DNA of 64,000 bases from an uncultured Flavobacteriales bacterium (GCA_913057205.1 CAJXNO010000007.1:1-64000); one strand, 5' to 3'; shown: positions 1 through 64,000, numbered from the stretch's first letter. Notes: generated from the letters alone by a model not told the origin. Numbers and translations: made by a program.

Positions 1-492
1 TTTGGAACAGGCGTAGGATTCTCCACGCAGTCGCGTCAAGCACAAGAAGAGGATATCGCCAAGGGAGTGATTGAAAAAGCCTTGAAAAACGCGTTTGCAC
101 CGGAGTTCCTAAACCGGATCGATGACGTGGTGTTGTTCAACAACCTTTACAAAGAACACATCCGTGAGATCATCCATATTGAAATGAAGTCTTTGTACAA
201 GCGTGTGGAGGAAATAGGTTATACCTTAACGGTGAGCGATCCGGCATTGGACTTTATCTCTGAAAAAGGATTCGACGACCGCTATGGTGCAAGACCGCTG
301 AAGCGCGCGATTCAGAAGTACTTGGAAGATCCGATGGCGGAAGAGATCATCAAGGCCAATATCGATGAAGGAGATACCCTCCATGCCGATATGGATAAGG
401 ATGGTACCAACATCGAGATCAAGGTCAAAAAGGCCAAGAAGAAGAAAAGCAAAAAGGAAGAGGAAGAAGACCCTGAAAAGGGTGAAAGCTGA
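1..492 (+). CDS. clpC: ClpC-type AAA+ unfoldase, C-terminal part (5' end outside window)
   Basis: The frame is open from base 1 and ends at TGA 490-492, giving the last 163 residues of a Clp ATPase that feeds unfolded substrates to the ClpP protease in the cytoplasm. Visible are FLNRIDDVVLFNNL, the sensor region of the second AAA+ module, then the D2 small domain with GARPLKRAIQKYLEDPMAE, which is typical of ClpB/ClpC. Linker residues such as FSTQSRQ favour ClpC over ClpB. The protein ends in an unusual highly charged tail of about 25 residues, very rich in Lys then Glu, which may be a substrate or partner contact or simply variable. A strong terminator follows. ClpC versus ClpB cannot be settled without the N-terminal half. 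Confidence 0.88.
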   Translation, partial: FGTGVGFSTQSRQAQEEDIAKGVIEKALKNAFAPEFLNRIDDVVLFNNLYKEHIREIIHIEMKSLYKRVEEIGYTLTVSDPALDFISEKGFDDRYGARPLKRAIQKYLEDPMAEEIIKANIDEGDTLHADMDKDGTNIEIKVKKAKKKKSKKEEEEDPEKGES

Positions 493-519
493 TCACTTCC
501 GGATTGCTGATAAACAAGA

Positions 520-544
520 AAGCCCCTTAACGGGGCTTTTTTTT
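520..544 (+). terminator. Rho-independent terminator after clpC
   Basis: AGCCCC (521-526) pairs with GGGGCT (532-537) around a short TTAAC loop, followed by eight T residues. It lies 28 bases after the clpC stop and 24 bases before the convergent recQ stop, so it may serve both directions, though the T tract is better on the plus strand. Confidence 0.9.
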
Positions 545-567
545 GTGCTCTTGTACGAACCAAAGGC

Positions 568-2787
568 CTAGTTCGCCACTTCAGACATGAACTTGATGCG
601 CACCAAGCGTAACTCCTCGGCAGTATAGTCATCGTCTCCCAACTCCTCGAGCGCTGCGTCAATGTCTGGTGTCTCCGCCTCCATGAAGTAGTCATAGACC
701 TCCTCTAAACGATCTTCATCTACGACATCCTCAATGTAATAATCAATGTTCACCTTGGTACCGCTATCAACGATGTGCTCCAGTTCTTCGATGAGGTCCT
801 CAAACTCCATCCCTTTCGCACTCGCGATGTCTTCCAAGGGGATCTTACGGTCAATGCTCTGAATGATGTAAACCTTCTTGCCCGACTTATTCACCACAGA
901 CTTCACCACCATATCTTGTGGACGTTCGATGCCGTTCTCTTCCACGTAGTTGGTGATCAACTCAATGAAAGGTCGGCCAAACTTCATGGCTTTGCCCTGC
1001 CCTACACCTTGGATGTTCTTCAGCTCCTCCATGTTGATCGGATACTGGTTGGCCATGTCTTGCAAGGAGGGATCCTGGAAAACAACGAATGGCGGCACAT
1101 TCTTTTGCTTCGCGATCTTCTTTCGTAGGTCTTTCAACAACTGAAACAGGGCTTCGTCCATTGCGCTACCGCCAGCCTTGCTGTTGGTCAGAATGTCTTC
1201 ACTATTGGCAATGTCGCTGGAATAATCGTGATCTTTAAAAATGATGAAGGACTCCGGAGGATTCTCCATGAATGCCCTTCCCTTCTCTGAGATCTTCACT
1301 AGTCCATAGTTCTCGATGTCTTTGTAAAGCAGTCCCTGCACAAGGGCCTGGCGGATGGCTGCCATCCAAAGCCGCTCATCGGTGTCTTTTCCAATTCCAA
1401 ACTCGGCCAAGTTGTTGTGGCGGTAGGTGGACACCTCAGAGGTGTTCTTTCCGACCAGGATGTTTACGATGTGCTTGGCCTTAAAGCGCTGTTTAATCGT
1501 ATCGATGAGTCGCATCAAGATCAGAATCTGCTCCTTGAATTCGATCTTTTCTTTTGGATTGACCGAGTTGTCATCCATCTTAGCGCCTTCCCCATGCTCT
1601 TCATCCCACTCCTCGCCAAAGTAGTTGAGCAGGAATTTTCGTCTAGAGATGGCGGTTTCAGCGTAGGAAACCACTTCTTCAAGCAATTGTCTACCAACCT
1701 CTTGTTCCGCAACGGGCTTGCCGTGCATGAACTTCTCTAGTTTCTCGATGTCTCGGTAGTCATAAAAGGCGATGCAACGTCCTTCTCCTCCGTCTCGACC
1801 AGCCCTTCCGGTTTCTTGGTAATAGCCTTCCAAGCTCTTTGGCATGTCATAGTGGATCACAAAGCGCACATCTGGTTTGTCGATGCCCATTCCAAAAGCG
1901 ATGGTCGCTACAATCACGTCGCAGTCTTCCATCAGGAATGCATCTTGATGGCGAGATCGGCTATTGGCATCAAATCCTGCGTGATACGGAAGTGCATTCA
2001 CTCCGTTCACCTGTAAGGTTGAAGCGATTTCCTCCACCTTCTTTCGGCTGAGGCAGTAGATGATACCGGATTTCCCTTGATTCTCTTTGATGAAGCGAAT
2101 GATCTGCTTCACCGGATCGATCTTCGGGCGTACTTCGTAGAAAAGGTTGGGTCTATTGAACGATGCTTTGTACACAGCAGCGTCGCTCATGCCTAGGTTC
2201 TTCTGGATGTCTGATTGCACCTTGGGGGTTGCGGTTGCCGTCAGGGCCATGACCGGGATATCTTGGTCGATGCCCTTGATCATCTCCTTGATGCGGCGGT
2301 ACTCTGGACGGAAATCATGTCCCCATTCCGAGATACAGTGTGCTTCGTCTACTGCAACAAAGGAAATGGTAACGGACTTCAAGAATTCGAGGTTTTCCTC
2401 TTTGTTGAGTGACTCTGGAGCCAAGTATAGCATTTTCGTATTCCCGTTCGTCACATCTTCCTTCACCTTGGTGATCTCGGACTTGTTGAGCGAGCTGTTT
2501 AGGAAGTGGGCCACGTTGTCATTGCTCCCATAGCTTCTGATCGAATCCACCTGATTCTTCATCAAGGCGATTAGCGGAGAAATGATGATGGCGGTACCAT
2601 CCTTCAGTAATGCGGGTAATTGATAACACAGTGATTTACCGCCACCGGTTGGCATGATGGCGAAGGTGTCTTGGCCTTTCATCAGGCTTTTGATCACCTC
2701 TTTCTGCATTCCCTTGAAGGAATCAAATCCAAAGTGTTCTTTAAGGGCCGTCTCTAAGGCCGCTTCGCTTGTCTGCATAGCTTCCAT
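568..2787 (-). CDS. recQ: RecQ-family ATP-dependent DNA helicase lacking the zinc cysteines
   Basis: A 739-residue 3'-5' DNA helicase of the RecQ family, acting in recombination and fork repair. Walker A GGGKS lies at residues 48-52, the DEAH box at 148-151 with the following HCISEWGHDFRP, and motif VI QETGRAGRDG at 325-334. An HRDC domain lies at about 543-615 (IQGVGQGKAMKFG), and an acidic C-terminal extension of about 120 residues follows. The RecQ zinc module, normally four cysteines, is present as a scaffold (SRRKFLLNYFGE, 382-393), but the first Cys is Ser382 and the later Cys cluster reads HGEGAKMDDN with no cysteine. The winged-helix part seems intact. The start is ATG at 2787; a second ATG lies at 2778. 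It is the only gene between the clpC terminator and a small membrane protein gene. Confidence 0.93.
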   Translation of the reverse strand: MEAMQTSEAALETALKEHFGFDSFKGMQKEVIKSLMKGQDTFAIMPTGGGKSLCYQLPALLKDGTAIIISPLIALMKNQVDSIRSYGSNDNVAHFLNSSLNKSEITKVKEDVTNGNTKMLYLAPESLNKEENLEFLKSVTISFVAVDEAHCISEWGHDFRPEYRRIKEMIKGIDQDIPVMALTATATPKVQSDIQKNLGMSDAAVYKASFNRPNLFYEVRPKIDPVKQIIRFIKENQGKSGIIYCLSRKKVEEIASTLQVNGVNALPYHAGFDANSRSRHQDAFLMEDCDVIVATIAFGMGIDKPDVRFVIHYDMPKSLEGYYQETGRAGRDGGEGRCIAFYDYRDIEKLEKFMHGKPVAEQEVGRQLLEEVVSYAETAISRRKFLLNYFGEEWDEEHGEGAKMDDNSVNPKEKIEFKEQILILMRLIDTIKQRFKAKHIVNILVGKNTSEVSTYRHNNLAEFGIGKDTDERLWMAAIRQALVQGLLYKDIENYGLVKISEKGRAFMENPPESFIIFKDHDYSSDIANSEDILTNSKAGGSAMDEALFQLLKDLRKKIAKQKNVPPFVVFQDPSLQDMANQYPINMEELKNIQGVGQGKAMKFGRPFIELITNYVEENGIERPQDMVVKSVVNKSGKKVYIIQSIDRKIPLEDIASAKGMEFEDLIEELEHIVDSGTKVNIDYYIEDVVDEDRLEEVYDYFMEAETPDIDAALEELGDDDYTAEELRLVRIKFMSEVAN

Positions 2788-2839
2788 TCAGAAATTCTCA
2801 GCTATTAAAAGTAGGACAAATGTTCGGAATAACTAACAT

Positions 2840-3067
2840 CTATGCTGGAGGTTGGTTTCCGCCGCTATCGTTGTCTTTGAAGAAATTTGAAAAAACGAAG
2901 AGGATCACCACGGAAGCACAGAAGATCACGACCAATGTGAGCAGTGATTTTCGGAATACCTGTTCCACTTCAATGATGTCCCAAATAGACAAAACGGCGA
3001 GGGATGAAAAGAACAACACGGCCACAATCATGATGGCGGCGGTTATTTTTCGAATACTATCAAACAT
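2840..3067 (-). CDS. Small two-pass membrane protein, unknown
   Basis: A 75-residue protein with two strongly hydrophobic stretches (about residues 9-29 and 40-62) separated by a short acidic loop (WDIIEVEQVF), ending in a polar tail NDSGGNQPPA. I do not recognise the family. It begins 8 bases after the stop of the large repeat protein on the same strand, so the two are probably co-transcribed. The start is a clear ATG. Function is unknown; it could be a small inner-membrane partner of the secreted repeat protein upstream. Confidence 0.6.
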   Translation of the reverse strand: MFDSIRKITAAIMIVAVLFFSSLAVLSIWDIIEVEQVFRKSLLTLVVIFCASVVILFVFSNFFKDNDSGGNQPPA

Positions 3068-3075
3068 GATGGTGA

Positions 3076-5925
3076 TTATTTAGTGGTTTCTCGGTTCCAC
3101 ACCAATTCGGTGATGGGTTGGTCATCTAAGAAGTAGTATTTACCTCCCCAGGAGTGTACCACACGCTTATAGACTTGTTCTTTGCCGTCATTGATAACGC
3201 GTCGAACGGTCACTTTCGTGCGTCCCTCATCATAGGTCTCTTCGATTACCCGTCTGTGCGAGTCTTCCTCTTCCACGGTTTGTACAGCATCTCGTTCGGC
3301 GATCAGTTGCTGACACTTGGTGATCCGCTCTTGCACATGAGTGGAAGCATTGTTGATGGCTAGGGCTTCTTTGTACAGTTCCAGCGCTTCATCCAGCTCT
3401 TCAGAAATGAAAGCCTTATCTGCCTTCGCTACCACTTGATCAAAGGCCTCCTTCTGCTTCTTTCGCTCGGCTTCTTGGATGAGCTGGGCTAACTGATCCA
3501 GTTTATCTTTAGGCATAGGGTCGTTTGGAATCAGACGTTGTGCTTCTTCAAACTTGTTCCGTGCTGCATCGAAGTTCTCTTCTAACATGGCTTGGTTTCC
3601 ATCCCGCATCAACTGATTGAATTGCTCACGCAGTTCTGCTTGACGCTTCTTTTCCGCTTCGATTTCTGCTGCTCTTTTTTCCTCTGCTGCCCGTCGTGCT
3701 ATAAGTTCTTCAATCTCCTTAAGACCATCGAGGTGATCGGTTTCGTCTATTGCAAAGGTTCCAGCCAAGTTGTAGGTCTCTTTCGCCTTCTCGTATTCCT
3801 GATCAGCGAGTTCCAATCTAGCCTTTTCTAGGGCGGTGGCGTATTTGCGTTTACGCTCTTTCTCCATGGCAACTCGATTGGATTCATCTTGCTGCTTGTT
3901 AAGGGCTTCGCGCGCCTTTCCTAATTGCTCTTGGGCATAAGCGTCGTCTTTGATCTCCAACGCGTCTTCGTATTTATTCAATGCCAGCTGGAACTGCTCT
4001 GCTGCAAAGGCTTGATCCGCATCTGCCAATAAACGCTTGAAGGCTTGTTCGCGCTCCGCTTTCTCTGCTTCTTGCTTCGACAGCCTTCGTTTGTCCTCAA
4101 TTCCCTTATCGCACCGCTCGATCAGACGCAGCGCTTTAGCGTCATCTGGTTTTAGCTTCAAGGCCTCTCTTAGCTGCTCTATGGCTTCCTCGTAAGCCTC
4201 CCCCTCGATCAAGGTTTCTGCTTGCGCGATTAAGTTCTGGTAGTTGCGTTCGCGCTCCTCTTCTTGGGACTTCATCAACAGCGCATGTTCCACCTTGCGC
4301 AATTGAGCATCTGGATAGGCTTCTCTGGGCTTGACGCCAAGCGCTTCTTGATATCCTGCCTTAGCTTCATCGTACCGCTTCTCATTGAAGGCAATGTCTG
4401 CTTGCTTGATCGCTTCATTGTAGCGTGTATTCAATGCTTTTTGCTCCTCTTGCTTACTCTGTTCTGCTGCAAGCCGTTCCCGTTCTTGTGCAAGGGAAGC
4501 CAAGGCTTCTATTGGTGCGCTGGCCTCTGGTTTGAACGAGAGGGCTTGGTTGTAGAACGATTCTGCAGCATTCAGGTCTCCGTTTCTTTTAGACTTCTCC
4601 CCTTCTCGCATCGCTTGTAGGTACTGTTGTTCTAACTGTGCAGCCTGCGCTTCCTCTGCTTGCTTTGCTGCAAGCGCTGAAATACGCTCTTCGATCTGGG
4701 CTAGTCGCTCCTTGGGCAGGCTAGCGTCTGGTTTGATTGCTAATGCTTCGTTGTACAAGGTCTTTGCATTGCTCCAGTTTTCGCTTTTGAAGGCGGTGTT
4801 TGCTTTATCCAGCTTGTCCTGGTACCTTGCTTCCAATTGCGCCATGGCTTCGGCTTCTTGGTTGGCAATAGCGTCTTTCGCCATGGCCTCCTCTGCCAAG
4901 GCGATGCGTCCTTTCGGGTAATCGTCTTGCTTCAGGTCGAGCGCATTGCGATACAATTCCTTCGCACCCCGATAATCCCCTTTATCAAAGGCGGCATCTG
5001 CTTGAGCGATCAGGTTGTTATACTTGTTCTCTTCTGCCGCTTTGGCATTGGCTGCCTCTGCTGCAAAGCGCTGTTTAGAAAGCATTTCCTTGCTCTCGCG
5101 TAATCGGTCTTTGGGATATTGTTCGTCGGGCTTAATTCCCAATGCTTCATTATAGCTGGCGATGGCCGTTTCCCACTCACCATTTCCAAATGCTTTGTCA
5201 GCCGTAGATAGTGCGGAGAAGTATTGATCTTCCTTGGCTCCTTCTGCTTGTAGCTGCTGGTTCACTTCAGATAGCATGGATTGCACCTCAGGGCTTCCTT
5301 TCTTAATGGATTCTGCGGCAAGCAGGTTGTCTTTGGCGGTAAGGTAGTCGCCGTCTTTCATCGCTAGCTCAGCATCTTTGAGCGCGAGTTGGAAGTCTTC
5401 TTCGAGCTGTTCCTTGCGCTGTTCAGCAGCTCGGGCAGCTGCCTTTTGCTCGTTTTCCAGTCGCTTGAGCTCATCTTCAATCTGTCGCATGTAGGCGTTG
5501 TCTCCTACAAAGTTTTGGACCTTTCCTTCGTAGTAGATCTTGCCGATCGGCTTCTCCAAGACCGAGTAATCCACTCCATCGATCCGCGTAAAGAGTTCCA
5601 CGGTTATCGGCCACTCATATCCAAACGCTTGCTCATCGATCGGTACGCCGTGGGTATTTACGTAGATGATCTTTTCCACGAAGCCTGCTTTGCTCACCCG
5701 GATGGTGAATTCATGATCAAAATCCAAGAAGAATTCGAATCGACCGTTGCGCTCTGAGGTTTGGGTTTCTACTTGCACGCCATCTCGGTACAGCGCTACC
5801 TTAGCTCCAGTTAAGCGACCACCGCCTTCTTCCTTCACAAGGCCATCGATCGCCAGGTTGGTAAAGTCTTGCGACTGGGCCAACAGCGATACGAAAAGCA
5901 TGATTATTGCGAGCGGATATCTCAT
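3076..5925 (-). CDS. Secreted protein with carboxypeptidase-regulatory-like domain and 11 helical repeats
   Basis: A 949-residue protein with an N-terminal signal peptide (cleavage near AQSQ). A beta-sandwich like carboxypeptidase regulatory domains follows at about 25-100 (LTGAKVALYRDG, GRFEF, IRVSKAGF). From about residue 170 to 880 there are 11 tandem repeats of about 58-75 residues. Each has a TPR-like helix pair of the pattern A-F-x-x-G-x-Y-x-x-A-x-x-x-Y-x-x-A-L-x-I-K-P-D followed by a long charged Ala/Glu/Lys helix. The C-terminal 70 residues are different (VTVRRVINDG, VVHSWGGKYYFLDD) and may be a small folded cap. It is likely periplasmic or cell-surface and a scaffold; no catalytic residues are evident. 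It precedes a small membrane protein by 8 bases. The regular repeats make it a candidate for copy-number variation. Confidence 0.75.
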   Translation of the reverse strand: MRYPLAIIMLFVSLLAQSQDFTNLAIDGLVKEEGGGRLTGAKVALYRDGVQVETQTSERNGRFEFFLDFDHEFTIRVSKAGFVEKIIYVNTHGVPIDEQAFGYEWPITVELFTRIDGVDYSVLEKPIGKIYYEGKVQNFVGDNAYMRQIEDELKRLENEQKAAARAAEQRKEQLEEDFQLALKDAELAMKDGDYLTAKDNLLAAESIKKGSPEVQSMLSEVNQQLQAEGAKEDQYFSALSTADKAFGNGEWETAIASYNEALGIKPDEQYPKDRLRESKEMLSKQRFAAEAANAKAAEENKYNNLIAQADAAFDKGDYRGAKELYRNALDLKQDDYPKGRIALAEEAMAKDAIANQEAEAMAQLEARYQDKLDKANTAFKSENWSNAKTLYNEALAIKPDASLPKERLAQIEERISALAAKQAEEAQAAQLEQQYLQAMREGEKSKRNGDLNAAESFYNQALSFKPEASAPIEALASLAQERERLAAEQSKQEEQKALNTRYNEAIKQADIAFNEKRYDEAKAGYQEALGVKPREAYPDAQLRKVEHALLMKSQEEERERNYQNLIAQAETLIEGEAYEEAIEQLREALKLKPDDAKALRLIERCDKGIEDKRRLSKQEAEKAEREQAFKRLLADADQAFAAEQFQLALNKYEDALEIKDDAYAQEQLGKAREALNKQQDESNRVAMEKERKRKYATALEKARLELADQEYEKAKETYNLAGTFAIDETDHLDGLKEIEELIARRAAEEKRAAEIEAEKKRQAELREQFNQLMRDGNQAMLEENFDAARNKFEEAQRLIPNDPMPKDKLDQLAQLIQEAERKKQKEAFDQVVAKADKAFISEELDEALELYKEALAINNASTHVQERITKCQQLIAERDAVQTVEEEDSHRRVIEETYDEGRTKVTVRRVINDGKEQVYKRVVHSWGGKYYFLDDQPITELVWNRETTK

Positions 5926-6033
5926 GGTATGGTTTCGCCTCTAAATTAATCAATGCAGGGCACTAAGACCTTGGTCTTAAAAGGAATTAGCTCAATAAGT
6001 AGTTTTGAGGAGTAAACTGTACTTAACCCCGGT

Positions 6034-6888
6034 TTACTTTGGTTCAGGACTAAGCTCAATATCGCCTAGGATTCGTAGCCTGAACTTGCCGAAATACATG
6101 TCTATGAATGCCTGCTCATCATTGTACAAACGAGCAGCAAATTCTCCGTTGATGATATCATAGCTCTGGTTATCTCTGAAATTAGGCTCAATCGTTTCCA
6201 ACTTGAAGTAGCCATAAGGTTGGAAGGTAGGCCAGTTATCAGAGCGCCACTCCACGCCAGCTGTATCTGTGTAGGAGATTACAACGCCAGGACGCGCATC
6301 GTTGTTCCAAATGGTGTCTTCAAGGTTGTTGTTCCCTACTCTACCCCATGCAATCAATCCGGGTTCGTCCAATGACGGGTTGTTCAGGTAATCTTCAATA
6401 TCCCAGAATGCAACCGTATCGGTCAAGTCGTTGAATGGGAATTGAAGGGAGAAATAATCATCGTTGAACTCTTCCACTTCCAGTGGATCTGGAATCGGAT
6501 CTTCGATGCCTGGGAAGAGAATTTCGTGGTAGCGCTTCTGAAGAACAGTAGTGGTAGGCGCATAAGTAAAACCTGTTTTGATGCGTTCATCATAATCTTC
6601 CAGGTCTTCTGCACCAACGGTGTCGTAGATCTCTTCGCTGCGCACCTCAGAAACATAATTGTACCACGTGGTGTCACCCCATTGGGTAGTATCATCCAAT
6701 ATCTCATACGTAAATGTGTCACGCTGGCGACCCAGTGTGTACTGCACGTAGTAGTAATTGTCGATGATGTGTTTCGACGGCTCCGGTGGCATGATCGGGT
6801 CTATGATCACATCTGGTGGTTGCTCTCGGCAAGCGATCATTGCTACCATCAACACCAATCCAATAAAGATCTTCTTTAGCATACCCAT
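6034..6888 (-). CDS. Lipoprotein, unknown; resembles the lipoprotein at 12034-12852
   Basis: A 284-residue predicted lipoprotein: signal peptide with lipobox ending MIAC (Cys at about residue 20), then an acidic, Tyr/Trp-rich mature part. I do not recognise a named domain. The last 90 residues match the other lipoprotein at 12034-12852. Shared elements are GV-x-x-x-YTD followed by W; then GEFA-x-RLYN and KFR-x-R-(I/L), with similar spacing, and both have Tyr-rich N-terminal segments. The two genes bracket the cobalamin locus. This one begins 67 bases after the BtuG-like gene ends and has its own -7 box (TAAATTCG on the minus strand at 6903-6910), so it may be expressed separately. ATG at 6888; a second ATG at 6882 is equally usable. 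Confidence 0.7.
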   Translation of the reverse strand: MGMLKKIFIGLVLMVAMIACREQPPDVIIDPIMPPEPSKHIIDNYYYVQYTLGRQRDTFTYEILDDTTQWGDTTWYNYVSEVRSEEIYDTVGAEDLEDYDERIKTGFTYAPTTTVLQKRYHEILFPGIEDPIPDPLEVEEFNDDYFSLQFPFNDLTDTVAFWDIEDYLNNPSLDEPGLIAWGRVGNNNLEDTIWNNDARPGVVISYTDTAGVEWRSDNWPTFQPYGYFKLETIEPNFRDNQSYDIINGEFAARLYNDEQAFIDMYFGKFRLRILGDIELSPEPK

Positions 6889-6902
6889 TCTCTAAACGCT
6901 AG

Positions 6903-6910
6903 CGAATTTA
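6903..6910 (-). promoter_or_regulatory. Candidate -7 box for the 6034-6888 lipoprotein
   Basis: Minus-strand TAAATTCG fits TAnnTTCG and lies 14 bases before the ATG at 6888. No clear -33 TTG was found at the usual distance, so this is a motif-only call. Confidence 0.35.
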
Positions 6911-6955
6911 CGAATTAGACGTATATAACGCCATTTGGGTTTAGTAATTGCTAAA

Positions 6956-7978
6956 CTATGGTTGTTGAATGTGCAATATTGCTTGAGGAATGAGACCTGT
7001 TTCGTGGGCTTCAATCCGTTTTAGATTTTGATCGTATACCTCTATCCTACCCTTGCTCAAGTAGTCGAGTACATCGGTTGCAATCACCAAAGCATCATCT
7101 GTGTAAAGGCTGTAGGGCGTTTGCAAATCATGTGCTGACCCATGGATGTATGTGCCATCCCAATCAAACAGCAGCAGAGAGTCTGCCGTTAGCAGCGTAA
7201 TTCCCTGATCGGAAAAACTGAGATCGTTCACTCCTGTGGCGTACTCCATGGTCAAGGTGTAGGAATCATCCGTAAACCGGACTATGCGAAGTCCTGATGC
7301 ACGCAGAACGCCCACATAAATCGCACCATCCCATACCGCTGCTTGGATCGGATCACCACCTAGGTGAAATGCTCCGGTGTTGGTCAAGGTTGCGGTATCG
7401 ATGACGATCAGTGTAGAGTCTGACTTGCCCACCGCATAAAGGCGATCACTTAATAGGTAGAGCTGCTCGGTCCAATCCACAGTTTTAACGCTGTGTTCAA
7501 GCGCACCAGTGCGCCGGTCGATCACGTGTACCGCCCCGCCACCAAAGCTGCTTACTGCCAAGCGGTTTCCATTCAATGCAACGGCATAACGCGGAGAATT
7601 CAATCCATCCAAGACCCGAACTTCCCTGTAGTCTTTGGCGCTGATCACACGGATCAAGCCTGAATTATTCATGACCAAATAAACCAAGGAATCGATTTGA
7701 AGCATACTCTGCAATACGTCGCCAGGACCATAGCCATTCGCACGCTCAAATACTTGGTTATCTACCCTACCGCTATCTGGGTAAAAAGCAGTGAGCGACG
7801 CATTTCCATACTGAAAGTTCCCCTCACACCCAATCAGATATGTGTTCGCGAAAGAAGCAGGTTGCTCAGGGGGCACGGGCGGCTGAATAGGTCCGAACCA
7901 CTCCCCTTCCTTTTGACAACCGACCTGAGCAGTCGTAAAGGACAGCACCATTGCAAAGTTGACGAATGTATGCCTCAT
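6956..7978 (-). CDS. btuG: BtuG-like surface beta-propeller lipoprotein (corrinoid binding)
   Basis: A 340-residue lipoprotein with seven-bladed-propeller-like repeats of the YncE/DUF5074 kind: recurring V-x-V-I-D blades such as GLIRVISAKDYREV, AVHVIDRRTGAL and LIVIDTATLTNTG. The signal peptide ends in a lipobox-like QVGC; the residues after it (QKEGEW) resemble a Bacteroidota surface-export signal. Known: BtuG proteins are surface propeller lipoproteins that bind cobalamin very tightly and pair with BtuB. Here the gene lies directly after a BtuB-like receptor, with ATG at 7978 overlapping the receptor's stop (ATGA, 7975-7978), and downstream of a cobalamin riboswitch, which supports the assignment. 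A longer reading frame extends upstream but would run inside the receptor gene. The symbol is by context, not by search. Confidence 0.75.
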   Translation of the reverse strand: MRHTFVNFAMVLSFTTAQVGCQKEGEWFGPIQPPVPPEQPASFANTYLIGCEGNFQYGNASLTAFYPDSGRVDNQVFERANGYGPGDVLQSMLQIDSLVYLVMNNSGLIRVISAKDYREVRVLDGLNSPRYAVALNGNRLAVSSFGGGAVHVIDRRTGALEHSVKTVDWTEQLYLLSDRLYAVGKSDSTLIVIDTATLTNTGAFHLGGDPIQAAVWDGAIYVGVLRASGLRIVRFTDDSYTLTMEYATGVNDLSFSDQGITLLTADSLLLFDWDGTYIHGSAHDLQTPYSLYTDDALVIATDVLDYLSKGRIEVYDQNLKRIEAHETGLIPQAILHIQQP

Positions 7979-9864
7979 CTTTCGTCCCATGAGATATTCA
8001 ATTGAACGGTAAATGCTCTCCCTGGCATCGGTCTCCAGGGCATTACTTGGTAATTCCAATCGGCCATGTTCTCTATACCGATCGACCATGTCCACCAGAT
8101 ATCCTGCAAGGCATGGTGGTATTGAAACCCGATGTCTTGTAAAAAGAAAGCAGGCATGTAGGCGCCTTCATCATTGGTGATGAATCTACTGCCCATGTAT
8201 TGAGCGCCATAGCGAATGCTGAAGCTGGATCGCTGGTATTCCAACCAAGCATTGGCGCTTTGGGCTGGAATGAAGCTCAATCGTTTCCAGTCTTCATCCG
8301 GATCATTCCGACCAACGGCATTGAGCCGTGTGCCATTCAAGTGTAACCTTAAGGCTTGGTTGTTCCAGCGATAAACCCACTGAACTGAGGCTTCTACACC
8401 TTGTGTCATGGCTTCATTGACATTGGTTGGCGTAAACAGCGTGCCGTCCGGCAGCCAGCGTATGCGCTGGTTGTAGTTCACGTGGAAGAAAGTGATGGCT
8501 GCTTTTTGCTCTCCCCGTTCAAAGCGGAGTCCTCCTTCATAGTTTTCGCCTTGTTCTGGGTTGAGGTTAGGGTTCCCACCTGGAATCCAAAATCGCTCGT
8601 TGATGGTCGGAAAACGCGCCGTTTCTGAGGCGGATGCGAAGAGCGACCAAGGTGCCTTAGCATCATACTTCAAGGTTAAACCGCCGAAAGGCAAGAAAGC
8701 ACGGTTGCCCATGAACTGCTCAAAACGGTATCCTCCTTCTAATTGAATGCGTTCTTTCCAGATTTTGTATCCAGCGGTGATCACCGCACTGATGCCATGA
8801 ACGGCTTGTTCTTGATTATAGTTCTCTGAATTAGCTAAGACGTACTGGTGACGAAGGTTACCCGTGATCGATGGCAGTCGTTGCTTGTTCCAAGTGAACC
8901 GGAGTTGCTTTTGGAACTGCTGGTATCGGTTATCATTATCGATGTTGATGTTCGTATCGATGTAGCGATTGCTGCTGTGCTCGTAAAAGCTGGAAACTGC
9001 GATGGAGCTGTTCGATCCTGCATTCAATGAAGCCTCTACCATGGCCCGATGTACCTCATCTTCCTGGCGCGCAGGTGTCTGGTTGATGTTGATGGGCGCG
9101 GGAATGGAGCGATCCATGCTGTTGTACCAATAAACGGCCTGAACCCGTGTGTTGGCCGTTGGTGCAATGCCGAATTGGGTACTGATGTTGCTTCGTCCAA
9201 ACGCAGCGCCTCCCACGACGCGATCTGGTCGGGTTGGTTCTGCAATATCTACATAAGGAAACCGGTTTTCGCTTTCCGTGAAGCTGCTGGAAAAGTCAAA
9301 TACGGCAGGCATGGCACCAAGCGAAAAAGGTAAATTGGTTTGTACACCGGCAAACGACTGCTGAAATGAACCAATTCCTGAGTAAGCAGTGCTGAATCCA
9401 CGGTCAAATGAGGGCGATTGGTGTAGGGCTATACTCCCTCCTAATCCACCCGTGCTAAAGAGGTTGGAAGCATTTCCTCCCATCAGCTCTACACGGTTGA
9501 ACTGTTGACTTGGAAGGGTGCTGAGGTCCATGGTGCCAAGCATTGGGGAGTTGATTGGGAACCCATTCCAAAGTACTTGCGTGTGGCTGGCGTCGCCACC
9601 TCGGTAGGTGGGTGTTGCGAGCAATCCTGGACCGTAGTTCTTCAAGTGTACCGGCGTTTGTTTGGCCAATATATCGGTAAGTGCATCGCGCTGAAGGGGT
9701 TGAACGCGTCGGAGGCTATCAGACGCCATGGTGTACGATGATGTAAGTCCCTGCTTTGTGCTATCGATTAATTCAAACTCAGGCAAGGATAGTTTCCGTT
9801 GTGCTTCAGCACTGGAAATGCCCAGCAATGCAATGACGACCACTATGGCTACTCTTTTCACCAT
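7975..9864 (-). CDS. btuB: BtuB-like TonB-dependent cobalamin receptor
   Basis: A 629-residue outer-membrane receptor: signal peptide ending SSAEAQ, a plug domain (DILAKQTPVHLKNYGPG, then TPTYRGGDASHTQVLWNG and RVELMGGNAS), then a 22-strand-type barrel with alternating aromatic strands and a C-terminal strand VQLNISWDER. Energised by TonB, it would import corrinoids into the periplasm. The plug's RGGDASHTQVLWNG is typical of the BtuB-type subfamily in Bacteroidota. The ATG at 9864 overlaps the previous stop (TGATG); a TTG one codon upstream is less likely. Translation is therefore coupled to the preceding secreted protein. The riboswitch 2 kb upstream supports cobalamin as ligand. No BtuFCD inner-membrane transporter is seen in this window. 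Confidence 0.88.
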   Translation of the reverse strand: MVKRVAIVVVIALLGISSAEAQRKLSLPEFELIDSTKQGLTSSYTMASDSLRRVQPLQRDALTDILAKQTPVHLKNYGPGLLATPTYRGGDASHTQVLWNGFPINSPMLGTMDLSTLPSQQFNRVELMGGNASNLFSTGGLGGSIALHQSPSFDRGFSTAYSGIGSFQQSFAGVQTNLPFSLGAMPAVFDFSSSFTESENRFPYVDIAEPTRPDRVVGGAAFGRSNISTQFGIAPTANTRVQAVYWYNSMDRSIPAPININQTPARQEDEVHRAMVEASLNAGSNSSIAVSSFYEHSSNRYIDTNINIDNDNRYQQFQKQLRFTWNKQRLPSITGNLRHQYVLANSENYNQEQAVHGISAVITAGYKIWKERIQLEGGYRFEQFMGNRAFLPFGGLTLKYDAKAPWSLFASASETARFPTINERFWIPGGNPNLNPEQGENYEGGLRFERGEQKAAITFFHVNYNQRIRWLPDGTLFTPTNVNEAMTQGVEASVQWVYRWNNQALRLHLNGTRLNAVGRNDPDEDWKRLSFIPAQSANAWLEYQRSSFSIRYGAQYMGSRFITNDEGAYMPAFFLQDIGFQYHHALQDIWWTWSIGIENMADWNYQVMPWRPMPGRAFTVQLNISWDER

Positions 9865-10763
9865 CAAGTACCAGAACGAAGCTTTTGATTACCTGAAATG
9901 ATAACTTGGCCAGGGTTGCTGTGGTTGATGGGTCTTCCAAGGATATCATAGGTCTGGGCTTGTTGTTCCGACGGTTCTCCTAGACGTCGTTCTGTCAATC
10001 CGAGTGGAATCGTACTATTGATCACTCCCACTGCATCCAGGTCAAACCCGCCGCTTTCGAAGTCTGTTAGCCACGGGTCATTGATGATTCGTCCCATTGC
10101 ATCTCTCGAAGCATAGGTTGGATCGATGCTTCCCACCACGTCTATGATCCGAACGTGGGTAACGTTGCTTTTGTCGAGGAGGTTGGTGTCTGGTAATTCA
10201 GCCAAGTCAAACGGTGTCCCAAACGGACCAATGTATTTGCCAGCCAGGTTGTGCACTTCGCTGGCATCAAGGACATCGAAGGTGCCTATTTGGCTTGTGG
10301 TATCGGTTTCAGATTGTGCAGGAAAACGTATGAAGTCTATGCCGTTGGAGCTCACTTCTACGAAGGCCAGTTCCAAGAATGCAGCATCACCTTGTAGAAA
10401 GCCGTTCTCAAACACAGCGAAATCCGCTCCTTCTCCATCGTAGATTGGAGCGCTGAATTGCAAGGTCGCTGTGCCGCCATCGCCCAAACTGATCACCAAG
10501 GGGGCGTCTGCTTGTCCGACCGCATAGGTGAGCGCGCCACCACTGGCGAGCGGACCACTTGGGTCAGTAATGGCTTGTGGACCTCGCTCTACCGAACAAC
10601 TGATTGCCCAATCTCTAAAGCAGCTTGAATCTGCTGGAATTGCGGTACTACCTGATTCTCCAACTTGAGGTGCAAAGCTTCCTTGAGCCAACGATCCGGT
10701 GGATGCCCCCATAAGAAAGGCCATCGTCAAGGATAGGTGAAAACGAATTGCTCTTGTAATCAA
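9864..10763 (-). CDS. Secreted protein of the cobalamin operon, unnamed family
   Basis: A 299-residue secreted protein (signal peptide ending GSLAQ). The mature part is beta-rich: ISLGDGGTATLQFSAPI, ADFAVFENGF, LELAFVEVSSNGIDF, then VTHVRIIDVVGSIDP and FESGGFDLDAVGVI. I recognise this pattern as a surface-protein family of Bacteroidota cobalamin loci but know of no assigned function. The tail (TYDILGRP, then VIISGNQK) looks like a short or degenerate T9SS sorting domain. The start is TTG at 10763, overlapping the previous TGA (TTGA); an ATG at residue 14 would cut the signal peptide. It sits between the DUF4465 gene and the TonB receptor with overlaps on both sides, so it is surely part of the operon and plausibly handles corrinoids at the surface. 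Confidence 0.75.
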   Translation of the reverse strand: MITRAIRFHLSLTMAFLMGASTGSLAQGSFAPQVGESGSTAIPADSSCFRDWAISCSVERGPQAITDPSGPLASGGALTYAVGQADAPLVISLGDGGTATLQFSAPIYDGEGADFAVFENGFLQGDAAFLELAFVEVSSNGIDFIRFPAQSETDTTSQIGTFDVLDASEVHNLAGKYIGPFGTPFDLAELPDTNLLDKSNVTHVRIIDVVGSIDPTYASRDAMGRIINDPWLTDFESGGFDLDAVGVINSTIPLGLTERRLGEPSEQQAQTYDILGRPINHSNPGQVIISGNQKLRSGT

Positions 10764-11704
10764 TGCATCAGCTTTTTAATCATGCGTTCGGTTCCGTTGA
10801 GGTGCTCCAGCAAAAGAAGTTGCTGCTGAGCAGGCAGGGAGATCGTGGATTGACCATCAAGCCGGGTGCTCATGATCAGTCTACCTTGAAGGTCATAGGC
10901 ATTGAGGTGCCCGGTATAAGCCTCCTTGAGTTGAATACCCGCTGGTGTTGACCAGCATTCAAAACCTGTAGCGTTAGCTTCCTCGAGACCTACTCCACCA
11001 CTGATTACATAGCTCAGGTTGTCTAGGGCAAAGAACAGGGGTGTATTGATGCCGAAGGCACCTGTATCGCTGCTGAAGAGTTCCATGGTAAAACTCATGC
11101 CGCCTTGAAATGGCGTTAGGTCTACCGTTTCCCATTCATCCACGATATAATCTTGTGCATTGTCCTCAAATCGGAAATCGGCCAGGTAGTGGTCAATGTC
11201 TACCACGCCGTTGGAGAAACGAATGAAGAAGTAATCTGGGTCATCACCGGTTGGCCCGCCAAACTGCTTAGCGAACATGTCGCCATCTCGCATGCTTTTG
11301 AATGCGTAGGTGGTATTCGTTACATCTATGGAGGTGTACTCAAAGGTGCGGTCCGTGGTGATCTCGAATCCGGTTGAGATGGTAACAGGTCCTTCCGCCA
11401 AGTTGGCAACCAGATAGCCATTGTTCACCTCAGGTGTTGTGCGTACACTGTAGAGGTTCATGAACGAACCATCTACGGTATCCGTGCGGTTACTTACGGC
11501 AAAACCTTCTGCCCAGTAGCCGCCGAAGGAGGTATCGTAGTTGACCGGAAAGAGAAAGTCATCAATATTAAACAAGGTGTCACCATCACTACCGTTGTTG
11601 AAGGTATCAGTAGCTGTCAGTTCGTCATCGAACGTAACGGTCGTTTGTGCTTGCAGTAGCGCACCAAGCACGAGTGCCGTGAGAAGAGTAGTAAGGTTTT
11701 TCAT
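10760..11704 (-). CDS. DUF4465 T9SS-exported surface protein, BtuH-like
   Basis: A 314-residue secreted protein, first gene after the cobalamin riboswitch. Signal peptide (LLQAQ), then a DUF4465-type beta domain: TVTFDDELTATDTFNNG, FLFPVNYDTSFGGYWAEGF, AVSNRTDT, DYFFIRFSNG, VDEWETVDLTPF. The tail (LNAYDLQGRLIMSTRLDG to MIKKLMH) is a T9SS sorting domain. From memory, the BtuH corrinoid-binding surface proteins of Bacteroides belong to this kind of family, and the riboswitch makes the same role likely here; I could not check this. The stop overlaps the TTG start of the next gene. Expression should fall when adenosylcobalamin is plentiful. Confidence 0.8.
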   Translation of the reverse strand: MKNLTTLLTALVLGALLQAQTTVTFDDELTATDTFNNGSDGDTLFNIDDFLFPVNYDTSFGGYWAEGFAVSNRTDTVDGSFMNLYSVRTTPEVNNGYLVANLAEGPVTISTGFEITTDRTFEYTSIDVTNTTYAFKSMRDGDMFAKQFGGPTGDDPDYFFIRFSNGVVDIDHYLADFRFEDNAQDYIVDEWETVDLTPFQGGMSFTMELFSSDTGAFGINTPLFFALDNLSYVISGGVGLEEANATGFECWSTPAGIQLKEAYTGHLNAYDLQGRLIMSTRLDGQSTISLPAQQQLLLLEHLNGTERMIKKLMH

Positions 11705-11825
11705 CGTTTGTGTTTTTAGATGATGTGTAAATGATCAAAAACACGAGAAACGATCAGTCATAAAACGACAGGTGCATGCCGAAGCAAACGCCGATCAGCT
11801 TCTATTCCCGAAAGCTTTTCGCTAT

Positions 11826-12010
11826 GTTTTCTTGGCAGGTCTTCTGACTTTCCCAGCACTTGCTCCTTCCCGACCTATGTCAGTGGAGTATTGCAAGCGC
11901 CATGATCGCGTAAGCGAACAGGATTACAGCTGCGGGTACAGTTCCGGAATGGCCTTTCGACTTCACCGGATTCCCTTTTCATTCCAGACGAGCTGGAAAC
12001 CAAAAAAGCA
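11826..12010 (-). ncRNA. Cobalamin riboswitch
   Basis: Read on the minus strand, the hallmark blocks appear in order: GGGAATCCGGTGAAG, then CCGGAACTGTACCCGCAGCTGTAA, CCACTG, GGGAAGGAGCAAG and the B12-box-like AGTCAGAAGACCTGCC. The P1 stem pairs TTTTTTGG at the 5' end with CCAAGAAAA at the 3' end. It ends about 120 bases before the DUF4465 start, so it regulates the surface locus at 6956-11704. Most of the 329-base gap between genes (11705-12033) is this element plus its leader. Confidence 0.96.
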
Positions 12011-12013
12011 AGG

Positions 12014-12021
12014 CAAATGTA
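12014..12021 (-). promoter_or_regulatory. -7 box of the cobalamin operon
   Basis: Minus-strand TACATTTG matches TAnnTTTG and lies immediately upstream of the riboswitch 5' end, as expected for a transcript that starts at about 12007. It is 12 bases past the stop of the upstream lipoprotein gene, so read-through from that gene is also possible. Confidence 0.6.
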
Positions 12022-12033
12022 ATTAAACCGATC

Positions 12034-12852
12034 CTACGGTGTGTAGGTAGTCTGAGGAATCAATCGCGCGCGGAATTTCGCCTCAGTAACGGGCAACTCA
12101 CGTGAACCATTGTAAAGTCGGCCTGCGAATTCACCTTCTACGACGTACATGTGCAAGGTGTCAAGCGTATCGGTATTGACCACACGCGGATAAAAATCGC
12201 TGATCCTTAAATAGCTGTCTAACAACTGACCGCTACCTGCTCGGGTCTCCCACTTATTACGCTCTGCATCGGTGTAGACTAATCGTACACCTCTTCTACC
12301 AAATTCTGTATTCGTGAAAGGTTGAGCAACACCATAGTCCTCCCAATTGATGTTGGTCACCACGTCATCGTGGAAAGGCATTACTTCTGAAATGGTATCC
12401 AATTCTTCGCGGCACTCGTAAAAGAAGATCTCAATACGTTCTTCTGGAATATCAGGTCGAAGGAAGCGCGTCACCTGCTCAAACCAAATGCTGCTTGAGT
12501 CATTGATACATGGAAGGTCTCCATTCTCTTCGGGAATGTTTAGGTAGATGTTCTCATCGTATACACCCCATTCAGACCAAGGCGCACCAGGAATACCCGT
12601 ATTGTTGACGCGAGAGACAGTGTCCCATTTAGAGCGCCATCCGTCTTGCCACATTTTAAAACCGCCATCAAACTTTCCATAAAAATAGAAGTCTGCCAAG
12701 GGGAATCTAAAGGTGTCGAAGGTCTCGAGACCGTCTTCATCATCGAATCCAACGGCACCTACCGTGTTGCCTCGGTTACAGGATGAAAAAACCACTGCTG
12801 TTGCTAGGGTGGCAATGATCGCAAGGGGTAAAATATGATTCAATCGCTTCAT
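12034..12852 (-). CDS. Lipoprotein, unknown; resembles the lipoprotein at 6034-6888
   Basis: A 272-residue predicted lipoprotein: signal peptide with lipobox ending FSSC (Cys at about residue 25), then an acidic, Trp/Tyr-rich mature part. The C-terminal third shares YTD-x(5)-W, GEFAGRLYN and KFRARLI with the lipoprotein at the other end of the cobalamin locus; the middle parts have diverged and contain one extra Cys pair candidate (LPCIND, FFYECREE). No known domain is recognised. It ends 24 bases before the riboswitch and is transcribed in the same direction, but from upstream of the switch, so it is not itself under riboswitch control. The role is unknown; location suggests an envelope function linked to cobalamin capture. 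Confidence 0.7.
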   Translation of the reverse strand: MKRLNHILPLAIIATLATAVVFSSCNRGNTVGAVGFDDEDGLETFDTFRFPLADFYFYGKFDGGFKMWQDGWRSKWDTVSRVNNTGIPGAPWSEWGVYDENIYLNIPEENGDLPCINDSSSIWFEQVTRFLRPDIPEERIEIFFYECREELDTISEVMPFHDDVVTNINWEDYGVAQPFTNTEFGRRGVRLVYTDAERNKWETRAGSGQLLDSYLRISDFYPRVVNTDTLDTLHMYVVEGEFAGRLYNGSRELPVTEAKFRARLIPQTTYTP

Positions 12853-12918
12853 AATCGGAGGTCAAATTTACGGAAATAGCCTTTTGAATAGAGACGTGCG
12901 CAAAATTGTAACGTTGGC

Positions 12919-13773
12919 TTATACCGGAAAAGTATCGGAAGCCATCGCCATTGCTTGTGAGAACGCCGCTTCATCCAGCTTCACTTCATCGAGATCTTTT
13001 AGGGTTTGAATGAGTTGCTCCGTTGCCAGGTTTCCTACGAGGTCGTCTTCTGCCATCGGACATCCGCCATAGCCTTTCAGTGCTGCATCAAATGATCTAC
13101 AACCGGCTGCATAGGCTGCTTTCACCTTTGAATCGGCATGGTTTGGGTGGGTATGCAAGTGCGCCCCCACCTGAACGTCTGCGAAGGCAGGAATCACGGT
13201 GGAGAAAAGCTCTTGGATATTGATTTCGTCGCTTACCCCTACGGTATCAGCTAGCGCAAAATGCTTGATCTCGAGTTGTTGGTACAGTTTATCGATCCAA
13301 GTAGCAGCCAGTTCTCCGCTCCATGGATCTCCGAAGGGATTTCCAAAGGCCATGGAAATGTAGATCAGCAGCTGCTTACTATGCTTCGTGCACGTCTCCT
13401 GTATGTCTTCTACCCGTTTCATGGATTCTTCCATGCTCGCGTTTGTGTTGCGCTGCTGGAAGGTTTCCGAAATACTGAAAGGGTAACCCAGGTAAGTGAT
13501 CTCGTCGAATTGAGCTGCATCATTGGCTCCACGTTGATTAGCTACAATGGCCAAGAGTTTGCTTTGCGTGTGATCTAGCTTCAATCCAGCCAGTACCTCC
13601 GCAGTATCTCTCAACTGAGGGATGGCTTTCGGTGAAACGAAGCTTCCAAAATCAATGGTGTCGAAGCCTACGTTGAGGAGTTGGTTGATGTAGGCGATCT
13701 TTTTCTCGGTGGGGATGAAGGTTTCCATCCCTTGCATCGCGTCGCGTGGACATTCTGTGATCTTTACGGCCAT
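12919..13773 (-). CDS. Hydroxymethylglutaryl-CoA lyase
   Basis: A 284-residue TIM-barrel enzyme of the HMG-CoA lyase/isopropylmalate synthase superfamily that cleaves HMG-CoA to acetyl-CoA and acetoacetate, the last step of leucine breakdown. Visible: PRDAMQG (9-15) for the metal and substrate site, metal-binding HLHTH (205-209), and the signature FDAALKGYGGCPMAEDD with active-site Cys238. The ATG at 13773 is chosen because the protein begins MAVKITECPRDAM as in the family; the frame is open further upstream but would run into pyrD. It begins 4 bases after the pyrD stop on the same strand, so the two are co-transcribed although their pathways differ. Confidence 0.9.
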   Translation of the reverse strand: MAVKITECPRDAMQGMETFIPTEKKIAYINQLLNVGFDTIDFGSFVSPKAIPQLRDTAEVLAGLKLDHTQSKLLAIVANQRGANDAAQFDEITYLGYPFSISETFQQRNTNASMEESMKRVEDIQETCTKHSKQLLIYISMAFGNPFGDPWSGELAATWIDKLYQQLEIKHFALADTVGVSDEINIQELFSTVIPAFADVQVGAHLHTHPNHADSKVKAAYAAGCRSFDAALKGYGGCPMAEDDLVGNLATEQLIQTLKDLDEVKLDEAAFSQAMAMASDTFPV

Positions 13774-13777
13774 GTTG

Positions 13778-14794
13778 CTAGAGCTTGTCGTTGATGGATT
13801 TGATGAGGCCTGGACCTTCGTAGATGAACCCCGTGTAGAGTTGTACCAGCGAGGCACCTGCTTCGAGTTTTTCGAGGGCGTCCTCGGGGCGGTGGATCCC
13901 TCCCACTCCAATGATCGGGATGCTTCCGTTGCTGGCTTGGTGAATGTGCTTGATCACCGCGGTGCTTTTCTTTCGAACGGGCACCCCGCTGAGTCCACCT
14001 GCCTCTTCCGCCAAAACCTTTGGTGAGCGAAGGCCTGTACGGTCAAGTGTCGTGTTCGTGGCGATCAAACCGTCAATCTCCATCTCACCTACCAAAGCGA
14101 TGATGTCGTTCAATTGGTCTTCGTTCAGGTCTGGTGCGATCTTCAGCAATACGGGTCGCTTGACCGACTGCTTAGCTCGGTGCTCGAAAAGTCCGTCAAA
14201 GATCTTCTTCAGTTCATCCTTTCCTTGCAGTTCTCTCAGTCCAGGCGTATTCGGAGAGCTCACGTTCACCGCGAAGTAATCTACATGGTCATAGAGCTTG
14301 ATGAAACTCTTGAGGTAGTCAGAAGGGGCCTCCTCGTTCGGTGTAACCTTGTTTTTTCCGATGTTCCCGCCCAACGGAACCTTGCATTGTGCTTTCGTGA
14401 TGCGTTCCAATGCAGCATCCACCCCATCATTGTTGAAGCCCATTCTATTGATCAGGGCTTCATCTGCGGTGAGGCGAAATAAACGCGGTTTTGGGTTTCC
14501 AGGCTGTGCCAACGGCGTTACTGTTCCGATTTCAATAAAGCCAAATCCGAGCGCGCTCAGCGGGTCGATCCACTTCGCATCCTTATCGAACCCTGCCGCT
14601 AAGCCTACAGGGTTAGGAAACTTCAACCCAAAGACCTCCCTAGCTTGCTTCGGATTCTTGGAGGTAAAGCTTGGGGCAAGTGGACTGTTGAGCAGTCCGA
14701 GTTGGTGAAAACGCTCTAACCAACCGGTGGCGAAATAGTGCGCCTTTTCCGGGTCCATTCGGTAGAGTAAGGGTCTGAGGATCGATCGGTACAT
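13778..14794 (-). CDS. pyrD: Dihydroorotate dehydrogenase (quinone), class 2
   Basis: A 338-residue FMN enzyme oxidising dihydroorotate to orotate in pyrimidine synthesis, peripheral on the inner membrane and passing electrons to quinone. The N-terminal helix pair MYRSILRPLLYRMDPEKAH is the class 2 membrane-binding extension. Further motifs are GLAAGFDKDA, GTVTPLAQPGNPKPR, and FAVNVSSPNTPGLRELQ with the catalytic Ser (179/180), FMN-binding KIAPDL, and GVGGI. Length is typical. The ATG at 14794 matches the family start; an upstream frame extension to 14860 would overlap the next gene. It lies 43 bases after the membrane protein gene at 14838. Confidence 0.95.
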   Translation of the reverse strand: MYRSILRPLLYRMDPEKAHYFATGWLERFHQLGLLNSPLAPSFTSKNPKQAREVFGLKFPNPVGLAAGFDKDAKWIDPLSALGFGFIEIGTVTPLAQPGNPKPRLFRLTADEALINRMGFNNDGVDAALERITKAQCKVPLGGNIGKNKVTPNEEAPSDYLKSFIKLYDHVDYFAVNVSSPNTPGLRELQGKDELKKIFDGLFEHRAKQSVKRPVLLKIAPDLNEDQLNDIIALVGEMEIDGLIATNTTLDRTGLRSPKVLAEEAGGLSGVPVRKKSTAVIKHIHQASNGSIPIIGVGGIHRPEDALEKLEAGASLVQLYTGFIYEGPGLIKSINDKL

Positions 14795-14837
14795 CGGCGC
14801 GAAGTTAGCGCTTGCACCTTGATCTGTGCTATCGCTT

Positions 14838-16616
14838 TTAATCTTGCTTAACACGCACATCTGGATAAGCGAAGTGCACCTTTTCCATACTCAACAAAGT
14901 GATGCTTCCAGCTGCTTTGCTTGTATTCCAAGGGTAGCATTTTAGCTGTACATCAGTGGGTTCTGTACGCCTCCAAGTCAAGTAGATATTACGTTCGGTA
15001 CGACCAGCGGGAAGATTCAGGTCTTCGATATTTAGTGCCTGGTACTTTAGGCTTTCCTCTCCATGCTTAAAGTCCATCACTAAATGAGGGTGGTCTTCTG
15101 CTGATTCGAAATCGAATGCTAGTTTCAGCCGGATGTACTCGTCTTGGGCGGTGTAGAAGTTGATGTTATTGACGTTGATGGATTTACCGTACTCCTTGCT
15201 GGGCTTGACGGGCATGGTGCGGGTAGAAAGTGTGTCAAGCCTAAACTGTTCGATGATGGTGGTATCTGGCGCTGAACGTTCATCCAGACCCAGGCGCAGC
15301 CGTGCGTTGTCAGGTTGGTGATATGCGAGGGTAAGGTCGAGGTGCGATGGCGCATCTGGCTGCAAGAATAAACTCCAGAACGCTTCTTTTGACATGGTAC
15401 TTCCGGTGAGTTTACCTGTGTTGTAATGCTTGGTAAACAGAATGTTATTGTACGTCAATAGAAGTACTGCTATAGCTATTGGTAAGGCGATCCAAGCCTT
15501 CCATTTACTCACCTGCCAGATACCGGCGGCTATGCTGATGGCAAACATTGGATAGAGATCAGCCATCGGACGGATCGATAGGCTGTCGCCATAGTACCAA
15601 CACCACCATGAAAGGGTGATGTACGTGTGAAGAACGAGCACCAAGAGTGATGCCTGTCCGAGCTTCGGCGCCACGTTCCGAAGTGCCCAGTAGCCGGGAA
15701 TGAGCAACAGGAAAATGGGCGTGTAAACCAACCACCCATTGCGGTAGCTGAAGAGTCCTTCCCAGATATGTGGATTCAACCAATAGATCGATTCCTCCGT
15801 GTAGGAGTAATAGATCCAATCTCCGGTGGTGATCTTCCAAAAAGCAGCTTGGAGCAGCAAGGGCGCACTCGCCGCGATGATGGCAAGGATGGTTCCTGCA
15901 TGTAGGAGTCGTTTCCAAGCTACTTCACCGGTCAGTAGGAAGTACAGAGGGTAGATCGCTATGATGCCATTGGTTGGACGGATCAGCACGATCATCCCCA
16001 ACAGGAAACCCAAGCTGGTCAGATTGCCTAAGCCTCCTTCCCTCCTCCAGCCTTCGAAGCAATGGATGAACCCTGCAACCAATGCAAAGGTGTACACGTG
16101 CGACATGCTCACCTCAGAAACCCCGTAGTGCAATAAATGGGTGGCGAAAACCAGGAGCAGAACGCTGACTCCACCGATGAAATCAGAAAAGTAGTGTTGC
16201 AGTACCTTGAAGGTTAGAATTGCACCTAGGATCAGCGCAAGCATTCCACTGAGAAGGATGCTCAGTCGATAAGGAATACTCCACCCATCTCGCTCATAAC
16301 CAAATACGGGTGCCAGCACATGGGCAAGCGTATAACCGGGCGACCAGAGCAAGGCCAAACCCAGGGTCATCTTGGGCAGGTAAGCGCCGTCCTTTCCCTC
16401 GTTCAGCCAGTACTTTTGTTGTTCAAAAGCTTCCAAGTCTGCATAGAAACGGTTGCTTGGGTCGCCGTAGATGAAATTTGCTGGTAGATAAGAGTAGTAA
16501 GCCAAGCCATCACCTCGAATGTGGTTGTGTTCCTTGTAGTACTCGAGTGAAAACAACTGCCAAAACATCCCGAAGAGCAGGATCAAGATGACGCTATGCT
16601 GGGCTTTCCATTTCAC
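14838..16616 (-). CDS. Polytopic membrane glycosyltransferase-like protein
   Basis: About 592 residues with roughly ten to twelve membrane spans in the first 430 residues and a hydrophilic C-terminal domain of about 160 residues. The first periplasmic loop has the sequence [17 protein letters not shown], with an acidic residue placed as in GT-C (ArnT/PMT-like) glycosyltransferases. Later segments include LIRPTNGI and [21 protein letters not shown]. It probably uses a lipid-linked sugar donor, but the acceptor cannot be deduced. The frame opens at a TTG at 16658; I prefer the GTG at 16616, which leaves room for the divergent lolD promoter. It is transcribed away from lolD. Confidence 0.68.
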
Positions 16617-16662
16617 GGTGTTCAAATGTACAATTGCAACAAAGCGCAATGCTGTCAAATAT

Positions 16663-16670
16663 TACCTTCG
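16663..16670 (+). promoter_or_regulatory. -7 box upstream of lolD
   Basis: TACCTTCG fits TAnnTTCG and ends 4 bases before the lolD ATG, which would give a leaderless or nearly leaderless transcript. The same box-to-start arrangement recurs in this window. Confidence 0.45.
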
Positions 16671-16674
16671 CCCC

Positions 16675-17328
16675 ATGGCGATCATTGAAGCTAAGCAACT
16701 GCGCAAACGTTATGGTTCCCTCGAAGTACTGAAAGGCATCAACCTCGAGATCGAATCGAAGGAGATCGTAAGCATCGTTGGAGCGTCTGGTGCTGGAAAA
16801 ACCACCCTCTTGCAGATCCTCGGCACGTTGGATCGACCGGATGATGGCATCGTTAAACTCGCGGACACCGATGTGTTCTCATTGAACGATAAGAAGCTCA
16901 GTCAATTCCGCAACTCCAAGATCGGCTTCATCTTTCAGTTTCACCAGCTGCTTCCGGAATTTACCGCCCTCGAGAACATTTGCATTCCTGCCTTCATCGC
17001 TGGAACACCTCGAAAACAAGCGGAAGAGCGCGCACGAGAATTGCTTTCTTTCCTCAAAGTGGATGCGCGTGCCGAACACAAGCCTTCAGAATTGAGTGGT
17101 GGTGAACAACAACGCGTTGCTGTAGCCCGCTCCTTGATCAATAACCCGGATGTGGTCTTTGCTGACGAACCTTCTGGAAACTTGGACTCTAAGAATGCCG
17201 ACGACCTCCACCGCCTGTTCTTTGAGCTGCGCGATCGGTTTGGACAAACCTTCGTGATCGTTACCCACAACGAAGATCTTGCGAACATGGCCGATCGAAA
17301 GCTGGAGATCATCGATGGTGTGCTTTAA
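16675..17328 (+). CDS. lolD: LolD-type ABC transporter ATPase
   Basis: A 217-residue ABC ATPase of the lipoprotein-release/MacB class, driving lipoprotein extraction from the inner membrane with LolC/LolE partners. Walker [10 protein letters not shown] (36-44), Q-loop [15 protein letters not shown], signature LSGGEQQR (140-147), Walker [12 protein letters not shown] (161-171), and the switch His in VTHNEDLA. The [10 protein letters not shown] segment after the Q-loop is characteristic of LolD. The ATG at 16675 is chosen on the family start [14 protein letters not shown]; upstream codons in frame lie in the divergent promoter. The permease partner is not in the window, which is common for Bacteroidota lolD. 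Confidence 0.88.
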
Positions 17329-17340
17329 GCAACGATACCC

Positions 17341-18285
17341 ATGAAGTCGTTTCCATTTCTTGCCGTCTTTTTGCCCTTTCTATTGCTGTGCCTTCCTTAT
17401 TTGCTTCGTTCACAACAACGCTATCAGCTTCCCACTTTTGAAGTGTTAGAGGCTCAACAGGTGTCTCAGATTGATGTCTACGAACAACGTATTCACACGC
17501 TCACCAACTGGAACCAACGCGACACGGTAGATTCAACCGATCGAAAACTGGGAGAGCGAAGCTTGATCGCCCGTTATTTCATCAATGCCAACGGTAAGGT
17601 TGATTCAGTCGATCGATGGGATACTACCGGTAGGTGGATTGATCGAACCCGCATTCTATACGATGTAGCATGGAGATATACGCATATAGAGAAAGATGAT
17701 ACAGCCGGGGCAGGAATCGAAGTACAGACGTTTCAGTACACCGACACAGGAATGCTGTACGAACGCCACGTGAATGGAAAGTGGCAACGAAAGTCAGCTC
17801 TAAACAATGAAGCCTACCTCCTTCTGGATCATGTGCGAACCGAACGTGACTCCGGTCTGTACCGATACATTGAAAATCAGGAAGCCGTGATCAATATCGC
17901 GTTCCGAGACGGTGCGCTGGCGTATCGAAACGAATTGCGTTACTTGATGAAGGACGGCATGCCGGACAGCCTTTATTACAAATCAGACTATTATCTACCT
18001 GCATTTGAAACCTACCGCTTAGAAGGCATAGGAAATCATGTAGAGGGCACCCTAGATGTGCTGAAGTCTGGTGAGGCGGTGGTGCCAGAATACAGTCCGT
18101 TGTTCGGCTCCATTGAAACGGGGTTTACTTTTGGTCAGCACCGTACCCTGCCTCGCATGCCCTTCCCCTACTTCTACCCGTATTTCCAGCTTGCGGAGTT
18201 GGTGTATCAATCTCGGATATGGCCCACTTTCGTTACGCCAAACCACATCCGACGTTCTTATTTTGAAATGGAATACAGGTTTTGA
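17341..18285 (+). CDS. Secreted or membrane-anchored protein, unknown
   Basis: A 314-residue protein with a hydrophobic N-terminal segment (about 5-22) that is probably a signal peptide (LLRSQQ follows). The mature part is rich in Tyr, Arg and Asp, with YNV-like beta stretches (FQYTDTGMLYERHVNGKW, YRYIENQEAVINIAF). No domain is recognised. It starts 12 bases after lolD and stops 3 bases before the TIGR02757 gene, so the three appear to form an operon; this does not identify a function. Confidence 0.6.
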   Translation: MKSFPFLAVFLPFLLLCLPYLLRSQQRYQLPTFEVLEAQQVSQIDVYEQRIHTLTNWNQRDTVDSTDRKLGERSLIARYFINANGKVDSVDRWDTTGRWIDRTRILYDVAWRYTHIEKDDTAGAGIEVQTFQYTDTGMLYERHVNGKWQRKSALNNEAYLLLDHVRTERDSGLYRYIENQEAVINIAFRDGALAYRNELRYLMKDGMPDSLYYKSDYYLPAFETYRLEGIGNHVEGTLDVLKSGEAVVPEYSPLFGSIETGFTFGQHRTLPRMPFPYFYPYFQLAELVYQSRIWPTFVTPNHIRRSYFEMEYRF

Positions 18286-18288
18286 CGC

Positions 18289-19071
18289 ATGGGGGCACGT
18301 AAACCAAGTAAAGCAGAACTCCAACTCATCCTCGAAGAGGCGTATGAGCAATTCGCTCACCCAGCCTTTATTCCGGATGATCCCATCAGCATTCCCCATC
18401 GATTTTCAAAGAAAGAAGACATTGAGATCGCAGGTTTCTTGGCGGCAACCATTGCATGGGGACAACGCAAGACCATCATTCAGAATGCCTCCAAATTGCT
18501 CGATTGGATGGATAATGACCCGCATGCCTTCATTCTGAACCATACCGATGAAGACTTGAAGGCGTTCGAAGGTTTTGTGCACCGTACTTTCAATGGAACG
18601 GACATCCTCTACTTCATTCATGCGCTTCGTCAGATTTATGTTCAGTATGGTGGACTGGAAGCTGCATTCCAGGGAGAAGGCAACCAGACCAGTTACGATA
18701 AGATCGTAGCCTTCCACGAGCGTTTCTTCTCTTTCGATCATCCGCCGCGTTCACGGAAGCATGTGAGCAATCCCGCGAAAGGGTCCAGTGCGAAACGACT
18801 GAACATGTATCTGCGTTGGATGGTAAGAGGCGATAAAGAAGGAATTGATTTCGGAATATGGAAATCACACGCGCCCGCTGACCTCATGATGCCCTTGGAT
18901 GTACATACTGGCACGCAAGGACGAAAACTTGGCCTGTTAAAGCGAAAGCAGAACGATTGGAAGGCCGTGGAAGAACTCACGAAACGTTTGCGAAGTTTCG
19001 ATCCCGAGGACCCCGTTCGTTTTGATTTTGCCCTTTTTGGCATGGGCGTTTTGGGTGGGCTGAAGGCCTAG
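18289..19071 (+). CDS. TIGR02757 (DUF2400) family protein
   Basis: A 260-residue soluble protein with the TIGR02757/DUF2400 hallmarks: [28 protein letters not shown], then [38 protein letters not shown] and [16 protein letters not shown]. The fold resembles helix-hairpin-helix DNA glycosylases, but as far as I know no activity is established. Its stop TAG overlaps the stop of the convergent MFS gene within a shared CTAG. ATG at 18289, 3 bases after the upstream stop. Confidence 0.87.
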
Positions 19072-20291
19072 TTGCTGCTCTTCTTCTGTAGGGTACGCTG
19101 CGTAAATAAGAGTCCGATCAACACCAAAATTGCCCCAAGGATCATGGGTGATGCGGGGAGTTCAATGATGGCATCCGGCCCTGAGCAAAGGGCGAACAAT
19201 CCGGTCATCAAAGGCGGACCAACGATCGCTGTTGCACTGGTTAATCCGGTAAGTGCGCCTTGCAATTCGCCTTGTTCGTTGTCTGGTACTTCGTTCGACA
19301 TGATGCCTTGAATGGCAGGTCCAGCGATGCCTCCGAGGCAATAGACCACCATGAAGGGATAGAGCATCCACCCGTCTACCGCCAATCCAAACAAGAGCAA
19401 GCCCGCCGCATACAAGATCATACCGATGTAGACCGAACGTTCCTGTCCGATCTTAGGAATCAAGATACGGATCAGAAGTCCTTGCACCAGCGCGCTCATC
19501 ACACCAACAAAACCCAATGAGTAGCCCACCTCTGCTTCACTCCAATCAAAACGGTACATCGTGAAATAGCTCCAGGTGCTTTGCAAGGCATGCGATGCGA
19601 TGTAAACAAAGGTCAAGGCAAAGATCAGGCCGGCAATCAGTGGATACCGCTTCAGGTTCATCAAGCTGCCCACTGGGTTAGCGCGCTTCCAATCGAAGGC
19701 CCTGCGTTTCTCAACCGGCAGGGATTCCGGCAATACAAAGAAACCGTAGAGCCAATTGATCAAGGTCAACGCCGCTGCCGCAAAGAAGGGTATGCGCGGA
19801 CCGTATTCTCCCAGCAGTCCGCCAATGACCGGTCCCACGATGAATCCTAGTCCGAAGGCTGCGCCGATCAGGCCAAAGTTTTGAGATCGTTTTTCAGGTG
19901 GACTTACATCCGCAATATACGCCGCAGCCGTCGTGAAGCTTGCTCCTAGCATACCTGAGATCACGCGTCCAACGAAGAGCCAGGCCAAGGTCGGCGCCAT
20001 TGCCAGGAAGATGTAATCGACACCGAAGCCAAAGAGTGCTGCCAGCAAGACCTTTCTTCTACCGAATTGGTCGCTCAGTGCGCCCATGATGGGTGCAAAA
20101 AGAAATTGAAAGAAGGCATAAGCAAAGACCAGCCAGCCGCCATACTTGGCGGCCTCGCTCACCCCCTCACCCGTGAGTTCCATGATGAGGCTCGGCATAA
20201 CCGGAATGATGATTCCCACACCCGTTACATCCAAGATGAGCGTAACGAAGATGAATCCGACGGCCGCTTTGCTATTTCTGGTCTTCTTCAA
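19068..20291 (-). CDS. TCR/Tet-family MFS efflux transporter
   Basis: A 407-residue major facilitator with 12 predicted spans. Motifs of the TetA-type drug:proton antiporters are clear: [19 protein letters not shown] in TM1, the loop 2-3 signature [14 protein letters not shown], and motif C-like [16 protein letters not shown] in TM5. It probably expels a small hydrophobic compound; tetracycline need not be the substrate because chromosomal members of this family are widespread. The start is TTG at 20291, the only credible start in frame, giving [21 protein letters not shown]. It overlaps the 3' end of tsaC by 20 bases, so the pnuC-tsaC-MFS genes look like a tightly packed operon. No mobile element is nearby. 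Confidence 0.87.
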
Positions 20292-21261
20292 CGGCGGCTC
20301 TTCTTAATCGGTCATTGATGGCTCTGCCCAAGGCAAAGTCTGGCAGACGCTCTACAAGGATCGTTTCGATGCTACGATCATCGCTCATCATGCGCAGGGC
20401 GTTATAGAACTTAGCGGCAGCTTCTTTGCTGTCTTGCTTGTCAGACAGTCTGAACACCCGCTCTGCAGGGCAAGCGGATGGAGCGCTCAAGTTGTAGAGC
20501 ATGCAACCCGCGTTTGGATGCGTTGAAAAGGCATCCGATAAACTTTTTTGATCCGTTACAGTCACCACCGGCTTATTGGGGGCATAGTGGCGCTGCAACA
20601 TACCCGGCGCATCCGGTTTGGAGGATGAGGTTCGCAGGCTCACCTTTCCCACTACAGCTTCGATCTCTTCCACAGCCAGCCCTCCCAGTCGATAAATGAT
20701 CACTTCATCCCCTTCTACTCCAACAATGGTTGATTCAATGCCTACCGTGCATGAACCACCGTCCAGCACCATGTCGATCTTACCCTCAAAATGTTGGAGC
20801 ACATGTTCCGGAGCGGTTGGACTGACAAATCCAAAAGGATTGGCACTTGGAGCTGCTAGTGGAAAGTCGAGTTCAGCCAATAGCTGTAGCGTCAAGGGGT
20901 GCTGTGGAATGCGAAAAGCTACGCGAGGTAGACCTGAAGTAACGAAATCGCTTACTTGAGAGGAGCGTTCGATGAGCAAGGTCAATGGTCCGGGCCAGAA
21001 CTTTTCTGCCAGTGGCATCAATGACTCTGGTATGTGCATGCCCCAGGCGGTGATCTTTTCAACGGCGTGCGTGTGTAAGATCAAAGGATCGTAGAAGGGT
21101 CGTTCTTTGGTGGTGAAGATGGCCTTGATGGCTGCCTCGTTGAAGCCGTTTCCGGCCAATCCATAGACCGTCTCCGTTGGTATGGCTACCAACTTACCCT
21201 CCCGCAGCAATTGTGCTGCATGCTTCACCGATGTACTACGCTGGGTCATGTTGCTTGGCAT
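20272..21261 (-). CDS. tsaC: L-threonylcarbamoyladenylate synthase (Sua5/TsaC)
   Basis: A 329-residue enzyme making threonylcarbamoyl-AMP for the t6A37 modification of ANN-decoding tRNAs. Seen are [62 protein letters not shown] and [16 protein letters not shown]. The extra C-terminal domain (about 210-329, with GMLQRHYAP) makes it a Sua5-length rather than short TsaC protein. ATG at 21261 overlaps pnuC by 26 bases; a second ATG at 21249 is possible. Translation is likely coupled to pnuC. Confidence 0.93.
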
Positions 21262-21811
21262 TCATGCGCTTTTTCCACTGCAAATATCCGGCGATGCTCA
21301 GTACGAAATACACCACCATCAAGCCACTATAGATCTGTAGATCACGCAGCAGATACAAGTAGATGCTCGTTCCATTGATCGCGATCCAGAACCACCATGT
21401 AGAAAGCACTTTGTGCGCCTCTAAGAAGCTGGCTACGAAACTGAAGGAAGTGGTGCTCGCATCCAGGTAGGGATTGTTGGCATCGGTGAAGGTGCTGAAG
21501 AACCAGGCTAAGGCGGCACTCCCTCCTATTCCAATGGCTCCAGCAATGGCCAGTTTCCAACGCTTCCATTCGATCACGGGAAGTTCGGTGCCGCCGCGCT
21601 TCCAAGTGATCCATCCATAAAAACCGATGATCACATAAAAGGCATACAGGATCGATTCGGAATACAGCTTGGCTGCGATAAATAGGTAAACACTCAACGC
21701 AGAAGAAGCGATCCCGAAGGCCCAACACCAAATGTTCTCGCGCATCAGGAGCAGCAAGAATAAGAGTCCGAACACCACAGAAATAATCTCAACTAGGAGG
21801 AGTGTATCCAT
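21236..21811 (-). CDS. pnuC: PnuC-family vitamin transporter
   Basis: A 191-residue membrane protein with seven or so spans and the PnuC fold: MRENIWCWAFGIASSALSVYLF, KLYSESILYAFYVIIGFYGWITW, and later HKVLSTWWFWIAINGTSIYLYLLR. PnuC proteins move nicotinamide riboside by facilitated diffusion; close relatives in Bacteroidota carry thiamine or riboflavin. No THI or FMN riboswitch is seen upstream, which mildly favours nicotinamide riboside. ATG at 21811 chosen; a TTG three codons upstream is less likely. First gene of a leftward operon with tsaC and the MFS pump. Confidence 0.88.
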   Translation of the reverse strand: MDTLLLVEIISVVFGLLFLLLLMRENIWCWAFGIASSALSVYLFIAAKLYSESILYAFYVIIGFYGWITWKRGGTELPVIEWKRWKLAIAGAIGIGGSAALAWFFSTFTDANNPYLDASTTSFSFVASFLEAHKVLSTWWFWIAINGTSIYLYLLRDLQIYSGLMVVYFVLSIAGYLQWKKRMNAKQHDPA

Positions 21812-21869
21812 CGCTTGCAAAGATGTGCCTATTCCGATGAAATAGAGTCGAGACTCGATCTGAATGCAT

Positions 21870-21877
21870 AACTTTCG
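21870..21877 (+). promoter_or_regulatory. Weak -7 box upstream of the OmpA-domain gene
   Basis: TAACTTTC is one base off TAnnTTTG and ends 6 bases before the ATG at 21884. It lies in the divergent gap between pnuC and the OmpA-domain gene. Confidence 0.3.
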
Positions 21878-21883
21878 CCTCCG

Positions 21884-22738
21884 ATGAGATACGGATCAAA
21901 GATTACTTTCCTCTTCCTGGCTTATGTGCTCTGTTTTTCAGCACTATCTGCGCAGAATCGAGATACGCTCAAGGTCTACTTTGACACTGATGTGTTTGAG
22001 CGCTATGAAGCAGGTATGCTGGATGCCTTCCTTCAAGAACGAAGTGGTGATGGAACCACCATCGAGCAAGTCACGATCATAGGGCATGCGGATGTGCGGG
22101 GTAGCGACGCATACAATCAGAACTTGGCAGAGCAACGTGCTAAACAAGTAGCTGAATACATCGCAGAACAGCTAAGTTCGAATAAAGAAACCATCATTCG
22201 ATCGCTTGGTGAAGAAGAAGGCGAGAACACCATAAATGCTGAACGATTGGCCGAACAACGGCGGGTGGATGTTGTAGTACTTTGGTTTGACCCGATGCCT
22301 GCCCTAGAACCGATCGTTGAAGAACCGATGATCAAGGAACCAGAAGAAGATGTGATCACCATCGATACTGTGGCAAAGCAAAACGTTGTTCTAGAGGGGC
22401 TGTCGTTCATTCCCGGACGTCACTACCCTACCGCTGAATCCATGCCCATCCTCTTCAAATTGGTGAACACCATGAAGAAGTACAAGAATCTTGAGATTGA
22501 GATCCAAGGGCACATTTGCTGCTCTTACGATGCAGAAGACGGAATGGACAATGATACCGGCGAGCCTTTCCTGTCGCGCAATCGGGCTGAGTTTGTGTAC
22601 GACTTTCTCGTAGAGAACGGTATCGATGAAGACCGCATGAGTTATGTCGGCTTGGGCAGCACCCAGCCAAAGGTATTTCCAGAAGGATCTGATGCTGATC
22701 GCCAAGCTAACCGGCGTGTTGAGATCAAGGTAAAGTAA
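21884..22738 (+). CDS. Periplasmic protein with two OmpA-like domains
   Basis: A 284-residue secreted protein (signal peptide ending ALSAQ) with two tandem OmpA-like peptidoglycan-binding modules. The first (about 25-135) has VYFDTDVFERYEAGML, IIGHADVRGSDAYNQNLAEQRA and a closing RRVDVVV; the second (about 165-284) has IEIQGHICC, LSRNRAEFVYDFL, YVGLGSTQPKV and ANRRVEIKV. A Pro/Glu-rich linker separates them. The second module carries a CC pair in place of the usual GHTD and an insertion (EDGMDNDTGEP). Unusually, no barrel or TPR domain precedes the modules, so it is probably a soluble cell-wall-binding protein. The next gene starts 3 bases downstream. Confidence 0.8.
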   Translation: MRYGSKITFLFLAYVLCFSALSAQNRDTLKVYFDTDVFERYEAGMLDAFLQERSGDGTTIEQVTIIGHADVRGSDAYNQNLAEQRAKQVAEYIAEQLSSNKETIIRSLGEEEGENTINAERLAEQRRVDVVVLWFDPMPALEPIVEEPMIKEPEEDVITIDTVAKQNVVLEGLSFIPGRHYPTAESMPILFKLVNTMKKYKNLEIEIQGHICCSYDAEDGMDNDTGEPFLSRNRAEFVYDFLVENGIDEDRMSYVGLGSTQPKVFPEGSDADRQANRRVEIKVK

Positions 22739-22741
22739 GCG

Positions 22742-23275
22742 ATGAGGATGTTTCAAAAACCGAACACAACCGGCAGGCCGGTCATTGAAATCAAATGGGG
22801 ATCGATAGACCTGGTTTTGGAAGGTGCAGCACTGTTGGTGCTTATTGTTGCGGCTGCCATGCTTTTATATGAATATCCATCGTTGCCAGATCAGATCCCA
22901 ACCCATTTTAATGCAGAAGGTGTGGCGGACGATTACGGAAGTAAATCCTCGCTGTTTGCGTTCTTGGGATTCCCTGTGGGCATGTACCTCTTGCTGACCT
23001 TGTTCAATAAAAATCCTAGTAACTTTAATTATCCCTTGAAGATCACCGAGTACAATGCACCTTACCAGTACCGTCTTTCCATGCGCTTGCTGCGATGGAT
23101 TAAACTGGCCATGGTCATCAACTTCGTTTGGATGCTCTACAGTGCTATTCAGGTAGCCAAATCGGGCGGCGACCGCCTCTCCCCAGCCTTTGTAGTTGTC
23201 TTTTTGGCCAGTGTATTTGTGCCGATCGTAGTCTACTTCTACTTGGCGAATCACCAGCCTAAATCTACCTCATGA
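22742..23275 (+). CDS. DUF1648 integral membrane protein
   Basis: A 177-residue protein with about four spans. The segment YPSLPDQIPTHFNAEGVADDYGSKSSLF between spans 1 and 2 is the DUF1648 hallmark, also present in SdpI-type immunity proteins. The role here is unknown. It starts 3 bases after the OmpA-domain gene and is likely co-transcribed with it. No SdpC-like toxin gene is adjacent, so immunity function should not be assumed. Confidence 0.8.
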   Translation: MRMFQKPNTTGRPVIEIKWGSIDLVLEGAALLVLIVAAAMLLYEYPSLPDQIPTHFNAEGVADDYGSKSSLFAFLGFPVGMYLLLTLFNKNPSNFNYPLKITEYNAPYQYRLSMRLLRWIKLAMVINFVWMLYSAIQVAKSGGDRLSPAFVVVFLASVFVPIVVYFYLANHQPKSTS

Positions 23276-23296
23276 TGCCATGTGCCGAAAGGCACT

Positions 23297-23325
23297 TGCC
23301 TAGCCCCGCTCGGTTGCTACTTTTG
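23297..23325 (+). promoter_or_regulatory. Promoter of the hydroxybutyryl-CoA dehydrogenase gene
   Basis: TTG at 23297-23299 lies 18 bases before TACTTTTG at 23318-23325, matching the Bacteroidota TTG / TAnnTTTG promoter. The start codon is 35 bases further on. Confidence 0.65.
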
Positions 23326-23360
23326 CAGCCGTTCAAAACCAATTTAAAACGTTCTTAGGC

Positions 23361-24254
23361 ATGAATAAAGTAGCAGTAGTTGGAGCCGGTACCATGGGAA
23401 ATGGCATCGCGCACGTGTTCGCTCAATTTGGGTATGAAGTCAACCTGATCGACATCTCACAGGAAAGCTTGGATAAAGGTATCGCTACCATCACCAAGAA
23501 CCTGGATCGCCAGGTGAATAAAGAAAAGATCACCGAGGATGATAAAGTGGCCACACTTGCGCGCATCACAACTTCTACTGACCTCAAAAGCGCCGTAAGC
23601 GACTGTGAGTTGGTAGTTGAAGCAGCAACGGAGAACGTTGACCTCAAGCTGAAGATTTTCAAGGACATGGATGAGGCTGCGCCCGAGGGCTGTATCCTTG
23701 CTTCCAACACTTCTTCCATTTCCATCACCAAGATCGCATCGGTTACGAAGCGACCAGACAAGGTGATCGGTATGCACTTCATGAATCCGGTTCCAGTGAT
23801 GAAGTTGGTGGAGATCATTCGGGGTTACGCCACTTCAGACGAGGTGACCAATACCATCATGGAGGCATCCAAGAGCTTGAAGAAGGTGCCGGTGGAAGTG
23901 AACGACTATCCTGGATTCGTTGCCAATAAAATCCTGATGCCGATGATCAACGAGGCCATCATCACGCTCTATGAAGGTGTTGCAGGCGTTGAAGAGATCG
24001 ATACCGTGATGAAACTCGGTATGGCGCATCCAATGGGACCGCTTCAATTGGCTGATTTCATCGGACTAGACGTTTGCCTGAGCATCCTGAACGTGTTGCA
24101 CGATGGATTCGGCAATCCGAAGTACGCTCCGTGTCCCCTGTTGGTGAACATGGTCACGGCCGGTAAGCTCGGTGTGAAGTCCGGAGAAGGCTTTTATGAT
24201 TGGACCCATGGAGGAACCAAGGAGTTGGTACTCGCAGATAACTTCAAGAAGTAA
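23361..24254 (+). CDS. 3-hydroxybutyryl-CoA dehydrogenase
   Basis: A 297-residue NAD-dependent 3-hydroxyacyl-CoA dehydrogenase, interconverting acetoacetyl-CoA and 3-hydroxybutyryl-CoA. The Rossmann motif GAGTMGNGIA is at 8-17; catalytic signatures include GMHFMNPVPVMKLVEII (His/Glu dyad), NDYPGFVANKILMPMINEA and GMAHPMGPLQLADFIGLD. Length is that of the single-function enzyme, with no hydratase domain. It is followed 28 bases later by a P5C dehydrogenase gene, and the terminator lies after that gene, so both are probably on one transcript. Confidence 0.94.
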   Translation: MNKVAVVGAGTMGNGIAHVFAQFGYEVNLIDISQESLDKGIATITKNLDRQVNKEKITEDDKVATLARITTSTDLKSAVSDCELVVEAATENVDLKLKIFKDMDEAAPEGCILASNTSSISITKIASVTKRPDKVIGMHFMNPVPVMKLVEIIRGYATSDEVTNTIMEASKSLKKVPVEVNDYPGFVANKILMPMINEAIITLYEGVAGVEEIDTVMKLGMAHPMGPLQLADFIGLDVCLSILNVLHDGFGNPKYAPCPLLVNMVTAGKLGVKSGEGFYDWTHGGTKELVLADNFKK

Positions 24255-24282
24255 GTAGAAACTAGATACAAAACGAAAGAAG

Positions 24283-25911
24283 ATGCCAAAAGGAATTTAT
24301 CAAATCCCCTACCCAGACAATGAACCCATTAACAGCTATGCGCCAGGTAGGCCTGAGCGTGAGTCGTTATTGGCAAAGTATGAAGAGATGTACAACCAAG
24401 ACCCGATCGATGTACCTATGTACATTGGATCTGAACTGGTACGTACCGATAACAAGAAGCCGATGTCGCCACCACATGACCATAAGAAGATCTTGGGTCA
24501 TTTCAACTACGGCGACCGTACCCATGTGGAGGCAGCCATCAACGCAGCATTGGCAGCGAAGAAGCAATGGGCAGACCTCGCCTGGGAACACCGCGCAAGT
24601 ATCTTTTTGAAGGCGGCTGACCTCGTTGCTGGTCCTTACCGCGACAAGATCAATGCAGCAACTATGTTGGCGCAGTCAAAGACGCTGTTTCAAACAGAGA
24701 TCGATGCAGCGTGCGAATTGATCGACTTCCTTCGCTTCAATGTGCATTACATGCAGGAGATCTACAGCAACCAGCCAGATTCTTCGGATGGTGTTTGGAA
24801 CCGTATGGAGTACCGTCCATTGGAAGGTTTTGTGTTTGCGATCTCTCCCTTCAACTTCACGGCCATAGCAGGTAACCTACCATCTTCAGCAGCCTTGATG
24901 GGAAATACAGTGGTTTGGAAGCCAGCAGAAAGCCAGATGTACTCGGCTCAAGTAATCATGGAAGTATTCCGTGAATCAGGTTTGCCGGATGGTGTGATCA
25001 ACATGATCACCGTTGATGGCCCGGTGGCAGGTGATGTGATCTTCAAGCACAAAGATTTTGCTGGATTGCATTTTACAGGTTCTACCCAAGTGTTCCAACA
25101 CCTGTGGAAAGAGATCGGTACGAACATCGATAGGTATCGCAGCTATCCACGTATTGTTGGTGAAACCGGAGGAAAGGATTTCATCATGGTGCACAAGAGC
25201 GCAGTTCCTGCACAGGTAGCTACAGCCATCTCACGCGGGGCGTTTGAATTCCAAGGACAGAAATGTTCTGCTGCATCTCGTGCCTACATTCCAAAAAGCA
25301 TGTGGCCTGCAGTTAAAGAACAGGTGGTGAACGATGTAAAGTCCTTCAAAATGGGGTCGCCTGGTGATCCGTCGAACTTCATAACTGCTGTGATTGATGA
25401 GCGAGCTTTTGATAAGATTGCAGGTTACATCGACTACATCAAGGACGCATCCGATGCAGAGATCTTGGTAGGTGGTGGTTACGACAAGTCAAAGGGTTAT
25501 TTCATCGAGCCTACCGTGGTATTGACCACCAACCCGAAGTTCAAGACCATGGAGGAAGAGATCTTTGGTCCAGTAATCACGATCTACGTTTACGAAGACG
25601 AGGAGTTTGAGTCTACCATGGAGCTCTTGAATGAGACGTCTCCATATGCATTAACGGGTAGTATTTTCTCACAAGACCGCTATGCGATCGAGAAAGCAAC
25701 GAAGATGCTGTCTGATGCAGCGGGTAACTTCTACATCAACGATAAGCCAACCGGTGCTGTGGTGAATCAGCAGCCATTCGGCGGTGCGCGTGGTTCAGGA
25801 ACCAACGACAAAGCGGGTTCACAATGGAACCTTACCCGTTGGGTGAGCATGCGAACAATCAAGGAGACCTTCGTTACACCAACGGATTATCGTTATCCGT
25901 TCTTAGGTTAA
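24283..25911 (+). CDS. pruA: L-glutamate gamma-semialdehyde (P5C) dehydrogenase
   Basis: A 542-residue NAD-dependent aldehyde dehydrogenase converting glutamate semialdehyde to glutamate, the second step of proline use. Key residues: IVGETGGKDF with the general-base Glu, FEFQGQKCSAASRAY with the catalytic Cys, and EEEIFGPVITIYVYED. The segment ISPFNFTAIAGNLPSSAALMGNTVVWKPA, and the ending GARGSGTNDKAGSQWNLTRW, are the P5CDH (group 1) signatures. It is a single enzyme without the PutA proline dehydrogenase domain. Confidence 0.95.
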   Translation: MPKGIYQIPYPDNEPINSYAPGRPERESLLAKYEEMYNQDPIDVPMYIGSELVRTDNKKPMSPPHDHKKILGHFNYGDRTHVEAAINAALAAKKQWADLAWEHRASIFLKAADLVAGPYRDKINAATMLAQSKTLFQTEIDAACELIDFLRFNVHYMQEIYSNQPDSSDGVWNRMEYRPLEGFVFAISPFNFTAIAGNLPSSAALMGNTVVWKPAESQMYSAQVIMEVFRESGLPDGVINMITVDGPVAGDVIFKHKDFAGLHFTGSTQVFQHLWKEIGTNIDRYRSYPRIVGETGGKDFIMVHKSAVPAQVATAISRGAFEFQGQKCSAASRAYIPKSMWPAVKEQVVNDVKSFKMGSPGDPSNFITAVIDERAFDKIAGYIDYIKDASDAEILVGGGYDKSKGYFIEPTVVLTTNPKFKTMEEEIFGPVITIYVYEDEEFESTMELLNETSPYALTGSIFSQDRYAIEKATKMLSDAAGNFYINDKPTGAVVNQQPFGGARGSGTNDKAGSQWNLTRWVSMRTIKETFVTPTDYRYPFLG

Positions 25912-25937
25912 TCTCTAGAGCAGATGATAACAATAAT

Positions 25938-25963
25938 GCCCTTGCAGTTTGCAGGGGCTTTTT
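25938..25963 (+). terminator. Terminator after the P5C dehydrogenase gene
   Basis: GCCCTTGCA (25938-25946) pairs with TGCAGGGGC (25950-25958) with one G-T pair and a 3-base loop, followed by five T residues. It sits between the gene and the convergent imelysin gene. Confidence 0.88.
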
Positions 25964-25985
25964 CATTAACAGTGTTTTGTGATGC

Positions 25986-27257
25986 TTACGTCGGGAGGTC
26001 TGCTCGGATACCCATGCCCATTTCAGCAGAAAGTTCTGTAATGCGGAGTCCGAGTCGCTCGAGCTTGAACTGCAGGTCAGAAATCGGTCCTTCTTGCGTT
26101 TCCTGCTCAAGGCTCACCGAATAATCGTAGGGCGCTTGGATCTCAGCAGCCAAGGTAAACACCTCTTGCATCAAGGTCCTGATCTGTGCAGCTTCTTCAT
26201 CGTCGAATTCCTCAAAGATCTCAAGCAATGAGGTGCCTTCAACATAGGTGCTGTCGATTCTGCCATAGCGTCCGCGAAGGATGTTGCGCATGCCCAAGGC
26301 GTTGTAGTAGATGTCGCGGTGGGTATTGTCGCTAAAAGCTGACTCTTCCCTATCCGGATCGAAGGATTCTAAGGTCCGCAGGATACGGTTGCGACCAAGT
26401 TCAAATTGCATGAAACTCACCACACCCGTCATGGCTAGACGTGTAGATCTCCCCGGACTATACGCATTGATGTGGGTCTTGCGGTAGTTGTTCGCGATGG
26501 TGCTGTTCCATTGGTTGGCGATGTAGCCAAGGTCTTCCACCAACTGATCGGTTGCCGCTTTAAGCAAGGCCCTTCTTCTGAACGGAATGATGTTCGATGA
26601 ATCACCCGCTGCGTAGTCGGCAACTGGACGATCGCCTGCCAACTGATCAATCATAATGGGATCGTCTTCGCCCCAGAGCATGAATTCGATTACGTGATAG
26701 CCCAACATAATCCGTTCTGCGTTTCCAGATTGATGCAAAGAGCGTAACAAAGCTTGATCGATGACAAGGTATTGGTTGGTGTCAGAAACTATTCCAGCGC
26801 CAATGCTGTCAGACAGATAATCCAAGTAGGCAGGCTCCATTTCCCAACCATTGATGCGCGAAGCATAATCAATCGAGTCTCCGTCAATCGGACCCATCGC
26901 ACCGGTGAAGATTTCGCTCTGGCTATAAGGGATGTGCGCTAAGATCCACTGGTCCTTGCAAGCAGCCAAACCTGGCACAGTAGGAATGTCTACGAATGCA
27001 TCTACCAACAGTTGTAGGTCAAGTGCTGCACGATAGGCATCATCATAAACCGCAAAAGCGATTTCTGCATAATTGTCTCGGAAGGATGATTTCAAATCGT
27101 CTGAGAGCTCCTCGTAACGGCAGCTTCCGTCATCGAGTTCTGCATCGGCGTTGTAGTTGGATGCATTCGGATCGGTACAGCCACGTTCCTTACAGCTTGA
27201 TAAAAGCAAAAGGCTGATGGCCAAAATGCTCAAGGTATACTTTGGTAGATCTTGCAT
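25986..27257 (-). CDS. Imelysin-family (M75) lipoprotein
   Basis: A 423-residue lipoprotein (lipobox ending LLSSC). Straight after the Cys is GCTDPNASNYNADAELDDGSC, a Bacteroidota surface-protein motif with paired cysteines. The rest is helical and carries the imelysin signature GYHVIEFMLWGED (G-x-H-x-x-E). Known: imelysin-like proteins are iron-regulated envelope proteins, with peptidase activity claimed for some and iron binding for others. The two helical halves expected of the imelysin fold are present. It stands alone on its strand; no iron-transport gene is adjacent. Confidence 0.85.
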   Translation of the reverse strand: MQDLPKYTLSILAISLLLLSSCKERGCTDPNASNYNADAELDDGSCRYEELSDDLKSSFRDNYAEIAFAVYDDAYRAALDLQLLVDAFVDIPTVPGLAACKDQWILAHIPYSQSEIFTGAMGPIDGDSIDYASRINGWEMEPAYLDYLSDSIGAGIVSDTNQYLVIDQALLRSLHQSGNAERIMLGYHVIEFMLWGEDDPIMIDQLAGDRPVADYAAGDSSNIIPFRRRALLKAATDQLVEDLGYIANQWNSTIANNYRKTHINAYSPGRSTRLAMTGVVSFMQFELGRNRILRTLESFDPDREESAFSDNTHRDIYYNALGMRNILRGRYGRIDSTYVEGTSLLEIFEEFDDEEAAQIRTLMQEVFTLAAEIQAPYDYSVSLEQETQEGPISDLQFKLERLGLRITELSAEMGMGIRADLPT

Positions 27258-27305
27258 AGCAAGTTCAAAGAAACAGAAGAAAGTTCAATTTGAATGAAGG
27301 GAAAT

Positions 27306-27413
27306 AAAAAAGGGCGCGGAGCGGATATGACTTCTAACCCTATCGAACCTAACGCCCCGGCCCTATTCGTTTGCATTATCTCAATCCTCTATATCACGAT
27401 AAGCAAGCTAGCG
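27306..27413 (-). ncRNA. Possible small RNA with its own promoter and terminator
   Basis: The 323-base gap between the imelysin and ABC-F genes (27258-27580) has no credible reading frame. On the minus strand a -7 box TACATTTG (27420-27427) is followed by about 65 bases and then a GC-rich hairpin. There AGGGC plus GCG (27364-27353, with a CGGG bulge) pair with CGC plus GCCCT (27318-27311), followed by six T residues. The loop contains two GTTAG repeats around a TTCGAT. The apparent RNA of about 108 nt matches none of the families I know (not SRP RNA, 6S or tmRNA). It could instead be only a terminator for an upstream leader. Confidence 0.4.
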
Positions 27414-27419
27414 ATGGCT

Positions 27420-27427
27420 CAAATGTA
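27420..27427 (-). promoter_or_regulatory. -7 box of the candidate small RNA
   Basis: Minus-strand TACATTTG, an exact TAnnTTTG match, in a gene-free stretch. No convincing -33 element was seen. Confidence 0.4.
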
Positions 27428-27580
27428 GTATTCCTCGTTATACAGAAATGTTAAATATGAAACTCTTGCACGTTTTCTATCCCATTGAAACATAATGAAC
27501 TAGACTTTGATCAATTGTACACGGTTTTGAAGTCTAACGTATTCAGTAGGCACAGACGAAGTTAGGTGTGGTTTTACGGA

Positions 27581-29473
27581 TTAGCGCAACTCATCCAACT
27601 CCATCCAACGCAGCATTTTTTGATCGAGTGTATCGCTTAACTCACCCAGTTCTTGAGCGAGCGCTTGCAGATCGTCGTACGCAAGATTCGGCTTGGTAAT
27701 GGCCTCTTCAATGGCCTTCTTCTTTTCCTCTAGAACAGGAATTTCCTTTTCTAGCTGTTCCAGTTCGAATTTGAACTTGTATGAAAGCTTAGGTTTATCG
27801 GCAAGAGAATTCGTGCTTGTTGCAGTTTCTGATGTCTGCGTTTGGTTTGGGGCGGTTTCTCGAGACTTGAGTGACTCGTTCTCTTTTTCCTTTTCTTTCC
27901 AATCTGCGTAGCTGCCCCAAAAATCCTTGATCTCTCCATCACCCTGAAAGACGAAGAGATGGTCAACCACTTTATCCAGGAGGTAGCGGTCGTGCGAAAC
28001 CACGATCAAGCATCCGTCAAATGCATGAAGGAACTCTTCCAATTTCTGCAAAGTGAGGAGGTCGAGATCATTTGTTGGCTCATCCAGGATGAGGAAGTTG
28101 GGATTCTTCATCAGTACGGTCATCAAGTGCAGGCGACGCTTTTCGCCCCCACTCAGTTTTGCCACGTGTGTGTATTGCTTTTCAGGGGTGAACATGAACT
28201 GCTCCAAGAATGCACTTGCAGATAACTTGGTGCCATCACTCAGCTGGATCACATCAGCGATGTCTTTCAATATGTCAATGACCCGTTGATCCTCTTTCCA
28301 GGTGATGCCAGATTGGTCGTAGTAACCATACACCACGGTATCGCCTACATTGATCTTCCCCGAGTCAGCTTCTTCCCTACTGGTTAGTAAATTCAAGAAA
28401 GTAGACTTCCCTGCTCCGTTCCGTCCGATGATCCCTAAGCGCTCTCCTTTCTTGAAGGTATAGTCAAAGCCTTTCAGAATCACCTTGTTGCCGTACTGCT
28501 TATAGACTTTTTTCATCTCGAGGATCTTTCCGCCAAGCCTACTCATCTTCACATCGAGCTTTAGTGTCGGAACCTTCTCTCCGCTTTTGGCCTTCTCCTC
28601 GATCTCCTTGAAGGCGTCGATCCTGGACTTACTCTTCGTTGTTCTGGCCTTGGGTTGCCGACGCATCCATTCCAATTCCTTTTTCATCAAACGGCCGGCC
28701 TTGTCTTGCTCCACCCTTGCCACTTCTTGTCGCTCAGCGCGCTTCTGCAAGAAGAAAGCATAGTTGCCATCATGGCGATAAAGTTTCCGCTGGTGCAATT
28801 CCAAGATCACATTACAAACCCGGTCCAAGAAGTACCGATCGTGTGTGACCATCAAAAGGGTCATGCTGCTCTGTATCAAAAAGGCTTCTAGCCATTCCAC
28901 CATATCGACATCCAGGTGGTTGGTGGGTTCATCCAAGATCAGGAACTCTGGCTCATCTACCAAGGTAGCTGCCAAAGCAACGCGCTTCCGCTCTCCACCA
29001 CTGAGGGTGCTCACTTCTTGCTCGAGGTCCTCGATACCCAATTTGCTTAAGGTGGCTTTTAACCTGCGGTCATAGTCCCACGCCTTGCGAACATCCATCT
29101 GAGCTTGGGTTCGCTCCAATGCTGAGATCACCTCGGGGTCGCCTTTCTCCGCTTGTGCTGAGAGTTCTTCGAAACGGCGCTTTAAGTCGTGAATATCGCT
29201 GTTTACTGTTTTAACATACGCTTCGATCGTTTTAGCGCCTAACATGGAAGGGGCTTGATCCAAGAATGCTACTCGAATTCCTTGTCGAAATGCGAACTCC
29301 CCTTCATCAGCAACATCCTTCCCGGAAAGGATCCGAAGCAAGGTGCTCTTTCCGGTGCCATTATTAGCGATCAACGCTACTTTATCTCCTTTGGCTAAAC
29401 CAAAGCTGAGGCCTTCAAATAAGGTGCGTTCTCCGTAGCGTTTGCTCAGTTGGTCAACCGACAAGTAATTCAT
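27581..29473 (-). CDS. ABC-F family ATPase (Uup/EttA type)
   Basis: A 630-residue protein with two ABC domains and no membrane spans. Domain 1 has GTGKST and LSGGERKRVALAATLV with LILDEPTNHLD; domain 2 has GRNGAGKST and LSGGEKRRLHL with LILDEPTNDLD. Between them is the basic linker (WMRRQPKARTTKSKSRID), and the C-terminus (about 540-630) is a charged coiled coil, as in Uup. ABC-F proteins act on ribosomes or, for Uup, on replication-linked DNA structures. I lean to a Uup-like protein because of the C-terminal coiled coil. It is followed on the minus strand by the candidate small RNA region. Confidence 0.9.
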   Translation of the reverse strand: MNYLSVDQLSKRYGERTLFEGLSFGLAKGDKVALIANNGTGKSTLLRILSGKDVADEGEFAFRQGIRVAFLDQAPSMLGAKTIEAYVKTVNSDIHDLKRRFEELSAQAEKGDPEVISALERTQAQMDVRKAWDYDRRLKATLSKLGIEDLEQEVSTLSGGERKRVALAATLVDEPEFLILDEPTNHLDVDMVEWLEAFLIQSSMTLLMVTHDRYFLDRVCNVILELHQRKLYRHDGNYAFFLQKRAERQEVARVEQDKAGRLMKKELEWMRRQPKARTTKSKSRIDAFKEIEEKAKSGEKVPTLKLDVKMSRLGGKILEMKKVYKQYGNKVILKGFDYTFKKGERLGIIGRNGAGKSTFLNLLTSREEADSGKINVGDTVVYGYYDQSGITWKEDQRVIDILKDIADVIQLSDGTKLSASAFLEQFMFTPEKQYTHVAKLSGGEKRRLHLMTVLMKNPNFLILDEPTNDLDLLTLQKLEEFLHAFDGCLIVVSHDRYLLDKVVDHLFVFQGDGEIKDFWGSYADWKEKEKENESLKSRETAPNQTQTSETATSTNSLADKPKLSYKFKFELEQLEKEIPVLEEKKKAIEEAITKPNLAYDDLQALAQELGELSDTLDQKMLRWMELDELR

Positions 29474-29507
29474 GCTGCGAAGATGCGAAGGAAGCGGTGA
29501 TAAAATA

Positions 29508-29534
29508 CAAAGGGCCGCATAATGCGACCCTTTG
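29508..29534 (-). terminator. Terminator after the DUF4397 gene
   Basis: On the minus strand CAAAGGGTCGCAT pairs with ATGCGGCCCTTTG (one G-T pair and a tiny loop), followed by TATTTT. It lies between the DUF4397 stop and the ABC-F start, so the two minus-strand genes are separate units. Confidence 0.75.
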
Positions 29535-29565
29535 CTCTCTAACCTAAACTACTACTCTCGTTAGC

Positions 29566-31929
29566 TTATCGAATGATGCTGATCTTGGCATATTCAGATG
29601 CACCTTCCTCAGAACGTACCTCCAACATATAATAACCAGCATTCAAATCATTAACATCAAGGTTGATGCGATCATTGTTGAAACGATCCTGCATCACTAC
29701 TGTGCCATCGATAGACATCAAGATGATGCTTCCCTGATCAAACGATGGCTGCACATTGATCTGTCCGTTCATCACTGGATTTGGGAACACATTCAAGGCG
29801 TCAGAAGTAACTTCTTCATCAACGTTTAGCGGTGTGCCAGGCAATTCAACCAAGTCACCTCCAGCAGCTACTGCTACCCAAAGACCGAAGGATGCTCCAT
29901 CTGAGTTTTGGCTTGGATCAAGAAATCCAGATGCTACTACGGTGATGGCTTCTCCTGCAAACCCTAGGGTTTGCAATGGAGCTTGGTACTGAGCCAACAT
30001 GGTGGTATTGGTCTCATCCTTCAACTCCAAGGTGTAATCTGTATTGGCCAATTCCAAGTAACCTTGGAAATCTTCGTAAGCGAGGTTGTCTACAATGGTT
30101 CCAGCACCAACCAATACTTCGTTCACATCAACTACAGGAGCGTCGGTTGCACCGTGGTGTACCAGGACGTCTGTGTTGTTGGCATCGGTAGCGGCTTCGC
30201 GCGCCATCCCGTATACGGATAAGCCGAAGCTTTCAGTGATTACATAACCAGATGCACTCACATTGCCATGCGCAACGGCGATGTAAGTTTCACCGTTCAT
30301 CAACGTAACCGGAATGGTGGCGATCGCATCGTTCACATCGTTACTGTTGCTGGGTGCTACAGCGATCTCTGCTTCTACGTTTGCCGGAGCATCGATGAAG
30401 CTTGTTGCCGTGCGGAAAGCGAAATCATCGATCAAGAGTCCGCCATTCAAGTAAACATCTACTACTGAAGCGGCCATATCTGCTGAGTTATGGATCACTT
30501 GCAAACGCGCTGTAGATGCTGGCAGTTCAACCAAGGCTCCTCCAGTTGGAAGTGCAACCCACAGACCGAATGCTGGTCCGTTTGAGTTCTGACTCGGATC
30601 TACGAATCCAGAAGCTACTACTACAAGGGCTTCATCTTCTAAACCAAGGCTTGACAATGGTGCATTGTAAGAAAACGCATTATCGCCGGTCTGCAGTGCA
30701 ATGTCAAGCACATAGTCATCGGTTGGAAGCTCTAAATAACCTTGGAAATCACCGTATGCAAGGTCATCAACGATTGTTCCTGCACCTACCCCAGACTCAA
30801 CAACGTCTACAACAGGTGCGTCAGTAGAGCCGTGGAATACCAGAACATCCGTGTTGCCAGTTGTATCAGCTGCCTCTCGTCCCATATCATAAACGTCTAA
30901 GCTAAAAGCAGTTGCTGGTGTGTAACCCATTGGGCTGATGATTCCATTTGCAATTGCTACGTAGGTATCGCGTGCATCTAATACAACAGGTACAGTCGCT
31001 ACCGCTTGTGAAGCACTTGTACTGTTAGCAGGGGCTACAGCGATTTCATTAGTAATGTTTGCTGGAGCATCAATAAAAGCTGATGCTGTACGGAAGGAGA
31101 AACTATCAAGTAAGATCTCGCCATTCAAATAAATGTCAACAGCAGCTGCTAACGCATCTGCAGAGTTGTGAATGACTTGAAGGCGTGCAGTAGCCTGTGG
31201 AAGTGGAATGAAATCACCACCTGAGGGTAATACAGCGAAAAGTCCGAAAGCATCACCACCACTGTTCACCGTTGGATCTAAGAAGCCTGACGCCAAAACT
31301 GTGATAGCACTATCCTCGAGACCAAGTGTTTGAAGAGGAGCCTCATATGCTGCCACTACATCTCCATTCAAAGTTTCTACGTTGATTACATAATCGTTTG
31401 TCGGTAACTCAACGTAACCAGAGAACTCATTGTAGCTTATGTTACTCACTGCTGTAGTTGACAACACTTCTGTTTCTACAACATTTACTGCAGGGGCATC
31501 TGTTACTCCATGCACCACCAGTAGGTCTGTGTTTCCAGCTGTACCAGCCTCTTCACGACCAAGTGTGTAAACCGCCAAATCGAATGGCGTTGCAGGACTA
31601 TAGCCTGTAGGGCTGACGATACCTTGTGCAACAATAATGTAGGTTTCATTGTCAGCCAGTGTGTATTGAAAGTTCGCAATGGTGTCATTTACTGACGAAC
31701 TGTTTCCAGGTGCAATACCAACGTTCAATAACGCATTAGCAGGGACTGACTGAAATGGACTTGCCGTTTTATAGTCGACATCATCCAAGAACATGGCTCC
31801 ATTCACATAAACGTCAACTGTTGCAGCAGCTGCATCAGGACTGTTGTGGATGACTTGAACCCGAGCTGTTTGCGCGAGCACTCCTAGCGTCATCAGTGAA
31901 AGACTAAAGAGTAAACCTAACTTTTTCAT
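29566..31929 (-). CDS. T9SS-exported protein with three DUF4397 repeats
   Basis: A 787-residue secreted protein (signal peptide LGVLAQ). Three tandem units of 225-226 residues start at TARVQVIHNSPD, TARLQVIHNSADA and TARLQVIHNSADM (DNA about 31870, 31192, 30517). Each has a first half V-x-VY-x-NG and a second half opening L-V-x-HG-x-TDAP-x-V and closing FGL-x-VALP-x-GG. The T9SS sorting domain starts near LNVFPNPVMNGQINVQP and ends YAKISIIR. DUF4397 modules are beta-rich and of unknown function; a surface or adhesive role is plausible. The units are close enough to recombine. It is divergent from the sigma factor gene. Confidence 0.87.
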   Translation of the reverse strand: MKKLGLLFSLSLMTLGVLAQTARVQVIHNSPDAAAATVDVYVNGAMFLDDVDYKTASPFQSVPANALLNVGIAPGNSSSVNDTIANFQYTLADNETYIIVAQGIVSPTGYSPATPFDLAVYTLGREEAGTAGNTDLLVVHGVTDAPAVNVVETEVLSTTAVSNISYNEFSGYVELPTNDYVINVETLNGDVVAAYEAPLQTLGLEDSAITVLASGFLDPTVNSGGDAFGLFAVLPSGGDFIPLPQATARLQVIHNSADALAAAVDIYLNGEILLDSFSFRTASAFIDAPANITNEIAVAPANSTSASQAVATVPVVLDARDTYVAIANGIISPMGYTPATAFSLDVYDMGREAADTTGNTDVLVFHGSTDAPVVDVVESGVGAGTIVDDLAYGDFQGYLELPTDDYVLDIALQTGDNAFSYNAPLSSLGLEDEALVVVASGFVDPSQNSNGPAFGLWVALPTGGALVELPASTARLQVIHNSADMAASVVDVYLNGGLLIDDFAFRTATSFIDAPANVEAEIAVAPSNSNDVNDAIATIPVTLMNGETYIAVAHGNVSASGYVITESFGLSVYGMAREAATDANNTDVLVHHGATDAPVVDVNEVLVGAGTIVDNLAYEDFQGYLELANTDYTLELKDETNTTMLAQYQAPLQTLGFAGEAITVVASGFLDPSQNSDGASFGLWVAVAAGGDLVELPGTPLNVDEEVTSDALNVFPNPVMNGQINVQPSFDQGSIILMSIDGTVVMQDRFNNDRINLDVNDLNAGYYMLEVRSEEGASEYAKISIIR

Positions 31930-32066
31930 ATCCGATAATTTTTGATTTACCCCATAGACACGTGTCGCTTCTAAGACGCTTCTTTGTGTTTAATTATTTT
32001 TTGAAATCCCTCAACAAAGGCATTATATAAGGCAAACCCCATCGAACAATAATTCGTCTGTCCGGT

Positions 32067-32651
32067 TTGATAGGTAATCGACCTACAACCTTGACCACCG
32101 ACCAACTCATAAAAGGTTTACAACGAGGAAAGCGCAAGGCGCTGAACCACCTGTACGACACCTATGCGTCGCTCTTCTACACGATGTGCTTGCGCTATGC
32201 CAGATCCACCCAGGAAGCCGAAGACTTCGCTCAGGAAGCTTTTCTGCGCATCTTCGAGAAGATCGATCAATTCGACAATAAAGGAAGTTTTGAAGGTTGG
32301 ATGAAGCGAATTGTGGTTACGACGTGTCTAAATGGTATCAGGGGTAAACAATTGGTCAGTGAACCACTCCACCGCGATGATGATGATGACAGTTATGGCA
32401 TGGTAGAAGATGCATCCATCTTCAGTGATCTGGCTGCAGAAGACATCCTCAAATGCATTGAACAGTTACCTGAAGGATACCGTGTGGTATTCAATTTAGT
32501 TGTTTTGGAATCGTATTCACATAAGGAGGTCGCAGAACTATTGAATATTTCAGAAAGTGCATCGCGAAGCCAACTCAGCAAGGCGAAGAATAAATTAAAA
32601 GCCTTGGTAGTGAATAGGAATTCGGTTTTCTATGAGCAGACAGGGTCATAA
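32067..32651 (+). CDS. ECF sigma-70 factor
   Basis: A 194-residue extracytoplasmic-function sigma factor. Region 2 reads LYDTYASLFYTMCLRYARSTQEAEDFAQEAFLRIFEKIDQFDNKGSFEGWMKRIVV, with the promoter-melting pattern. Region 4 has IEQLPEGYRVVFNLVVLESYSHKEVAELLNISESASRSQLSKAKNKL, a helix-turn-helix for -35 recognition. The first start is TTG at 32067; a TTG at 32091 is an alternative. No ATG is usable. The next gene begins 4 bases after its stop (or overlaps it), which is the usual place for its regulator. Confidence 0.92.
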   Translation: MIGNRPTTLTTDQLIKGLQRGKRKALNHLYDTYASLFYTMCLRYARSTQEAEDFAQEAFLRIFEKIDQFDNKGSFEGWMKRIVVTTCLNGIRGKQLVSEPLHRDDDDDSYGMVEDASIFSDLAAEDILKCIEQLPEGYRVVFNLVVLESYSHKEVAELLNISESASRSQLSKAKNKLKALVVNRNSVFYEQTGS

Positions 32652-32655
32652 TAAC

Positions 32656-34014
32656 ATGGAAGACATACTTCGATCGAAGTTGGCAGGAGTGCAGCAAACA
32701 CCGCCTGATGCGCTGCGTCGAAAAGTCGAGGCTGACTTCCTCCGTACCCGAAGAAAGCGTGTGGCTTTCTGGTGGTTCTTTGGTGGCGTGAGTGGTGTCG
32801 CAGCTCTGGTCCTTGCCTTGTTGCTTTGGCCGAGTGCCCCATCGGGTGAACGAATGAATCCTTCTGCCGCCGATGATGGTGGATCCGTTGTAAGCGTAGA
32901 ATCTGCCTCAGCCCTTCCTGTTGATGGTGAACCCTTCCCCTACGAGACCTCAGATAGCTCATCGGATGCACAGTCCTCGGGTGAATCAATAGCGATGGAT
33001 CCCACCGATGTTTCAGACACTGAATCCACAAGAAGTGCCACGAATACAGGATCTAAGGAAGAAGGCTCTGGTTTCAATACGATCTCCGAGGTCGACCCTG
33101 AAGCTCCTCCGGTTGTGTGGGATGATTCGGATGAACAGGACATTGAGCGTGAGCGCGTAGTCATCACGCCATCTGAGCGGGAAGCAAACCCTTCAGCTCC
33201 GGTTGTTGCGGTTGTGTCGAATGATGGCTTGAACAATACGATTAATCCAACTTCAGAGAACACCACTGAAAAGCAAGCGGAATTGGATCGTTTACCTACA
33301 CGGTCTGTGATGCTTCCCGTTGCAGCAGTAGAAAACATAGATAAATCAAGAAACTATCCGACTCCGGCAGGCCTTCCGGTGCTTAAAGAAATCGGAGCGT
33401 GTCCGAAATGGATTATCGGTGCTTCTGGTGGTGTTGGGATGAGCTACCGGACTTTACAGAGCAACGTGCACGATCAGCTCGTGGAACATAAAAACCAGAG
33501 TGAGCATGCCAGCCTCAGTGCCTCGGCCGGAATCTATGCGGTAGCAACGCTCCTCGGCAAAAGCGGCCTCAAAACGGGCTTCACATACCTCCGCGTAGGA
33601 GAGCGATACCACTTCGAAAACGATCACGCATCGCATGCTACCACCAATACTTATGAGTACTTGAACATGGACCTTAAGTTCAATCAATCGCTCTTTTGCA
33701 ATGATCGTTTGCGATTGGATGTGGCGGTAGGTACGAAGTTGAACCTCTTGCGTGATGCCCAAAGTTCTTGGCTTGATCCGAACTCCTTCGAGGCGATCGC
33801 GCACAACGATGAAGGCGAACATTCTCCGTTCCGGGAGTATAACCTTGTGTGGTCAGCAGACCTCACGGGCTACTACTTCATATCGCGTCGAGCGTTTGTT
33901 GGTCTGACCATCGAAGCAGATCGATTCCAGAATTCTATTTATAAGGATGCCGTGGAATTGAATCAGCGCCCCTATGTGTTCCAAGGTTATTTTAACATTG
34001 GATTCCTCTTCTAA
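32656..34014 (+). CDS. Anti-sigma-like transmembrane protein with C-terminal beta-barrel-like domain
   Basis: About 452 residues. A cytoplasmic N-terminus of about 35 residues (MEDILRSKLAGVQQTPPDALRR) resembles the sigma-binding start of Bacteroidota regulators. Next come basic RRKR, a single span (about 39-59) and a Ser/Asp/Glu-rich linker of about 180 residues of low complexity. The last 200 residues have alternating strands ending in GYFNIGFLF, like an outer-membrane barrel (IIGASGGVGMSYRTL, GFTYLRVGERYHF, LDVAVGTKLNLL, LVWSADLTGYYF). Such a layout could span inner membrane, periplasm and outer membrane and pass a surface signal to the sigma factor encoded just upstream. An ATG at 32632, overlapping the sigma gene by 20 bases, is an alternative start. 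Confidence 0.75.
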   Translation: MEDILRSKLAGVQQTPPDALRRKVEADFLRTRRKRVAFWWFFGGVSGVAALVLALLLWPSAPSGERMNPSAADDGGSVVSVESASALPVDGEPFPYETSDSSSDAQSSGESIAMDPTDVSDTESTRSATNTGSKEEGSGFNTISEVDPEAPPVVWDDSDEQDIERERVVITPSEREANPSAPVVAVVSNDGLNNTINPTSENTTEKQAELDRLPTRSVMLPVAAVENIDKSRNYPTPAGLPVLKEIGACPKWIIGASGGVGMSYRTLQSNVHDQLVEHKNQSEHASLSASAGIYAVATLLGKSGLKTGFTYLRVGERYHFENDHASHATTNTYEYLNMDLKFNQSLFCNDRLRLDVAVGTKLNLLRDAQSSWLDPNSFEAIAHNDEGEHSPFREYNLVWSADLTGYYFISRRAFVGLTIEADRFQNSIYKDAVELNQRPYVFQGYFNIGFLF

Positions 34015-34062
34015 GGCATCCCTGTGCTTAACTTCACGTCGAAGTTGTCAAAGAATGATGTG

Positions 34063-34596
34063 ATGAAACGTTTGCTGAGCTTTTCACTCTTTTTCCTGCC
34101 TTTTGTACTCCTTGCTCAGGCGCAACCAACGGGTCAGGCTGCCGAGATTCCACCTCGGATTTTTGAATATGACGCCATCAAGCTGATCCGCATCAACATC
34201 ACCGAAGAGGATTATCTATCTGAGCGCGCCAAGGATCCTGGGGGCATGCGGCACTGGACCAGCATCCTTAAGAAGCACCTCAACGACAAACAAGACTACA
34301 AGCTTTTCTGGGATCATCTGGACCACATTTCCTACGAAGAAGAGATGGTGGCGGACGAAAACATGAACTTTTTACGTGATACCATCTTCGTTCGGAAGTA
34401 CTGCGATTTTGTGCGCATTGGTAAAGGCGAGGCATACTATGATCGCATCATGGTCTTCATGCAAGATGGGGAGCCTGTTGGACTTGGGAAGCTCAGCCGT
34501 CACAATAACATCGGAAGCTTCGCCCCTACCGAGGTCTTTACGGATTGCTTCGGTCAATACAATGAAATGGCGCGTATGAAAGCTATCCTGGATTAA
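34063..34596 (+). CDS. Secreted protein, unknown
   Basis: A 177-residue protein with a signal peptide (LFFLPFVLLAQAQ) and a mostly polar mature part rich in Asp/His/Tyr (HWTSILKKHLNDKQDYKLFWDHLDHISYEEE, IMVFMQDGEPVGLGKLSRH). The last part TDCFGQYNEMARM contains one Cys; another lies at YCDFVRI. No family is recognised. The ATG at 34063 is chosen because it directly precedes the signal peptide; a frame extension reaches 34024. It lies 48 bases after the anti-sigma-like gene and may share its operon. Confidence 0.6.
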   Translation: MKRLLSFSLFFLPFVLLAQAQPTGQAAEIPPRIFEYDAIKLIRINITEEDYLSERAKDPGGMRHWTSILKKHLNDKQDYKLFWDHLDHISYEEEMVADENMNFLRDTIFVRKYCDFVRIGKGEAYYDRIMVFMQDGEPVGLGKLSRHNNIGSFAPTEVFTDCFGQYNEMARMKAILD

Positions 34597-34700
34597 GCAC
34601 GCTAAGCTGCCGTTTAGTGGTTGAATCCATCCACTAACTCGTTCTCGATTGGTTTCTGGCAAGGTTTTGGCTAATCTAGCGTGAACCAATACTCCAAATC

Positions 34701-36463
34701 ATGAAAAGAACGATTACCCTTTCTGTGCTAGCGAGCATGTTTTATGCAACTGTATACGCCCAGTGCACCGTCCCTCTATCCTTTTCCAACCTTGACATCA
34801 ACTACACGGATGCCTTCCTCAAGTAAGGCGGCCATGTCTGGAGGGATTTCTCCCGTGCCCGATATGAATCGCTGGCTACCTCGGGCAAGAGTCCGGTATT
34901 CAGCGGGGCAATTTGGGTGGTGCACTGCATGAAGAAGAACAGCTTCATTTGGCTGGAACCCTTTACCGGCAATCTGGAAACGACTATTACGCAGGTCTCA
35001 TCACAGGTGATTCGGTTCTTACCGCTGCTCATTGCGATGCATGGGATTGGCATTGGAAGGTAAGCCAAGCAGGCATTGAATTCTTCACCAATGGCGGTGC
35101 GCCTTCTGAAGCCATCAGAACGTGGCCAGCAAAAGGCAATCTAGAAACGCCTTCTCCGTTAACCGAAGCGCTTGCCCCATTCGTAGATGTGAATGCTGAT
35201 GGTGTTTACATGCATACGGATGGTGATTATCCACTTATAAAAGGCGATCAAGCCGTATTCTGGGTCTTCAATGACATCGGAAACCTTCATACTGAAACAG
35301 GAGGCTTGGCTCTTGGCTTTGAGTTCCATGCAATGGCCTATGCTTACGCTATTGATGGTACAGACGTGGACTATGCAACCTACTACCAGTATACCATGGT
35401 CAATAAAAGCGAACACGACTACCATGACCTCTACCTCGGACATTTTCTCGACATCGACCTTGGAAACGGTGCTGACGACCACATCGGTGTTGACGTGGCT
35501 CGAAAAACGGTTTTTGGCTATAACGGGGATGACTTCGATGAAGGTTTGACCAGATATGGGAACAATATTCCTATGGTGGGTGTACGTGTGAATCGGGCTC
35601 CCGATGACGCGACTATGCATGCAGCACACTACTTCGAGTCTTCAACCATCAACAACCATCGCTTGCCAAGCATTGCCATCGAATACTACAATTACCTCAG
35701 CGGACTCAACCCAGATGGATCAACCAAGACCGATTTAAACGGGGATCCAACCACGTATGTGCTCGACGGTGCAAACTTGGCGTCTCCTTCGATGTGTGCA
35801 GATGGCTTCCTTCCTGCCGATTACCGCGCATTACAGTCTTATGGACCGTATGACTTTGAACGCTCTCAGTCCATGGGCATCACCTACTCTGTGGTCTTGG
35901 ACTTTGACTCTGCTTTTCAAGGGCAGGGTTGTCCGGATTACGTACCCTTCGGTAACGCGGCAGATGTAGTGGATAGCCGCTATCAGTTTACCCGATGCGA
36001 TGACTTTGCCGTAGATGTGACCGCTGATATACAAGATGCCTCTCTCGATCAGGCTGGTTGGATCAACCTCGTTAGCTTGGGTGTAGAGGGCGTTTATACC
36101 TATGACTGGTCCAACGGTGCCTCTACCCGAAACATTGACGGCATCAGTGGTGGCCCATACACCGTCACCATTACGAACGCAGATGGATGTACCCATACGG
36201 AGAGTTTTGAAGTACTGGATGGTCCCGGTGGATTGAATGAGTTCAATACCTCAATGATTGAGCTCTTCCCTAATCCCACCAACGGTTTATTAGCTGTGAA
36301 AGGATTGGAAGTAGCCCGACCTTACACCATCAGCAACCTACTTGGTGCTGTGGTATCCAGCGGAAACGTAAAAAGCTCGTTGGATGTGCATTCCTTGCCT
36401 TCTGGCATCTATATTTTGAAAGTAGATGGTCATGCTCCGATGAAGTTTCAAAAGATCGATTAG
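34701..36463 (+). pseudogene. T9SS-exported surface protein, broken by a stop and a frameshift
   Basis: The first 41 residues (ATG 34701, signal peptide, then SFSNLDINYTDAFLK) end at TAA 34824-34826. The same frame continues with GGHVWRDFSRARYES and SGAIWV, which belongs to the same family. The frame then changes by -1 near 34912-34920 (a GGG-to-GG contraction in TTTGGGTGGTGC would explain it), after which GALHEEEQLHLAGTLYRQSGND continues to a T9SS sorting domain ending KFQKID at 36463. Family members run on in one piece through the pattern RYEVP...GALWIGG...LHVAAQTYRQSG. Two lesions in about 90 bases mean a pseudogene or sequencing errors. A SprB-like repeat (TVTITNADGCTHTESFEV) lies before the sorting domain. 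Confidence 0.8.
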
Positions 36464-36488
36464 CGATGTACCCCTGAACCACTTAGCA

Positions 36489-36512
36489 CGCTGTGTTTGC
36501 AGCGGGTTTTTT
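36489..36512 (+). terminator. Terminator after the broken T9SS gene
   Basis: CGCTG (36489-36493) pairs with CAGCG (36500-36504) around TGTTTG, followed by GG and six T residues. Confidence 0.65.
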
Positions 36513-36550
36513 GTTTCCAAACCCAGTGACTCACAACAAAAAAATAATGC

Positions 36551-36579
36551 TTGTGAATTTGAGTTTCCATCTAATTTCG
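36551..36579 (+). promoter_or_regulatory. Promoter of the polyamine operon
   Basis: TTG at 36551-36553 lies 18 bases before TAATTTCG at 36572-36579 (TAnnTTCG), 31 bases before the arginine decarboxylase ATG. Confidence 0.5.
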
Positions 36580-36610
36580 TATCCTCATTAAAACGTGCAT
36601 TCCCTACTGA

Positions 36611-38041
36611 ATGAAGAATACTTATTTCAACCTGATCGATCAAAGCTTCTACTTCCCACAAGAGGGCTTCGATCTTCGGGACGACTACCTTACTTTTCAT
36701 GGTATATCATTGAAGTACCTCATCGAGAAGTACGGTACCCCCTTTCGATTCATCTACTTACCAAAGATCGGCGACCAGATCAAGAAGGCACGGAACCTTT
36801 TCAATCGAGCCATCAAGAAGAACGGTTACCGCGGTGAGTACCATTATTGCTACTGTACGAAATGCAACCACTTCTCGCATGTGATCAGTGAAGCGGTGAA
36901 GCATGACGTGCACCTAGAAACGTCTTCGGCCTTTGACATTGACCTGATCCTCAACTTGCACAAAGAAGGCAAGATCGATAAGAAACGTAAGATCGTGAAC
37001 AACGGTTATAAGACCGATGAATACCTCCGAAAGATCATTTCGCTCATCGCCTATGGTTTCAAGGATGTGATTGTTGTACTCGATAGTAAAACCGAACTTG
37101 AGCGTATAGTGAAAGTAGCAGAAGAGCTGCAGGTAAAGGACAAGGTGAAGATCGGTATGCGTATGGCCATCAATGAAGAGCCTCAGAGTGCGTACTACAC
37201 TTCGCGTCTAGGTATACGTCCGGCTGATATGCTCGAGTTTTTCAAGAACCATGTTCAGAATAATGAGTACGTTGAATTGAGCATGCTGCATTTCTTCGTG
37301 GACTCCGGAATTAAAGACAGCCTTTACTATTGGGGCGAGTTCCAGAAGGCCTTGAAGCTTTACATCGATTTGAAGAAGCAGTGCAAGACCTTAGATTCTT
37401 TCAACCTTGGCGGTGGCTTCCCGATCCGCAACAACCTGGGTTTTGAGTACGACTACAACTACATCGTGAATGAGATCGTCAAGAACATCAAGGAGAGCTG
37501 TGATGCAGAAGGTGTTCGTGAGCCGCACATCTTCACGGAGTTCGGCAAGTACACCGTAGGCGAAAGCGGCGCCATCATCTTTAAGGTGCTTGAGCAGAAA
37601 CTGCAAAACGATACCGAGTCGTGGTACATCATCAACAACTCCTTGATGAACACCATTCCGGATGCATGGTCTATCCACGAGAAATTCATCTTGCTCCCGA
37701 TCAACAAGTGGGGCAATGAGTACCGCAGGGCCAACATCGGCGGCATCAGCTGCGACCATTCCGATTACTACAATTCAGAAGATTTCAATCAGGAAGTACT
37801 CCTTCCCTCCTATCCGGAGAATGATCCCGAGCCTTTGTACCTCGGCTTCTTTCACACCGGAGCCTACCAAGATGCGATCAGTGGATACGGCGGCATCAAG
37901 CACTGCCTCATCCCATCGCCCAAGCACGTGATCATCGATCGCGATGAGAAGGGGAATATCGTTGACTATGTTTACCGCAATGAGCAATCGGCAGAAGAGA
38001 TGTTCCGCTTGCTCGGCTATAACCAAGAACAAACTGTATGA
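36611..38041 (+). CDS. speA: Arginine decarboxylase, alanine-racemase-fold type
   Basis: A 476-residue PLP enzyme of the biosynthetic arginine decarboxylase family (alanine-racemase fold), converting arginine to agmatine. The PLP Lys is Lys84 in YHYCYCTKCNHFS. Other motifs: VHLETSSAFDIDLI, MLHFFVDSGI, DSFNLGGGFPI (the Gly-rich phosphate loop), and near the end SCDHSDYYN with the acidic and Cys residues of the second active-site half, then FFHTGAYQDA. It is shorter than E. coli SpeA but typical of Bacteroidota. Its stop overlaps the agmatinase start (ATGA, 38038-38041). Confidence 0.9.
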   Translation: MKNTYFNLIDQSFYFPQEGFDLRDDYLTFHGISLKYLIEKYGTPFRFIYLPKIGDQIKKARNLFNRAIKKNGYRGEYHYCYCTKCNHFSHVISEAVKHDVHLETSSAFDIDLILNLHKEGKIDKKRKIVNNGYKTDEYLRKIISLIAYGFKDVIVVLDSKTELERIVKVAEELQVKDKVKIGMRMAINEEPQSAYYTSRLGIRPADMLEFFKNHVQNNEYVELSMLHFFVDSGIKDSLYYWGEFQKALKLYIDLKKQCKTLDSFNLGGGFPIRNNLGFEYDYNYIVNEIVKNIKESCDAEGVREPHIFTEFGKYTVGESGAIIFKVLEQKLQNDTESWYIINNSLMNTIPDAWSIHEKFILLPINKWGNEYRRANIGGISCDHSDYYNSEDFNQEVLLPSYPENDPEPLYLGFFHTGAYQDAISGYGGIKHCLIPSPKHVIIDRDEKGNIVDYVYRNEQSAEEMFRLLGYNQEQTV

Positions 38042-38892
38042 TCAATTACGCTGGCATTGCAGAAGAGCTGTGCACTTTTGAGAACGCTAAGGTTATCCTT
38101 CAGTCCATTCCGTACGACGGAACCAGCACCTGGGGAAAAGGTGCCGATGGAGGCTTTGAGGCCTTTTTAGATGCTTCTGAGAACATGGAGCTCTATGATA
38201 TTGAAACGCAAACGGAGGTGTACAAACAAGGCGTGCACATCACCAAGCCGATCCGAGAGAGTGATAGCCCGACCAGCATGTTCAACGCCGTATATGACGG
38301 CACGAAGGAACTCATGGAAAGCGGCAAGTTCCTTACCTTCTTTGGCGGCGAGCACAGCATCAGCATCGGGGTGATCAAGGCCTTCTATGAAAAGCATGAG
38401 AACCTCACGGTATTGCAGTTGGATGCGCATGCGGATCTGCGTCCTACCTACATGGGGTCGCCGTACAATCACGCTTGTGCCTTGTACGATGCAAGTGTGA
38501 ACACCAACCTGATCCAGGTGGGCATCCGCAGCATGGATGTGAGCGAAGAAGAACACATGGACCGCAGTAAGGTCTATTTTGCGGAAGACATTTACGGGCA
38601 AGACGCTTGGATGGATGCGTCCATCGCACAAATGACGGATGATGTTTACCTGACCATTGACCTGGACGCATTTGATCCTGGGATCATGCCGGCCACCGGA
38701 ACACCGGAGCCGGGCGGATTGGATTGGAACACCACCATTCGCTACTTGCGTAAGGTGTTTGAACAGAAGAATGTGGTAGGTTTTGACATCGTGGAATTGG
38801 CTCCGATCGACGGCCTGCACGCGCCCCAGTTCTTGGTGGCGAAGTTGTACTATAAGTTATTGAGCTACAAATTTTTGAATCATGGCAAATAA
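38038..38892 (+). CDS. speB: Agmatinase
   Basis: A 284-residue ureohydrolase that turns agmatine into putrescine and urea. The binuclear manganese motifs are all present: GGEHS (103-107), LDAHADLR (128-135) with the neighbouring YNHACA, and DLDAFDP (208-214). The following GTPEPGGL is the loop that selects agmatine-type substrates over arginine. ATG overlaps the speA stop by 4 bases and its own 3' end overlaps the next gene by 11 bases. Confidence 0.93.
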   Translation: MINYAGIAEELCTFENAKVILQSIPYDGTSTWGKGADGGFEAFLDASENMELYDIETQTEVYKQGVHITKPIRESDSPTSMFNAVYDGTKELMESGKFLTFFGGEHSISIGVIKAFYEKHENLTVLQLDAHADLRPTYMGSPYNHACALYDASVNTNLIQVGIRSMDVSEEEHMDRSKVYFAEDIYGQDAWMDASIAQMTDDVYLTIDLDAFDPGIMPATGTPEPGGLDWNTTIRYLRKVFEQKNVVGFDIVELAPIDGLHAPQFLVAKLYYKLLSYKFLNHGK

Positions 38893-39859
38893 AGGACCGG
38901 TTACACAGTTCATCAAAGATCATTATAAGCATTTCAACGCGGCGGCACTGATCGATGCGGCGGAGGGTTACGAGGTGCACTTGAAAAGCGGTAAGAAGAT
39001 GTTGATCAGCTTAGCTGGCGCGATGAGTACGGCTGAATTGGGCCGCTCATTGGCTGAGATGATCCGTCAAGACAAGGTGCATTTGATCTCCTGTACGGGT
39101 GCTAACCTGGAAGAGGACATCATGAACCTAGTGGCCCACTCCCACTACGAGCGGGTGCCGAATTACCGCGACCTTACCCCGCAACAAGAATGGGATTTAC
39201 TAGAGCGTGGCTTGAACCGCGTTACCGATACCTGCATTCCGGAAGAAGAAGCGTTCAGACGCTTGCAGAAGCACATCTTCGAAATCTGGAAGGATGCCGA
39301 AAGCAAGGGTGAGCGTTATTTCCCACATGAGTACATGTACAAGATGCTCAACAGCGGTATGCTGGAGCAGTATTATGAGATCGATCCCAAGAACAGCTGG
39401 ATGCTGGCAGCGGCCGAGAAGAACCTCCCGATCGTTGTACCGGGTTGGGAAGACAGCACGATGGGCAACATCTTCGCCTCCTACTGCATCAAAGGCGAGT
39501 TGAAGGCCACTACGATGAAGTCTGGCATTGAATACATGATGTGGCTGGCGGATTTCTACTCGAAGGAAGCCGGCACGGAAGGTATTGGTTTCTTCCAGAT
39601 CGGTGGTGGTATTGCGGGCGACTTCCCTATTTGCGTGGTGCCGATGCTCTACCAAGACATGGAACAAACCGACGTGCCGTTCTGGAGCTACTTCTGTCAG
39701 ATATCCGACAGCACCACCAGCTACGGCTCTTATAGCGGTGCCGTTCCGAATGAAAAGATCACTTGGGGTAAGCTAGACATTGACACCCCGAAGTACATCA
39801 TTGAGAGCGATGCAACCATTGTAGCGCCACTGGTTTTCGCTTATTTACTTGGGTGGTAG
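38882..39859 (+). CDS. speY: Deoxyhypusine-synthase-like protein, probable homospermidine synthase
   Basis: A 325-residue member of the deoxyhypusine synthase family. NAD-binding blocks ISLAGAMSTAELG, LISCTGANLEED and PGWEDSTMGNIF are clear. The catalytic Lys, in SWGK of the eukaryotic enzyme, is kept as TWGK at Lys297. Bacteria lack the eIF5A target; in the cyanobacterium Anabaena a homologue (SpeY) is needed to make homospermidine from putrescine. The operon order arginine decarboxylase, agmatinase, DHS-like fits that pathway exactly. The symbol is therefore an inference; spermidine or a protein-modification role is not excluded. Confidence 0.82.
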   Translation: MANKGPVTQFIKDHYKHFNAAALIDAAEGYEVHLKSGKKMLISLAGAMSTAELGRSLAEMIRQDKVHLISCTGANLEEDIMNLVAHSHYERVPNYRDLTPQQEWDLLERGLNRVTDTCIPEEEAFRRLQKHIFEIWKDAESKGERYFPHEYMYKMLNSGMLEQYYEIDPKNSWMLAAAEKNLPIVVPGWEDSTMGNIFASYCIKGELKATTMKSGIEYMMWLADFYSKEAGTEGIGFFQIGGGIAGDFPICVVPMLYQDMEQTDVPFWSYFCQISDSTTSYGSYSGAVPNEKITWGKLDIDTPKYIIESDATIVAPLVFAYLLGW

Positions 39860-39863
39860 TTTC

Positions 39864-40901
39864 TTAAAAACACCAATAATCCTCCGCAAAGCCAAAGCCC
39901 ATCTCGGCCATGCTTTGTTCGATTTCATTCAATCCATCCGGTGAAGCCACGGCAACGATGACCTGTGGCCTTTGCGCTTTGAGCTCCAGCAAAGCATCAG
40001 GGGCTTCCATGCGCACATCATAGATGTCCAGTCCGATCTTCTTCGGGTTGTCACAGATCCAGGTGAATTGCTCGTTGTTTTCGAGCAGGAGCTTGGCGAG
40101 GTCTTTTCCGTTCCTTCCTGCACCCCACAAGACCAGTGGACGTGCGGCGTCTCGATCAAGCTTTGCAAAGTTCTTCCACTTCAGCTCATAGTAGCGGTTG
40201 TCTTGGTACACATCCCAGGTGCGGGAGATGCGGTCACTGCGATCGCGCCAGTAGTGCAGAACCTTGTCGAGTCCGTATACCTGAAAGCCTTGGGCGTAGA
40301 AGCGAAAGCAGAGGTCATAATCCTCGGGGTAGATGGGCGAATCAAAAGCGCCGGCTTGCTCAAAGTCATCTCGGTGCAGCATCCAGCAGTGGCTGGGGAT
40401 GACACACTCTCGGTAGATGTGCTGCCAGTGGCTGTGGGTACGCGCCACCTCATTGAGCCAGTCTTCATATTTACGGAAGCCCTCGCCCACCTCGCCTTCA
40501 TCCACAAAATGCTCGGTGCCGCCTGCGATGATCCAGCCCCTGCCCTGCTGGAGCCAAGCATTTACCATCACTTCCAGTTTATCTGCGGGCATCTTATCAT
40601 CCGAGTCCATGCGATTGATGAGGATACCTTTCGCGTGCTTATATCCGGTTTGTAGGGCTGGAATGAGCAGTTCGCCTTCACTTTGCAGGTGTTTGATGCG
40701 CGCGTCTTTGGCTGCAAACGAAGCGATGATCTCATCCGTACCATCGGTAGAATGATCATTTACGGCAAGGAGCTCCCAGTTGGTGTAAGTCTGCGCTTGA
40801 ATGGACCGCAAGCAATCTGCGATATAAGCTGCCGTGTCTTTGGCGGCCAAGATGATGGAAACGAGGGGCGCTTGTTCGTGGATGTTGCTGGGGTCAGTCA
40901 T
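39864..40901 (-). CDS. Family 2 glycosyltransferase with extra C-terminal Rossmann-like domain
   Basis: A 345-residue GT-A glycosyltransferase. SIILAAKDTAAYIADCLRSIQAQTYTNWELLAVNDHSTDGT and the metal-binding DSDD (in RMDSDDKMP) are in the first 110 residues; PIYPEDYDLCFRF is the ED catalytic region, then W-rich LHYWRDRSDR. The final 90 residues form a second module, beginning LVLWGAGRNGKDLAKLL, with a Gly-rich Rossmann turn like sugar-nucleotide or NAD-dependent enzymes. Donor and acceptor are unknown. It ends 4 bases after the speY stop on the opposite strand; the following small gene overlaps its start by 8 bases. Confidence 0.85.
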   Translation of the reverse strand: MTDPSNIHEQAPLVSIILAAKDTAAYIADCLRSIQAQTYTNWELLAVNDHSTDGTDEIIASFAAKDARIKHLQSEGELLIPALQTGYKHAKGILINRMDSDDKMPADKLEVMVNAWLQQGRGWIIAGGTEHFVDEGEVGEGFRKYEDWLNEVARTHSHWQHIYRECVIPSHCWMLHRDDFEQAGAFDSPIYPEDYDLCFRFYAQGFQVYGLDKVLHYWRDRSDRISRTWDVYQDNRYYELKWKNFAKLDRDAARPLVLWGAGRNGKDLAKLLLENNEQFTWICDNPKKIGLDIYDVRMEAPDALLELKAQRPQVIVAVASPDGLNEIEQSMAEMGFGFAEDYWCF

Positions 40902-41085
40902 CCTGTGCCTGTTCCCTTCTATTGCTCACTGCCATGCTGATGATGACCAGTGCCATGCTCAGTATACCGATGTAATTGCTGCTATTGGCCTCCCAAGAAA
41001 GGTTGGAGTAATCCATGTAGCGGAACAAGAACAGCGCAATCAATGCACTGCATACGGTGATCAAGATGCTTCTGAACCGTTGCAT
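40894..41085 (-). CDS. Small membrane protein next to the glycosyltransferase
   Basis: A 63-residue protein with two hydrophobic stretches (about 8-25 and 38-55) and an Arg/Asp tail. No family is recognised. Its 3' end overlaps the glycosyltransferase start by 8 bases, supporting a real, translationally coupled gene rather than a chance frame. Confidence 0.55.
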   Translation of the reverse strand: MQRFRSILITVCSALIALFLFRYMDYSNLSWEANSSNYIGILSMALVIISMAVSNRREQAQDD

Positions 41086-41306
41086 GGCCGTGAAGGTAAG
41101 GCTTTTGGAGGTGGTGCTTTGGATGGCTAGTGCTAGCTATTGTTTATCCAGATATCTACTGCTATCTTGTTGGCTTCAAATCAGATGCGAACAACTGTTG
41201 TGCAAGCGTTGAAAGATTGAATGCTAAGACGGAGGCGGTGTTCGGGGTTAAATGTTCGTTTAATAAAAGCTTAGAGTAAGGTATGGTCCATTTTACAAGG
41301 TCTATA

Positions 41307-44152
41307 ATGAAGCTCTTATTTGTGTCAATTGCTTCCCTGTTATTTATATGCGGTGGGGTTTATGGGCAGATTCAATATGGCCAGGATATCGATGGTATCG
41401 CTGCAGGTGATAGTGCCGGCTACTCTGTTTCTATGCCTGATCGAAACACCATTGCGATAGGGTCGCCGGGAAGTGATTCTAATGGACAGGATGCTGGTCA
41501 AACACGGATATTTAGTTGGAATGGTGTCTCATGGGTACAAAAAGGACAAGATATTGATGGTGTCTCTGTGGGTGATAAATCGGGACATTCCATAAGCATG
41601 CCTGACCCTAATACAGTTGCGATAGGCGCCTACATGGCTAACTCCTTAACAGGACAGGTTCAAATTTACCGTTGGAACGGAACCGCTTGGATACAGAAAG
41701 GGCAAACCATAATCGGAGAAGCACAAGGTGATTCGTTTGGTTATTCGGTTAGTATGTCAGACTCTACATCCGTTGTTATTGGTGCTCCAAGATACGATGT
41801 TGGCTCTTCGGGCAATACGGGGCACACGCGTGTTTACACTTGGAATAATAATATGTGGGAACCAAAAGGTGATGAAATAATCGGTGAGCATGCAGGAGAC
41901 TATTCAGGCTGGTCCGTGAGCATGGCGGACCCAAATACCATAGCAATTGGAGGGCATGGCAACGATGCAAACAATATGTCTGGCACTGGTCACGTACGTG
42001 TATACCAATGGAATGGAGCGGAATGGAATCAGAAAGGAGAGGATATAGATGGGGATACTAGTGAAATTTATGCAGGTTGGTCAGTAAGCATGCCAAATGC
42101 AAACGTTCTCGCACTTGGTGCAACTGCTGTTGGCCCAAACACTTCATTCCCTGGCCAAGTTCGAGTATATTACTGGTCTGGAACGGATTGGGTTCAATAT
42201 CGCAACGACATTTATGGTGAGATGCCTGGTGATGCAATGGGCTATTCTGTAAGTATGCCAGATAGCTCTACGTTGGCCATTGGGGCACCTTTGAATGGTG
42301 CATCAGGTATTGACGCAGGTCATACTCGAGTATACAGTTTCCGTGGTGTTCATTCATCGGTATATAATGATCTAAACAATAACTGCATCAGAGAAGAACA
42401 AGCGATAGTCGTAGGGGTACTAGGTCTTATTGAACCGAGTAATTTGTTGGTGGAATCAGATTCTAACGGTCTCTGGTCAATTGATTCAGTAGCACTGGGA
42501 AACTATACCATTACTTACGATACTTCTGGCGCATGGCGTGTTAGCTGTGCAAATCCTCGAAGCTTTGTCGTCAGTGACCCTGATAATCAAATCAATCTCC
42601 CTTCATTTGGGATGATTCCTACTGATCCGTGTCCAGCTCCTAGAGTTTCTGTAGTGATGCCCGCAATGCGTCCAGGATTTGATCGTCAACGTCTACATGT
42701 TGAAGCACGCAATATGAACTTTGGTTCTGCTGTACTCGATAGTGCATATGTAATACTTAAGCTCGATGACCTCATTACATTGGATTCTGCAAACGCTCCT
42801 TTTATTGCTCTCGGAAACAATCAATTTCGTTTCGATTTGGGGCAAATAGATCCAGGGGAAAAGGAATCATTCATGGTGTGGAGCACTGTGAGTATTAATA
42901 CTGTTATTGGGCAAACGCTCCTTTTACGTGCAGAGATGTTTCCTCAATCTGGTTGTCTATTCGATAGCACTACTCCAGCACCCGCTCCTTTTGACTTCAC
43001 TCCTTGTACACTACCTTGGGATGGATCTGAGATTTCCTTGGATGGTTGGTGTCACAATGGTGGTATCTAATTCACGATCACCAATAATGGTGGCGATATG
43101 GATTGTTATTCTCCTGTTCGTCTCTTTGTTGATGGTCAGTATATGTCCTTGGATTCAGTACAATTGATAGGCGGTCAAACAGATACTCTGATCTATTCTG
43201 GCGATGGTGGCAGGACCTTTCGACTCGAAGTAGACCAACATCCCCTCCACCCTAGCAAATCTGAGCCAAACACAACCATCGAGCTGTGTGGGGGGCAATC
43301 GAATTGGACTCCGGAATTAGTTGGTATGATGCCAATGGATGATGCAGATCCCTTTGTAGATGTGTTTGCCGGAGTTGCAAGAGCCGCATACGACCCTAAC
43401 GACAAAACGGGTTTTCCACTGGGCGTAACCGATACCCACTTCATCGCACCGAATGGTCATATCCAGTACTTGATCCGCTTTCAGAATACGGGAAACGACA
43501 CGGCCTTTAAGGTAGTGCTTAGGGATACCTTGGATACTGATCTTGATATCTTTTCTGTACGCTCAGGTGTTGCAAGTGATGAATACACCTTCAAGATGTT
43601 TGGCCCTAGGGTGTTGGAATGGACTTTTGATGACATCATGCTGCCGGATAGCTCTACGAACCTGGAAGGAAGTATCGGTTTCGTGACCTTTACGGTTGAT
43701 CAAGTAGCAGACCTGCCGGATTACACCGAGATCAATAACCGCGTAGGTATTTACTTTGATTTCAACGCTCCCATCATTACGAATACGACCAGTCACGTGA
43801 TCAGAAGGTGGCAAATCCAAATGTGCCGGATGATCCAGGTGAAGAGGTTGGACAAGAAGAGATGCTGGAGAATAGTTTTGGGTATGACCTAAAGGTCTAC
43901 CCCAACCCTACCGATGGCTTACTGAACATCGATCTCAGCCGTAGTTATGCCCAAAGTACAGTCAGCGTAATAAACAGCATGGGTCAAGAGGTTGACCGTA
44001 GATCATTTAAGACCACCCAACACCTGCAGCTCAACATGCCAGAAGCAGCTGGGCTTTACCTTATTGAAGTGCACTCTGGTAATCAAAAGGCGGTGTTTCG
44101 GGTGGTTAAAGAGTATGGATTTGCTCAGTCATCCGGAATGCAGCGCAATTAG
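41307..44152 (+). pseudogene. Large T9SS-exported repeat protein, broken by a stop and a frameshift
   Basis: ATG 41307 begins a signal peptide (ending GGVYGQ). Six or so repeats of about 60-65 residues follow: (Q/N)-x-G-x-DI-G-D, GYSVSMPD, (T/N)-x-(I/V)AIG, RVY-x-WNG-x-(W)V-Q, an FG-GAP-like beta-propeller. A prealbumin-like domain and a DUF11/DUF7619-like region (YDPNDK, YLIRFQNTGNDTAF) come next. TAA at 43068-43070 stops translation, but the same frame continues (FTITNNGGDMDCYSP). Near 43805-43815 the frame changes by -1 (a GGG-to-GG contraction in AGAAGGTGGC would do it), after which the T9SS sorting domain (LKVYPNPTDGLLNIDL) follows and ends at 44152. As it stands only a shortened product lacking the sorting domain could be made. 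Confidence 0.8.
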
Positions 44153-44267
44153 TCGACGATATATTCAGGTATCTTTTAGAGCGTTCAGCCGTCGCAAAGC
44201 TCTCTGAGTGTCAGGGCCATCGGTTTTCGTACCTTTAAGGCCAGAAAAAACAAGAAGCAAGCAATCA

Positions 44268-44717
44268 ATGGGGAAGTCTCAAGAATCCTACAGTAAGAAA
44301 GAGAAAGAAAAGAAGCGGTTAAAAAAGCGTCAAGAAAAGCAAGCCAAGCGCGAGGAGCGCAAAGCCCAACCAAAGGCATCTGGACTGGAAGACATGATCT
44401 CCTATGTAGATGAATACGGTAACCCTACTGATACCCCACCAGATCCTGCTAATAAGAACGTTATCGAAGCGGAGGACATAGAACTCGGTGTACCCAAAAG
44501 AGAGAAAGAAGATAAAGTGGATGCGGTGCGCCACGGTAAAGTTGAATTCTTTAATCACGACAAGGGGTTTGGCTTCATCAAGGAGGATGACACGGATGAG
44601 AACTACTTCGTTCATGTGAGCAGTCTAACCGAGGAAATCGACGAAAACGACAAGGTCTCCTTTGAATTGGAAAAGGGCTTGAAGGGTATGAATGCGGTCC
44701 GCGTGAACAAGGTGTAG
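44268..44717 (+). CDS. Cold-shock-domain protein with charged N-terminal extension
   Basis: A 149-residue protein. Residues about 1-40 are a Lys/Arg/Glu-rich, helical extension (KKEKEKKRLKKRQEKQAKREER), then an acidic linker. The last 65 residues form a cold-shock domain with the RNA-binding signatures GKVEFFNHDKGFGFIKEDD (RNP1) and YFVHVSS (RNP2). It probably binds RNA. The ATG at 44268 is chosen because the usual family start is MGKSQES; the frame extends upstream without a better start. This extended form is typical of Bacteroidota. Confidence 0.9.
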   Translation: MGKSQESYSKKEKEKKRLKKRQEKQAKREERKAQPKASGLEDMISYVDEYGNPTDTPPDPANKNVIEAEDIELGVPKREKEDKVDAVRHGKVEFFNHDKGFGFIKEDDTDENYFVHVSSLTEEIDENDKVSFELEKGLKGMNAVRVNKV

Positions 44718-44828
44718 CAAAGGCTCTGAACCATTTTAAGCATTCATGTTCAGTGGGTTCATCAATGTGATAAACTCGAGTTCTTTGCATTTAGTCTTTT
44801 CAGTGTCTTTGGAAGACTACATCCACGC

Positions 44829-44836
44829 TACCTTCG
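44829..44836 (+). promoter_or_regulatory. -7 box upstream of the BamA/TamA-like gene
   Basis: TACCTTCG fits TAnnTTCG and ends 16 bases before the ATG at 44853. No clear -33 element. Confidence 0.4.
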
Positions 44837-44852
44837 CGGCGATCGATCGTGC

Positions 44853-45983
44853 ATGAATAAACTGCTTTGTACTTGCTGTGCTGCACTGCTCTTGTGCGGT
44901 TGTTCATTCCATGCGGCAGGGCAATCGATCATTCGACGATACTTCGAATACATCCTGTTGGATACCACCTCGGCAGCGCAGCCCAAATTCATCGCCTATC
45001 CTACGGTGGCCTATGCACCGGAAACCAGTTTTGAGTTTGGCGTGAGCTCGGTTTTGGTCTATCGGGCTAAAAAAGACACCAATAACCGCTTGTCGGAGGT
45101 GTCCTCCTTTGCCTTTATCACCCTAGAGAACCAGTTTGGCGGCTACATCGACCATGCCTTGTACACCCATCGCGATCGGTTCTTTCTGCTCGGACAAATC
45201 AAATTCCAGAACTTCCCCCTCTCCTATTATGGTATCGGTCCAGAGGCTACTTCTAGCGTAAAAGCCACCATTGCGGCTACGGAATTCCGATTTAGAGAAA
45301 GGGCATTATTCAAGATCGTTCCTTCGCTTTACACAGGCCCGGAAGTGGATCTGGAGTTGATGCGCAACGTTCGCTTTGATCTTTCGGAGCCCGAAGGGTT
45401 CGAATTCCCTATGGGTAGCGGTGGTTTCACCGATCTTTCCTTGGGTTGGGGAGTGGTTTACGATAACCGGCACAATGTGCTGAACGTAAGGAAAGGCCTG
45501 TTCGCAGAGCTGGCCTGGCTGAGCAGTCAGCCCACATGGGGCAGCACCTTTTCTTTCCATTCCTTGTTCTCTGACCTCCGGGTCTACCGACCTATTGGAG
45601 AAAAGAACGTCTTGGCGTTTCAAGCCTACGGTCAGTTCACCGAAGGCACGGTACCCTTCAATCAATTGGCCCTCATGGGAGGCGAGCGCTTGATGCGAGG
45701 GTACTACCTAGGTAGGTACCGAGATAAGCAAATGATTGCAAGTCAAGCTGAGTTTCGCATGCTACCCCTCCCCTTTTCTAAGCGCTGGGGGCTATCTGCC
45801 TTTGCCGGACTCGGACAGGTTGCACCAGACCTGAATGGTTTTCGCATCGATCGGGTGCAGTGGTCAGCTGGTGTGGGTCCACGCTTCCTGCTTTTTCCGA
45901 AGAAGGACATCTATACCCGCTTTGATGTGGCCTTTACTTCAGAGGGCTATGGTTTATACTTCTTTATTGGGGAGGCGTTTTAA
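44853..45983 (+). CDS. BamA/TamA-type outer-membrane barrel protein
   Basis: A 376-residue protein with a signal peptide containing several cysteines (CTCCAALLLCGCSFHAAGQ) that ends AAGQ; the Cys at LLCGC could act as a lipobox but the aromatic-ended barrel argues for signal peptidase I. The body is an Omp85-like barrel without POTRA domains: AYPTVAYAPETSFEFGVSS, then GGERLMRGYYLGRYRDK, the loop-6 RGY signature, and a last strand ending with Phe. Function beyond 'surface antigen D15 domain' is unknown. It has its own promoter. Confidence 0.8.
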   Translation: MNKLLCTCCAALLLCGCSFHAAGQSIIRRYFEYILLDTTSAAQPKFIAYPTVAYAPETSFEFGVSSVLVYRAKKDTNNRLSEVSSFAFITLENQFGGYIDHALYTHRDRFFLLGQIKFQNFPLSYYGIGPEATSSVKATIAATEFRFRERALFKIVPSLYTGPEVDLELMRNVRFDLSEPEGFEFPMGSGGFTDLSLGWGVVYDNRHNVLNVRKGLFAELAWLSSQPTWGSTFSFHSLFSDLRVYRPIGEKNVLAFQAYGQFTEGTVPFNQLALMGGERLMRGYYLGRYRDKQMIASQAEFRMLPLPFSKRWGLSAFAGLGQVAPDLNGFRIDRVQWSAGVGPRFLLFPKKDIYTRFDVAFTSEGYGLYFFIGEAF

Positions 45984-46047
45984 TCTCCTGGTTTAATTCT
46001 CTGTACTGACCGATATGGTGATCTGCCCCTATGATCCCACTGTAAAG

Positions 46048-46065
46048 TGTAGAATACGCTCTACA
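46048..46065. repeat. Inverted repeat TGTAGA-N6-TCTACA
   Basis: A perfect 6-base inverted repeat about 90 bases before the acidic secreted protein gene. It may be an operator or a chance palindrome; no protein can be assigned. Confidence 0.25.
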
Positions 46066-46154
46066 TTAAAGCACAGATTTCCTCAACATTTACCCTAAAC
46101 CCTGCCAAAACAGGGAAATAATAGCTGGAATGAAGTTTTCACTACTTAAGGCAA

Positions 46155-46577
46155 ATGAAAACAACCATGAAAACACAAGTGAATACATTGATATCCATCA
46201 GAAAAGCAGTATTACTCATGACCACCGCCTTCCTTTTGGTGGCAAGTCCAAGTTTCGCACAAAGCGATGATGATGGAATTGACTGGGAACTACAACGAGA
46301 AGAAGTTGAAGAATCCCTTCACCATTTACAAGATGACGTAGATGATTCCATGGATGAGCTTAAAGATGGTTTAGGCATGAATGAACCAAAGGCTCAAGAA
46401 GCGTTGGAAGAGATCGAGACCGAATTTGAAAAATTAGGTCACGACATTGATGTAGCGCTGGAAAGATCCCAGAATGCGACAGAAGATACGTGGAGTGATG
46501 TCAATGAAGACCTCTCAAACACCATTGATAAGCTTGAGATGAAGGCGAAACAACTAGAAGAAGACATGAAAAGCTAA
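46155..46577 (+). CDS. Small secreted acidic helical protein, unknown
   Basis: A 140-residue protein with signal peptide (VASPSFAQ) followed by about 100 residues almost entirely helical and acidic (heptad-like LHHLQDDVDDSMDELKD, LEEIETEFEKLGHDIDVAL). It is likely a periplasmic coiled-coil protein. No family is recognised. The ATG at 46155 is followed by a second ATG at residue 5. A strong terminator lies directly downstream. Confidence 0.65.
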   Translation: MKTTMKTQVNTLISIRKAVLLMTTAFLLVASPSFAQSDDDGIDWELQREEVEESLHHLQDDVDDSMDELKDGLGMNEPKAQEALEEIETEFEKLGHDIDVALERSQNATEDTWSDVNEDLSNTIDKLEMKAKQLEEDMKS

Positions 46578-46602
46578 TTTAGTGCCTAGAACCATAGCGT
46601 AC

Positions 46603-46635
46603 ATCCCCGATCCATAGTGGTTCGGGGATTTTTTT
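46603..46635 (+). terminator. Terminator after the acidic secreted protein gene
   Basis: ATCCCCGA (46603-46610) pairs with TCGGGGAT (46622-46629) around an 11-base loop, followed by six T residues. Confidence 0.88.
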
Positions 46636-46769
46636 GTCTGCCGCACTCTGTTGAACCCTCTCTTCTCTGCTTCTGGATAACATGAAGGTTGCTCGCTGTG
46701 GGTCGAAGATATGTTGATCAGAACCCTTCGGAGACTTTTACGTTTGATGATGTAAGTATTTTCAACGCC

Positions 46770-48008
46770 ATGACCGAATCACCCAAAACCTACATCATCG
46801 GAGCCGGAGTAAGCGGATTGATTGCCGCATACGAGCTCGAACGCAACGGCTTTCAACCCACTATTCTTGAACGTTCTGATTCGGTTGGTGGTCGCGTTAA
46901 AACCTTGGAGGAAAAAGGCCTGCATTTGGATGTTGGGTTTCAAGTTTTACTCAGCGCCTATCCTTTGGCCCAGCATTACCTCGACATGGAGTCCCTTGAT
47001 CTGCGAAAGTTGGCGTCAGGGGCGATGATCTATGCAAATGGCAAACGCTATCGCATCGGCGATCCCCTGCGGAATGCTTCCGTGCTCTTCCCTACCCTCT
47101 TTGCAGACATCGGTTCAATCAGCGATAAGTTTAAGATCTTGAAGCTGAACAACAAGTTGAAGCAGAAGTCCATTGAAGCCATATTTGATAACCCCGAACA
47201 ATCTACCTTGGAATACCTAAAGGACTTTGGATTTTCAGACAAAATCATCGGACGCTTTTTCAGGCCCTTCTTTGCAGGCATCTTCTTGGAACCAGACCTG
47301 CGCACTTCTAGCCGAATGTTTGAGTTTGTTTACAAGATGTTTGGAGAGGGCTATGCTACGATTCCATCCAAGGGCATAGGCGCTATCAGTGAGCAACTCA
47401 AAAGCAAGCTGTCGCACACCACGTTTGAATTCAATACGGAAGTCAAAGAAGTGAACAGTGCCAAGTTGGTGTTGTCGTCTGGTGAAGAGCGACTTCATGA
47501 AGGCGTGATCATCACCGGAAATGCTTCCTCCCTCCTGCCCAACATGAAGGATCAAGAGGTGCAGTGGAAGCATTGTATCTGCGTCTACTTTGAAGTAGAT
47601 GGCACCAACATCCCAGCAGCAACCATTGCACTCATTGCAGACCCGAATAAACGCTCTAATAACCTGTACGCTTTTACAGACGCACAGAGCGGAAAGACCA
47701 TCCTTTCGGTTACCTGTCTTCATACGCATGGTATCACTGACCAAGAGCTCATCAATCAGGTGACTGATGAAGTGAAGCAATACACGGAATGCGGTCAAGC
47801 ACGGTATATCCACCACTACCACATCGATCAGGCACTACCGGATATTGAACACCTCAGGATGACCACCCAGCCCAGTGAAAGTAAAGTCATGGACAAGGTG
47901 TACCTCGCCGGCGATTACCTTTTCAATGGCTCCTTGAATGCGGCCATGGAATCTGGTCGCTTAGCAGCGATGGCGGTGGTGCAGTCCAAATCTGCCTTAC
48001 CTCAATAA
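46770..48008 (+). CDS. FAD-dependent oxidoreductase of the amine-oxidase/protoporphyrinogen-oxidase type
   Basis: A 412-residue flavoprotein. The N-terminal dinucleotide fold is YIIGAGVSGLIAAYELERNG, with the characteristic LERSDSVGGRVKTLEEKGLHLDVGFQVLL that follows it in this family. Near the end VYLAGDYLFNGSLNAAMESGRLAA closes the FAD site. Similar proteins in Bacteroidota are annotated only as NAD(P)/FAD-dependent oxidoreductases; the substrate is unknown. The ATG at 46770 gives the normal N-terminus; a longer frame upstream has no family support. Confidence 0.87.
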   Translation: MTESPKTYIIGAGVSGLIAAYELERNGFQPTILERSDSVGGRVKTLEEKGLHLDVGFQVLLSAYPLAQHYLDMESLDLRKLASGAMIYANGKRYRIGDPLRNASVLFPTLFADIGSISDKFKILKLNNKLKQKSIEAIFDNPEQSTLEYLKDFGFSDKIIGRFFRPFFAGIFLEPDLRTSSRMFEFVYKMFGEGYATIPSKGIGAISEQLKSKLSHTTFEFNTEVKEVNSAKLVLSSGEERLHEGVIITGNASSLLPNMKDQEVQWKHCICVYFEVDGTNIPAATIALIADPNKRSNNLYAFTDAQSGKTILSVTCLHTHGITDQELINQVTDEVKQYTECGQARYIHHYHIDQALPDIEHLRMTTQPSESKVMDKVYLAGDYLFNGSLNAAMESGRLAAMAVVQSKSALPQ

Positions 48009-48203
48009 CCTGCCTTTTCACATACCTCAAAGCTGCCAGCACTTCTCCTTGCAATCTTATCCTTTGCGTCGTATCTTTCCACACACCAATTGAAGATTGG
48101 GTGAACGGATCGAGGAATCAATGAATTAACTTGGAATATGACACGGCACTTGGGCAATAGCTTCTGCTGCCTTCCGTTTGCTTGTATCCACTAATGACAT
48201 GCT

Positions 48204-48815
48204 ATGAAGAAGGACGTGCTCGTTTTTCTGCTCTCTACCCCCTTTTTGCTGAATGCACAGGAATCTACAAAGATCCAAGAGATCGGCGGAACCACCCGAA
48301 GCTTATCCAATTTTGGGGTCACCTACCGGATCGGTAATACCCATGCGGTGTGGCGGTTTGATGGATTAGGCATAAACCTAGGAACCAATACAAGAAGAAC
48401 TGACTATGTCAATCAAAGCTTCGGTGCGGGATTGTCAATCGGAAGAGAATGGCGCAGGCCTTTAGGTGATCGTTTTGAGTTACGATCAGGTTTTGACCTT
48501 GGCTTTGCTTATAGTTTCTTTAATCTTGAACAAGGTTCAATCATTCAAGATAGTGAATACGCGCAGAAGACTATTGAATACCGTCCCAATTTCAATGGTG
48601 TTTTTGGGTTCAACTTCTTGTTCTATGAGCAGTTGGTCCTTGGTTTTGAGGTCCAGCCTTCCGTATCCTACGGTATAATTCGTAGAACTGAGTATAATCG
48701 AAGCTTTGATCAAGAATCAATTACAACAAGTAATAGAGAGGCCATTTCCATTGGTGTAAAAACCAATAGTGTTCTCTTGTCTTTGAGTTACAGATTCAAT
48801 CGATCGAAAGATTAA
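48204..48815 (+). CDS. Outer-membrane beta-barrel protein, first of a tandem pair
   Basis: A 203-residue protein with a signal peptide (LLNAQ) and a short barrel: KIQEIGGTTRSLSNFGVTYRIGN, SIGREWRRPLGDRFELRSGFDLGF, NGVFGFNFLF, LVLGFEVQPSVSYG, and a last strand LLSLSYRFNRSKD. The neighbouring gene at 48861 is clearly a duplicate. Function is unknown. Confidence 0.72.
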   Translation: MKKDVLVFLLSTPFLLNAQESTKIQEIGGTTRSLSNFGVTYRIGNTHAVWRFDGLGINLGTNTRRTDYVNQSFGAGLSIGREWRRPLGDRFELRSGFDLGFAYSFFNLEQGSIIQDSEYAQKTIEYRPNFNGVFGFNFLFYEQLVLGFEVQPSVSYGIIRRTEYNRSFDQESITTSNREAISIGVKTNSVLLSLSYRFNRSKD

Positions 48816-48860
48816 AATGGCCAGCGTATTCATCTCCCTGCATACAAAACATCAAGTGCC

Positions 48861-49478
48861 ATGAGAAAGATCTTCACGCTATCCCTCATCATTTTTATGC
48901 CGTTTCTGCTCATTGCCCAGGAAAATGGCAAAATACAAGAGCTCGGACTCACAACAAATAACCTTTCAAGTGTTGGGCTGAGTTACCGTATTGGCAACAA
49001 CAATGCCCTATGGCGATTCAACACCAGCGCGAATAACCTGTCCATTATGATAGAAGATAATGAAGCAACAAGTTGGAGGGATCATCTGAACATATCTGCT
49101 TCTATAGGTAGGGAATGGAGAAAACCGATAGGCAACATGTTTGAGTTGCGATCTGGGGTTGATCTTGGTTTTGGGTATGCAAATGATCAATTGGCCTATT
49201 ACTTTGATACGAGGTCGTTAGAGGGAAAGAATTATACGTTGATCTCAAGTATAAACGGTGTTTTTGGCTTCAATTTTATCTTGGGGAAAGCGATAGTCTT
49301 GGGCTTTGAGGTACAGCCAATTGTGTCCTACAGCTTTGGTTTAGGAGATCAAAGTACCGTAAGCCTTGGATCAAGTGAATTCACCATTAATGAGAAAGAA
49401 CGGTCATTCAATTTCGACTTATCCACAAGCAGCGCGCTTTTTTCGTTGGCCTATCGTTTCAGTCGGTCGAAGGACTAG
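48861..49478 (+). CDS. Outer-membrane beta-barrel protein, second of a tandem pair
   Basis: A 205-residue duplicate of the gene 45 bases upstream: KIQELGLTTNNLSSVGLSYRIGN, SIGREWRKPIGNMFELRSGVDLGFGY, INGVFGFNFIL, IVLGFEVQPIVSYS and LFSLAYRFSRSKD align almost without gaps. The variable stretches lie between strands, as expected for exposed loops. No domain name is known. Confidence 0.72.
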   Translation: MRKIFTLSLIIFMPFLLIAQENGKIQELGLTTNNLSSVGLSYRIGNNNALWRFNTSANNLSIMIEDNEATSWRDHLNISASIGREWRKPIGNMFELRSGVDLGFGYANDQLAYYFDTRSLEGKNYTLISSINGVFGFNFILGKAIVLGFEVQPIVSYSFGLGDQSTVSLGSSEFTINEKERSFNFDLSTSSALFSLAYRFSRSKD

Positions 49479-49538
49479 CATCATTCCAAACACAAAGGTG
49501 TACCTAGCGCATCTTTTATTGATGGATGATATTGGAGA

Positions 49539-50777
49539 TTATCTAAACAGAATCGAACTGTCCCCAAAGCTGAGGAAGCGGAAATCGTTCTTCATCGCGT
49601 AGTCATACACCTTACGCCAGTCATTCCCAATGAAGGCGGAGACCAACAGCAACAGGGTGCTTTCTGGCTGATGGAAGTTGGTGATGAGCGCGTCCGCTAA
49701 GCGAATCTTATACCCCGGCGCGATCAGGAGTTGTGTACTACCACTCAAGTAGCTGCGTTGGTGAGCCGTCATCCAATCCAGTACGGCTTGCAGTGCCTGT
49801 TGAGCTTCAACGCTGGAAGTGTCTAGTTCGTACGGCTCCCACTGGCCTACAAAGAGTTCTTTCATGGCATGCCCTTCCAGCAGCTTCACACCGAACCAAA
49901 AGATGCTCTCAATGGTGCGTAAAGAGGTAGTGCCAACGGCTATAATCCGATTCTCCTCTTGGGAATTCAGCATTTGCTCTATGGCATTGCGGGAAACGTG
50001 GATCCGCTCCTGGTGCATTTCATGGTCTTGCATGGTAGCCGACTTCACCGGTTTGAAGGTTCCTGCGCCAACGTGCAAGCTCACAAACACCGATTGGACC
50101 TGTTGTGCACGCAATTGATCCAGTACCTGTTGGGTGAAGTGGAGTCCGGCCGTGGGAGCTGCAACCGAGCCATCAGCTTGTGCATAAACGGTTTGGTAGC
50201 GTTCTTCGTCTTCTGCCTCTGTATCTCTATTGAGGTAAGGCGGCAGCGGAAGGATCCCCACATCATCCATCACCTCAGCAAATGTTTTGTGGTTATCCCA
50301 GGTGAACCGTACTTGATACGCATCGGTTTCCTTAGCGAGGAGTTCTACACTCAGCCTATAATCGCCATTTGGTGAAGGGATGACCCTTGTCAAGCGCTCG
50401 TTCAGCTTCCACCGCTTTGCATTCCCTACCATTGCTTTCCAAACAACCGATTCGGTTTGAGCGAAGGCTTCATTCACCTCTACCGGTTGCAATGGTTCCA
50501 AACAAAGAATCTCGATCTGCGCTCCCGTACTCCGATGAAAGAACATCCGCGCGTGAATGACCTTTGTGTCGTTGAAAATAAGCGCATCTCCAGGCTCCAA
50601 AACTTGAGGAAGCTCCTTGAACACCTTGTGATCGATGGTTCCGCTTCGATAGACCAACAGCTTGCTCTTATCCCGTTCCTTTAAAGGGTACTGAGCTATC
50701 CGCTCATCCGGCAGCACATAGGTAAAGTCACGGATGGATAAGGATGATGGATGTGTTGATCGTTCGTTTTCGCTCAT
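49539..50777 (-). CDS. queA: S-adenosylmethionine:tRNA ribosyltransferase-isomerase QueA
   Basis: A 412-residue enzyme that adds the ribosyl moiety of SAM to preQ1-tRNA, giving epoxyqueuosine. Visible: DFTYVLPDERIAQYPLKERDKSKLLVY, GDALIFNDTKVIHARM, ILPLPPYLNR, YQTVYAQADGSVAAPTAGLHFT, VSLHVGAGTFKPV, and LITNFHQPESTLLLLVSAFIG. Length is somewhat above the usual 350-360, with insertions around 105-130. It stands alone, with no other queuosine gene next to it. Confidence 0.94.
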   Translation of the reverse strand: MSENERSTHPSSLSIRDFTYVLPDERIAQYPLKERDKSKLLVYRSGTIDHKVFKELPQVLEPGDALIFNDTKVIHARMFFHRSTGAQIEILCLEPLQPVEVNEAFAQTESVVWKAMVGNAKRWKLNERLTRVIPSPNGDYRLSVELLAKETDAYQVRFTWDNHKTFAEVMDDVGILPLPPYLNRDTEAEDEERYQTVYAQADGSVAAPTAGLHFTQQVLDQLRAQQVQSVFVSLHVGAGTFKPVKSATMQDHEMHQERIHVSRNAIEQMLNSQEENRIIAVGTTSLRTIESIFWFGVKLLEGHAMKELFVGQWEPYELDTSSVEAQQALQAVLDWMTAHQRSYLSGSTQLLIAPGYKIRLADALITNFHQPESTLLLLVSAFIGNDWRKVYDYAMKNDFRFLSFGDSSILFR

Positions 50778-50924
50778 AACACTCTTCGTTGAAAAGTATG
50801 AGCGACAAATCTATGAAGCTATGTGTTCCGTGTGCATGATGGAGAAGCGATCTAAGAGATAGGTTCATGCATGAAATACTTGCTTCCGTTCCTTAAATTC
50901 AAAACGTTCAAATGCTTGAAAACC

Positions 50925-51173
50925 ATGTCGGAAAAACCATTAAAAGAGCTTACACCCGAAGAGTTGAATGAAGAGATCAAGCAGATGCGGCGCAATGAAA
51001 TCTTTCATGCATTCAGCATAGGTCTGATGGGAGGCGTAATCATCTACAGCGTGATTCAGAACACGTGGGTATTGGTGACGCTGACACCCTTATTCTTTAT
51101 CTATAAACTTATAAGACAGAGTGATAGATATAAAGAGTTGAAGCAATTGATAAAGGATAGAAACGCTTTCTAA
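50925..51173 (+). CDS. Small membrane protein, unknown
   Basis: An 82-residue protein: a charged start (MSEKPLKELTPEELNEEIKQMRRNE), two short spans (about 29-47 and 49-62) and a charged end (DRYKELKQLIKDRNAF). Similar small proteins are common in Bacteroidota without known function. The ATG at 50925 is preferred to an upstream one at 50871 because the longer N-terminus is unlike relatives. Its stop overlaps the next ATG by one base (TAATG). Confidence 0.65.
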   Translation: MSEKPLKELTPEELNEEIKQMRRNEIFHAFSIGLMGGVIIYSVIQNTWVLVTLTPLFFIYKLIRQSDRYKELKQLIKDRNAF

Positions 51174-51721
51174 TGCCCGCAGGTTTCACCCCATATTTGA
51201 CAACTGAGCGACTTGTGCTTCGTCCAATTGAGCTTCAAGATCGAGCCACGGTCTTCGCTTATCGGTCAGATAAAAGAACCAATCGATATCAGGGTTTCGT
51301 TCCTGAGCGTATCGAGCAGGTTGAGGATTTCATACATCGCCAACCCGATTCCTGGAATGTGCCGGATAGCTGGTTTCAGTTGGTGATCATCGAAAATTCA
51401 ACGGAGTCGCTGATCGGCGATATTGGGGTTCATTTCCTAGAAGACGAAAGGCAGTGTGAGATTGGAATCACCTTGCAAGCTGAATCCCATAGAAATGGTT
51501 ATGCGAAAGAGGCCTTGAGTGCGTTGTTCGATCATCTGTTCAGCGACCTGAAGAAGCATCGGATCACGGCATCGGTGGATCCACGGAATATTTCATGCAT
51601 CAGCATGCTCGAAGGACTTGGTTTTCGCAAAGAAGCGCATTTCAGAGAGGCCGTCTTTTTTAAAGGAGAATGGGTGGATGATTTTGTTTATGGATTGTTG
51701 GATCACGAGTGGAAAAAGTGA
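51173..51721 (+). CDS. GNAT-family N-acetyltransferase (RimJ/RimL-like)
   Basis: A 182-residue acetyl-CoA-dependent acetyltransferase. Pattern: LTTERLVLRPIELQDRATVFAYRSD at the start, IGDIGVHFLED, EIGITLQAESHRNGYAKEALSALFDHLF (acetyl-CoA loop with the R/Q-x-x-G-x-A turn, here RNGYA), and ASVDPRNISCISMLEGLGFRKEAHFREAVFFKGEWVDDFVYGLL. The substrate is unknown; ribosomal protein, antibiotic or metabolite are all possible in this family. Starts on the preceding stop, so coupled. Confidence 0.88.
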   Translation: MPAGFTPYLTTERLVLRPIELQDRATVFAYRSDKRTNRYQGFVPERIEQVEDFIHRQPDSWNVPDSWFQLVIIENSTESLIGDIGVHFLEDERQCEIGITLQAESHRNGYAKEALSALFDHLFSDLKKHRITASVDPRNISCISMLEGLGFRKEAHFREAVFFKGEWVDDFVYGLLDHEWKK

Positions 51722-51726
51722 ATTTC

Positions 51727-51774
51727 GCGTAAAGGCGTAAAGGCGTAAAGGCGTAAAGGCGTAAAGGCGTAAAG
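51727..51774. repeat. Tandem repeat GCGTAAAG x6
   Basis: Six exact copies of the 8-base unit GCGTAAAG end to end (51727-51774), followed by the variant ACGCAGAG. It fills most of the 113-base gap between the GNAT and DUF1801 genes. Slippage-prone simple repeat; no function is evident. Confidence 0.95.
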
Positions 51775-51834
51775 ACGCAGAGACCCTGATTCACAGAACC
51801 GCAAAGCGACAATATTAAGCAGAATCAAAACATT

Positions 51835-52263
51835 ATGGCGGGATTATCAACTTACCCTACCGATCAAGACATCAAAACGCACATCAATTCGATAGAACAA
51901 GCTTCTAAACGCGAGGATGCGCGAACCCTATGGAAGCTCTTTCAGGCAGTAACCCATGACCCAGGTAGAACATGGGGTAATGAGAAGAACCCAGCTTTCA
52001 TCATTGGCTTTGGAGCATATACGTACCAACGAAAAGGCAGCAAGGATGAATACCAATGGTTTAAGTTGGGGTTTGCCCCACGGAAGTCTCAGTTGACCTT
52101 GTATCTGATGTGCGACGTAAGCAGAGATGAGGCGCTTCTCTCAGAAATCGGGAAGTGTAAATGGGGAAAAGGCTGTTTATACATCAACAAACTTGCGGAT
52201 ATCGATCTGGGTAAATTGAAAATGCTCATCAAGCAAACTTGGGAACGGAATCAGAACCTTTAG
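51835..52263 (+). CDS. DUF1801 family protein
   Basis: A 142-residue soluble protein with the DUF1801 layout: REDARTLWKLFQAVT, PAFIIGFGAYTYQRKGSKDEYQWFKLGFAPRKSQLTLYL and GKCKWGKGCLYINKLADIDLGKLKMLI. The fold is also seen in the YdhG/iron-chaperone-like proteins, but no function is established. ATG at 51835. Confidence 0.85.
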   Translation: MAGLSTYPTDQDIKTHINSIEQASKREDARTLWKLFQAVTHDPGRTWGNEKNPAFIIGFGAYTYQRKGSKDEYQWFKLGFAPRKSQLTLYLMCDVSRDEALLSEIGKCKWGKGCLYINKLADIDLGKLKMLIKQTWERNQNL

Positions 52264-52319
52264 CATCCATCTTGTAGATGGATTGATAGCCTTTCACCTT
52301 CATAGCTGATGCAGGATGA

Positions 52320-52327
52320 TACATTTG
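52320..52327 (+). promoter_or_regulatory. -7 box that fixes the start of the PLP enzyme gene
   Basis: TACATTTG (52320-52327) is an exact match. It would start transcription at about 52334, so the first ATG (52316) could not be translated from it; the ATG at 52349 is the better start. Confidence 0.5.
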
Positions 52328-52348
52328 CAGCTCACGCAATCGTTATTC

Positions 52349-54193
52349 ATGGAGCAACAAGCTGTCTTAGCATCTGTCAAAAGCATTCTCAACAATCTTC
52401 CATCAGATTGGCTGAATCTAACCACCCACCGGCTCGATATCTATAACGAGTCTAAGGCCAAGTATGAGTTCTTGCAATCCTTGGAGTCGCTGCTTCAGGA
52501 CGGTGAACCGACGTCTACTTCATTGAACACTCTGCCAACCGCCTACGATTACATCCGGCTTGGGCATCCGCTCTCCTCGGTTTTAGAGTGGGCTTTAGCG
52601 AAACTTCAGGGCTTGCCTTCGAGTCATCTGATCAGCTTTTCGTCCCGCACCACTCCCCTTTTGGCTATTCTAAGAACCAACTCCTTGGCGAAAAAATCTA
52701 CCCAGGTCTACTACACGGGGCAACTACCTGCAGCTTTTGATGCCGAAACGGTCAGAACGGTTTATGGCTATCAATTTGATATAACTGAGGTGCATGATGT
52801 ACATGACATTCCGTCTACCGATGAAAGCGTTGTAGTCATCACAAACAACGACGAGATCGGTAGGCAAACACTGCCGCATGGGGTCGACTTTTTAATTCAG
52901 GTTCATCAGGAACTGGGAAGCATCGTTTACATCAATCAGCCTGATCGAGATGACTATGTGGGACCGATTCAACACGTACGACGAAGAGAAAGCATTGCCA
53001 TGACGCCAGTGAACTGTCACGCAGCATTGAAGCAGCTGCTTGGAACTCCCGCTAAGGCGAGTGATACCAAGCTCATTGATAGCAAAAAACAGGAAGTGAT
53101 CAAGACGGTGCAGGAAGTAACCCACACCCATTCAAAAGCCGTTCTTGGTTCGAGCGGACTTTCTGTTCAATACGCGATCATGATGGGATTGTTTGACCAT
53201 GCATTAACCTCCTACCCTGGGAAAGATATCAAGTTCTTAGTTCCCCCGAACTGCTACGGTGGAACCAATGATCAGGCGCGTCGTGTTGCTGAAAGTGTAG
53301 ATCGCGTGGAGATCTTAGACCTTCCGGTTGACGGAGACAATGATATGGTTCAGAGCATCGATCGTGTATTGGATCAAGTAGCCAGAATAGACGCCGTCCC
53401 ATTTATCATTGCTGAGATTCCAACGAACCCTCGTGTTGAGGTTCCTGTGTTGGAAGACCTCCATGCGGCGTTGATACAAAAGCGAACTACAACCGATAAT
53501 CGAGTGGCTATTGCCCCAGTTTTCATATTGGATCAAACGTTCTGTCCAAACATACCGTTTCTAGCAGAAGACGGTATCTTCCAAGGTATTCAAGCATTGG
53601 CGTATGTAAGTGGATCCAAGTTTCCAAGTGGTGGAAAATGTACTGCCGGATACTGCGCCGCAAATCAGGAGGCAGAACACCTTATGAGGTACATCCAGCG
53701 CCATATATTGCTGTGCGATAACGAAGCAACAGATCATCAAATCGAAATCTTGGCCGAGCAGATGCCTTCCATGAATCAGCGCATTGAAGATGCATACAAG
53801 AATACCCGTGCATTTGTCGCTTTCATCGAGCAGGCATTGCCGGAAGCGAAGATCAACTTCGTTTCCGAAGCGTTGGCTGAACGAGGCTTCACTCCTTCTG
53901 TGTTCTCATTGGACCTACCAACAAAAGGTGCGACACACGAAGAACGGGAAGCGTATAAGCGAGTGCTGAACCTGAAGCTCATCGATATGATGATCAACCA
54001 GATTCCAGATGAAAGCAAGTACTGCGTGAGCTATGGTCAGCTGAAAGGGTGCTATTGGACCATCCCAGCAACATCAACCCAAGGCACTACCAAGGAGTCT
54101 GATAAAGACTACATCGCCCGGGTTTCTGTGTCGGGCGACTTCGACCTCGAACGGCATAAAGCAGTATTCCGGCAGTTTGTAGAGGAAATTTAG
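52349..54193 (+). CDS. Large PLP-dependent enzyme of the cystathionine gamma-synthase fold, divergent
   Basis: A 614-residue protein. The second half has the fold-type-I pattern: SSGLSVQYAIMMG, NCYGGTND, FIIAEIPTNPRVEVP, FILDQTFCPNIPFLAEDG with the Asp for the PLP ring nitrogen, then ALAYVSGSKFPSGGKCTAGY with the PLP Lys in SGSKFPSGG. The first 200 or so residues are an extension absent from MetB/MetC, with YDYIRLGHPLSSVLEWALAKL. Close to Cys/Met metabolism enzymes but the reaction is unknown. The usual MetB active-site context differs, so trans-sulfuration should not be assumed. Confidence 0.75.
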   Translation: MEQQAVLASVKSILNNLPSDWLNLTTHRLDIYNESKAKYEFLQSLESLLQDGEPTSTSLNTLPTAYDYIRLGHPLSSVLEWALAKLQGLPSSHLISFSSRTTPLLAILRTNSLAKKSTQVYYTGQLPAAFDAETVRTVYGYQFDITEVHDVHDIPSTDESVVVITNNDEIGRQTLPHGVDFLIQVHQELGSIVYINQPDRDDYVGPIQHVRRRESIAMTPVNCHAALKQLLGTPAKASDTKLIDSKKQEVIKTVQEVTHTHSKAVLGSSGLSVQYAIMMGLFDHALTSYPGKDIKFLVPPNCYGGTNDQARRVAESVDRVEILDLPVDGDNDMVQSIDRVLDQVARIDAVPFIIAEIPTNPRVEVPVLEDLHAALIQKRTTTDNRVAIAPVFILDQTFCPNIPFLAEDGIFQGIQALAYVSGSKFPSGGKCTAGYCAANQEAEHLMRYIQRHILLCDNEATDHQIEILAEQMPSMNQRIEDAYKNTRAFVAFIEQALPEAKINFVSEALAERGFTPSVFSLDLPTKGATHEEREAYKRVLNLKLIDMMINQIPDESKYCVSYGQLKGCYWTIPATSTQGTTKESDKDYIARVSVSGDFDLERHKAVFRQFVEEI

Positions 54194-54278
54194 CTTCTGG
54201 CTTCTGGCTTTTAGCTATTGGATCTTAGCGCTAGCTTTATTTATTCATTCCTAATGATTTGATTACGAACACATCCTA

Positions 54279-54650
54279 ATGATTCCTGCCACCATCTTCA
54301 CCATCCTTACGATCCTTGTTATGCTCTTCCAGCTAGCACTGGCACTTAGGGCACCTTGGGGCAGTGCATCCATGGGTGGTAAGTATCCTGGAAAATACCC
54401 GGTCAAGATGCGAATAGTGGCACTAGTGAATATGTTGGTACTTGGATTCACGGCAGCCATCATACTAGCCAAAGCCGATATCGCCTACCTGATGCTCAAG
54501 CCGATCACAGGGGTTGGCATTTGGATCGTAGTGGGCTTCTTTGCCTTAGGAACCATTATGAATACCATCACCCGAAGTAAGATCGAAAGGATCTGGGCGC
54601 CCGTTGCTCTTGGCCAGTGTATAACAACGCTCTTGATTGCTTTGGGGTAG
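54279..54650 (+). CDS. Small integral membrane protein, unknown
   Basis: A 123-residue protein with four hydrophobic segments (about 5-25, 45-65, 70-90, 100-122) and a short Gly/Pro/Lys loop (GSASMGGKYPGKYPVKMR) between the first two. The family is not recognised. It lies 85 bases after the PLP enzyme, in a gap that contains short imperfect TTCTGGCTT repeats, and ends 13 bases before the stop of the convergent ligase gene. Confidence 0.65.
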   Translation: MIPATIFTILTILVMLFQLALALRAPWGSASMGGKYPGKYPVKMRIVALVNMLVLGFTAAIILAKADIAYLMLKPITGVGIWIVVGFFALGTIMNTITRSKIERIWAPVALGQCITTLLIALG

Positions 54651-54663
54651 CTCAGATACTGGT

Positions 54664-56391
54664 TTAACGATCACCTCCACGCTCCTCGAGCTTCTTATGA
54701 ATCAGTCCGGCGTAGTAATCGGTTATTGGTGATTTGAAATTCACCCGGTCTAACCACTCTTCAGCTTCAGAATAGCGCTGTAGGTTGTAATGCACAATAG
54801 CGAGGTTTAGCAGTGCACCATCAAACCGCGGATTGATTGCATGCGCGTCAAGGAGAACGGATCGTGCCTCATCATAACGTTGTTGAGCATTCAAACTCAT
54901 GCCGTAGTTGCTGACTACTTCATAGTTAAACGGCGCTTCTTCGTACGCTTTTTTGCTATAAAACTCAAAGGCGTCATGATTCGTTAGTCTAAGGTGTGCT
55001 TCAGCCATGAAGGATGAGATTGGAACATCTCCGCCGACGTAGTTATAGAAAGGTGATTGCGCCGCTTGTGCCAGCTCAATGGTATTTTGATGATCCGAGC
55101 TTTTTTTTGCGGTAATCATTTCACGTGCATGGTACTCCCCATTCAGACGATAGGCTCCAATCAAGACTCCCAGAACTAGTGGAAGGATAAATACCCATTT
55201 CATCCACCTGCTGACCTTAGGGAGGTAATCTGACTCAAAAGCGACTATGGCAAAAACTATGAAGAGTAGAACTTGGTGTTCGATGCGCTCTCGGGGAAAG
55301 CTGAAGCTCGCTATTACCATGTACCCTAAAACACCAATTAAGAGAACAGTAGCCGGAGATCGTTTCAACTTGAGCCATGAACGCGTCAAATATCCCAAGA
55401 ATAGAGTGTATAAGAACAAACCCAAGAGTCCGAGCTCAGCTGTAATCCATAAGAAGTCATTGTGTGGACGCTGCATACGCAGACCAAATACCTCAAACGT
55501 GTCAAACCCTCCAATACCGAACTTCGTATAATTCAAGGCCCAGTTACCAGCACCTACCCCGTAAAACGGAGCTTCTTGAATGAGTCTCCATGTCTTTTCC
55601 CAAATGAAGAGGCGCTCATACAGTGATGTACTGTCGAATAGCCCTGACGAAACTGCCAATGGAATGGAGCATATCAGAAGTGCAATTCCTATCATGCCCC
55701 CTATTACTACCTTTCTGCTCCAGTTTCCCCATATCCGATAGATCGCAAAGCCTGCAATGAATACCAGTAAACCGAGCAAGGCTGACCTGGTTGACAAGAG
55801 CATGATAACAGTGATGCACAACGCCATGGTGATCCAAGCCAGCTTTTTCCAGCTTTTGTTGATGTAGTGCTGCGCATAGATGAGCAGTGGTATTAGGAGG
55901 TACATCAACGATGCCAACAGGTTGGGATGGGCTGATGATCCAGCAAATGGTTTATCGTGAAGAAACGTCAAGCCTAACAATCCTGCGTTGTAGATGATCA
56001 GCGCCAAGGCAAGCGAAATGAGCAGTTTCATGATGAAAGGCCGCTCACCGAGTTCCAAGAGTTTGATGATTGTGACAAAAACAGGCAAGCCTAAAAAGAA
56101 GCGATGGGCATCAAACAGAGCTTCACTAGCACTCATGCTCCACAGCATACTCAACAGGGAAAGGAAAAAAATGCCGAGAAGCAGGAATTCAAGTATACCA
56201 AAACGGAGATTTCGCTGTGTAATCACCAAGAGCGAGAGCCAAAAGGAAGCCAGCGTATAGCGAAGCAAAAGGTTATCATCAATGAACCACTCGCTCCTTG
56301 TGAAACAAACCGAGGTGATCAAAAACAAAAAAATCACCTTGAAAGTAAGGTGATTCTTTTGGTTTATTTTTTGAATAAAAGAAACAAGCAA
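54664..56391 (-). CDS. O-antigen ligase/polymerase (Wzy/WaaL-like) with C-terminal TPRs
   Basis: A 575-residue protein with about 11 spans followed by a soluble C-terminal part (about 430-575) containing TPR motifs (YEVVSNYGMSLNAQQRYDEARSVLLDAHAINPRFDGALLNLAIVHYNLQRYSEAEEWL). The loop with RLFIWEKTWRLIQEAPFYGVGAGNWALNYTKFG, and LRMQRPHNDFLWITAELGLLG, is the conserved periplasmic Wzy_C region. It probably joins or ligates surface polysaccharide. ATG at 56391 lies 3 bases after the previous stop, but a terminator-like hairpin falls inside codons 13-24, so a later start (for example around residue 30) is possible. Confidence 0.85.
   Translation of the reverse strand: MLVSFIQKINQKNHLTFKVIFLFLITSVCFTRSEWFIDDNLLLRYTLASFWLSLLVITQRNLRFGILEFLLLGIFFLSLLSMLWSMSASEALFDAHRFFLGLPVFVTIIKLLELGERPFIMKLLISLALALIIYNAGLLGLTFLHDKPFAGSSAHPNLLASLMYLLIPLLIYAQHYINKSWKKLAWITMALCITVIMLLSTRSALLGLLVFIAGFAIYRIWGNWSRKVVIGGMIGIALLICSIPLAVSSGLFDSTSLYERLFIWEKTWRLIQEAPFYGVGAGNWALNYTKFGIGGFDTFEVFGLRMQRPHNDFLWITAELGLLGLFLYTLFLGYLTRSWLKLKRSPATVLLIGVLGYMVIASFSFPRERIEHQVLLFIVFAIVAFESDYLPKVSRWMKWVFILPLVLGVLIGAYRLNGEYHAREMITAKKSSDHQNTIELAQAAQSPFYNYVGGDVPISSFMAEAHLRLTNHDAFEFYSKKAYEEAPFNYEVVSNYGMSLNAQQRYDEARSVLLDAHAINPRFDGALLNLAIVHYNLQRYSEAEEWLDRVNFKSPITDYYAGLIHKKLEERGGDR
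56320..56355 (-). terminator. Terminator-like hairpin after the DUF5011 gene, inside the ligase 5' end
   Basis: On the minus strand AATCACCTT (56355-56347) pairs with AAGGTGATT (56340-56332) around ACTTTC, followed by a T-rich run with one G. It follows the DUF5011 stop by about 40 bases and overlaps the predicted start of the ligase gene. Confidence 0.7.
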
Positions 56392-56394
56392 GGG

Positions 56395-57021
56395 CTAGTT
56401 CTTTGTGTAGTAAAGCTCGTATTTGGTTTGACCACCAACAGAATTCTCATGGTTTAACTCCAAGATCAAATCTCCATTGTTGTCAATCGTTCCTGAACCT
56501 GACCATTGGTCACCTGGAGCGCCTTGCTCCGGCACATTCAAGGTACTTGCATCAACGTACATGACGTATACGGGGAAAGCATCTAAGAAGAGTCGATTGT
56601 TCAAGGTGGTAGAACTCGTCAACTTATCAGAACCAGCAGAAACCGTGGTTGGTGTTCCGGTAGAAGATCCGTAGATCAAATTGGCAGACACGAAATAAAC
56701 ACCATCTAAGTGATCTGCATCGTTCCTAACCTGTACAATACGCTCAACAGCCGGCGCCTCATTGCCAGCTTCATCTTGTACTTGATAATCAAGGGTGTAA
56801 TCACCAACAAGGTCAACATCTACGGTGCCTGTAACTTTCACTTCTCCCGTTACATCTCCGTCCTTATCATCAACAGCTGTGTAGCCTGGATCTGTAAATG
56901 ATGCATTCAGTGAATGAACAATGGTGTTCTCGCCGGCCAGGTTAAGTTCTGGTTCGATCTCATCTTTACACGCCGTAAACGTGATGGCGAATGCGAGCAA
57001 TAGGTAGCTTATTCTTTTCAT
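56395..57021 (-). CDS. Lipoprotein with DUF5011 Ig-like domain
   Basis: A 208-residue lipoprotein: lipobox ending FTAC, then KDEIEPE, an acidic start typical of surface lipoproteins. A DUF5011 (Ig-like) domain follows: VHSLNASFTDPGYTAVDDKDGDVTGEVKV, VDLVGDYTLDYQVQDEAGNEAPAVERIVQV. The second half is an unnamed beta domain ending YELYYTKN. The ATG at 57021 puts a typical signal peptide first; the frame is open to 57042. Likely a surface-bound, structural or binding protein. Confidence 0.82.
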   Translation of the reverse strand: MKRISYLLLAFAITFTACKDEIEPELNLAGENTIVHSLNASFTDPGYTAVDDKDGDVTGEVKVTGTVDVDLVGDYTLDYQVQDEAGNEAPAVERIVQVRNDADHLDGVYFVSANLIYGSSTGTPTTVSAGSDKLTSSTTLNNRLFLDAFPVYVMYVDASTLNVPEQGAPGDQWSGSGTIDNNGDLILELNHENSVGGQTKYELYYTKN

Positions 57022-57206
57022 AATGTGGATTGCAGCGTTCAAAAGTATCGGATTAAACGCTTGGTTCTGTTTTTATTAATGTGCCTAAGACGTAGAAAGA
57101 ACACTTGGTGTTGGGTAAGCATAGTATAAATCTATCCCTTTATAGAAACAATCAAATAAACCTATGCTAAATGCTTTACGTTCTTTGCATCGTAAAACCG
57201 CTGAAA

Positions 57207-57214
57207 TACATTTG
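57207..57214 (+). promoter_or_regulatory. Candidate -7 box upstream of the thioredoxin gene
   Basis: TACATTTG ends only 4 bases before the ATG at 57219. The distance is too short for an ordinary leader; an alternative TTCTTTGC block lies about 30 bases upstream. Confidence 0.35.
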
Positions 57215-57218
57215 AATT

Positions 57219-57533
57219 ATGTTTCAAGAATTAGAACAAGATAATTTACAAGAGATCGTAAGCAGCAACGATAAGATTGTTGTGCAATACTCCGCTGGAT
57301 GGTGCGGCAACTGTGCCATGATGAAGCCAAGGTTCAAGCGCATGGCCGGTGAGATGGAAGACATCACTTTTGTTTTGGTAGATGCCGAAAAGTTTCCGAA
57401 TTCACGCCAGTTGGCAAACGTTGACAACCTGCCCACCTTTGCTACTTTTCATGGCGGACAACATACCGGACAGGTACAAACCAACCGGGCTGAAAAACTA
57501 AAAGAATTGGTCGATGCGCTTGCCTCTCATTAA
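57219..57533 (+). CDS. Thioredoxin-family protein
   Basis: A 104-residue thioredoxin-fold protein with the active-site pair in GWCGNCAMMKPRF (Cys29 and Cys32; CGNC rather than CGPC) and the cis-Pro context NLPTFATFHGG. No signal peptide, so cytoplasmic. It overlaps the next gene by 20 bases; that pairing is common in Bacteroidota, often after a peroxiredoxin gene, though none is adjacent here. Confidence 0.9.
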   Translation: MFQELEQDNLQEIVSSNDKIVVQYSAGWCGNCAMMKPRFKRMAGEMEDITFVLVDAEKFPNSRQLANVDNLPTFATFHGGQHTGQVQTNRAEKLKELVDALASH

Positions 57534-57771
57534 ACATGTCAACAAATTCGTAGAGGAATTTGATGAAGACTTCATTCATGAAACCATTCAAGTATTGGAG
57601 CATACTTCTGAAAGCTCCAACATGAAGGATGAGGAATTGGATGCCATTGGAGAGCTTCTCTCTAATTTCTATGGCGTGCTTGAAGTGCGTAAAATGATGG
57701 CAGATGGGATGTCAGAGCGAGACGCCCTCAATGCGTTCATGAAGCGCGTCGTCGGCTCCATCGACCAGTAG
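57514..57771 (+). CDS. DUF6952 family protein
   Basis: An 85-residue soluble protein of the DUF6952 type: MRLPLIKHVNKFVEEFDEDFIHETIQVLEH, then ELDAIGELLSNFYGVLEVRKMM and ALNAFMKRVVGSID. Unknown function; its fixed place after a thioredoxin gene suggests a link to redox stress. The first ATG is in the last 20 bases of the thioredoxin gene, giving translational coupling. Confidence 0.82.
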   Translation: MRLPLIKHVNKFVEEFDEDFIHETIQVLEHTSESSNMKDEELDAIGELLSNFYGVLEVRKMMADGMSERDALNAFMKRVVGSIDQ

Positions 57772-57773
57772 AC

Positions 57774-58262
57774 TCACTCCTTCTGCCGGATCGGAATGAA
57801 GAGGTCTTCTTCGGAGCTTTCCTTACCAGGATTATAGCGCTCATCCATTGCTGCGATATGAGGTCGCTGGTCAATGGTGAATTCAGATTCTGGCAGCCAT
57901 TGATCAAAGATGTAATCGAAGGTCTGCTGGATCTTATGTATCGGTCCTTGATGGATGAACTTGGCATATTGGCCAGAGGGAACACACAGCTTCTGCATGC
58001 CCTGAGGCACCTCAGCACCTTCATCAACGCGAACGGCAGCCCAGCGCTCAAACCTTCGTTCAGGTTGAAACGCGTCGAAGTAGTTTGGATCGTAAATGGC
58101 GATGGAATAAAGTGAGGTATCGATCATACGTTTGATCTCACTTCTTCTAGGCATCAATTGGCTCCAGAGAGCGGCGTTGGTTTCCGGATCAAGGTCCATT
58201 TTTCCCTTGAATCCTATAAAGTAACTCGTGCCTATGGTCGCGATGGTTGGTGTGGTGGTCAT
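57774..58262 (-). CDS. GyrI-like small-molecule-binding protein
   Basis: A 162-residue protein with the GyrI-like (AraC effector-binding, SOUL-type) pattern: a YFIGFKG start, MPRRSEIKRMIDTSLYSIAIYDPNYFDAF, FERWAAVRVDEGAEVPQGMQKLCVPSGQYAKFIHQGP, and DYIFDQWLPESEFTIDQRPHI. No helix-turn-helix domain is attached, so it is the stand-alone ligand-binding module. Its stop lies 2 bases beyond that of the convergent DUF6952 gene. Confidence 0.82.
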   Translation of the reverse strand: MTTTPTIATIGTSYFIGFKGKMDLDPETNAALWSQLMPRRSEIKRMIDTSLYSIAIYDPNYFDAFQPERRFERWAAVRVDEGAEVPQGMQKLCVPSGQYAKFIHQGPIHKIQQTFDYIFDQWLPESEFTIDQRPHIAAMDERYNPGKESSEEDLFIPIRQKE

Positions 58263-58281
58263 GCGCGCAGTTTAGCGTTGG

Positions 58282-59331
58282 TCAATCCCGCTCTTCTTCA
58301 TAATAAACTTTGTAAAACTTCAATCCGCGGGCATCATCGAAGCCTTGCTCAATACGGTCAGGGTTACCGTGGACGTAAATATGAAAGTTTTTATCCAGCT
58401 TGAGGACACTTTTAAAGAACTTCTTGCCTGAACGTACTGCTTGCTTCGACTTATCAAAATGATCTTCGATCTCGATCTTGTTCTCTTCAGCATAGCGCTC
58501 CTTGTATGCATTGAAGGTATCGATTACCTCAGGTGCTTCTAACACTTCACTCGCGAAGGTTTCTGTGGAGATCTCATCCTGTTCCGTGAAGTATCCGGAT
58601 GATCGATTCAACATCTGAATCTGTGTTGCCCGATCGACCTCAAAATTCGTGGGCAACTCCTCCGTAACGAAGGATCGACACATGTTCATGTAGTTCTTGG
58701 TCATGCTGTAGGAAGTACTCAAATTGGCTGCTCCTAAGAACTCATCCTTCCAATACCTCGCCTCATCTCCTTTGCTGAGGGCATCATGGATCAAAAGCCG
58801 ATATCCCTCCTCCCCATAACTGTTGAAAATGATGCACCCTTTGTCGAGCTTCTTTAGGTCAATCCCTTGATTGAAGCTGACATCAAAGTTCTCATGACTA
58901 GGATCTACGTGCATGAAATGACTCTTCTTCTCACTTTTAAAGAGTCCAACTGCTTCCACCAATTCCCCCTCAAAAACGGTCTCGCCGAAATGAACTACAT
59001 AGAACTCACCTCCTTTGATGCGCGGATGGTTGCTGTTGGCATAGAGATGCCTGGCTAGACGTTGTGACGCCTCTATGAAGTTGATCGAGGTAAGAAAGAG
59101 CTCATGGATGTAGCTGTAGGTCTCATTCAGCTCTAAGTCGCTGTGGTGATCGAAGCTGTAGTAATCATCTTCTTGAAACGGCTTAAGAAAGTACTTCAAG
59201 AGCTTATCCTCCTCCTCTACTTGCAGGGTGCGAACATGGTGTTCACTGATGGTCAGACGCTCTTCGTTAGCCTTGTTTCCTACGTAGTGGATGACCATTT
59301 TCTTGATGTGTGCAGCGGAAAAATCGTGCAT
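58282..59331 (-). CDS. Nucleoid-associated protein (NdpA/YejK-like)
   Basis: A 349-residue protein of the 37-kDa nucleoid-associated family: HIKKMVIHYVGNKANEER at the start, YYSFDHHSDLELNETYSYIHELF, EFYVVHFGETVFEGELVEAVGLFKSEKKSHFM and DKGCIIFNSYGEEGYRLLI. Binding to the nucleoid is known for the E. coli relative, with the details unclear. It ends 20 bases before the start of the GyrI-like gene. No secretion signal. Confidence 0.85.
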   Translation of the reverse strand: MHDFSAAHIKKMVIHYVGNKANEERLTISEHHVRTLQVEEEDKLLKYFLKPFQEDDYYSFDHHSDLELNETYSYIHELFLTSINFIEASQRLARHLYANSNHPRIKGGEFYVVHFGETVFEGELVEAVGLFKSEKKSHFMHVDPSHENFDVSFNQGIDLKKLDKGCIIFNSYGEEGYRLLIHDALSKGDEARYWKDEFLGAANLSTSYSMTKNYMNMCRSFVTEELPTNFEVDRATQIQMLNRSSGYFTEQDEISTETFASEVLEAPEVIDTFNAYKERYAEENKIEIEDHFDKSKQAVRSGKKFFKSVLKLDKNFHIYVHGNPDRIEQGFDDARGLKFYKVYYEEERD

Positions 59332-59392
59332 GAAACGAGGTATTGGTTCAGACCTACGAATCTACAGAATGCCCATTCGAAAACAGCGCGAT

Positions 59393-60091
59393 CTAGAGCA
59401 AAAAGGATTCGAGCACATCACCGGCGAAATAGGCCAATAAAGCTGCAGACGCTCCCAGACCGAGCGTTTCCAATATGCTTTGTAAATGTCCAGTCTTCGT
59501 GATGTAGCTTTTGAACCAACCGATGTATGCGAAGGCCACGGCCGTGAGCAATGAAGAAACCACGAACATGTCCAAATCCAAGGGATACCAAACATCGATC
59601 AAGTAGCTCAAGAGGGGCAGCAAACCAAAGATCAAGAAGCTGATGAAGGTGCTAACGCCGACCATAGCGGCGGATTTCTTCTCAGGGATCAAATCTAATT
59701 CGTACTTCATCATCACATCGACCCAACGGTCCTCGTTCTCCGTGATCTTATCCACGACCTGCTCGAGCAGCTCGCCTTCAAAGCCAAGTTCCGTAAAAAT
59801 CTCTCGCACCTCCTCTACTTCGTCTTCTGGAACATCTTCGATCTCTTGGTATTCCTTTTTCCGCTCGCGTTCGTACATCTGCTTTCCTGACTTGCTGCTG
59901 AGGTAAGCACCGACCGACATCGAGAAGCCATCTGCAAAGAGGTTGGCAAATCCGAGGATGATCACCACCTCGCTGGCTAAACCTGCACCGGTTGCGCCTG
60001 CTACCACGGCAAATGTGGTGACACTGCCATCAATTCCACCATAGACCAACTCACCCAAGTGATCGTCGATCCATGCAGACAGAGCGCTCAT
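59393..60091 (-). CDS. VIT1/CCC1-family iron or manganese transporter
   Basis: A 232-residue membrane protein of the vacuolar-iron-transporter family: [28 protein letters not shown] (the substrate-binding first span), [51 protein letters not shown], and three hydrophobic segments in the second half. The acidic cytoplasmic segment between spans 2 and 3 binds metal in the plant protein. It probably exports Fe2+ or Mn2+. ATG overlaps the previous stop by 4 bases, so it is coupled to the DUF6265 lipoprotein gene. Confidence 0.9.
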
Positions 60092-60558
60092 CGCTCACGA
60101 GATTTGCGCTGCATGCTGTAGCTCGTTGAAACAGGCGTTCCACGTATTTCTCCTTCAAGGGTGATCAGCAGGCTTGAGTCAGAGGTGAGCTCATAAGATA
60201 TCATCTTGGGGAAATCATTGCGCTTATTCCGCACGATCAGCTTGTTATCGACGGCATTATCCGCCTGAAAGCTCAAGAATTCTTCTTCGTTCAACAATGC
60301 GGTGTACCCAATGGCCGGACCATACGCCGAGATGTAGAGTCTTTCAGTAGAGGTGGTATCTCCATCATCGATACGAAAGCCTTCTCCTTCGAATCGATAG
60401 CGCTGCCATTTCCAGGTTTCGATTACCTGCGTTTCGCCATCTTTGCCCTCCCATTTCCCGCTTAGCCAGCGGTACTGGTCACGGAAGCTGTTGGACTCGT
60501 CAGCACAACCCGCAAGCAAGACCGCAAGCAGGATGATGGATATGCGTTGTTTGGACAT
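60088..60558 (-). CDS. DUF6265-like lipoprotein
   Basis: A 156-residue lipoprotein: lipobox LLAGC, then a beta-rich domain with [33 protein letters not shown], and [18 protein letters not shown] followed by [27 protein letters not shown]. The pattern resembles the DUF6265/lipocalin-like small beta-barrel proteins; the name is tentative. Directly upstream of the metal transporter gene with an ATGA overlap, so the two are co-expressed. Confidence 0.7.
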
Positions 60559-60624
60559 ATCTCAAAACTAAATAATCTTCGATGCTACAAAAGCACCGGA
60601 ACTTGAAATCGATCATTGCCTGAT

Positions 60625-61572
60625 ATGAGAATAGTTTTTTTCGGAACACCAGATTTCGCTGTGGCGAGCCTGAAAGCCATGATCGAAGATGGAAGGAATG
60701 TGGTTGCCGTGGTTACTGCACCTGATAAGCCGTCAGGGCGTGGACATAAATTACAGCCCTCACCCGTAAAGCAATATGCCGTATCACAAGGAGTTCCTGT
60801 TCTACAGCCGGCCAACTTGAAGGAGGATGGGTTTGTCGAAACCCTCCGATCCTATCAGGCCGATGTGCAGATCGTTGTGGCCTTTCGGATGCTGCCAGAG
60901 GTGGTGTGGGACATGCCTCCGAAGGGGACCTTCAATGTGCACGCCTCCCTCCTTCCGGAGTACCGAGGTGCTGCTCCGATCAATTGGGCCATCATTAACG
61001 GTGAACAACGAACGGGCGTAACTACGTTCAAGCTGCAACATGCAATCGATACCGGAAGCATCCTGCTCCAGGAAGCGGTTGAGATTGGGTTGAATGAAAC
61101 GGTTGGGGAGTTGTATGAACGCCTCATGCATAAGGGAGCTAAACTGTTGTTGAGAAGCTTGGATCAGCTGAGTACCGGAGATTTCCAATTGAAGGCTCAG
61201 CCACAGCAGATATCGAAGCACGCACCCAAGATCTACAAGGATGACTGCAGGATCGATACAAGCAAAACCGCGAAGGAAGTACATGACTTCATCCGGGGTA
61301 TGTCGCCCTTTCCTGGGGCCTTCATCGAAGTCGAGATCGATGGTGGATCTGCCCAGCGTTGGAAGATCATCAAGACACACGCGCCAGCGGTTAAGCGGGT
61401 GGGAACCGGTCTGTTCAGGATCGATGGCAAGCGATTGGTACTCAATGCAAGCGATGCTGCGATCGAAGTCCGAGAGATTCAAGTTCCAGGTAAACCCAAG
61501 ATGGACGCCTTGTCTTTCATCAATGGTTTCAAGACGCAGGTGCTAAAAGCAAAAGAGGCCACGCATACGTAG
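60625..61572 (+). CDS. fmt: Methionyl-tRNA formyltransferase
   Basis: A 315-residue enzyme formylating initiator Met-tRNA. RIVFFGTPDFAVASL opens the Rossmann-like domain; VTAPDKPSGRGHKLQPSPVKQYA, HASLLPEYRGAAPINWAIINGE (catalytic His and SLLP loop) and the HAIDTGSILLQE Asp follow, then a C-terminal OB-type domain. The ATG at 60625 is used because MRIVFFG is the family start; an ATG three codons earlier is unlikely. The divergent promoter region to the lipoprotein gene is only about 66 bases. Confidence 0.95.
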   Translation: MRIVFFGTPDFAVASLKAMIEDGRNVVAVVTAPDKPSGRGHKLQPSPVKQYAVSQGVPVLQPANLKEDGFVETLRSYQADVQIVVAFRMLPEVVWDMPPKGTFNVHASLLPEYRGAAPINWAIINGEQRTGVTTFKLQHAIDTGSILLQEAVEIGLNETVGELYERLMHKGAKLLLRSLDQLSTGDFQLKAQPQQISKHAPKIYKDDCRIDTSKTAKEVHDFIRGMSPFPGAFIEVEIDGGSAQRWKIIKTHAPAVKRVGTGLFRIDGKRLVLNASDAAIEVREIQVPGKPKMDALSFINGFKTQVLKAKEATHT

Positions 61573-61576
61573 CCTC
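61545..61576 (-). terminator. Terminator after the PDZ/T9SS gene
   Basis: On the minus strand GAGGCTACG (61576-61568) pairs with CGTGGCCTC (61563-61555, with a mismatch) around a short loop, followed by TTTTGCTTTT. It overlaps the 3' end of fmt on the other strand. Confidence 0.65.
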
Positions 61577-61605
61577 CTTAAGCGTTGGTGGTTGTAAAGC
61601 TTATA

Positions 61606-63054
61606 TTATTGCTTGATCAAGCGCTTCATTATTCCTTTTCCTGACTGAAGAAGTGACACAAAGTACATTCCTTCCGCCTGCTCGCTCAGATCGATCTTGG
61701 TAAGGATATAACCATCGGTGTTTGCTTGAACTTCCTTCTCCATGACCTTACCGCCTTGGGCGTCGAACACTTGAAGTTTGACGGGGTCGTTGCTTTCAAG
61801 CTCGAGGTTCATCATGAACACCCCGCTGCTTGGATTCGGTCCAATCGTAAGATCGATCGGTTCTAAAGCGTTGGTTCGATCCAGTTCTTCCTCACTCTGT
61901 TGGCTGATGCGATCGATTTCTTCTTCATTCACCGCACCGATTCGAACCTCATAGCGGAAGCTCTTTTCCTCTTCAAATGGGATTTCCTTTGGGAACGCAG
62001 CCAAGGTGGTGGAAACCTGTTCAACTTGCTCACCTCTTAGGTAGCGAACGGTGATCTCTTCTCCAGCCTTTCGCTTCGATAGGCTGGCTATAAGCGCCTG
62101 GATATCTTCGATTGCGTCCTCATCAAGTTCCGTGATGATGTCTCCCTCTTGAAGACCGGCCTCTGCTGCTGGGGTAGCATCAATCACCTTAATGATCTTT
62201 ACACCTTGGTCAACGGTTTCACCTTCGATACCTAGGAAGCCTCCTGAACATTCCGCTCGAAGGCCTTTTGGATGTTTTGTCGAATGGTACATGAACGGAC
62301 GTTGACCTTGGGGTGCATGCGGAGGAAAGACGTAGCTGTGATCTCCATCTTCACCCTGCCATTCCATATGGATCTGGCGCCGACGATCGGTGGTGGAACC
62401 GAGAATCACCTCTTGCTTTTGAAGCTTTCCGTCTCGGTAGACCTCTAACTTCAATTTGTCCTTTGGTGCATGCGAACGGATCGCGTTTGCGAGCTCGTCA
62501 AAGTTGCCTACTTCCTGTCCATCGATGGATGTGATGATCATTCCGCGCTGTAGACCGATGGCTTCTGCAGCACTACCAGGCACTACCCTTCTGATCCGCA
62601 CGCCCTTCTTTAGTTTGGTATTGGCTTTTTCGATCTCGTTCAAAGCGGTTCCTTCTACCCCGAGGAAGGCACGCGCTTCACCACTTCCTTGCTGATAATG
62701 AAAGCGTGGAATGGCCCTGATGGTTGATTGGAAATCGGGTAGATCGAGGTCATTCAGCTCTTTTTGGATGATGATCTCGATATCTGCATCATCGATGTCT
62801 TTCATGGCTTTCTGGATGCTGAGTTCCATTTCTTCCAGCATGGATGCTAGCTCTTTGTTCCAATGATCTACGTCAAGTTCGATCTCTTGTACGGAGGTAG
62901 TGGTCTCACCATCTTCGGTGACCTCTACTTCTACTTTTACTCTGGCGGGTTTATCGTTGCGTTCTGTGTCATCGTTCTGAGCGTTAGCGATGGCCACGAG
63001 GCCAAGGCTTAAGAACGAAAAGAAGAGGCATTCAAGGAGTACTTTCTTTTTCAT
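61606..63054 (-). CDS. T9SS-exported protein with two PDZ domains
   Basis: A 482-residue secreted protein (signal peptide AIANAQ). After a charged helical region (about 30-110) come two PDZ domains: FLGVEGTALNE to GVRIRRVVPGSAAEAIGLQRGMIITSIDGQEVGNFDEL, and GFLGIEGETVDQGVKIIKVIDATPAAEAGLQEGDIITELDEDAIEDI. It ends in a T9SS sorting domain (LTIGPNPSSGVFMMNLELE to GIMKRLIKQ). There is no protease domain, so it may bind peptide ends or scaffold other surface proteins. Confidence 0.88.
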   Translation of the reverse strand: MKKKVLLECLFFSFLSLGLVAIANAQNDDTERNDKPARVKVEVEVTEDGETTTSVQEIELDVDHWNKELASMLEEMELSIQKAMKDIDDADIEIIIQKELNDLDLPDFQSTIRAIPRFHYQQGSGEARAFLGVEGTALNEIEKANTKLKKGVRIRRVVPGSAAEAIGLQRGMIITSIDGQEVGNFDELANAIRSHAPKDKLKLEVYRDGKLQKQEVILGSTTDRRRQIHMEWQGEDGDHSYVFPPHAPQGQRPFMYHSTKHPKGLRAECSGGFLGIEGETVDQGVKIIKVIDATPAAEAGLQEGDIITELDEDAIEDIQALIASLSKRKAGEEITVRYLRGEQVEQVSTTLAAFPKEIPFEEEKSFRYEVRIGAVNEEEIDRISQQSEEELDRTNALEPIDLTIGPNPSSGVFMMNLELESNDPVKLQVFDAQGGKVMEKEVQANTDGYILTKIDLSEQAEGMYFVSLLQSGKGIMKRLIKQ

Positions 63055-63184
63055 AATCTATGCGGTCATTGATTTGAATCCAAAAGTATTCAGGGCCCAG
63101 GCTAGCAAAAAGTTAACGTGCGTTGCAAAGTGTTAAGGGGTGCAAAAACGATCCTATGTTTGTCCATCATTGTCTCGTAAGTCT

Positions 63185-64000
63185 ATGGTTATAATATCTC
63201 CTTTCATTCGTAGTTGTGTGCTTTGCTGTACATTTCTAATTCTTGGCCAACAGTTGGTACTTGGGCAGACGTTGGAACTGATTGTTTTGGGCACATCTCA
63301 AGATGCGGGTACACCGCAAATTGCATGTGATCGACCCTGTTGTTCCGAGCGATGGAAAAGCAAAGAAACTCACAGTGTTGCTTCCCTTGGATTCTCTGAT
63401 GGCGAACGCTTTTACATGATCGACGCCACCCCTGATTTTCCCGTGCAGTTTATGGAAGCTCAGTCGCATTTTGTTGGTCAGTCGTTCGGTGGTATCTTCT
63501 TGACCCATGCTCACATAGGGCATTACACTGGTTTGATGTATCTGGGAAGAGAAGCAATGGGAGCATCAAACACTCCCGTTTATTGCATGCCACGGATGAA
63601 AGCCTTTCTTGAGGCAAATGGACCATGGAGTCAATTGGTGACGTTGGGTAATATAAAATTGGTTGAACTATCGTCGAATCAAGCCGTTCAGTTATCGAGT
63701 GAACTACAGATGATTGCGGTTCCGGTGCCACATCGCGACGAATTTTCAGAAACCGTGGGCTACGAAGTAGTAGCTCAGCAATCCCTTTTCTATGTGCCGG
63801 ATATAGACAAATGGAAGATCTGGGAGCAACCGATTGAGGCGGTGATTGCTGCTGTAGACTATGCACTTTTAGATGGCACCTTTTTCAGTGGTGATGAATT
63901 GCCTGGAAGGGACCTATCAACGATACCCCATCCGTTTGTTGAGGAATCTTTGAAACGGTTTGAGGCACTTTCAAGTGAAGAACGAAACAAGATCCATTTC
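63185..64000 (+). CDS. Secreted metallo-beta-lactamase-fold (PqqB-like) protein, 3' end outside window
   Basis: ATG 63185 opens a frame that stays open to the window edge (272 codons). A signal peptide (LGQQLVLGQ) is followed by ELIVLGTSQDAGTPQIACDRPCCSERW, then the metal motif FLTHAHIGHYTGLMYLGREAMG (HAHIGH in place of HxHxDH), as in PqqB-like coenzyme-PQQ-associated proteins. Later VPHRDEFSETVGYEV and DIDKWKIWEQ are further family pieces. Whether it is PqqB is doubtful because no pqq gene is nearby; secretion suggests a periplasmic hydrolase. Confidence 0.8.
   Translation, partial: MVIISPFIRSCVLCCTFLILGQQLVLGQTLELIVLGTSQDAGTPQIACDRPCCSERWKSKETHSVASLGFSDGERFYMIDATPDFPVQFMEAQSHFVGQSFGGIFLTHAHIGHYTGLMYLGREAMGASNTPVYCMPRMKAFLEANGPWSQLVTLGNIKLVELSSNQAVQLSSELQMIAVPVPHRDEFSETVGYEVVAQQSLFYVPDIDKWKIWEQPIEAVIAAVDYALLDGTFFSGDELPGRDLSTIPHPFVEESLKRFEALSSEERNKIHF

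Follow-up and report, generated by a model that had tools for sequence, protein, structure and literature searches.

BtuH has been described in gut Bacteroidetes as a protein domain with a solved B12-bound structure (PDB 7biz; PMC8941943), and was reported to be without known structural homologs. Both BtuH and BtuJ bind at the surface with high affinity, and in BtuBG systems BtuG is the lid that loads BtuB (PMC10404256; PMC12751083). BtuJ is the family otherwise known as DUF4465 (IPR027828; PMC12751083; PMC13398666), and B12 binding has been demonstrated for eight diverse DUF4465 members (PMC13398666).

Here, we analyzed a 64,000-nucleotide stretch of DNA (the window) from an uncultured Flavobacteriales bacterium (GCA_913057205.1, CAJXNO010000007.1:1-64000), which contains a riboswitch-headed operon that resembles these loci. 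One of its products is a secreted protein of 299 residues, which we call X. In the open-licence literature on the type IX secretion system (T9SS) and cobalamin, and on BtuH outside the gut, we found no paper describing X. The features of the operon are as follows:

11817-12019, minus strand: cobalamin riboswitch aptamer (RF00174, 105 bits, E 3e-25)
11703-11816, minus strand: likely expression platform, comprising a post-aptamer hairpin and a hairpin over the first start codon (folded leader)
10760-11704, minus strand: DUF4465 (BtuJ-family) secreted protein, 314 amino acids (PF14717, 120 bits)
9864-10763, minus strand: X, secreted BtuH-like protein, 299 amino acids, TTG start (fold match to 7biz/8blw; bridging profiles)
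10014-10688, minus strand: X core domain, residues 26-250, predicted jelly roll (AlphaFold pLDDT 93.8, pTM 0.92)
10401-10412, minus strand: FENG motif of X, residues 118-121 (Asn120 aligned to BtuH2 Asn399)
9867-10013, minus strand: C-terminal tail of X, residues 251-299, degenerate T9SS-like (TIGR04183 in relatives only)
7975-9864, minus strand: BtuB-like TonB-dependent receptor (plug and barrel; ATG start at 9864, stop at 7975)
6956-7978, minus strand: BtuG-like β-propeller lipoprotein (similar to BtuG chains; ATGA overlap)

Riboswitch and gene order

The original prediction placed a cobalamin riboswitch at the head of four same-strand genes, and this is what we find. The riboswitch covers positions 1-189 of the RF00174 model, its full length, and scores well above the gathering score of 31.5 bits; it is the single cobalamin riboswitch found in the host genome (2.8 Mb, 99.9% complete). 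It is followed on the minus strand by the genes for DUF4465, X, the BtuB-like receptor, and the BtuG-like propeller lipoprotein. The predicted stop/start overlaps can all be read from the sequence: TTGA at 10760-10763 (DUF4465 stop and X start), TGATG at 9862-9866 (X stop and BtuB-like start), and ATGA at 7975-7978 (BtuB-like stop and BtuG-like start). The equal amounts of all four products that were originally suggested would follow only from these overlaps, and B. theta makes the proteins of comparable loci in very different quantities (PMC10404256). The operon has no BtuFCD genes, as had also been noted, and a single Peripla_BP_2 protein is encoded on a different contig.

The leader between the aptamer and the first gene (11703-11816, minus strand), together with the leaders of relatives L069-L095, looks like a translational expression platform. 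In the folded window leader, the hairpin over the start codon is no more stable than those of shuffled sequences (z −0.9). A hairpin with a CGGGA-type loop follows the aptamer in most of the L069-L095 leaders, and in many relatives the first start codon lies inside a further hairpin, with a 5′ arm capable of pairing with that loop, as exemplified by AUCCCUAA...UUAGGAUG in L080, L082, L088, and L091.

Neighboring genes

The product of the first gene matches PF14717 far above its curated cut-off (25 bits), and its best matches among solved structures are DUF4465 relatives (best E 1.3e-9). It had been labeled BtuH-like, which is incorrect: DUF4465 is the BtuJ family, and BtuH is a separate domain with its own structure. 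Elsewhere, two DUF4465 domains are encoded in a single open frame (G001, G002, and G003, at L085, L078, and L084, respectively).

The BtuB-like and BtuG-like labels, by contrast, hold. The receptor scores 77 bits against the TIGR01779 equivalog, far under the cut-off of 599.7, yet among solved structures it comes nearest to BtuB chains from Bacteroides (E 8e-38), and we therefore call it BtuB-like. Similarly, the propeller protein is closest to BtuG chains (8p97_B, E 1.7e-21), and the likely start of its gene is the ATG at 7978, rather than the GTG at 8095.

Fold of X and its relationship to BtuH

X has no match in Pfam, PF14717 included, which separates it from the first gene product. The only curated family to register is NF033170 (LIC_13355 family lipoprotein), which 27 of 32 X relatives match weakly, yet far under its curated cut-off; X itself reaches 17.4 bits, against a cut-off of 120, over the stretch around VFENGF. 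A search of solved structures with the single sequence gave nothing credible, and weak matches to the phenazine-biosynthesis protein PhzF and to a ubiquitin-conjugating enzyme were discarded. We collected relatives from public genomes, and the resulting alignment of 32 sequences has several strongly conserved motifs: SLGDGG, DFAVFENG, LELAFVEVSSDG, HNLAGKYI..GTPFDL, INDPWPT, and GGFDLDAVG.

AlphaFold gave a pLDDT of 84.7 for the whole protein, and both this model and the confident core model were compared with solved structures. The top match is B12-bound BtuH2 (7biz; Z 13.1 over 159 residues at 3.4 Å by VIA-align), followed by the H-domain of BtuG1 (8blw_B), which ranks second with Z 11.8-11.9 in the whole-protein and core models; the ranking is identical for the two models. 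The rows below are PAPP-A and CBM32 jelly rolls with Z of at most 10.8 in both models (10.6 for the core model), and the BtuH fold is near common carbohydrate-binding jelly rolls. Foldseek places 8blw_B on top. The next matches include AlyQ, and since BtuH2 was described by its authors as modestly like AlyQ (PMC8941943), the pattern is coherent. Judged from the model, the fold of X is that of the BtuH C-terminal domain.

Sequence profiles lead to the same relatives. Because a profile that included the C-terminal tail matched mainly T9SS tails, which swamped our first survey of the phylum, we used a tail-free profile of the X core (A2) alongside a BtuH profile (A3). The core profile gave weak matches in three genomes (E 2e-4 to 4e-4), all of them to BtuH proteins: one matches 8blw_B at 1e-67 and 7biz at 2e-45, and the remaining two share 76-79% identity with it across the domain. 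A direct comparison of the X and BtuH profiles is borderline (P 4e-5, 42 columns, probability 70%). A family of distant X proteins bridges the two, with E 8e-28 to X and P 8e-9 to BtuH over 104 columns that include the V.EY.PAPGQ segment, and its profile matches genuine BtuH proteins at 5e-8 and 1e-7. Against the BtuH profile, A2 scores 40.7 and the distant-X profile 67.7, compared with 29.5 and 34.7, respectively, for the best of 60 column shuffles, and with 14-17 for the other families of the operon. Pairwise BLAST between distant X and BtuH is insignificant (E 0.03), so that the link runs through profiles and folds only. Between the X core and DUF4465 profiles there is no match (score 19); a distant-X match to DUF4465 (score 73.9) was rejected as a sign of kinship, because it is confined to the C-terminal tails. 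The original prediction had no function to assign to X. X is not without a known relative, however: its fold and the bridging profiles group it with the B12-binding domain of BtuH, and we consider it very probable that the two are homologous.

Distribution of X and linkage to B12 loci

X is present in 30 of the 35 genomes of the window's taxonomic family, and in 28 of these 30 a same-strand cobalamin riboswitch lies upstream at a distance of 6 kb or less. At L033, where no riboswitch was found, the contig ends just upstream of X and runs on into BtuB and BtuG; in G004 (L086, 4385-7717, minus strand), X immediately precedes CobT, CobS, and a histidine phosphatase, with no riboswitch nearby. The latter three neighbors belong to nucleotide-loop assembly. 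Among the public X loci with enough upstream sequence, 26 of 32 have a riboswitch upstream.

In an even draw of the phylum, the X core was matched in 48 of 392 genomes. Leaving out the window's own genome, 27 of the 47 distant genomes show a riboswitch upstream of X, at a distance of up to 6 kb, and another 10 carry BtuB and/or BtuG next to X without one, so that 37 of the 42 matches examined stand beside a cobalamin riboswitch and/or BtuB/BtuG, and five have no B12 context. X is thus a family of B12 loci across Bacteroidota, found mostly beside B12 uptake genes. The original prediction would have been refuted by a family occurring mostly outside cobalamin operons, and these counts do not refute it. 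The gene orders seen (J-X-B-G, J-X-G-B, B-G-X, B-X-G, and X-B-G, where J, B, and G denote the three Btu genes) shuffle freely, as expected of a module under common selection.

X is also found fused to DUF4465 (L067) and behind DUF4430 (L055, L057, and L060; at L057 the DUF4430 score is under the curated cut-off). DUF4430 we take to be a transcobalamin-C-terminal-like domain, and fusions of either sort are possible two-site corrinoid binders. Where DUF4465 is missing, a different protein with a sorting tail often precedes X; at six such loci (L079, L080, L082, L088, L091, and L036), this is a secreted protein of ~430-520 amino acids with a T9SS-like tail, and the one that fills the DUF4465 slot at L036 is propeller-like. 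In the f26 family (L151, L152, L168, L169, and L171-L173), BtuB, X, and BtuG occur together with no riboswitch within 6 kb upstream of X, and their control probably differs.

Export of X

The signal peptide of X, MITRAIRFHLSLTMAFLMGASTGSLAQG, has no cysteine and so no lipobox cysteine, which sets X apart from surface lipoproteins such as B. theta BtuH1 and BtuH2. Instead, 25 of 32 X relatives carry the T9SS sorting domain TIGR04183 at their C-terminus. For these two reasons, we file X as a relative of BtuH and not as BtuH itself. The tail of the window X is shortened, as it is throughout its genus, and has no match to the TIGR04183/PF18962 sorting domain; with so short a tail scoring below detection, its export route is uncertain. 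The host encodes the T9SS protein SprA (2489 bits), and we infer that the window X still uses this system. T9SS sorting domains are present on three other window proteins (29566-31929, 34913-36463, and 61606-63054), one of which has six DUF4397 stretches and another PDZ domains.

Predicted ligand site

BtuH2 contacts cobalamin through Gln333, Asn399, Phe401, His476, Tyr510, Trp511, Trp577, and Leu578, of which Asn399 is the phosphate contact (PMC8941943). In a joint alignment of 68 sequences, the equivalent of Asn399 is Asn in all 32 X, 26 distant X, and 10 BtuH sequences, and the equivalent of Phe401 is kept in 29 of 32 X sequences and in most of the joint alignment. Gln333 is unmatched in X, the segments that hold the corrin contacts His476, Tyr510, Trp511, and Trp577 are either absent from X or not alignable, and Leu578 could likewise not be aligned. 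Because these contacts are missing or unaligned, the pocket of X may differ from that of BtuH2. The Asn399 equivalent may also have been kept for a metal site instead of a ligand. We nevertheless think it probable that X binds a corrinoid. A bolder and rather doubtful proposal is that the X family is a separate branch of the BtuH superfamily, which would grip corrinoids from the nucleotide-loop/phosphate side with its own conserved motifs HNLAGKYI..YGTPFDL and INDPWPT..GGFDLDAVG standing in for the aromatic corrin contacts, and hence recognize a different set of corrinoids, or else be released by the T9SS as a soluble capture protein that cells share.

Proposed mechanism and alternative explanations

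By analogy with the described systems, X probably works like BtuH. When intracellular corrinoid is low, the riboswitch would permit a single message for four envelope proteins, of which BtuJ and X would be exported, probably by the T9SS. BtuJ and X, the latter as a divergent BtuH-type jelly roll, would then trap scarce corrinoids on the cell surface and, as in BtuBG systems, might pass them to the BtuG lid, which would load BtuB for TonB-driven import. We put the probability that X captures surface corrinoid and, with BtuJ, hands it over to BtuG/BtuB at roughly two in three. The earlier view of the locus as a riboswitch-controlled surface-capture operon, in which X is a candidate for binding or relaying corrinoids, is supported.

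The most serious competitor, although we consider it unlikely, is that X is a non-binding accessory protein like BtuL, which organizes display on the surface or on vesicles, or docks BtuJ onto BtuG/BtuB. The conserved operon products BtuL and BtuK2 failed to bind B12 (PMC12751083), and the corrin-side contact residues of BtuH are not found in X; on the other hand, X shares its fold and the phosphate-side Asn with the binder BtuH. That X is BtuL itself was likewise not supported by the one BtuL-slot protein compared, that of a Bacteroides-like operon (L187, 8725-10911; 728 amino acids): it is unmatched by either X profile, whereas the distant-X profile does pick up most of the genuine BtuH proteins there.

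The fold comparison raises a further reading, in which X is a CBM32-like module whose binding to carbohydrate or another polymer ties the capture proteins to particles or to glycans on the surface of the cell itself. Most of the rows under BtuH are indeed occupied by CBM32 and other lectin jelly rolls. However, BtuH2 and the BtuG1 H-domain beat every lectin by more than one Z unit with ~25-40 more residues aligned, sequence bridging points to BtuH, the family is located in B12 loci, and BtuH2 has itself been reported to resemble AlyQ (PMC8941943), so that lectin matches come with the fold; we regard this reading as improbable. That X lies in the operon by chance, or has a generic secreted role with no link to B12, would agree with the relatives that have no B12 gene nearby (such as L037, L039, L053, and L055, and G057, G051, and G321). 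It is nonetheless hardly credible, and for the family as a whole already refuted: B12 linkage is found in most loci across the phylum, where by our own estimate a random gene would be expected to show it in ~0.1% of cases at 1-2 riboswitches per genome, and X is fused to B12-related domains.

Corrinoid capture by a BtuH relative is our preferred reading, and the results suggest that a large environmental branch of the BtuH domain extends across Bacteroidota, tied to B12 uptake and for the most part bearing a T9SS signal. If true, this would assign a function to a family that lacks annotation, would mean that scavenging B12 at the surface with several different binders is not peculiar to the gut, and would supply testable natural variants in which to study how a single jelly roll acquires its cobamide specificity.

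Comparison with known systems

The best fold matches of X, BtuH2 (BT_1956, 7biz) and the H-domain of BtuG1, or BtuGH (BT_1490, 8blw), with which it shares remote profile homology, also resemble it in context. Like X, they belong to riboswitch-controlled B12 loci next to BtuJ, BtuG, and BtuB, and they have the phosphate-side Asn and the Phe. BtuH is fused to DUF4465 at L186, as X is at L067; the L186 fusion (8332-10137, plus strand; 601 residues) comes from a gut-type genome. In contrast to BtuH2 and BtuG1, X is shorter, with neither a PKD nor a propeller domain at its N-terminus and without a lipobox cysteine. The loops that bear the corrin contacts are absent or rearranged in X, and most of its relatives have a T9SS tail in place of the lipid anchor.

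At the level of the locus, B. theta cobamide locus 2 (J2-H2-L-G2-B2-F-C-D) follows the same logic of riboswitch, binders, lid, and barrel. The window operon differs from it in having neither BtuL nor BtuFCD, and its binders seem to be secreted proteins of the T9SS type, not lipoproteins. In the Bacteroides-like operon at L187 (J-H-L-G-B), BtuH occupies the slot that is held by X in the window. The operon is a variant of the BtuH kind, and not a new mechanism.
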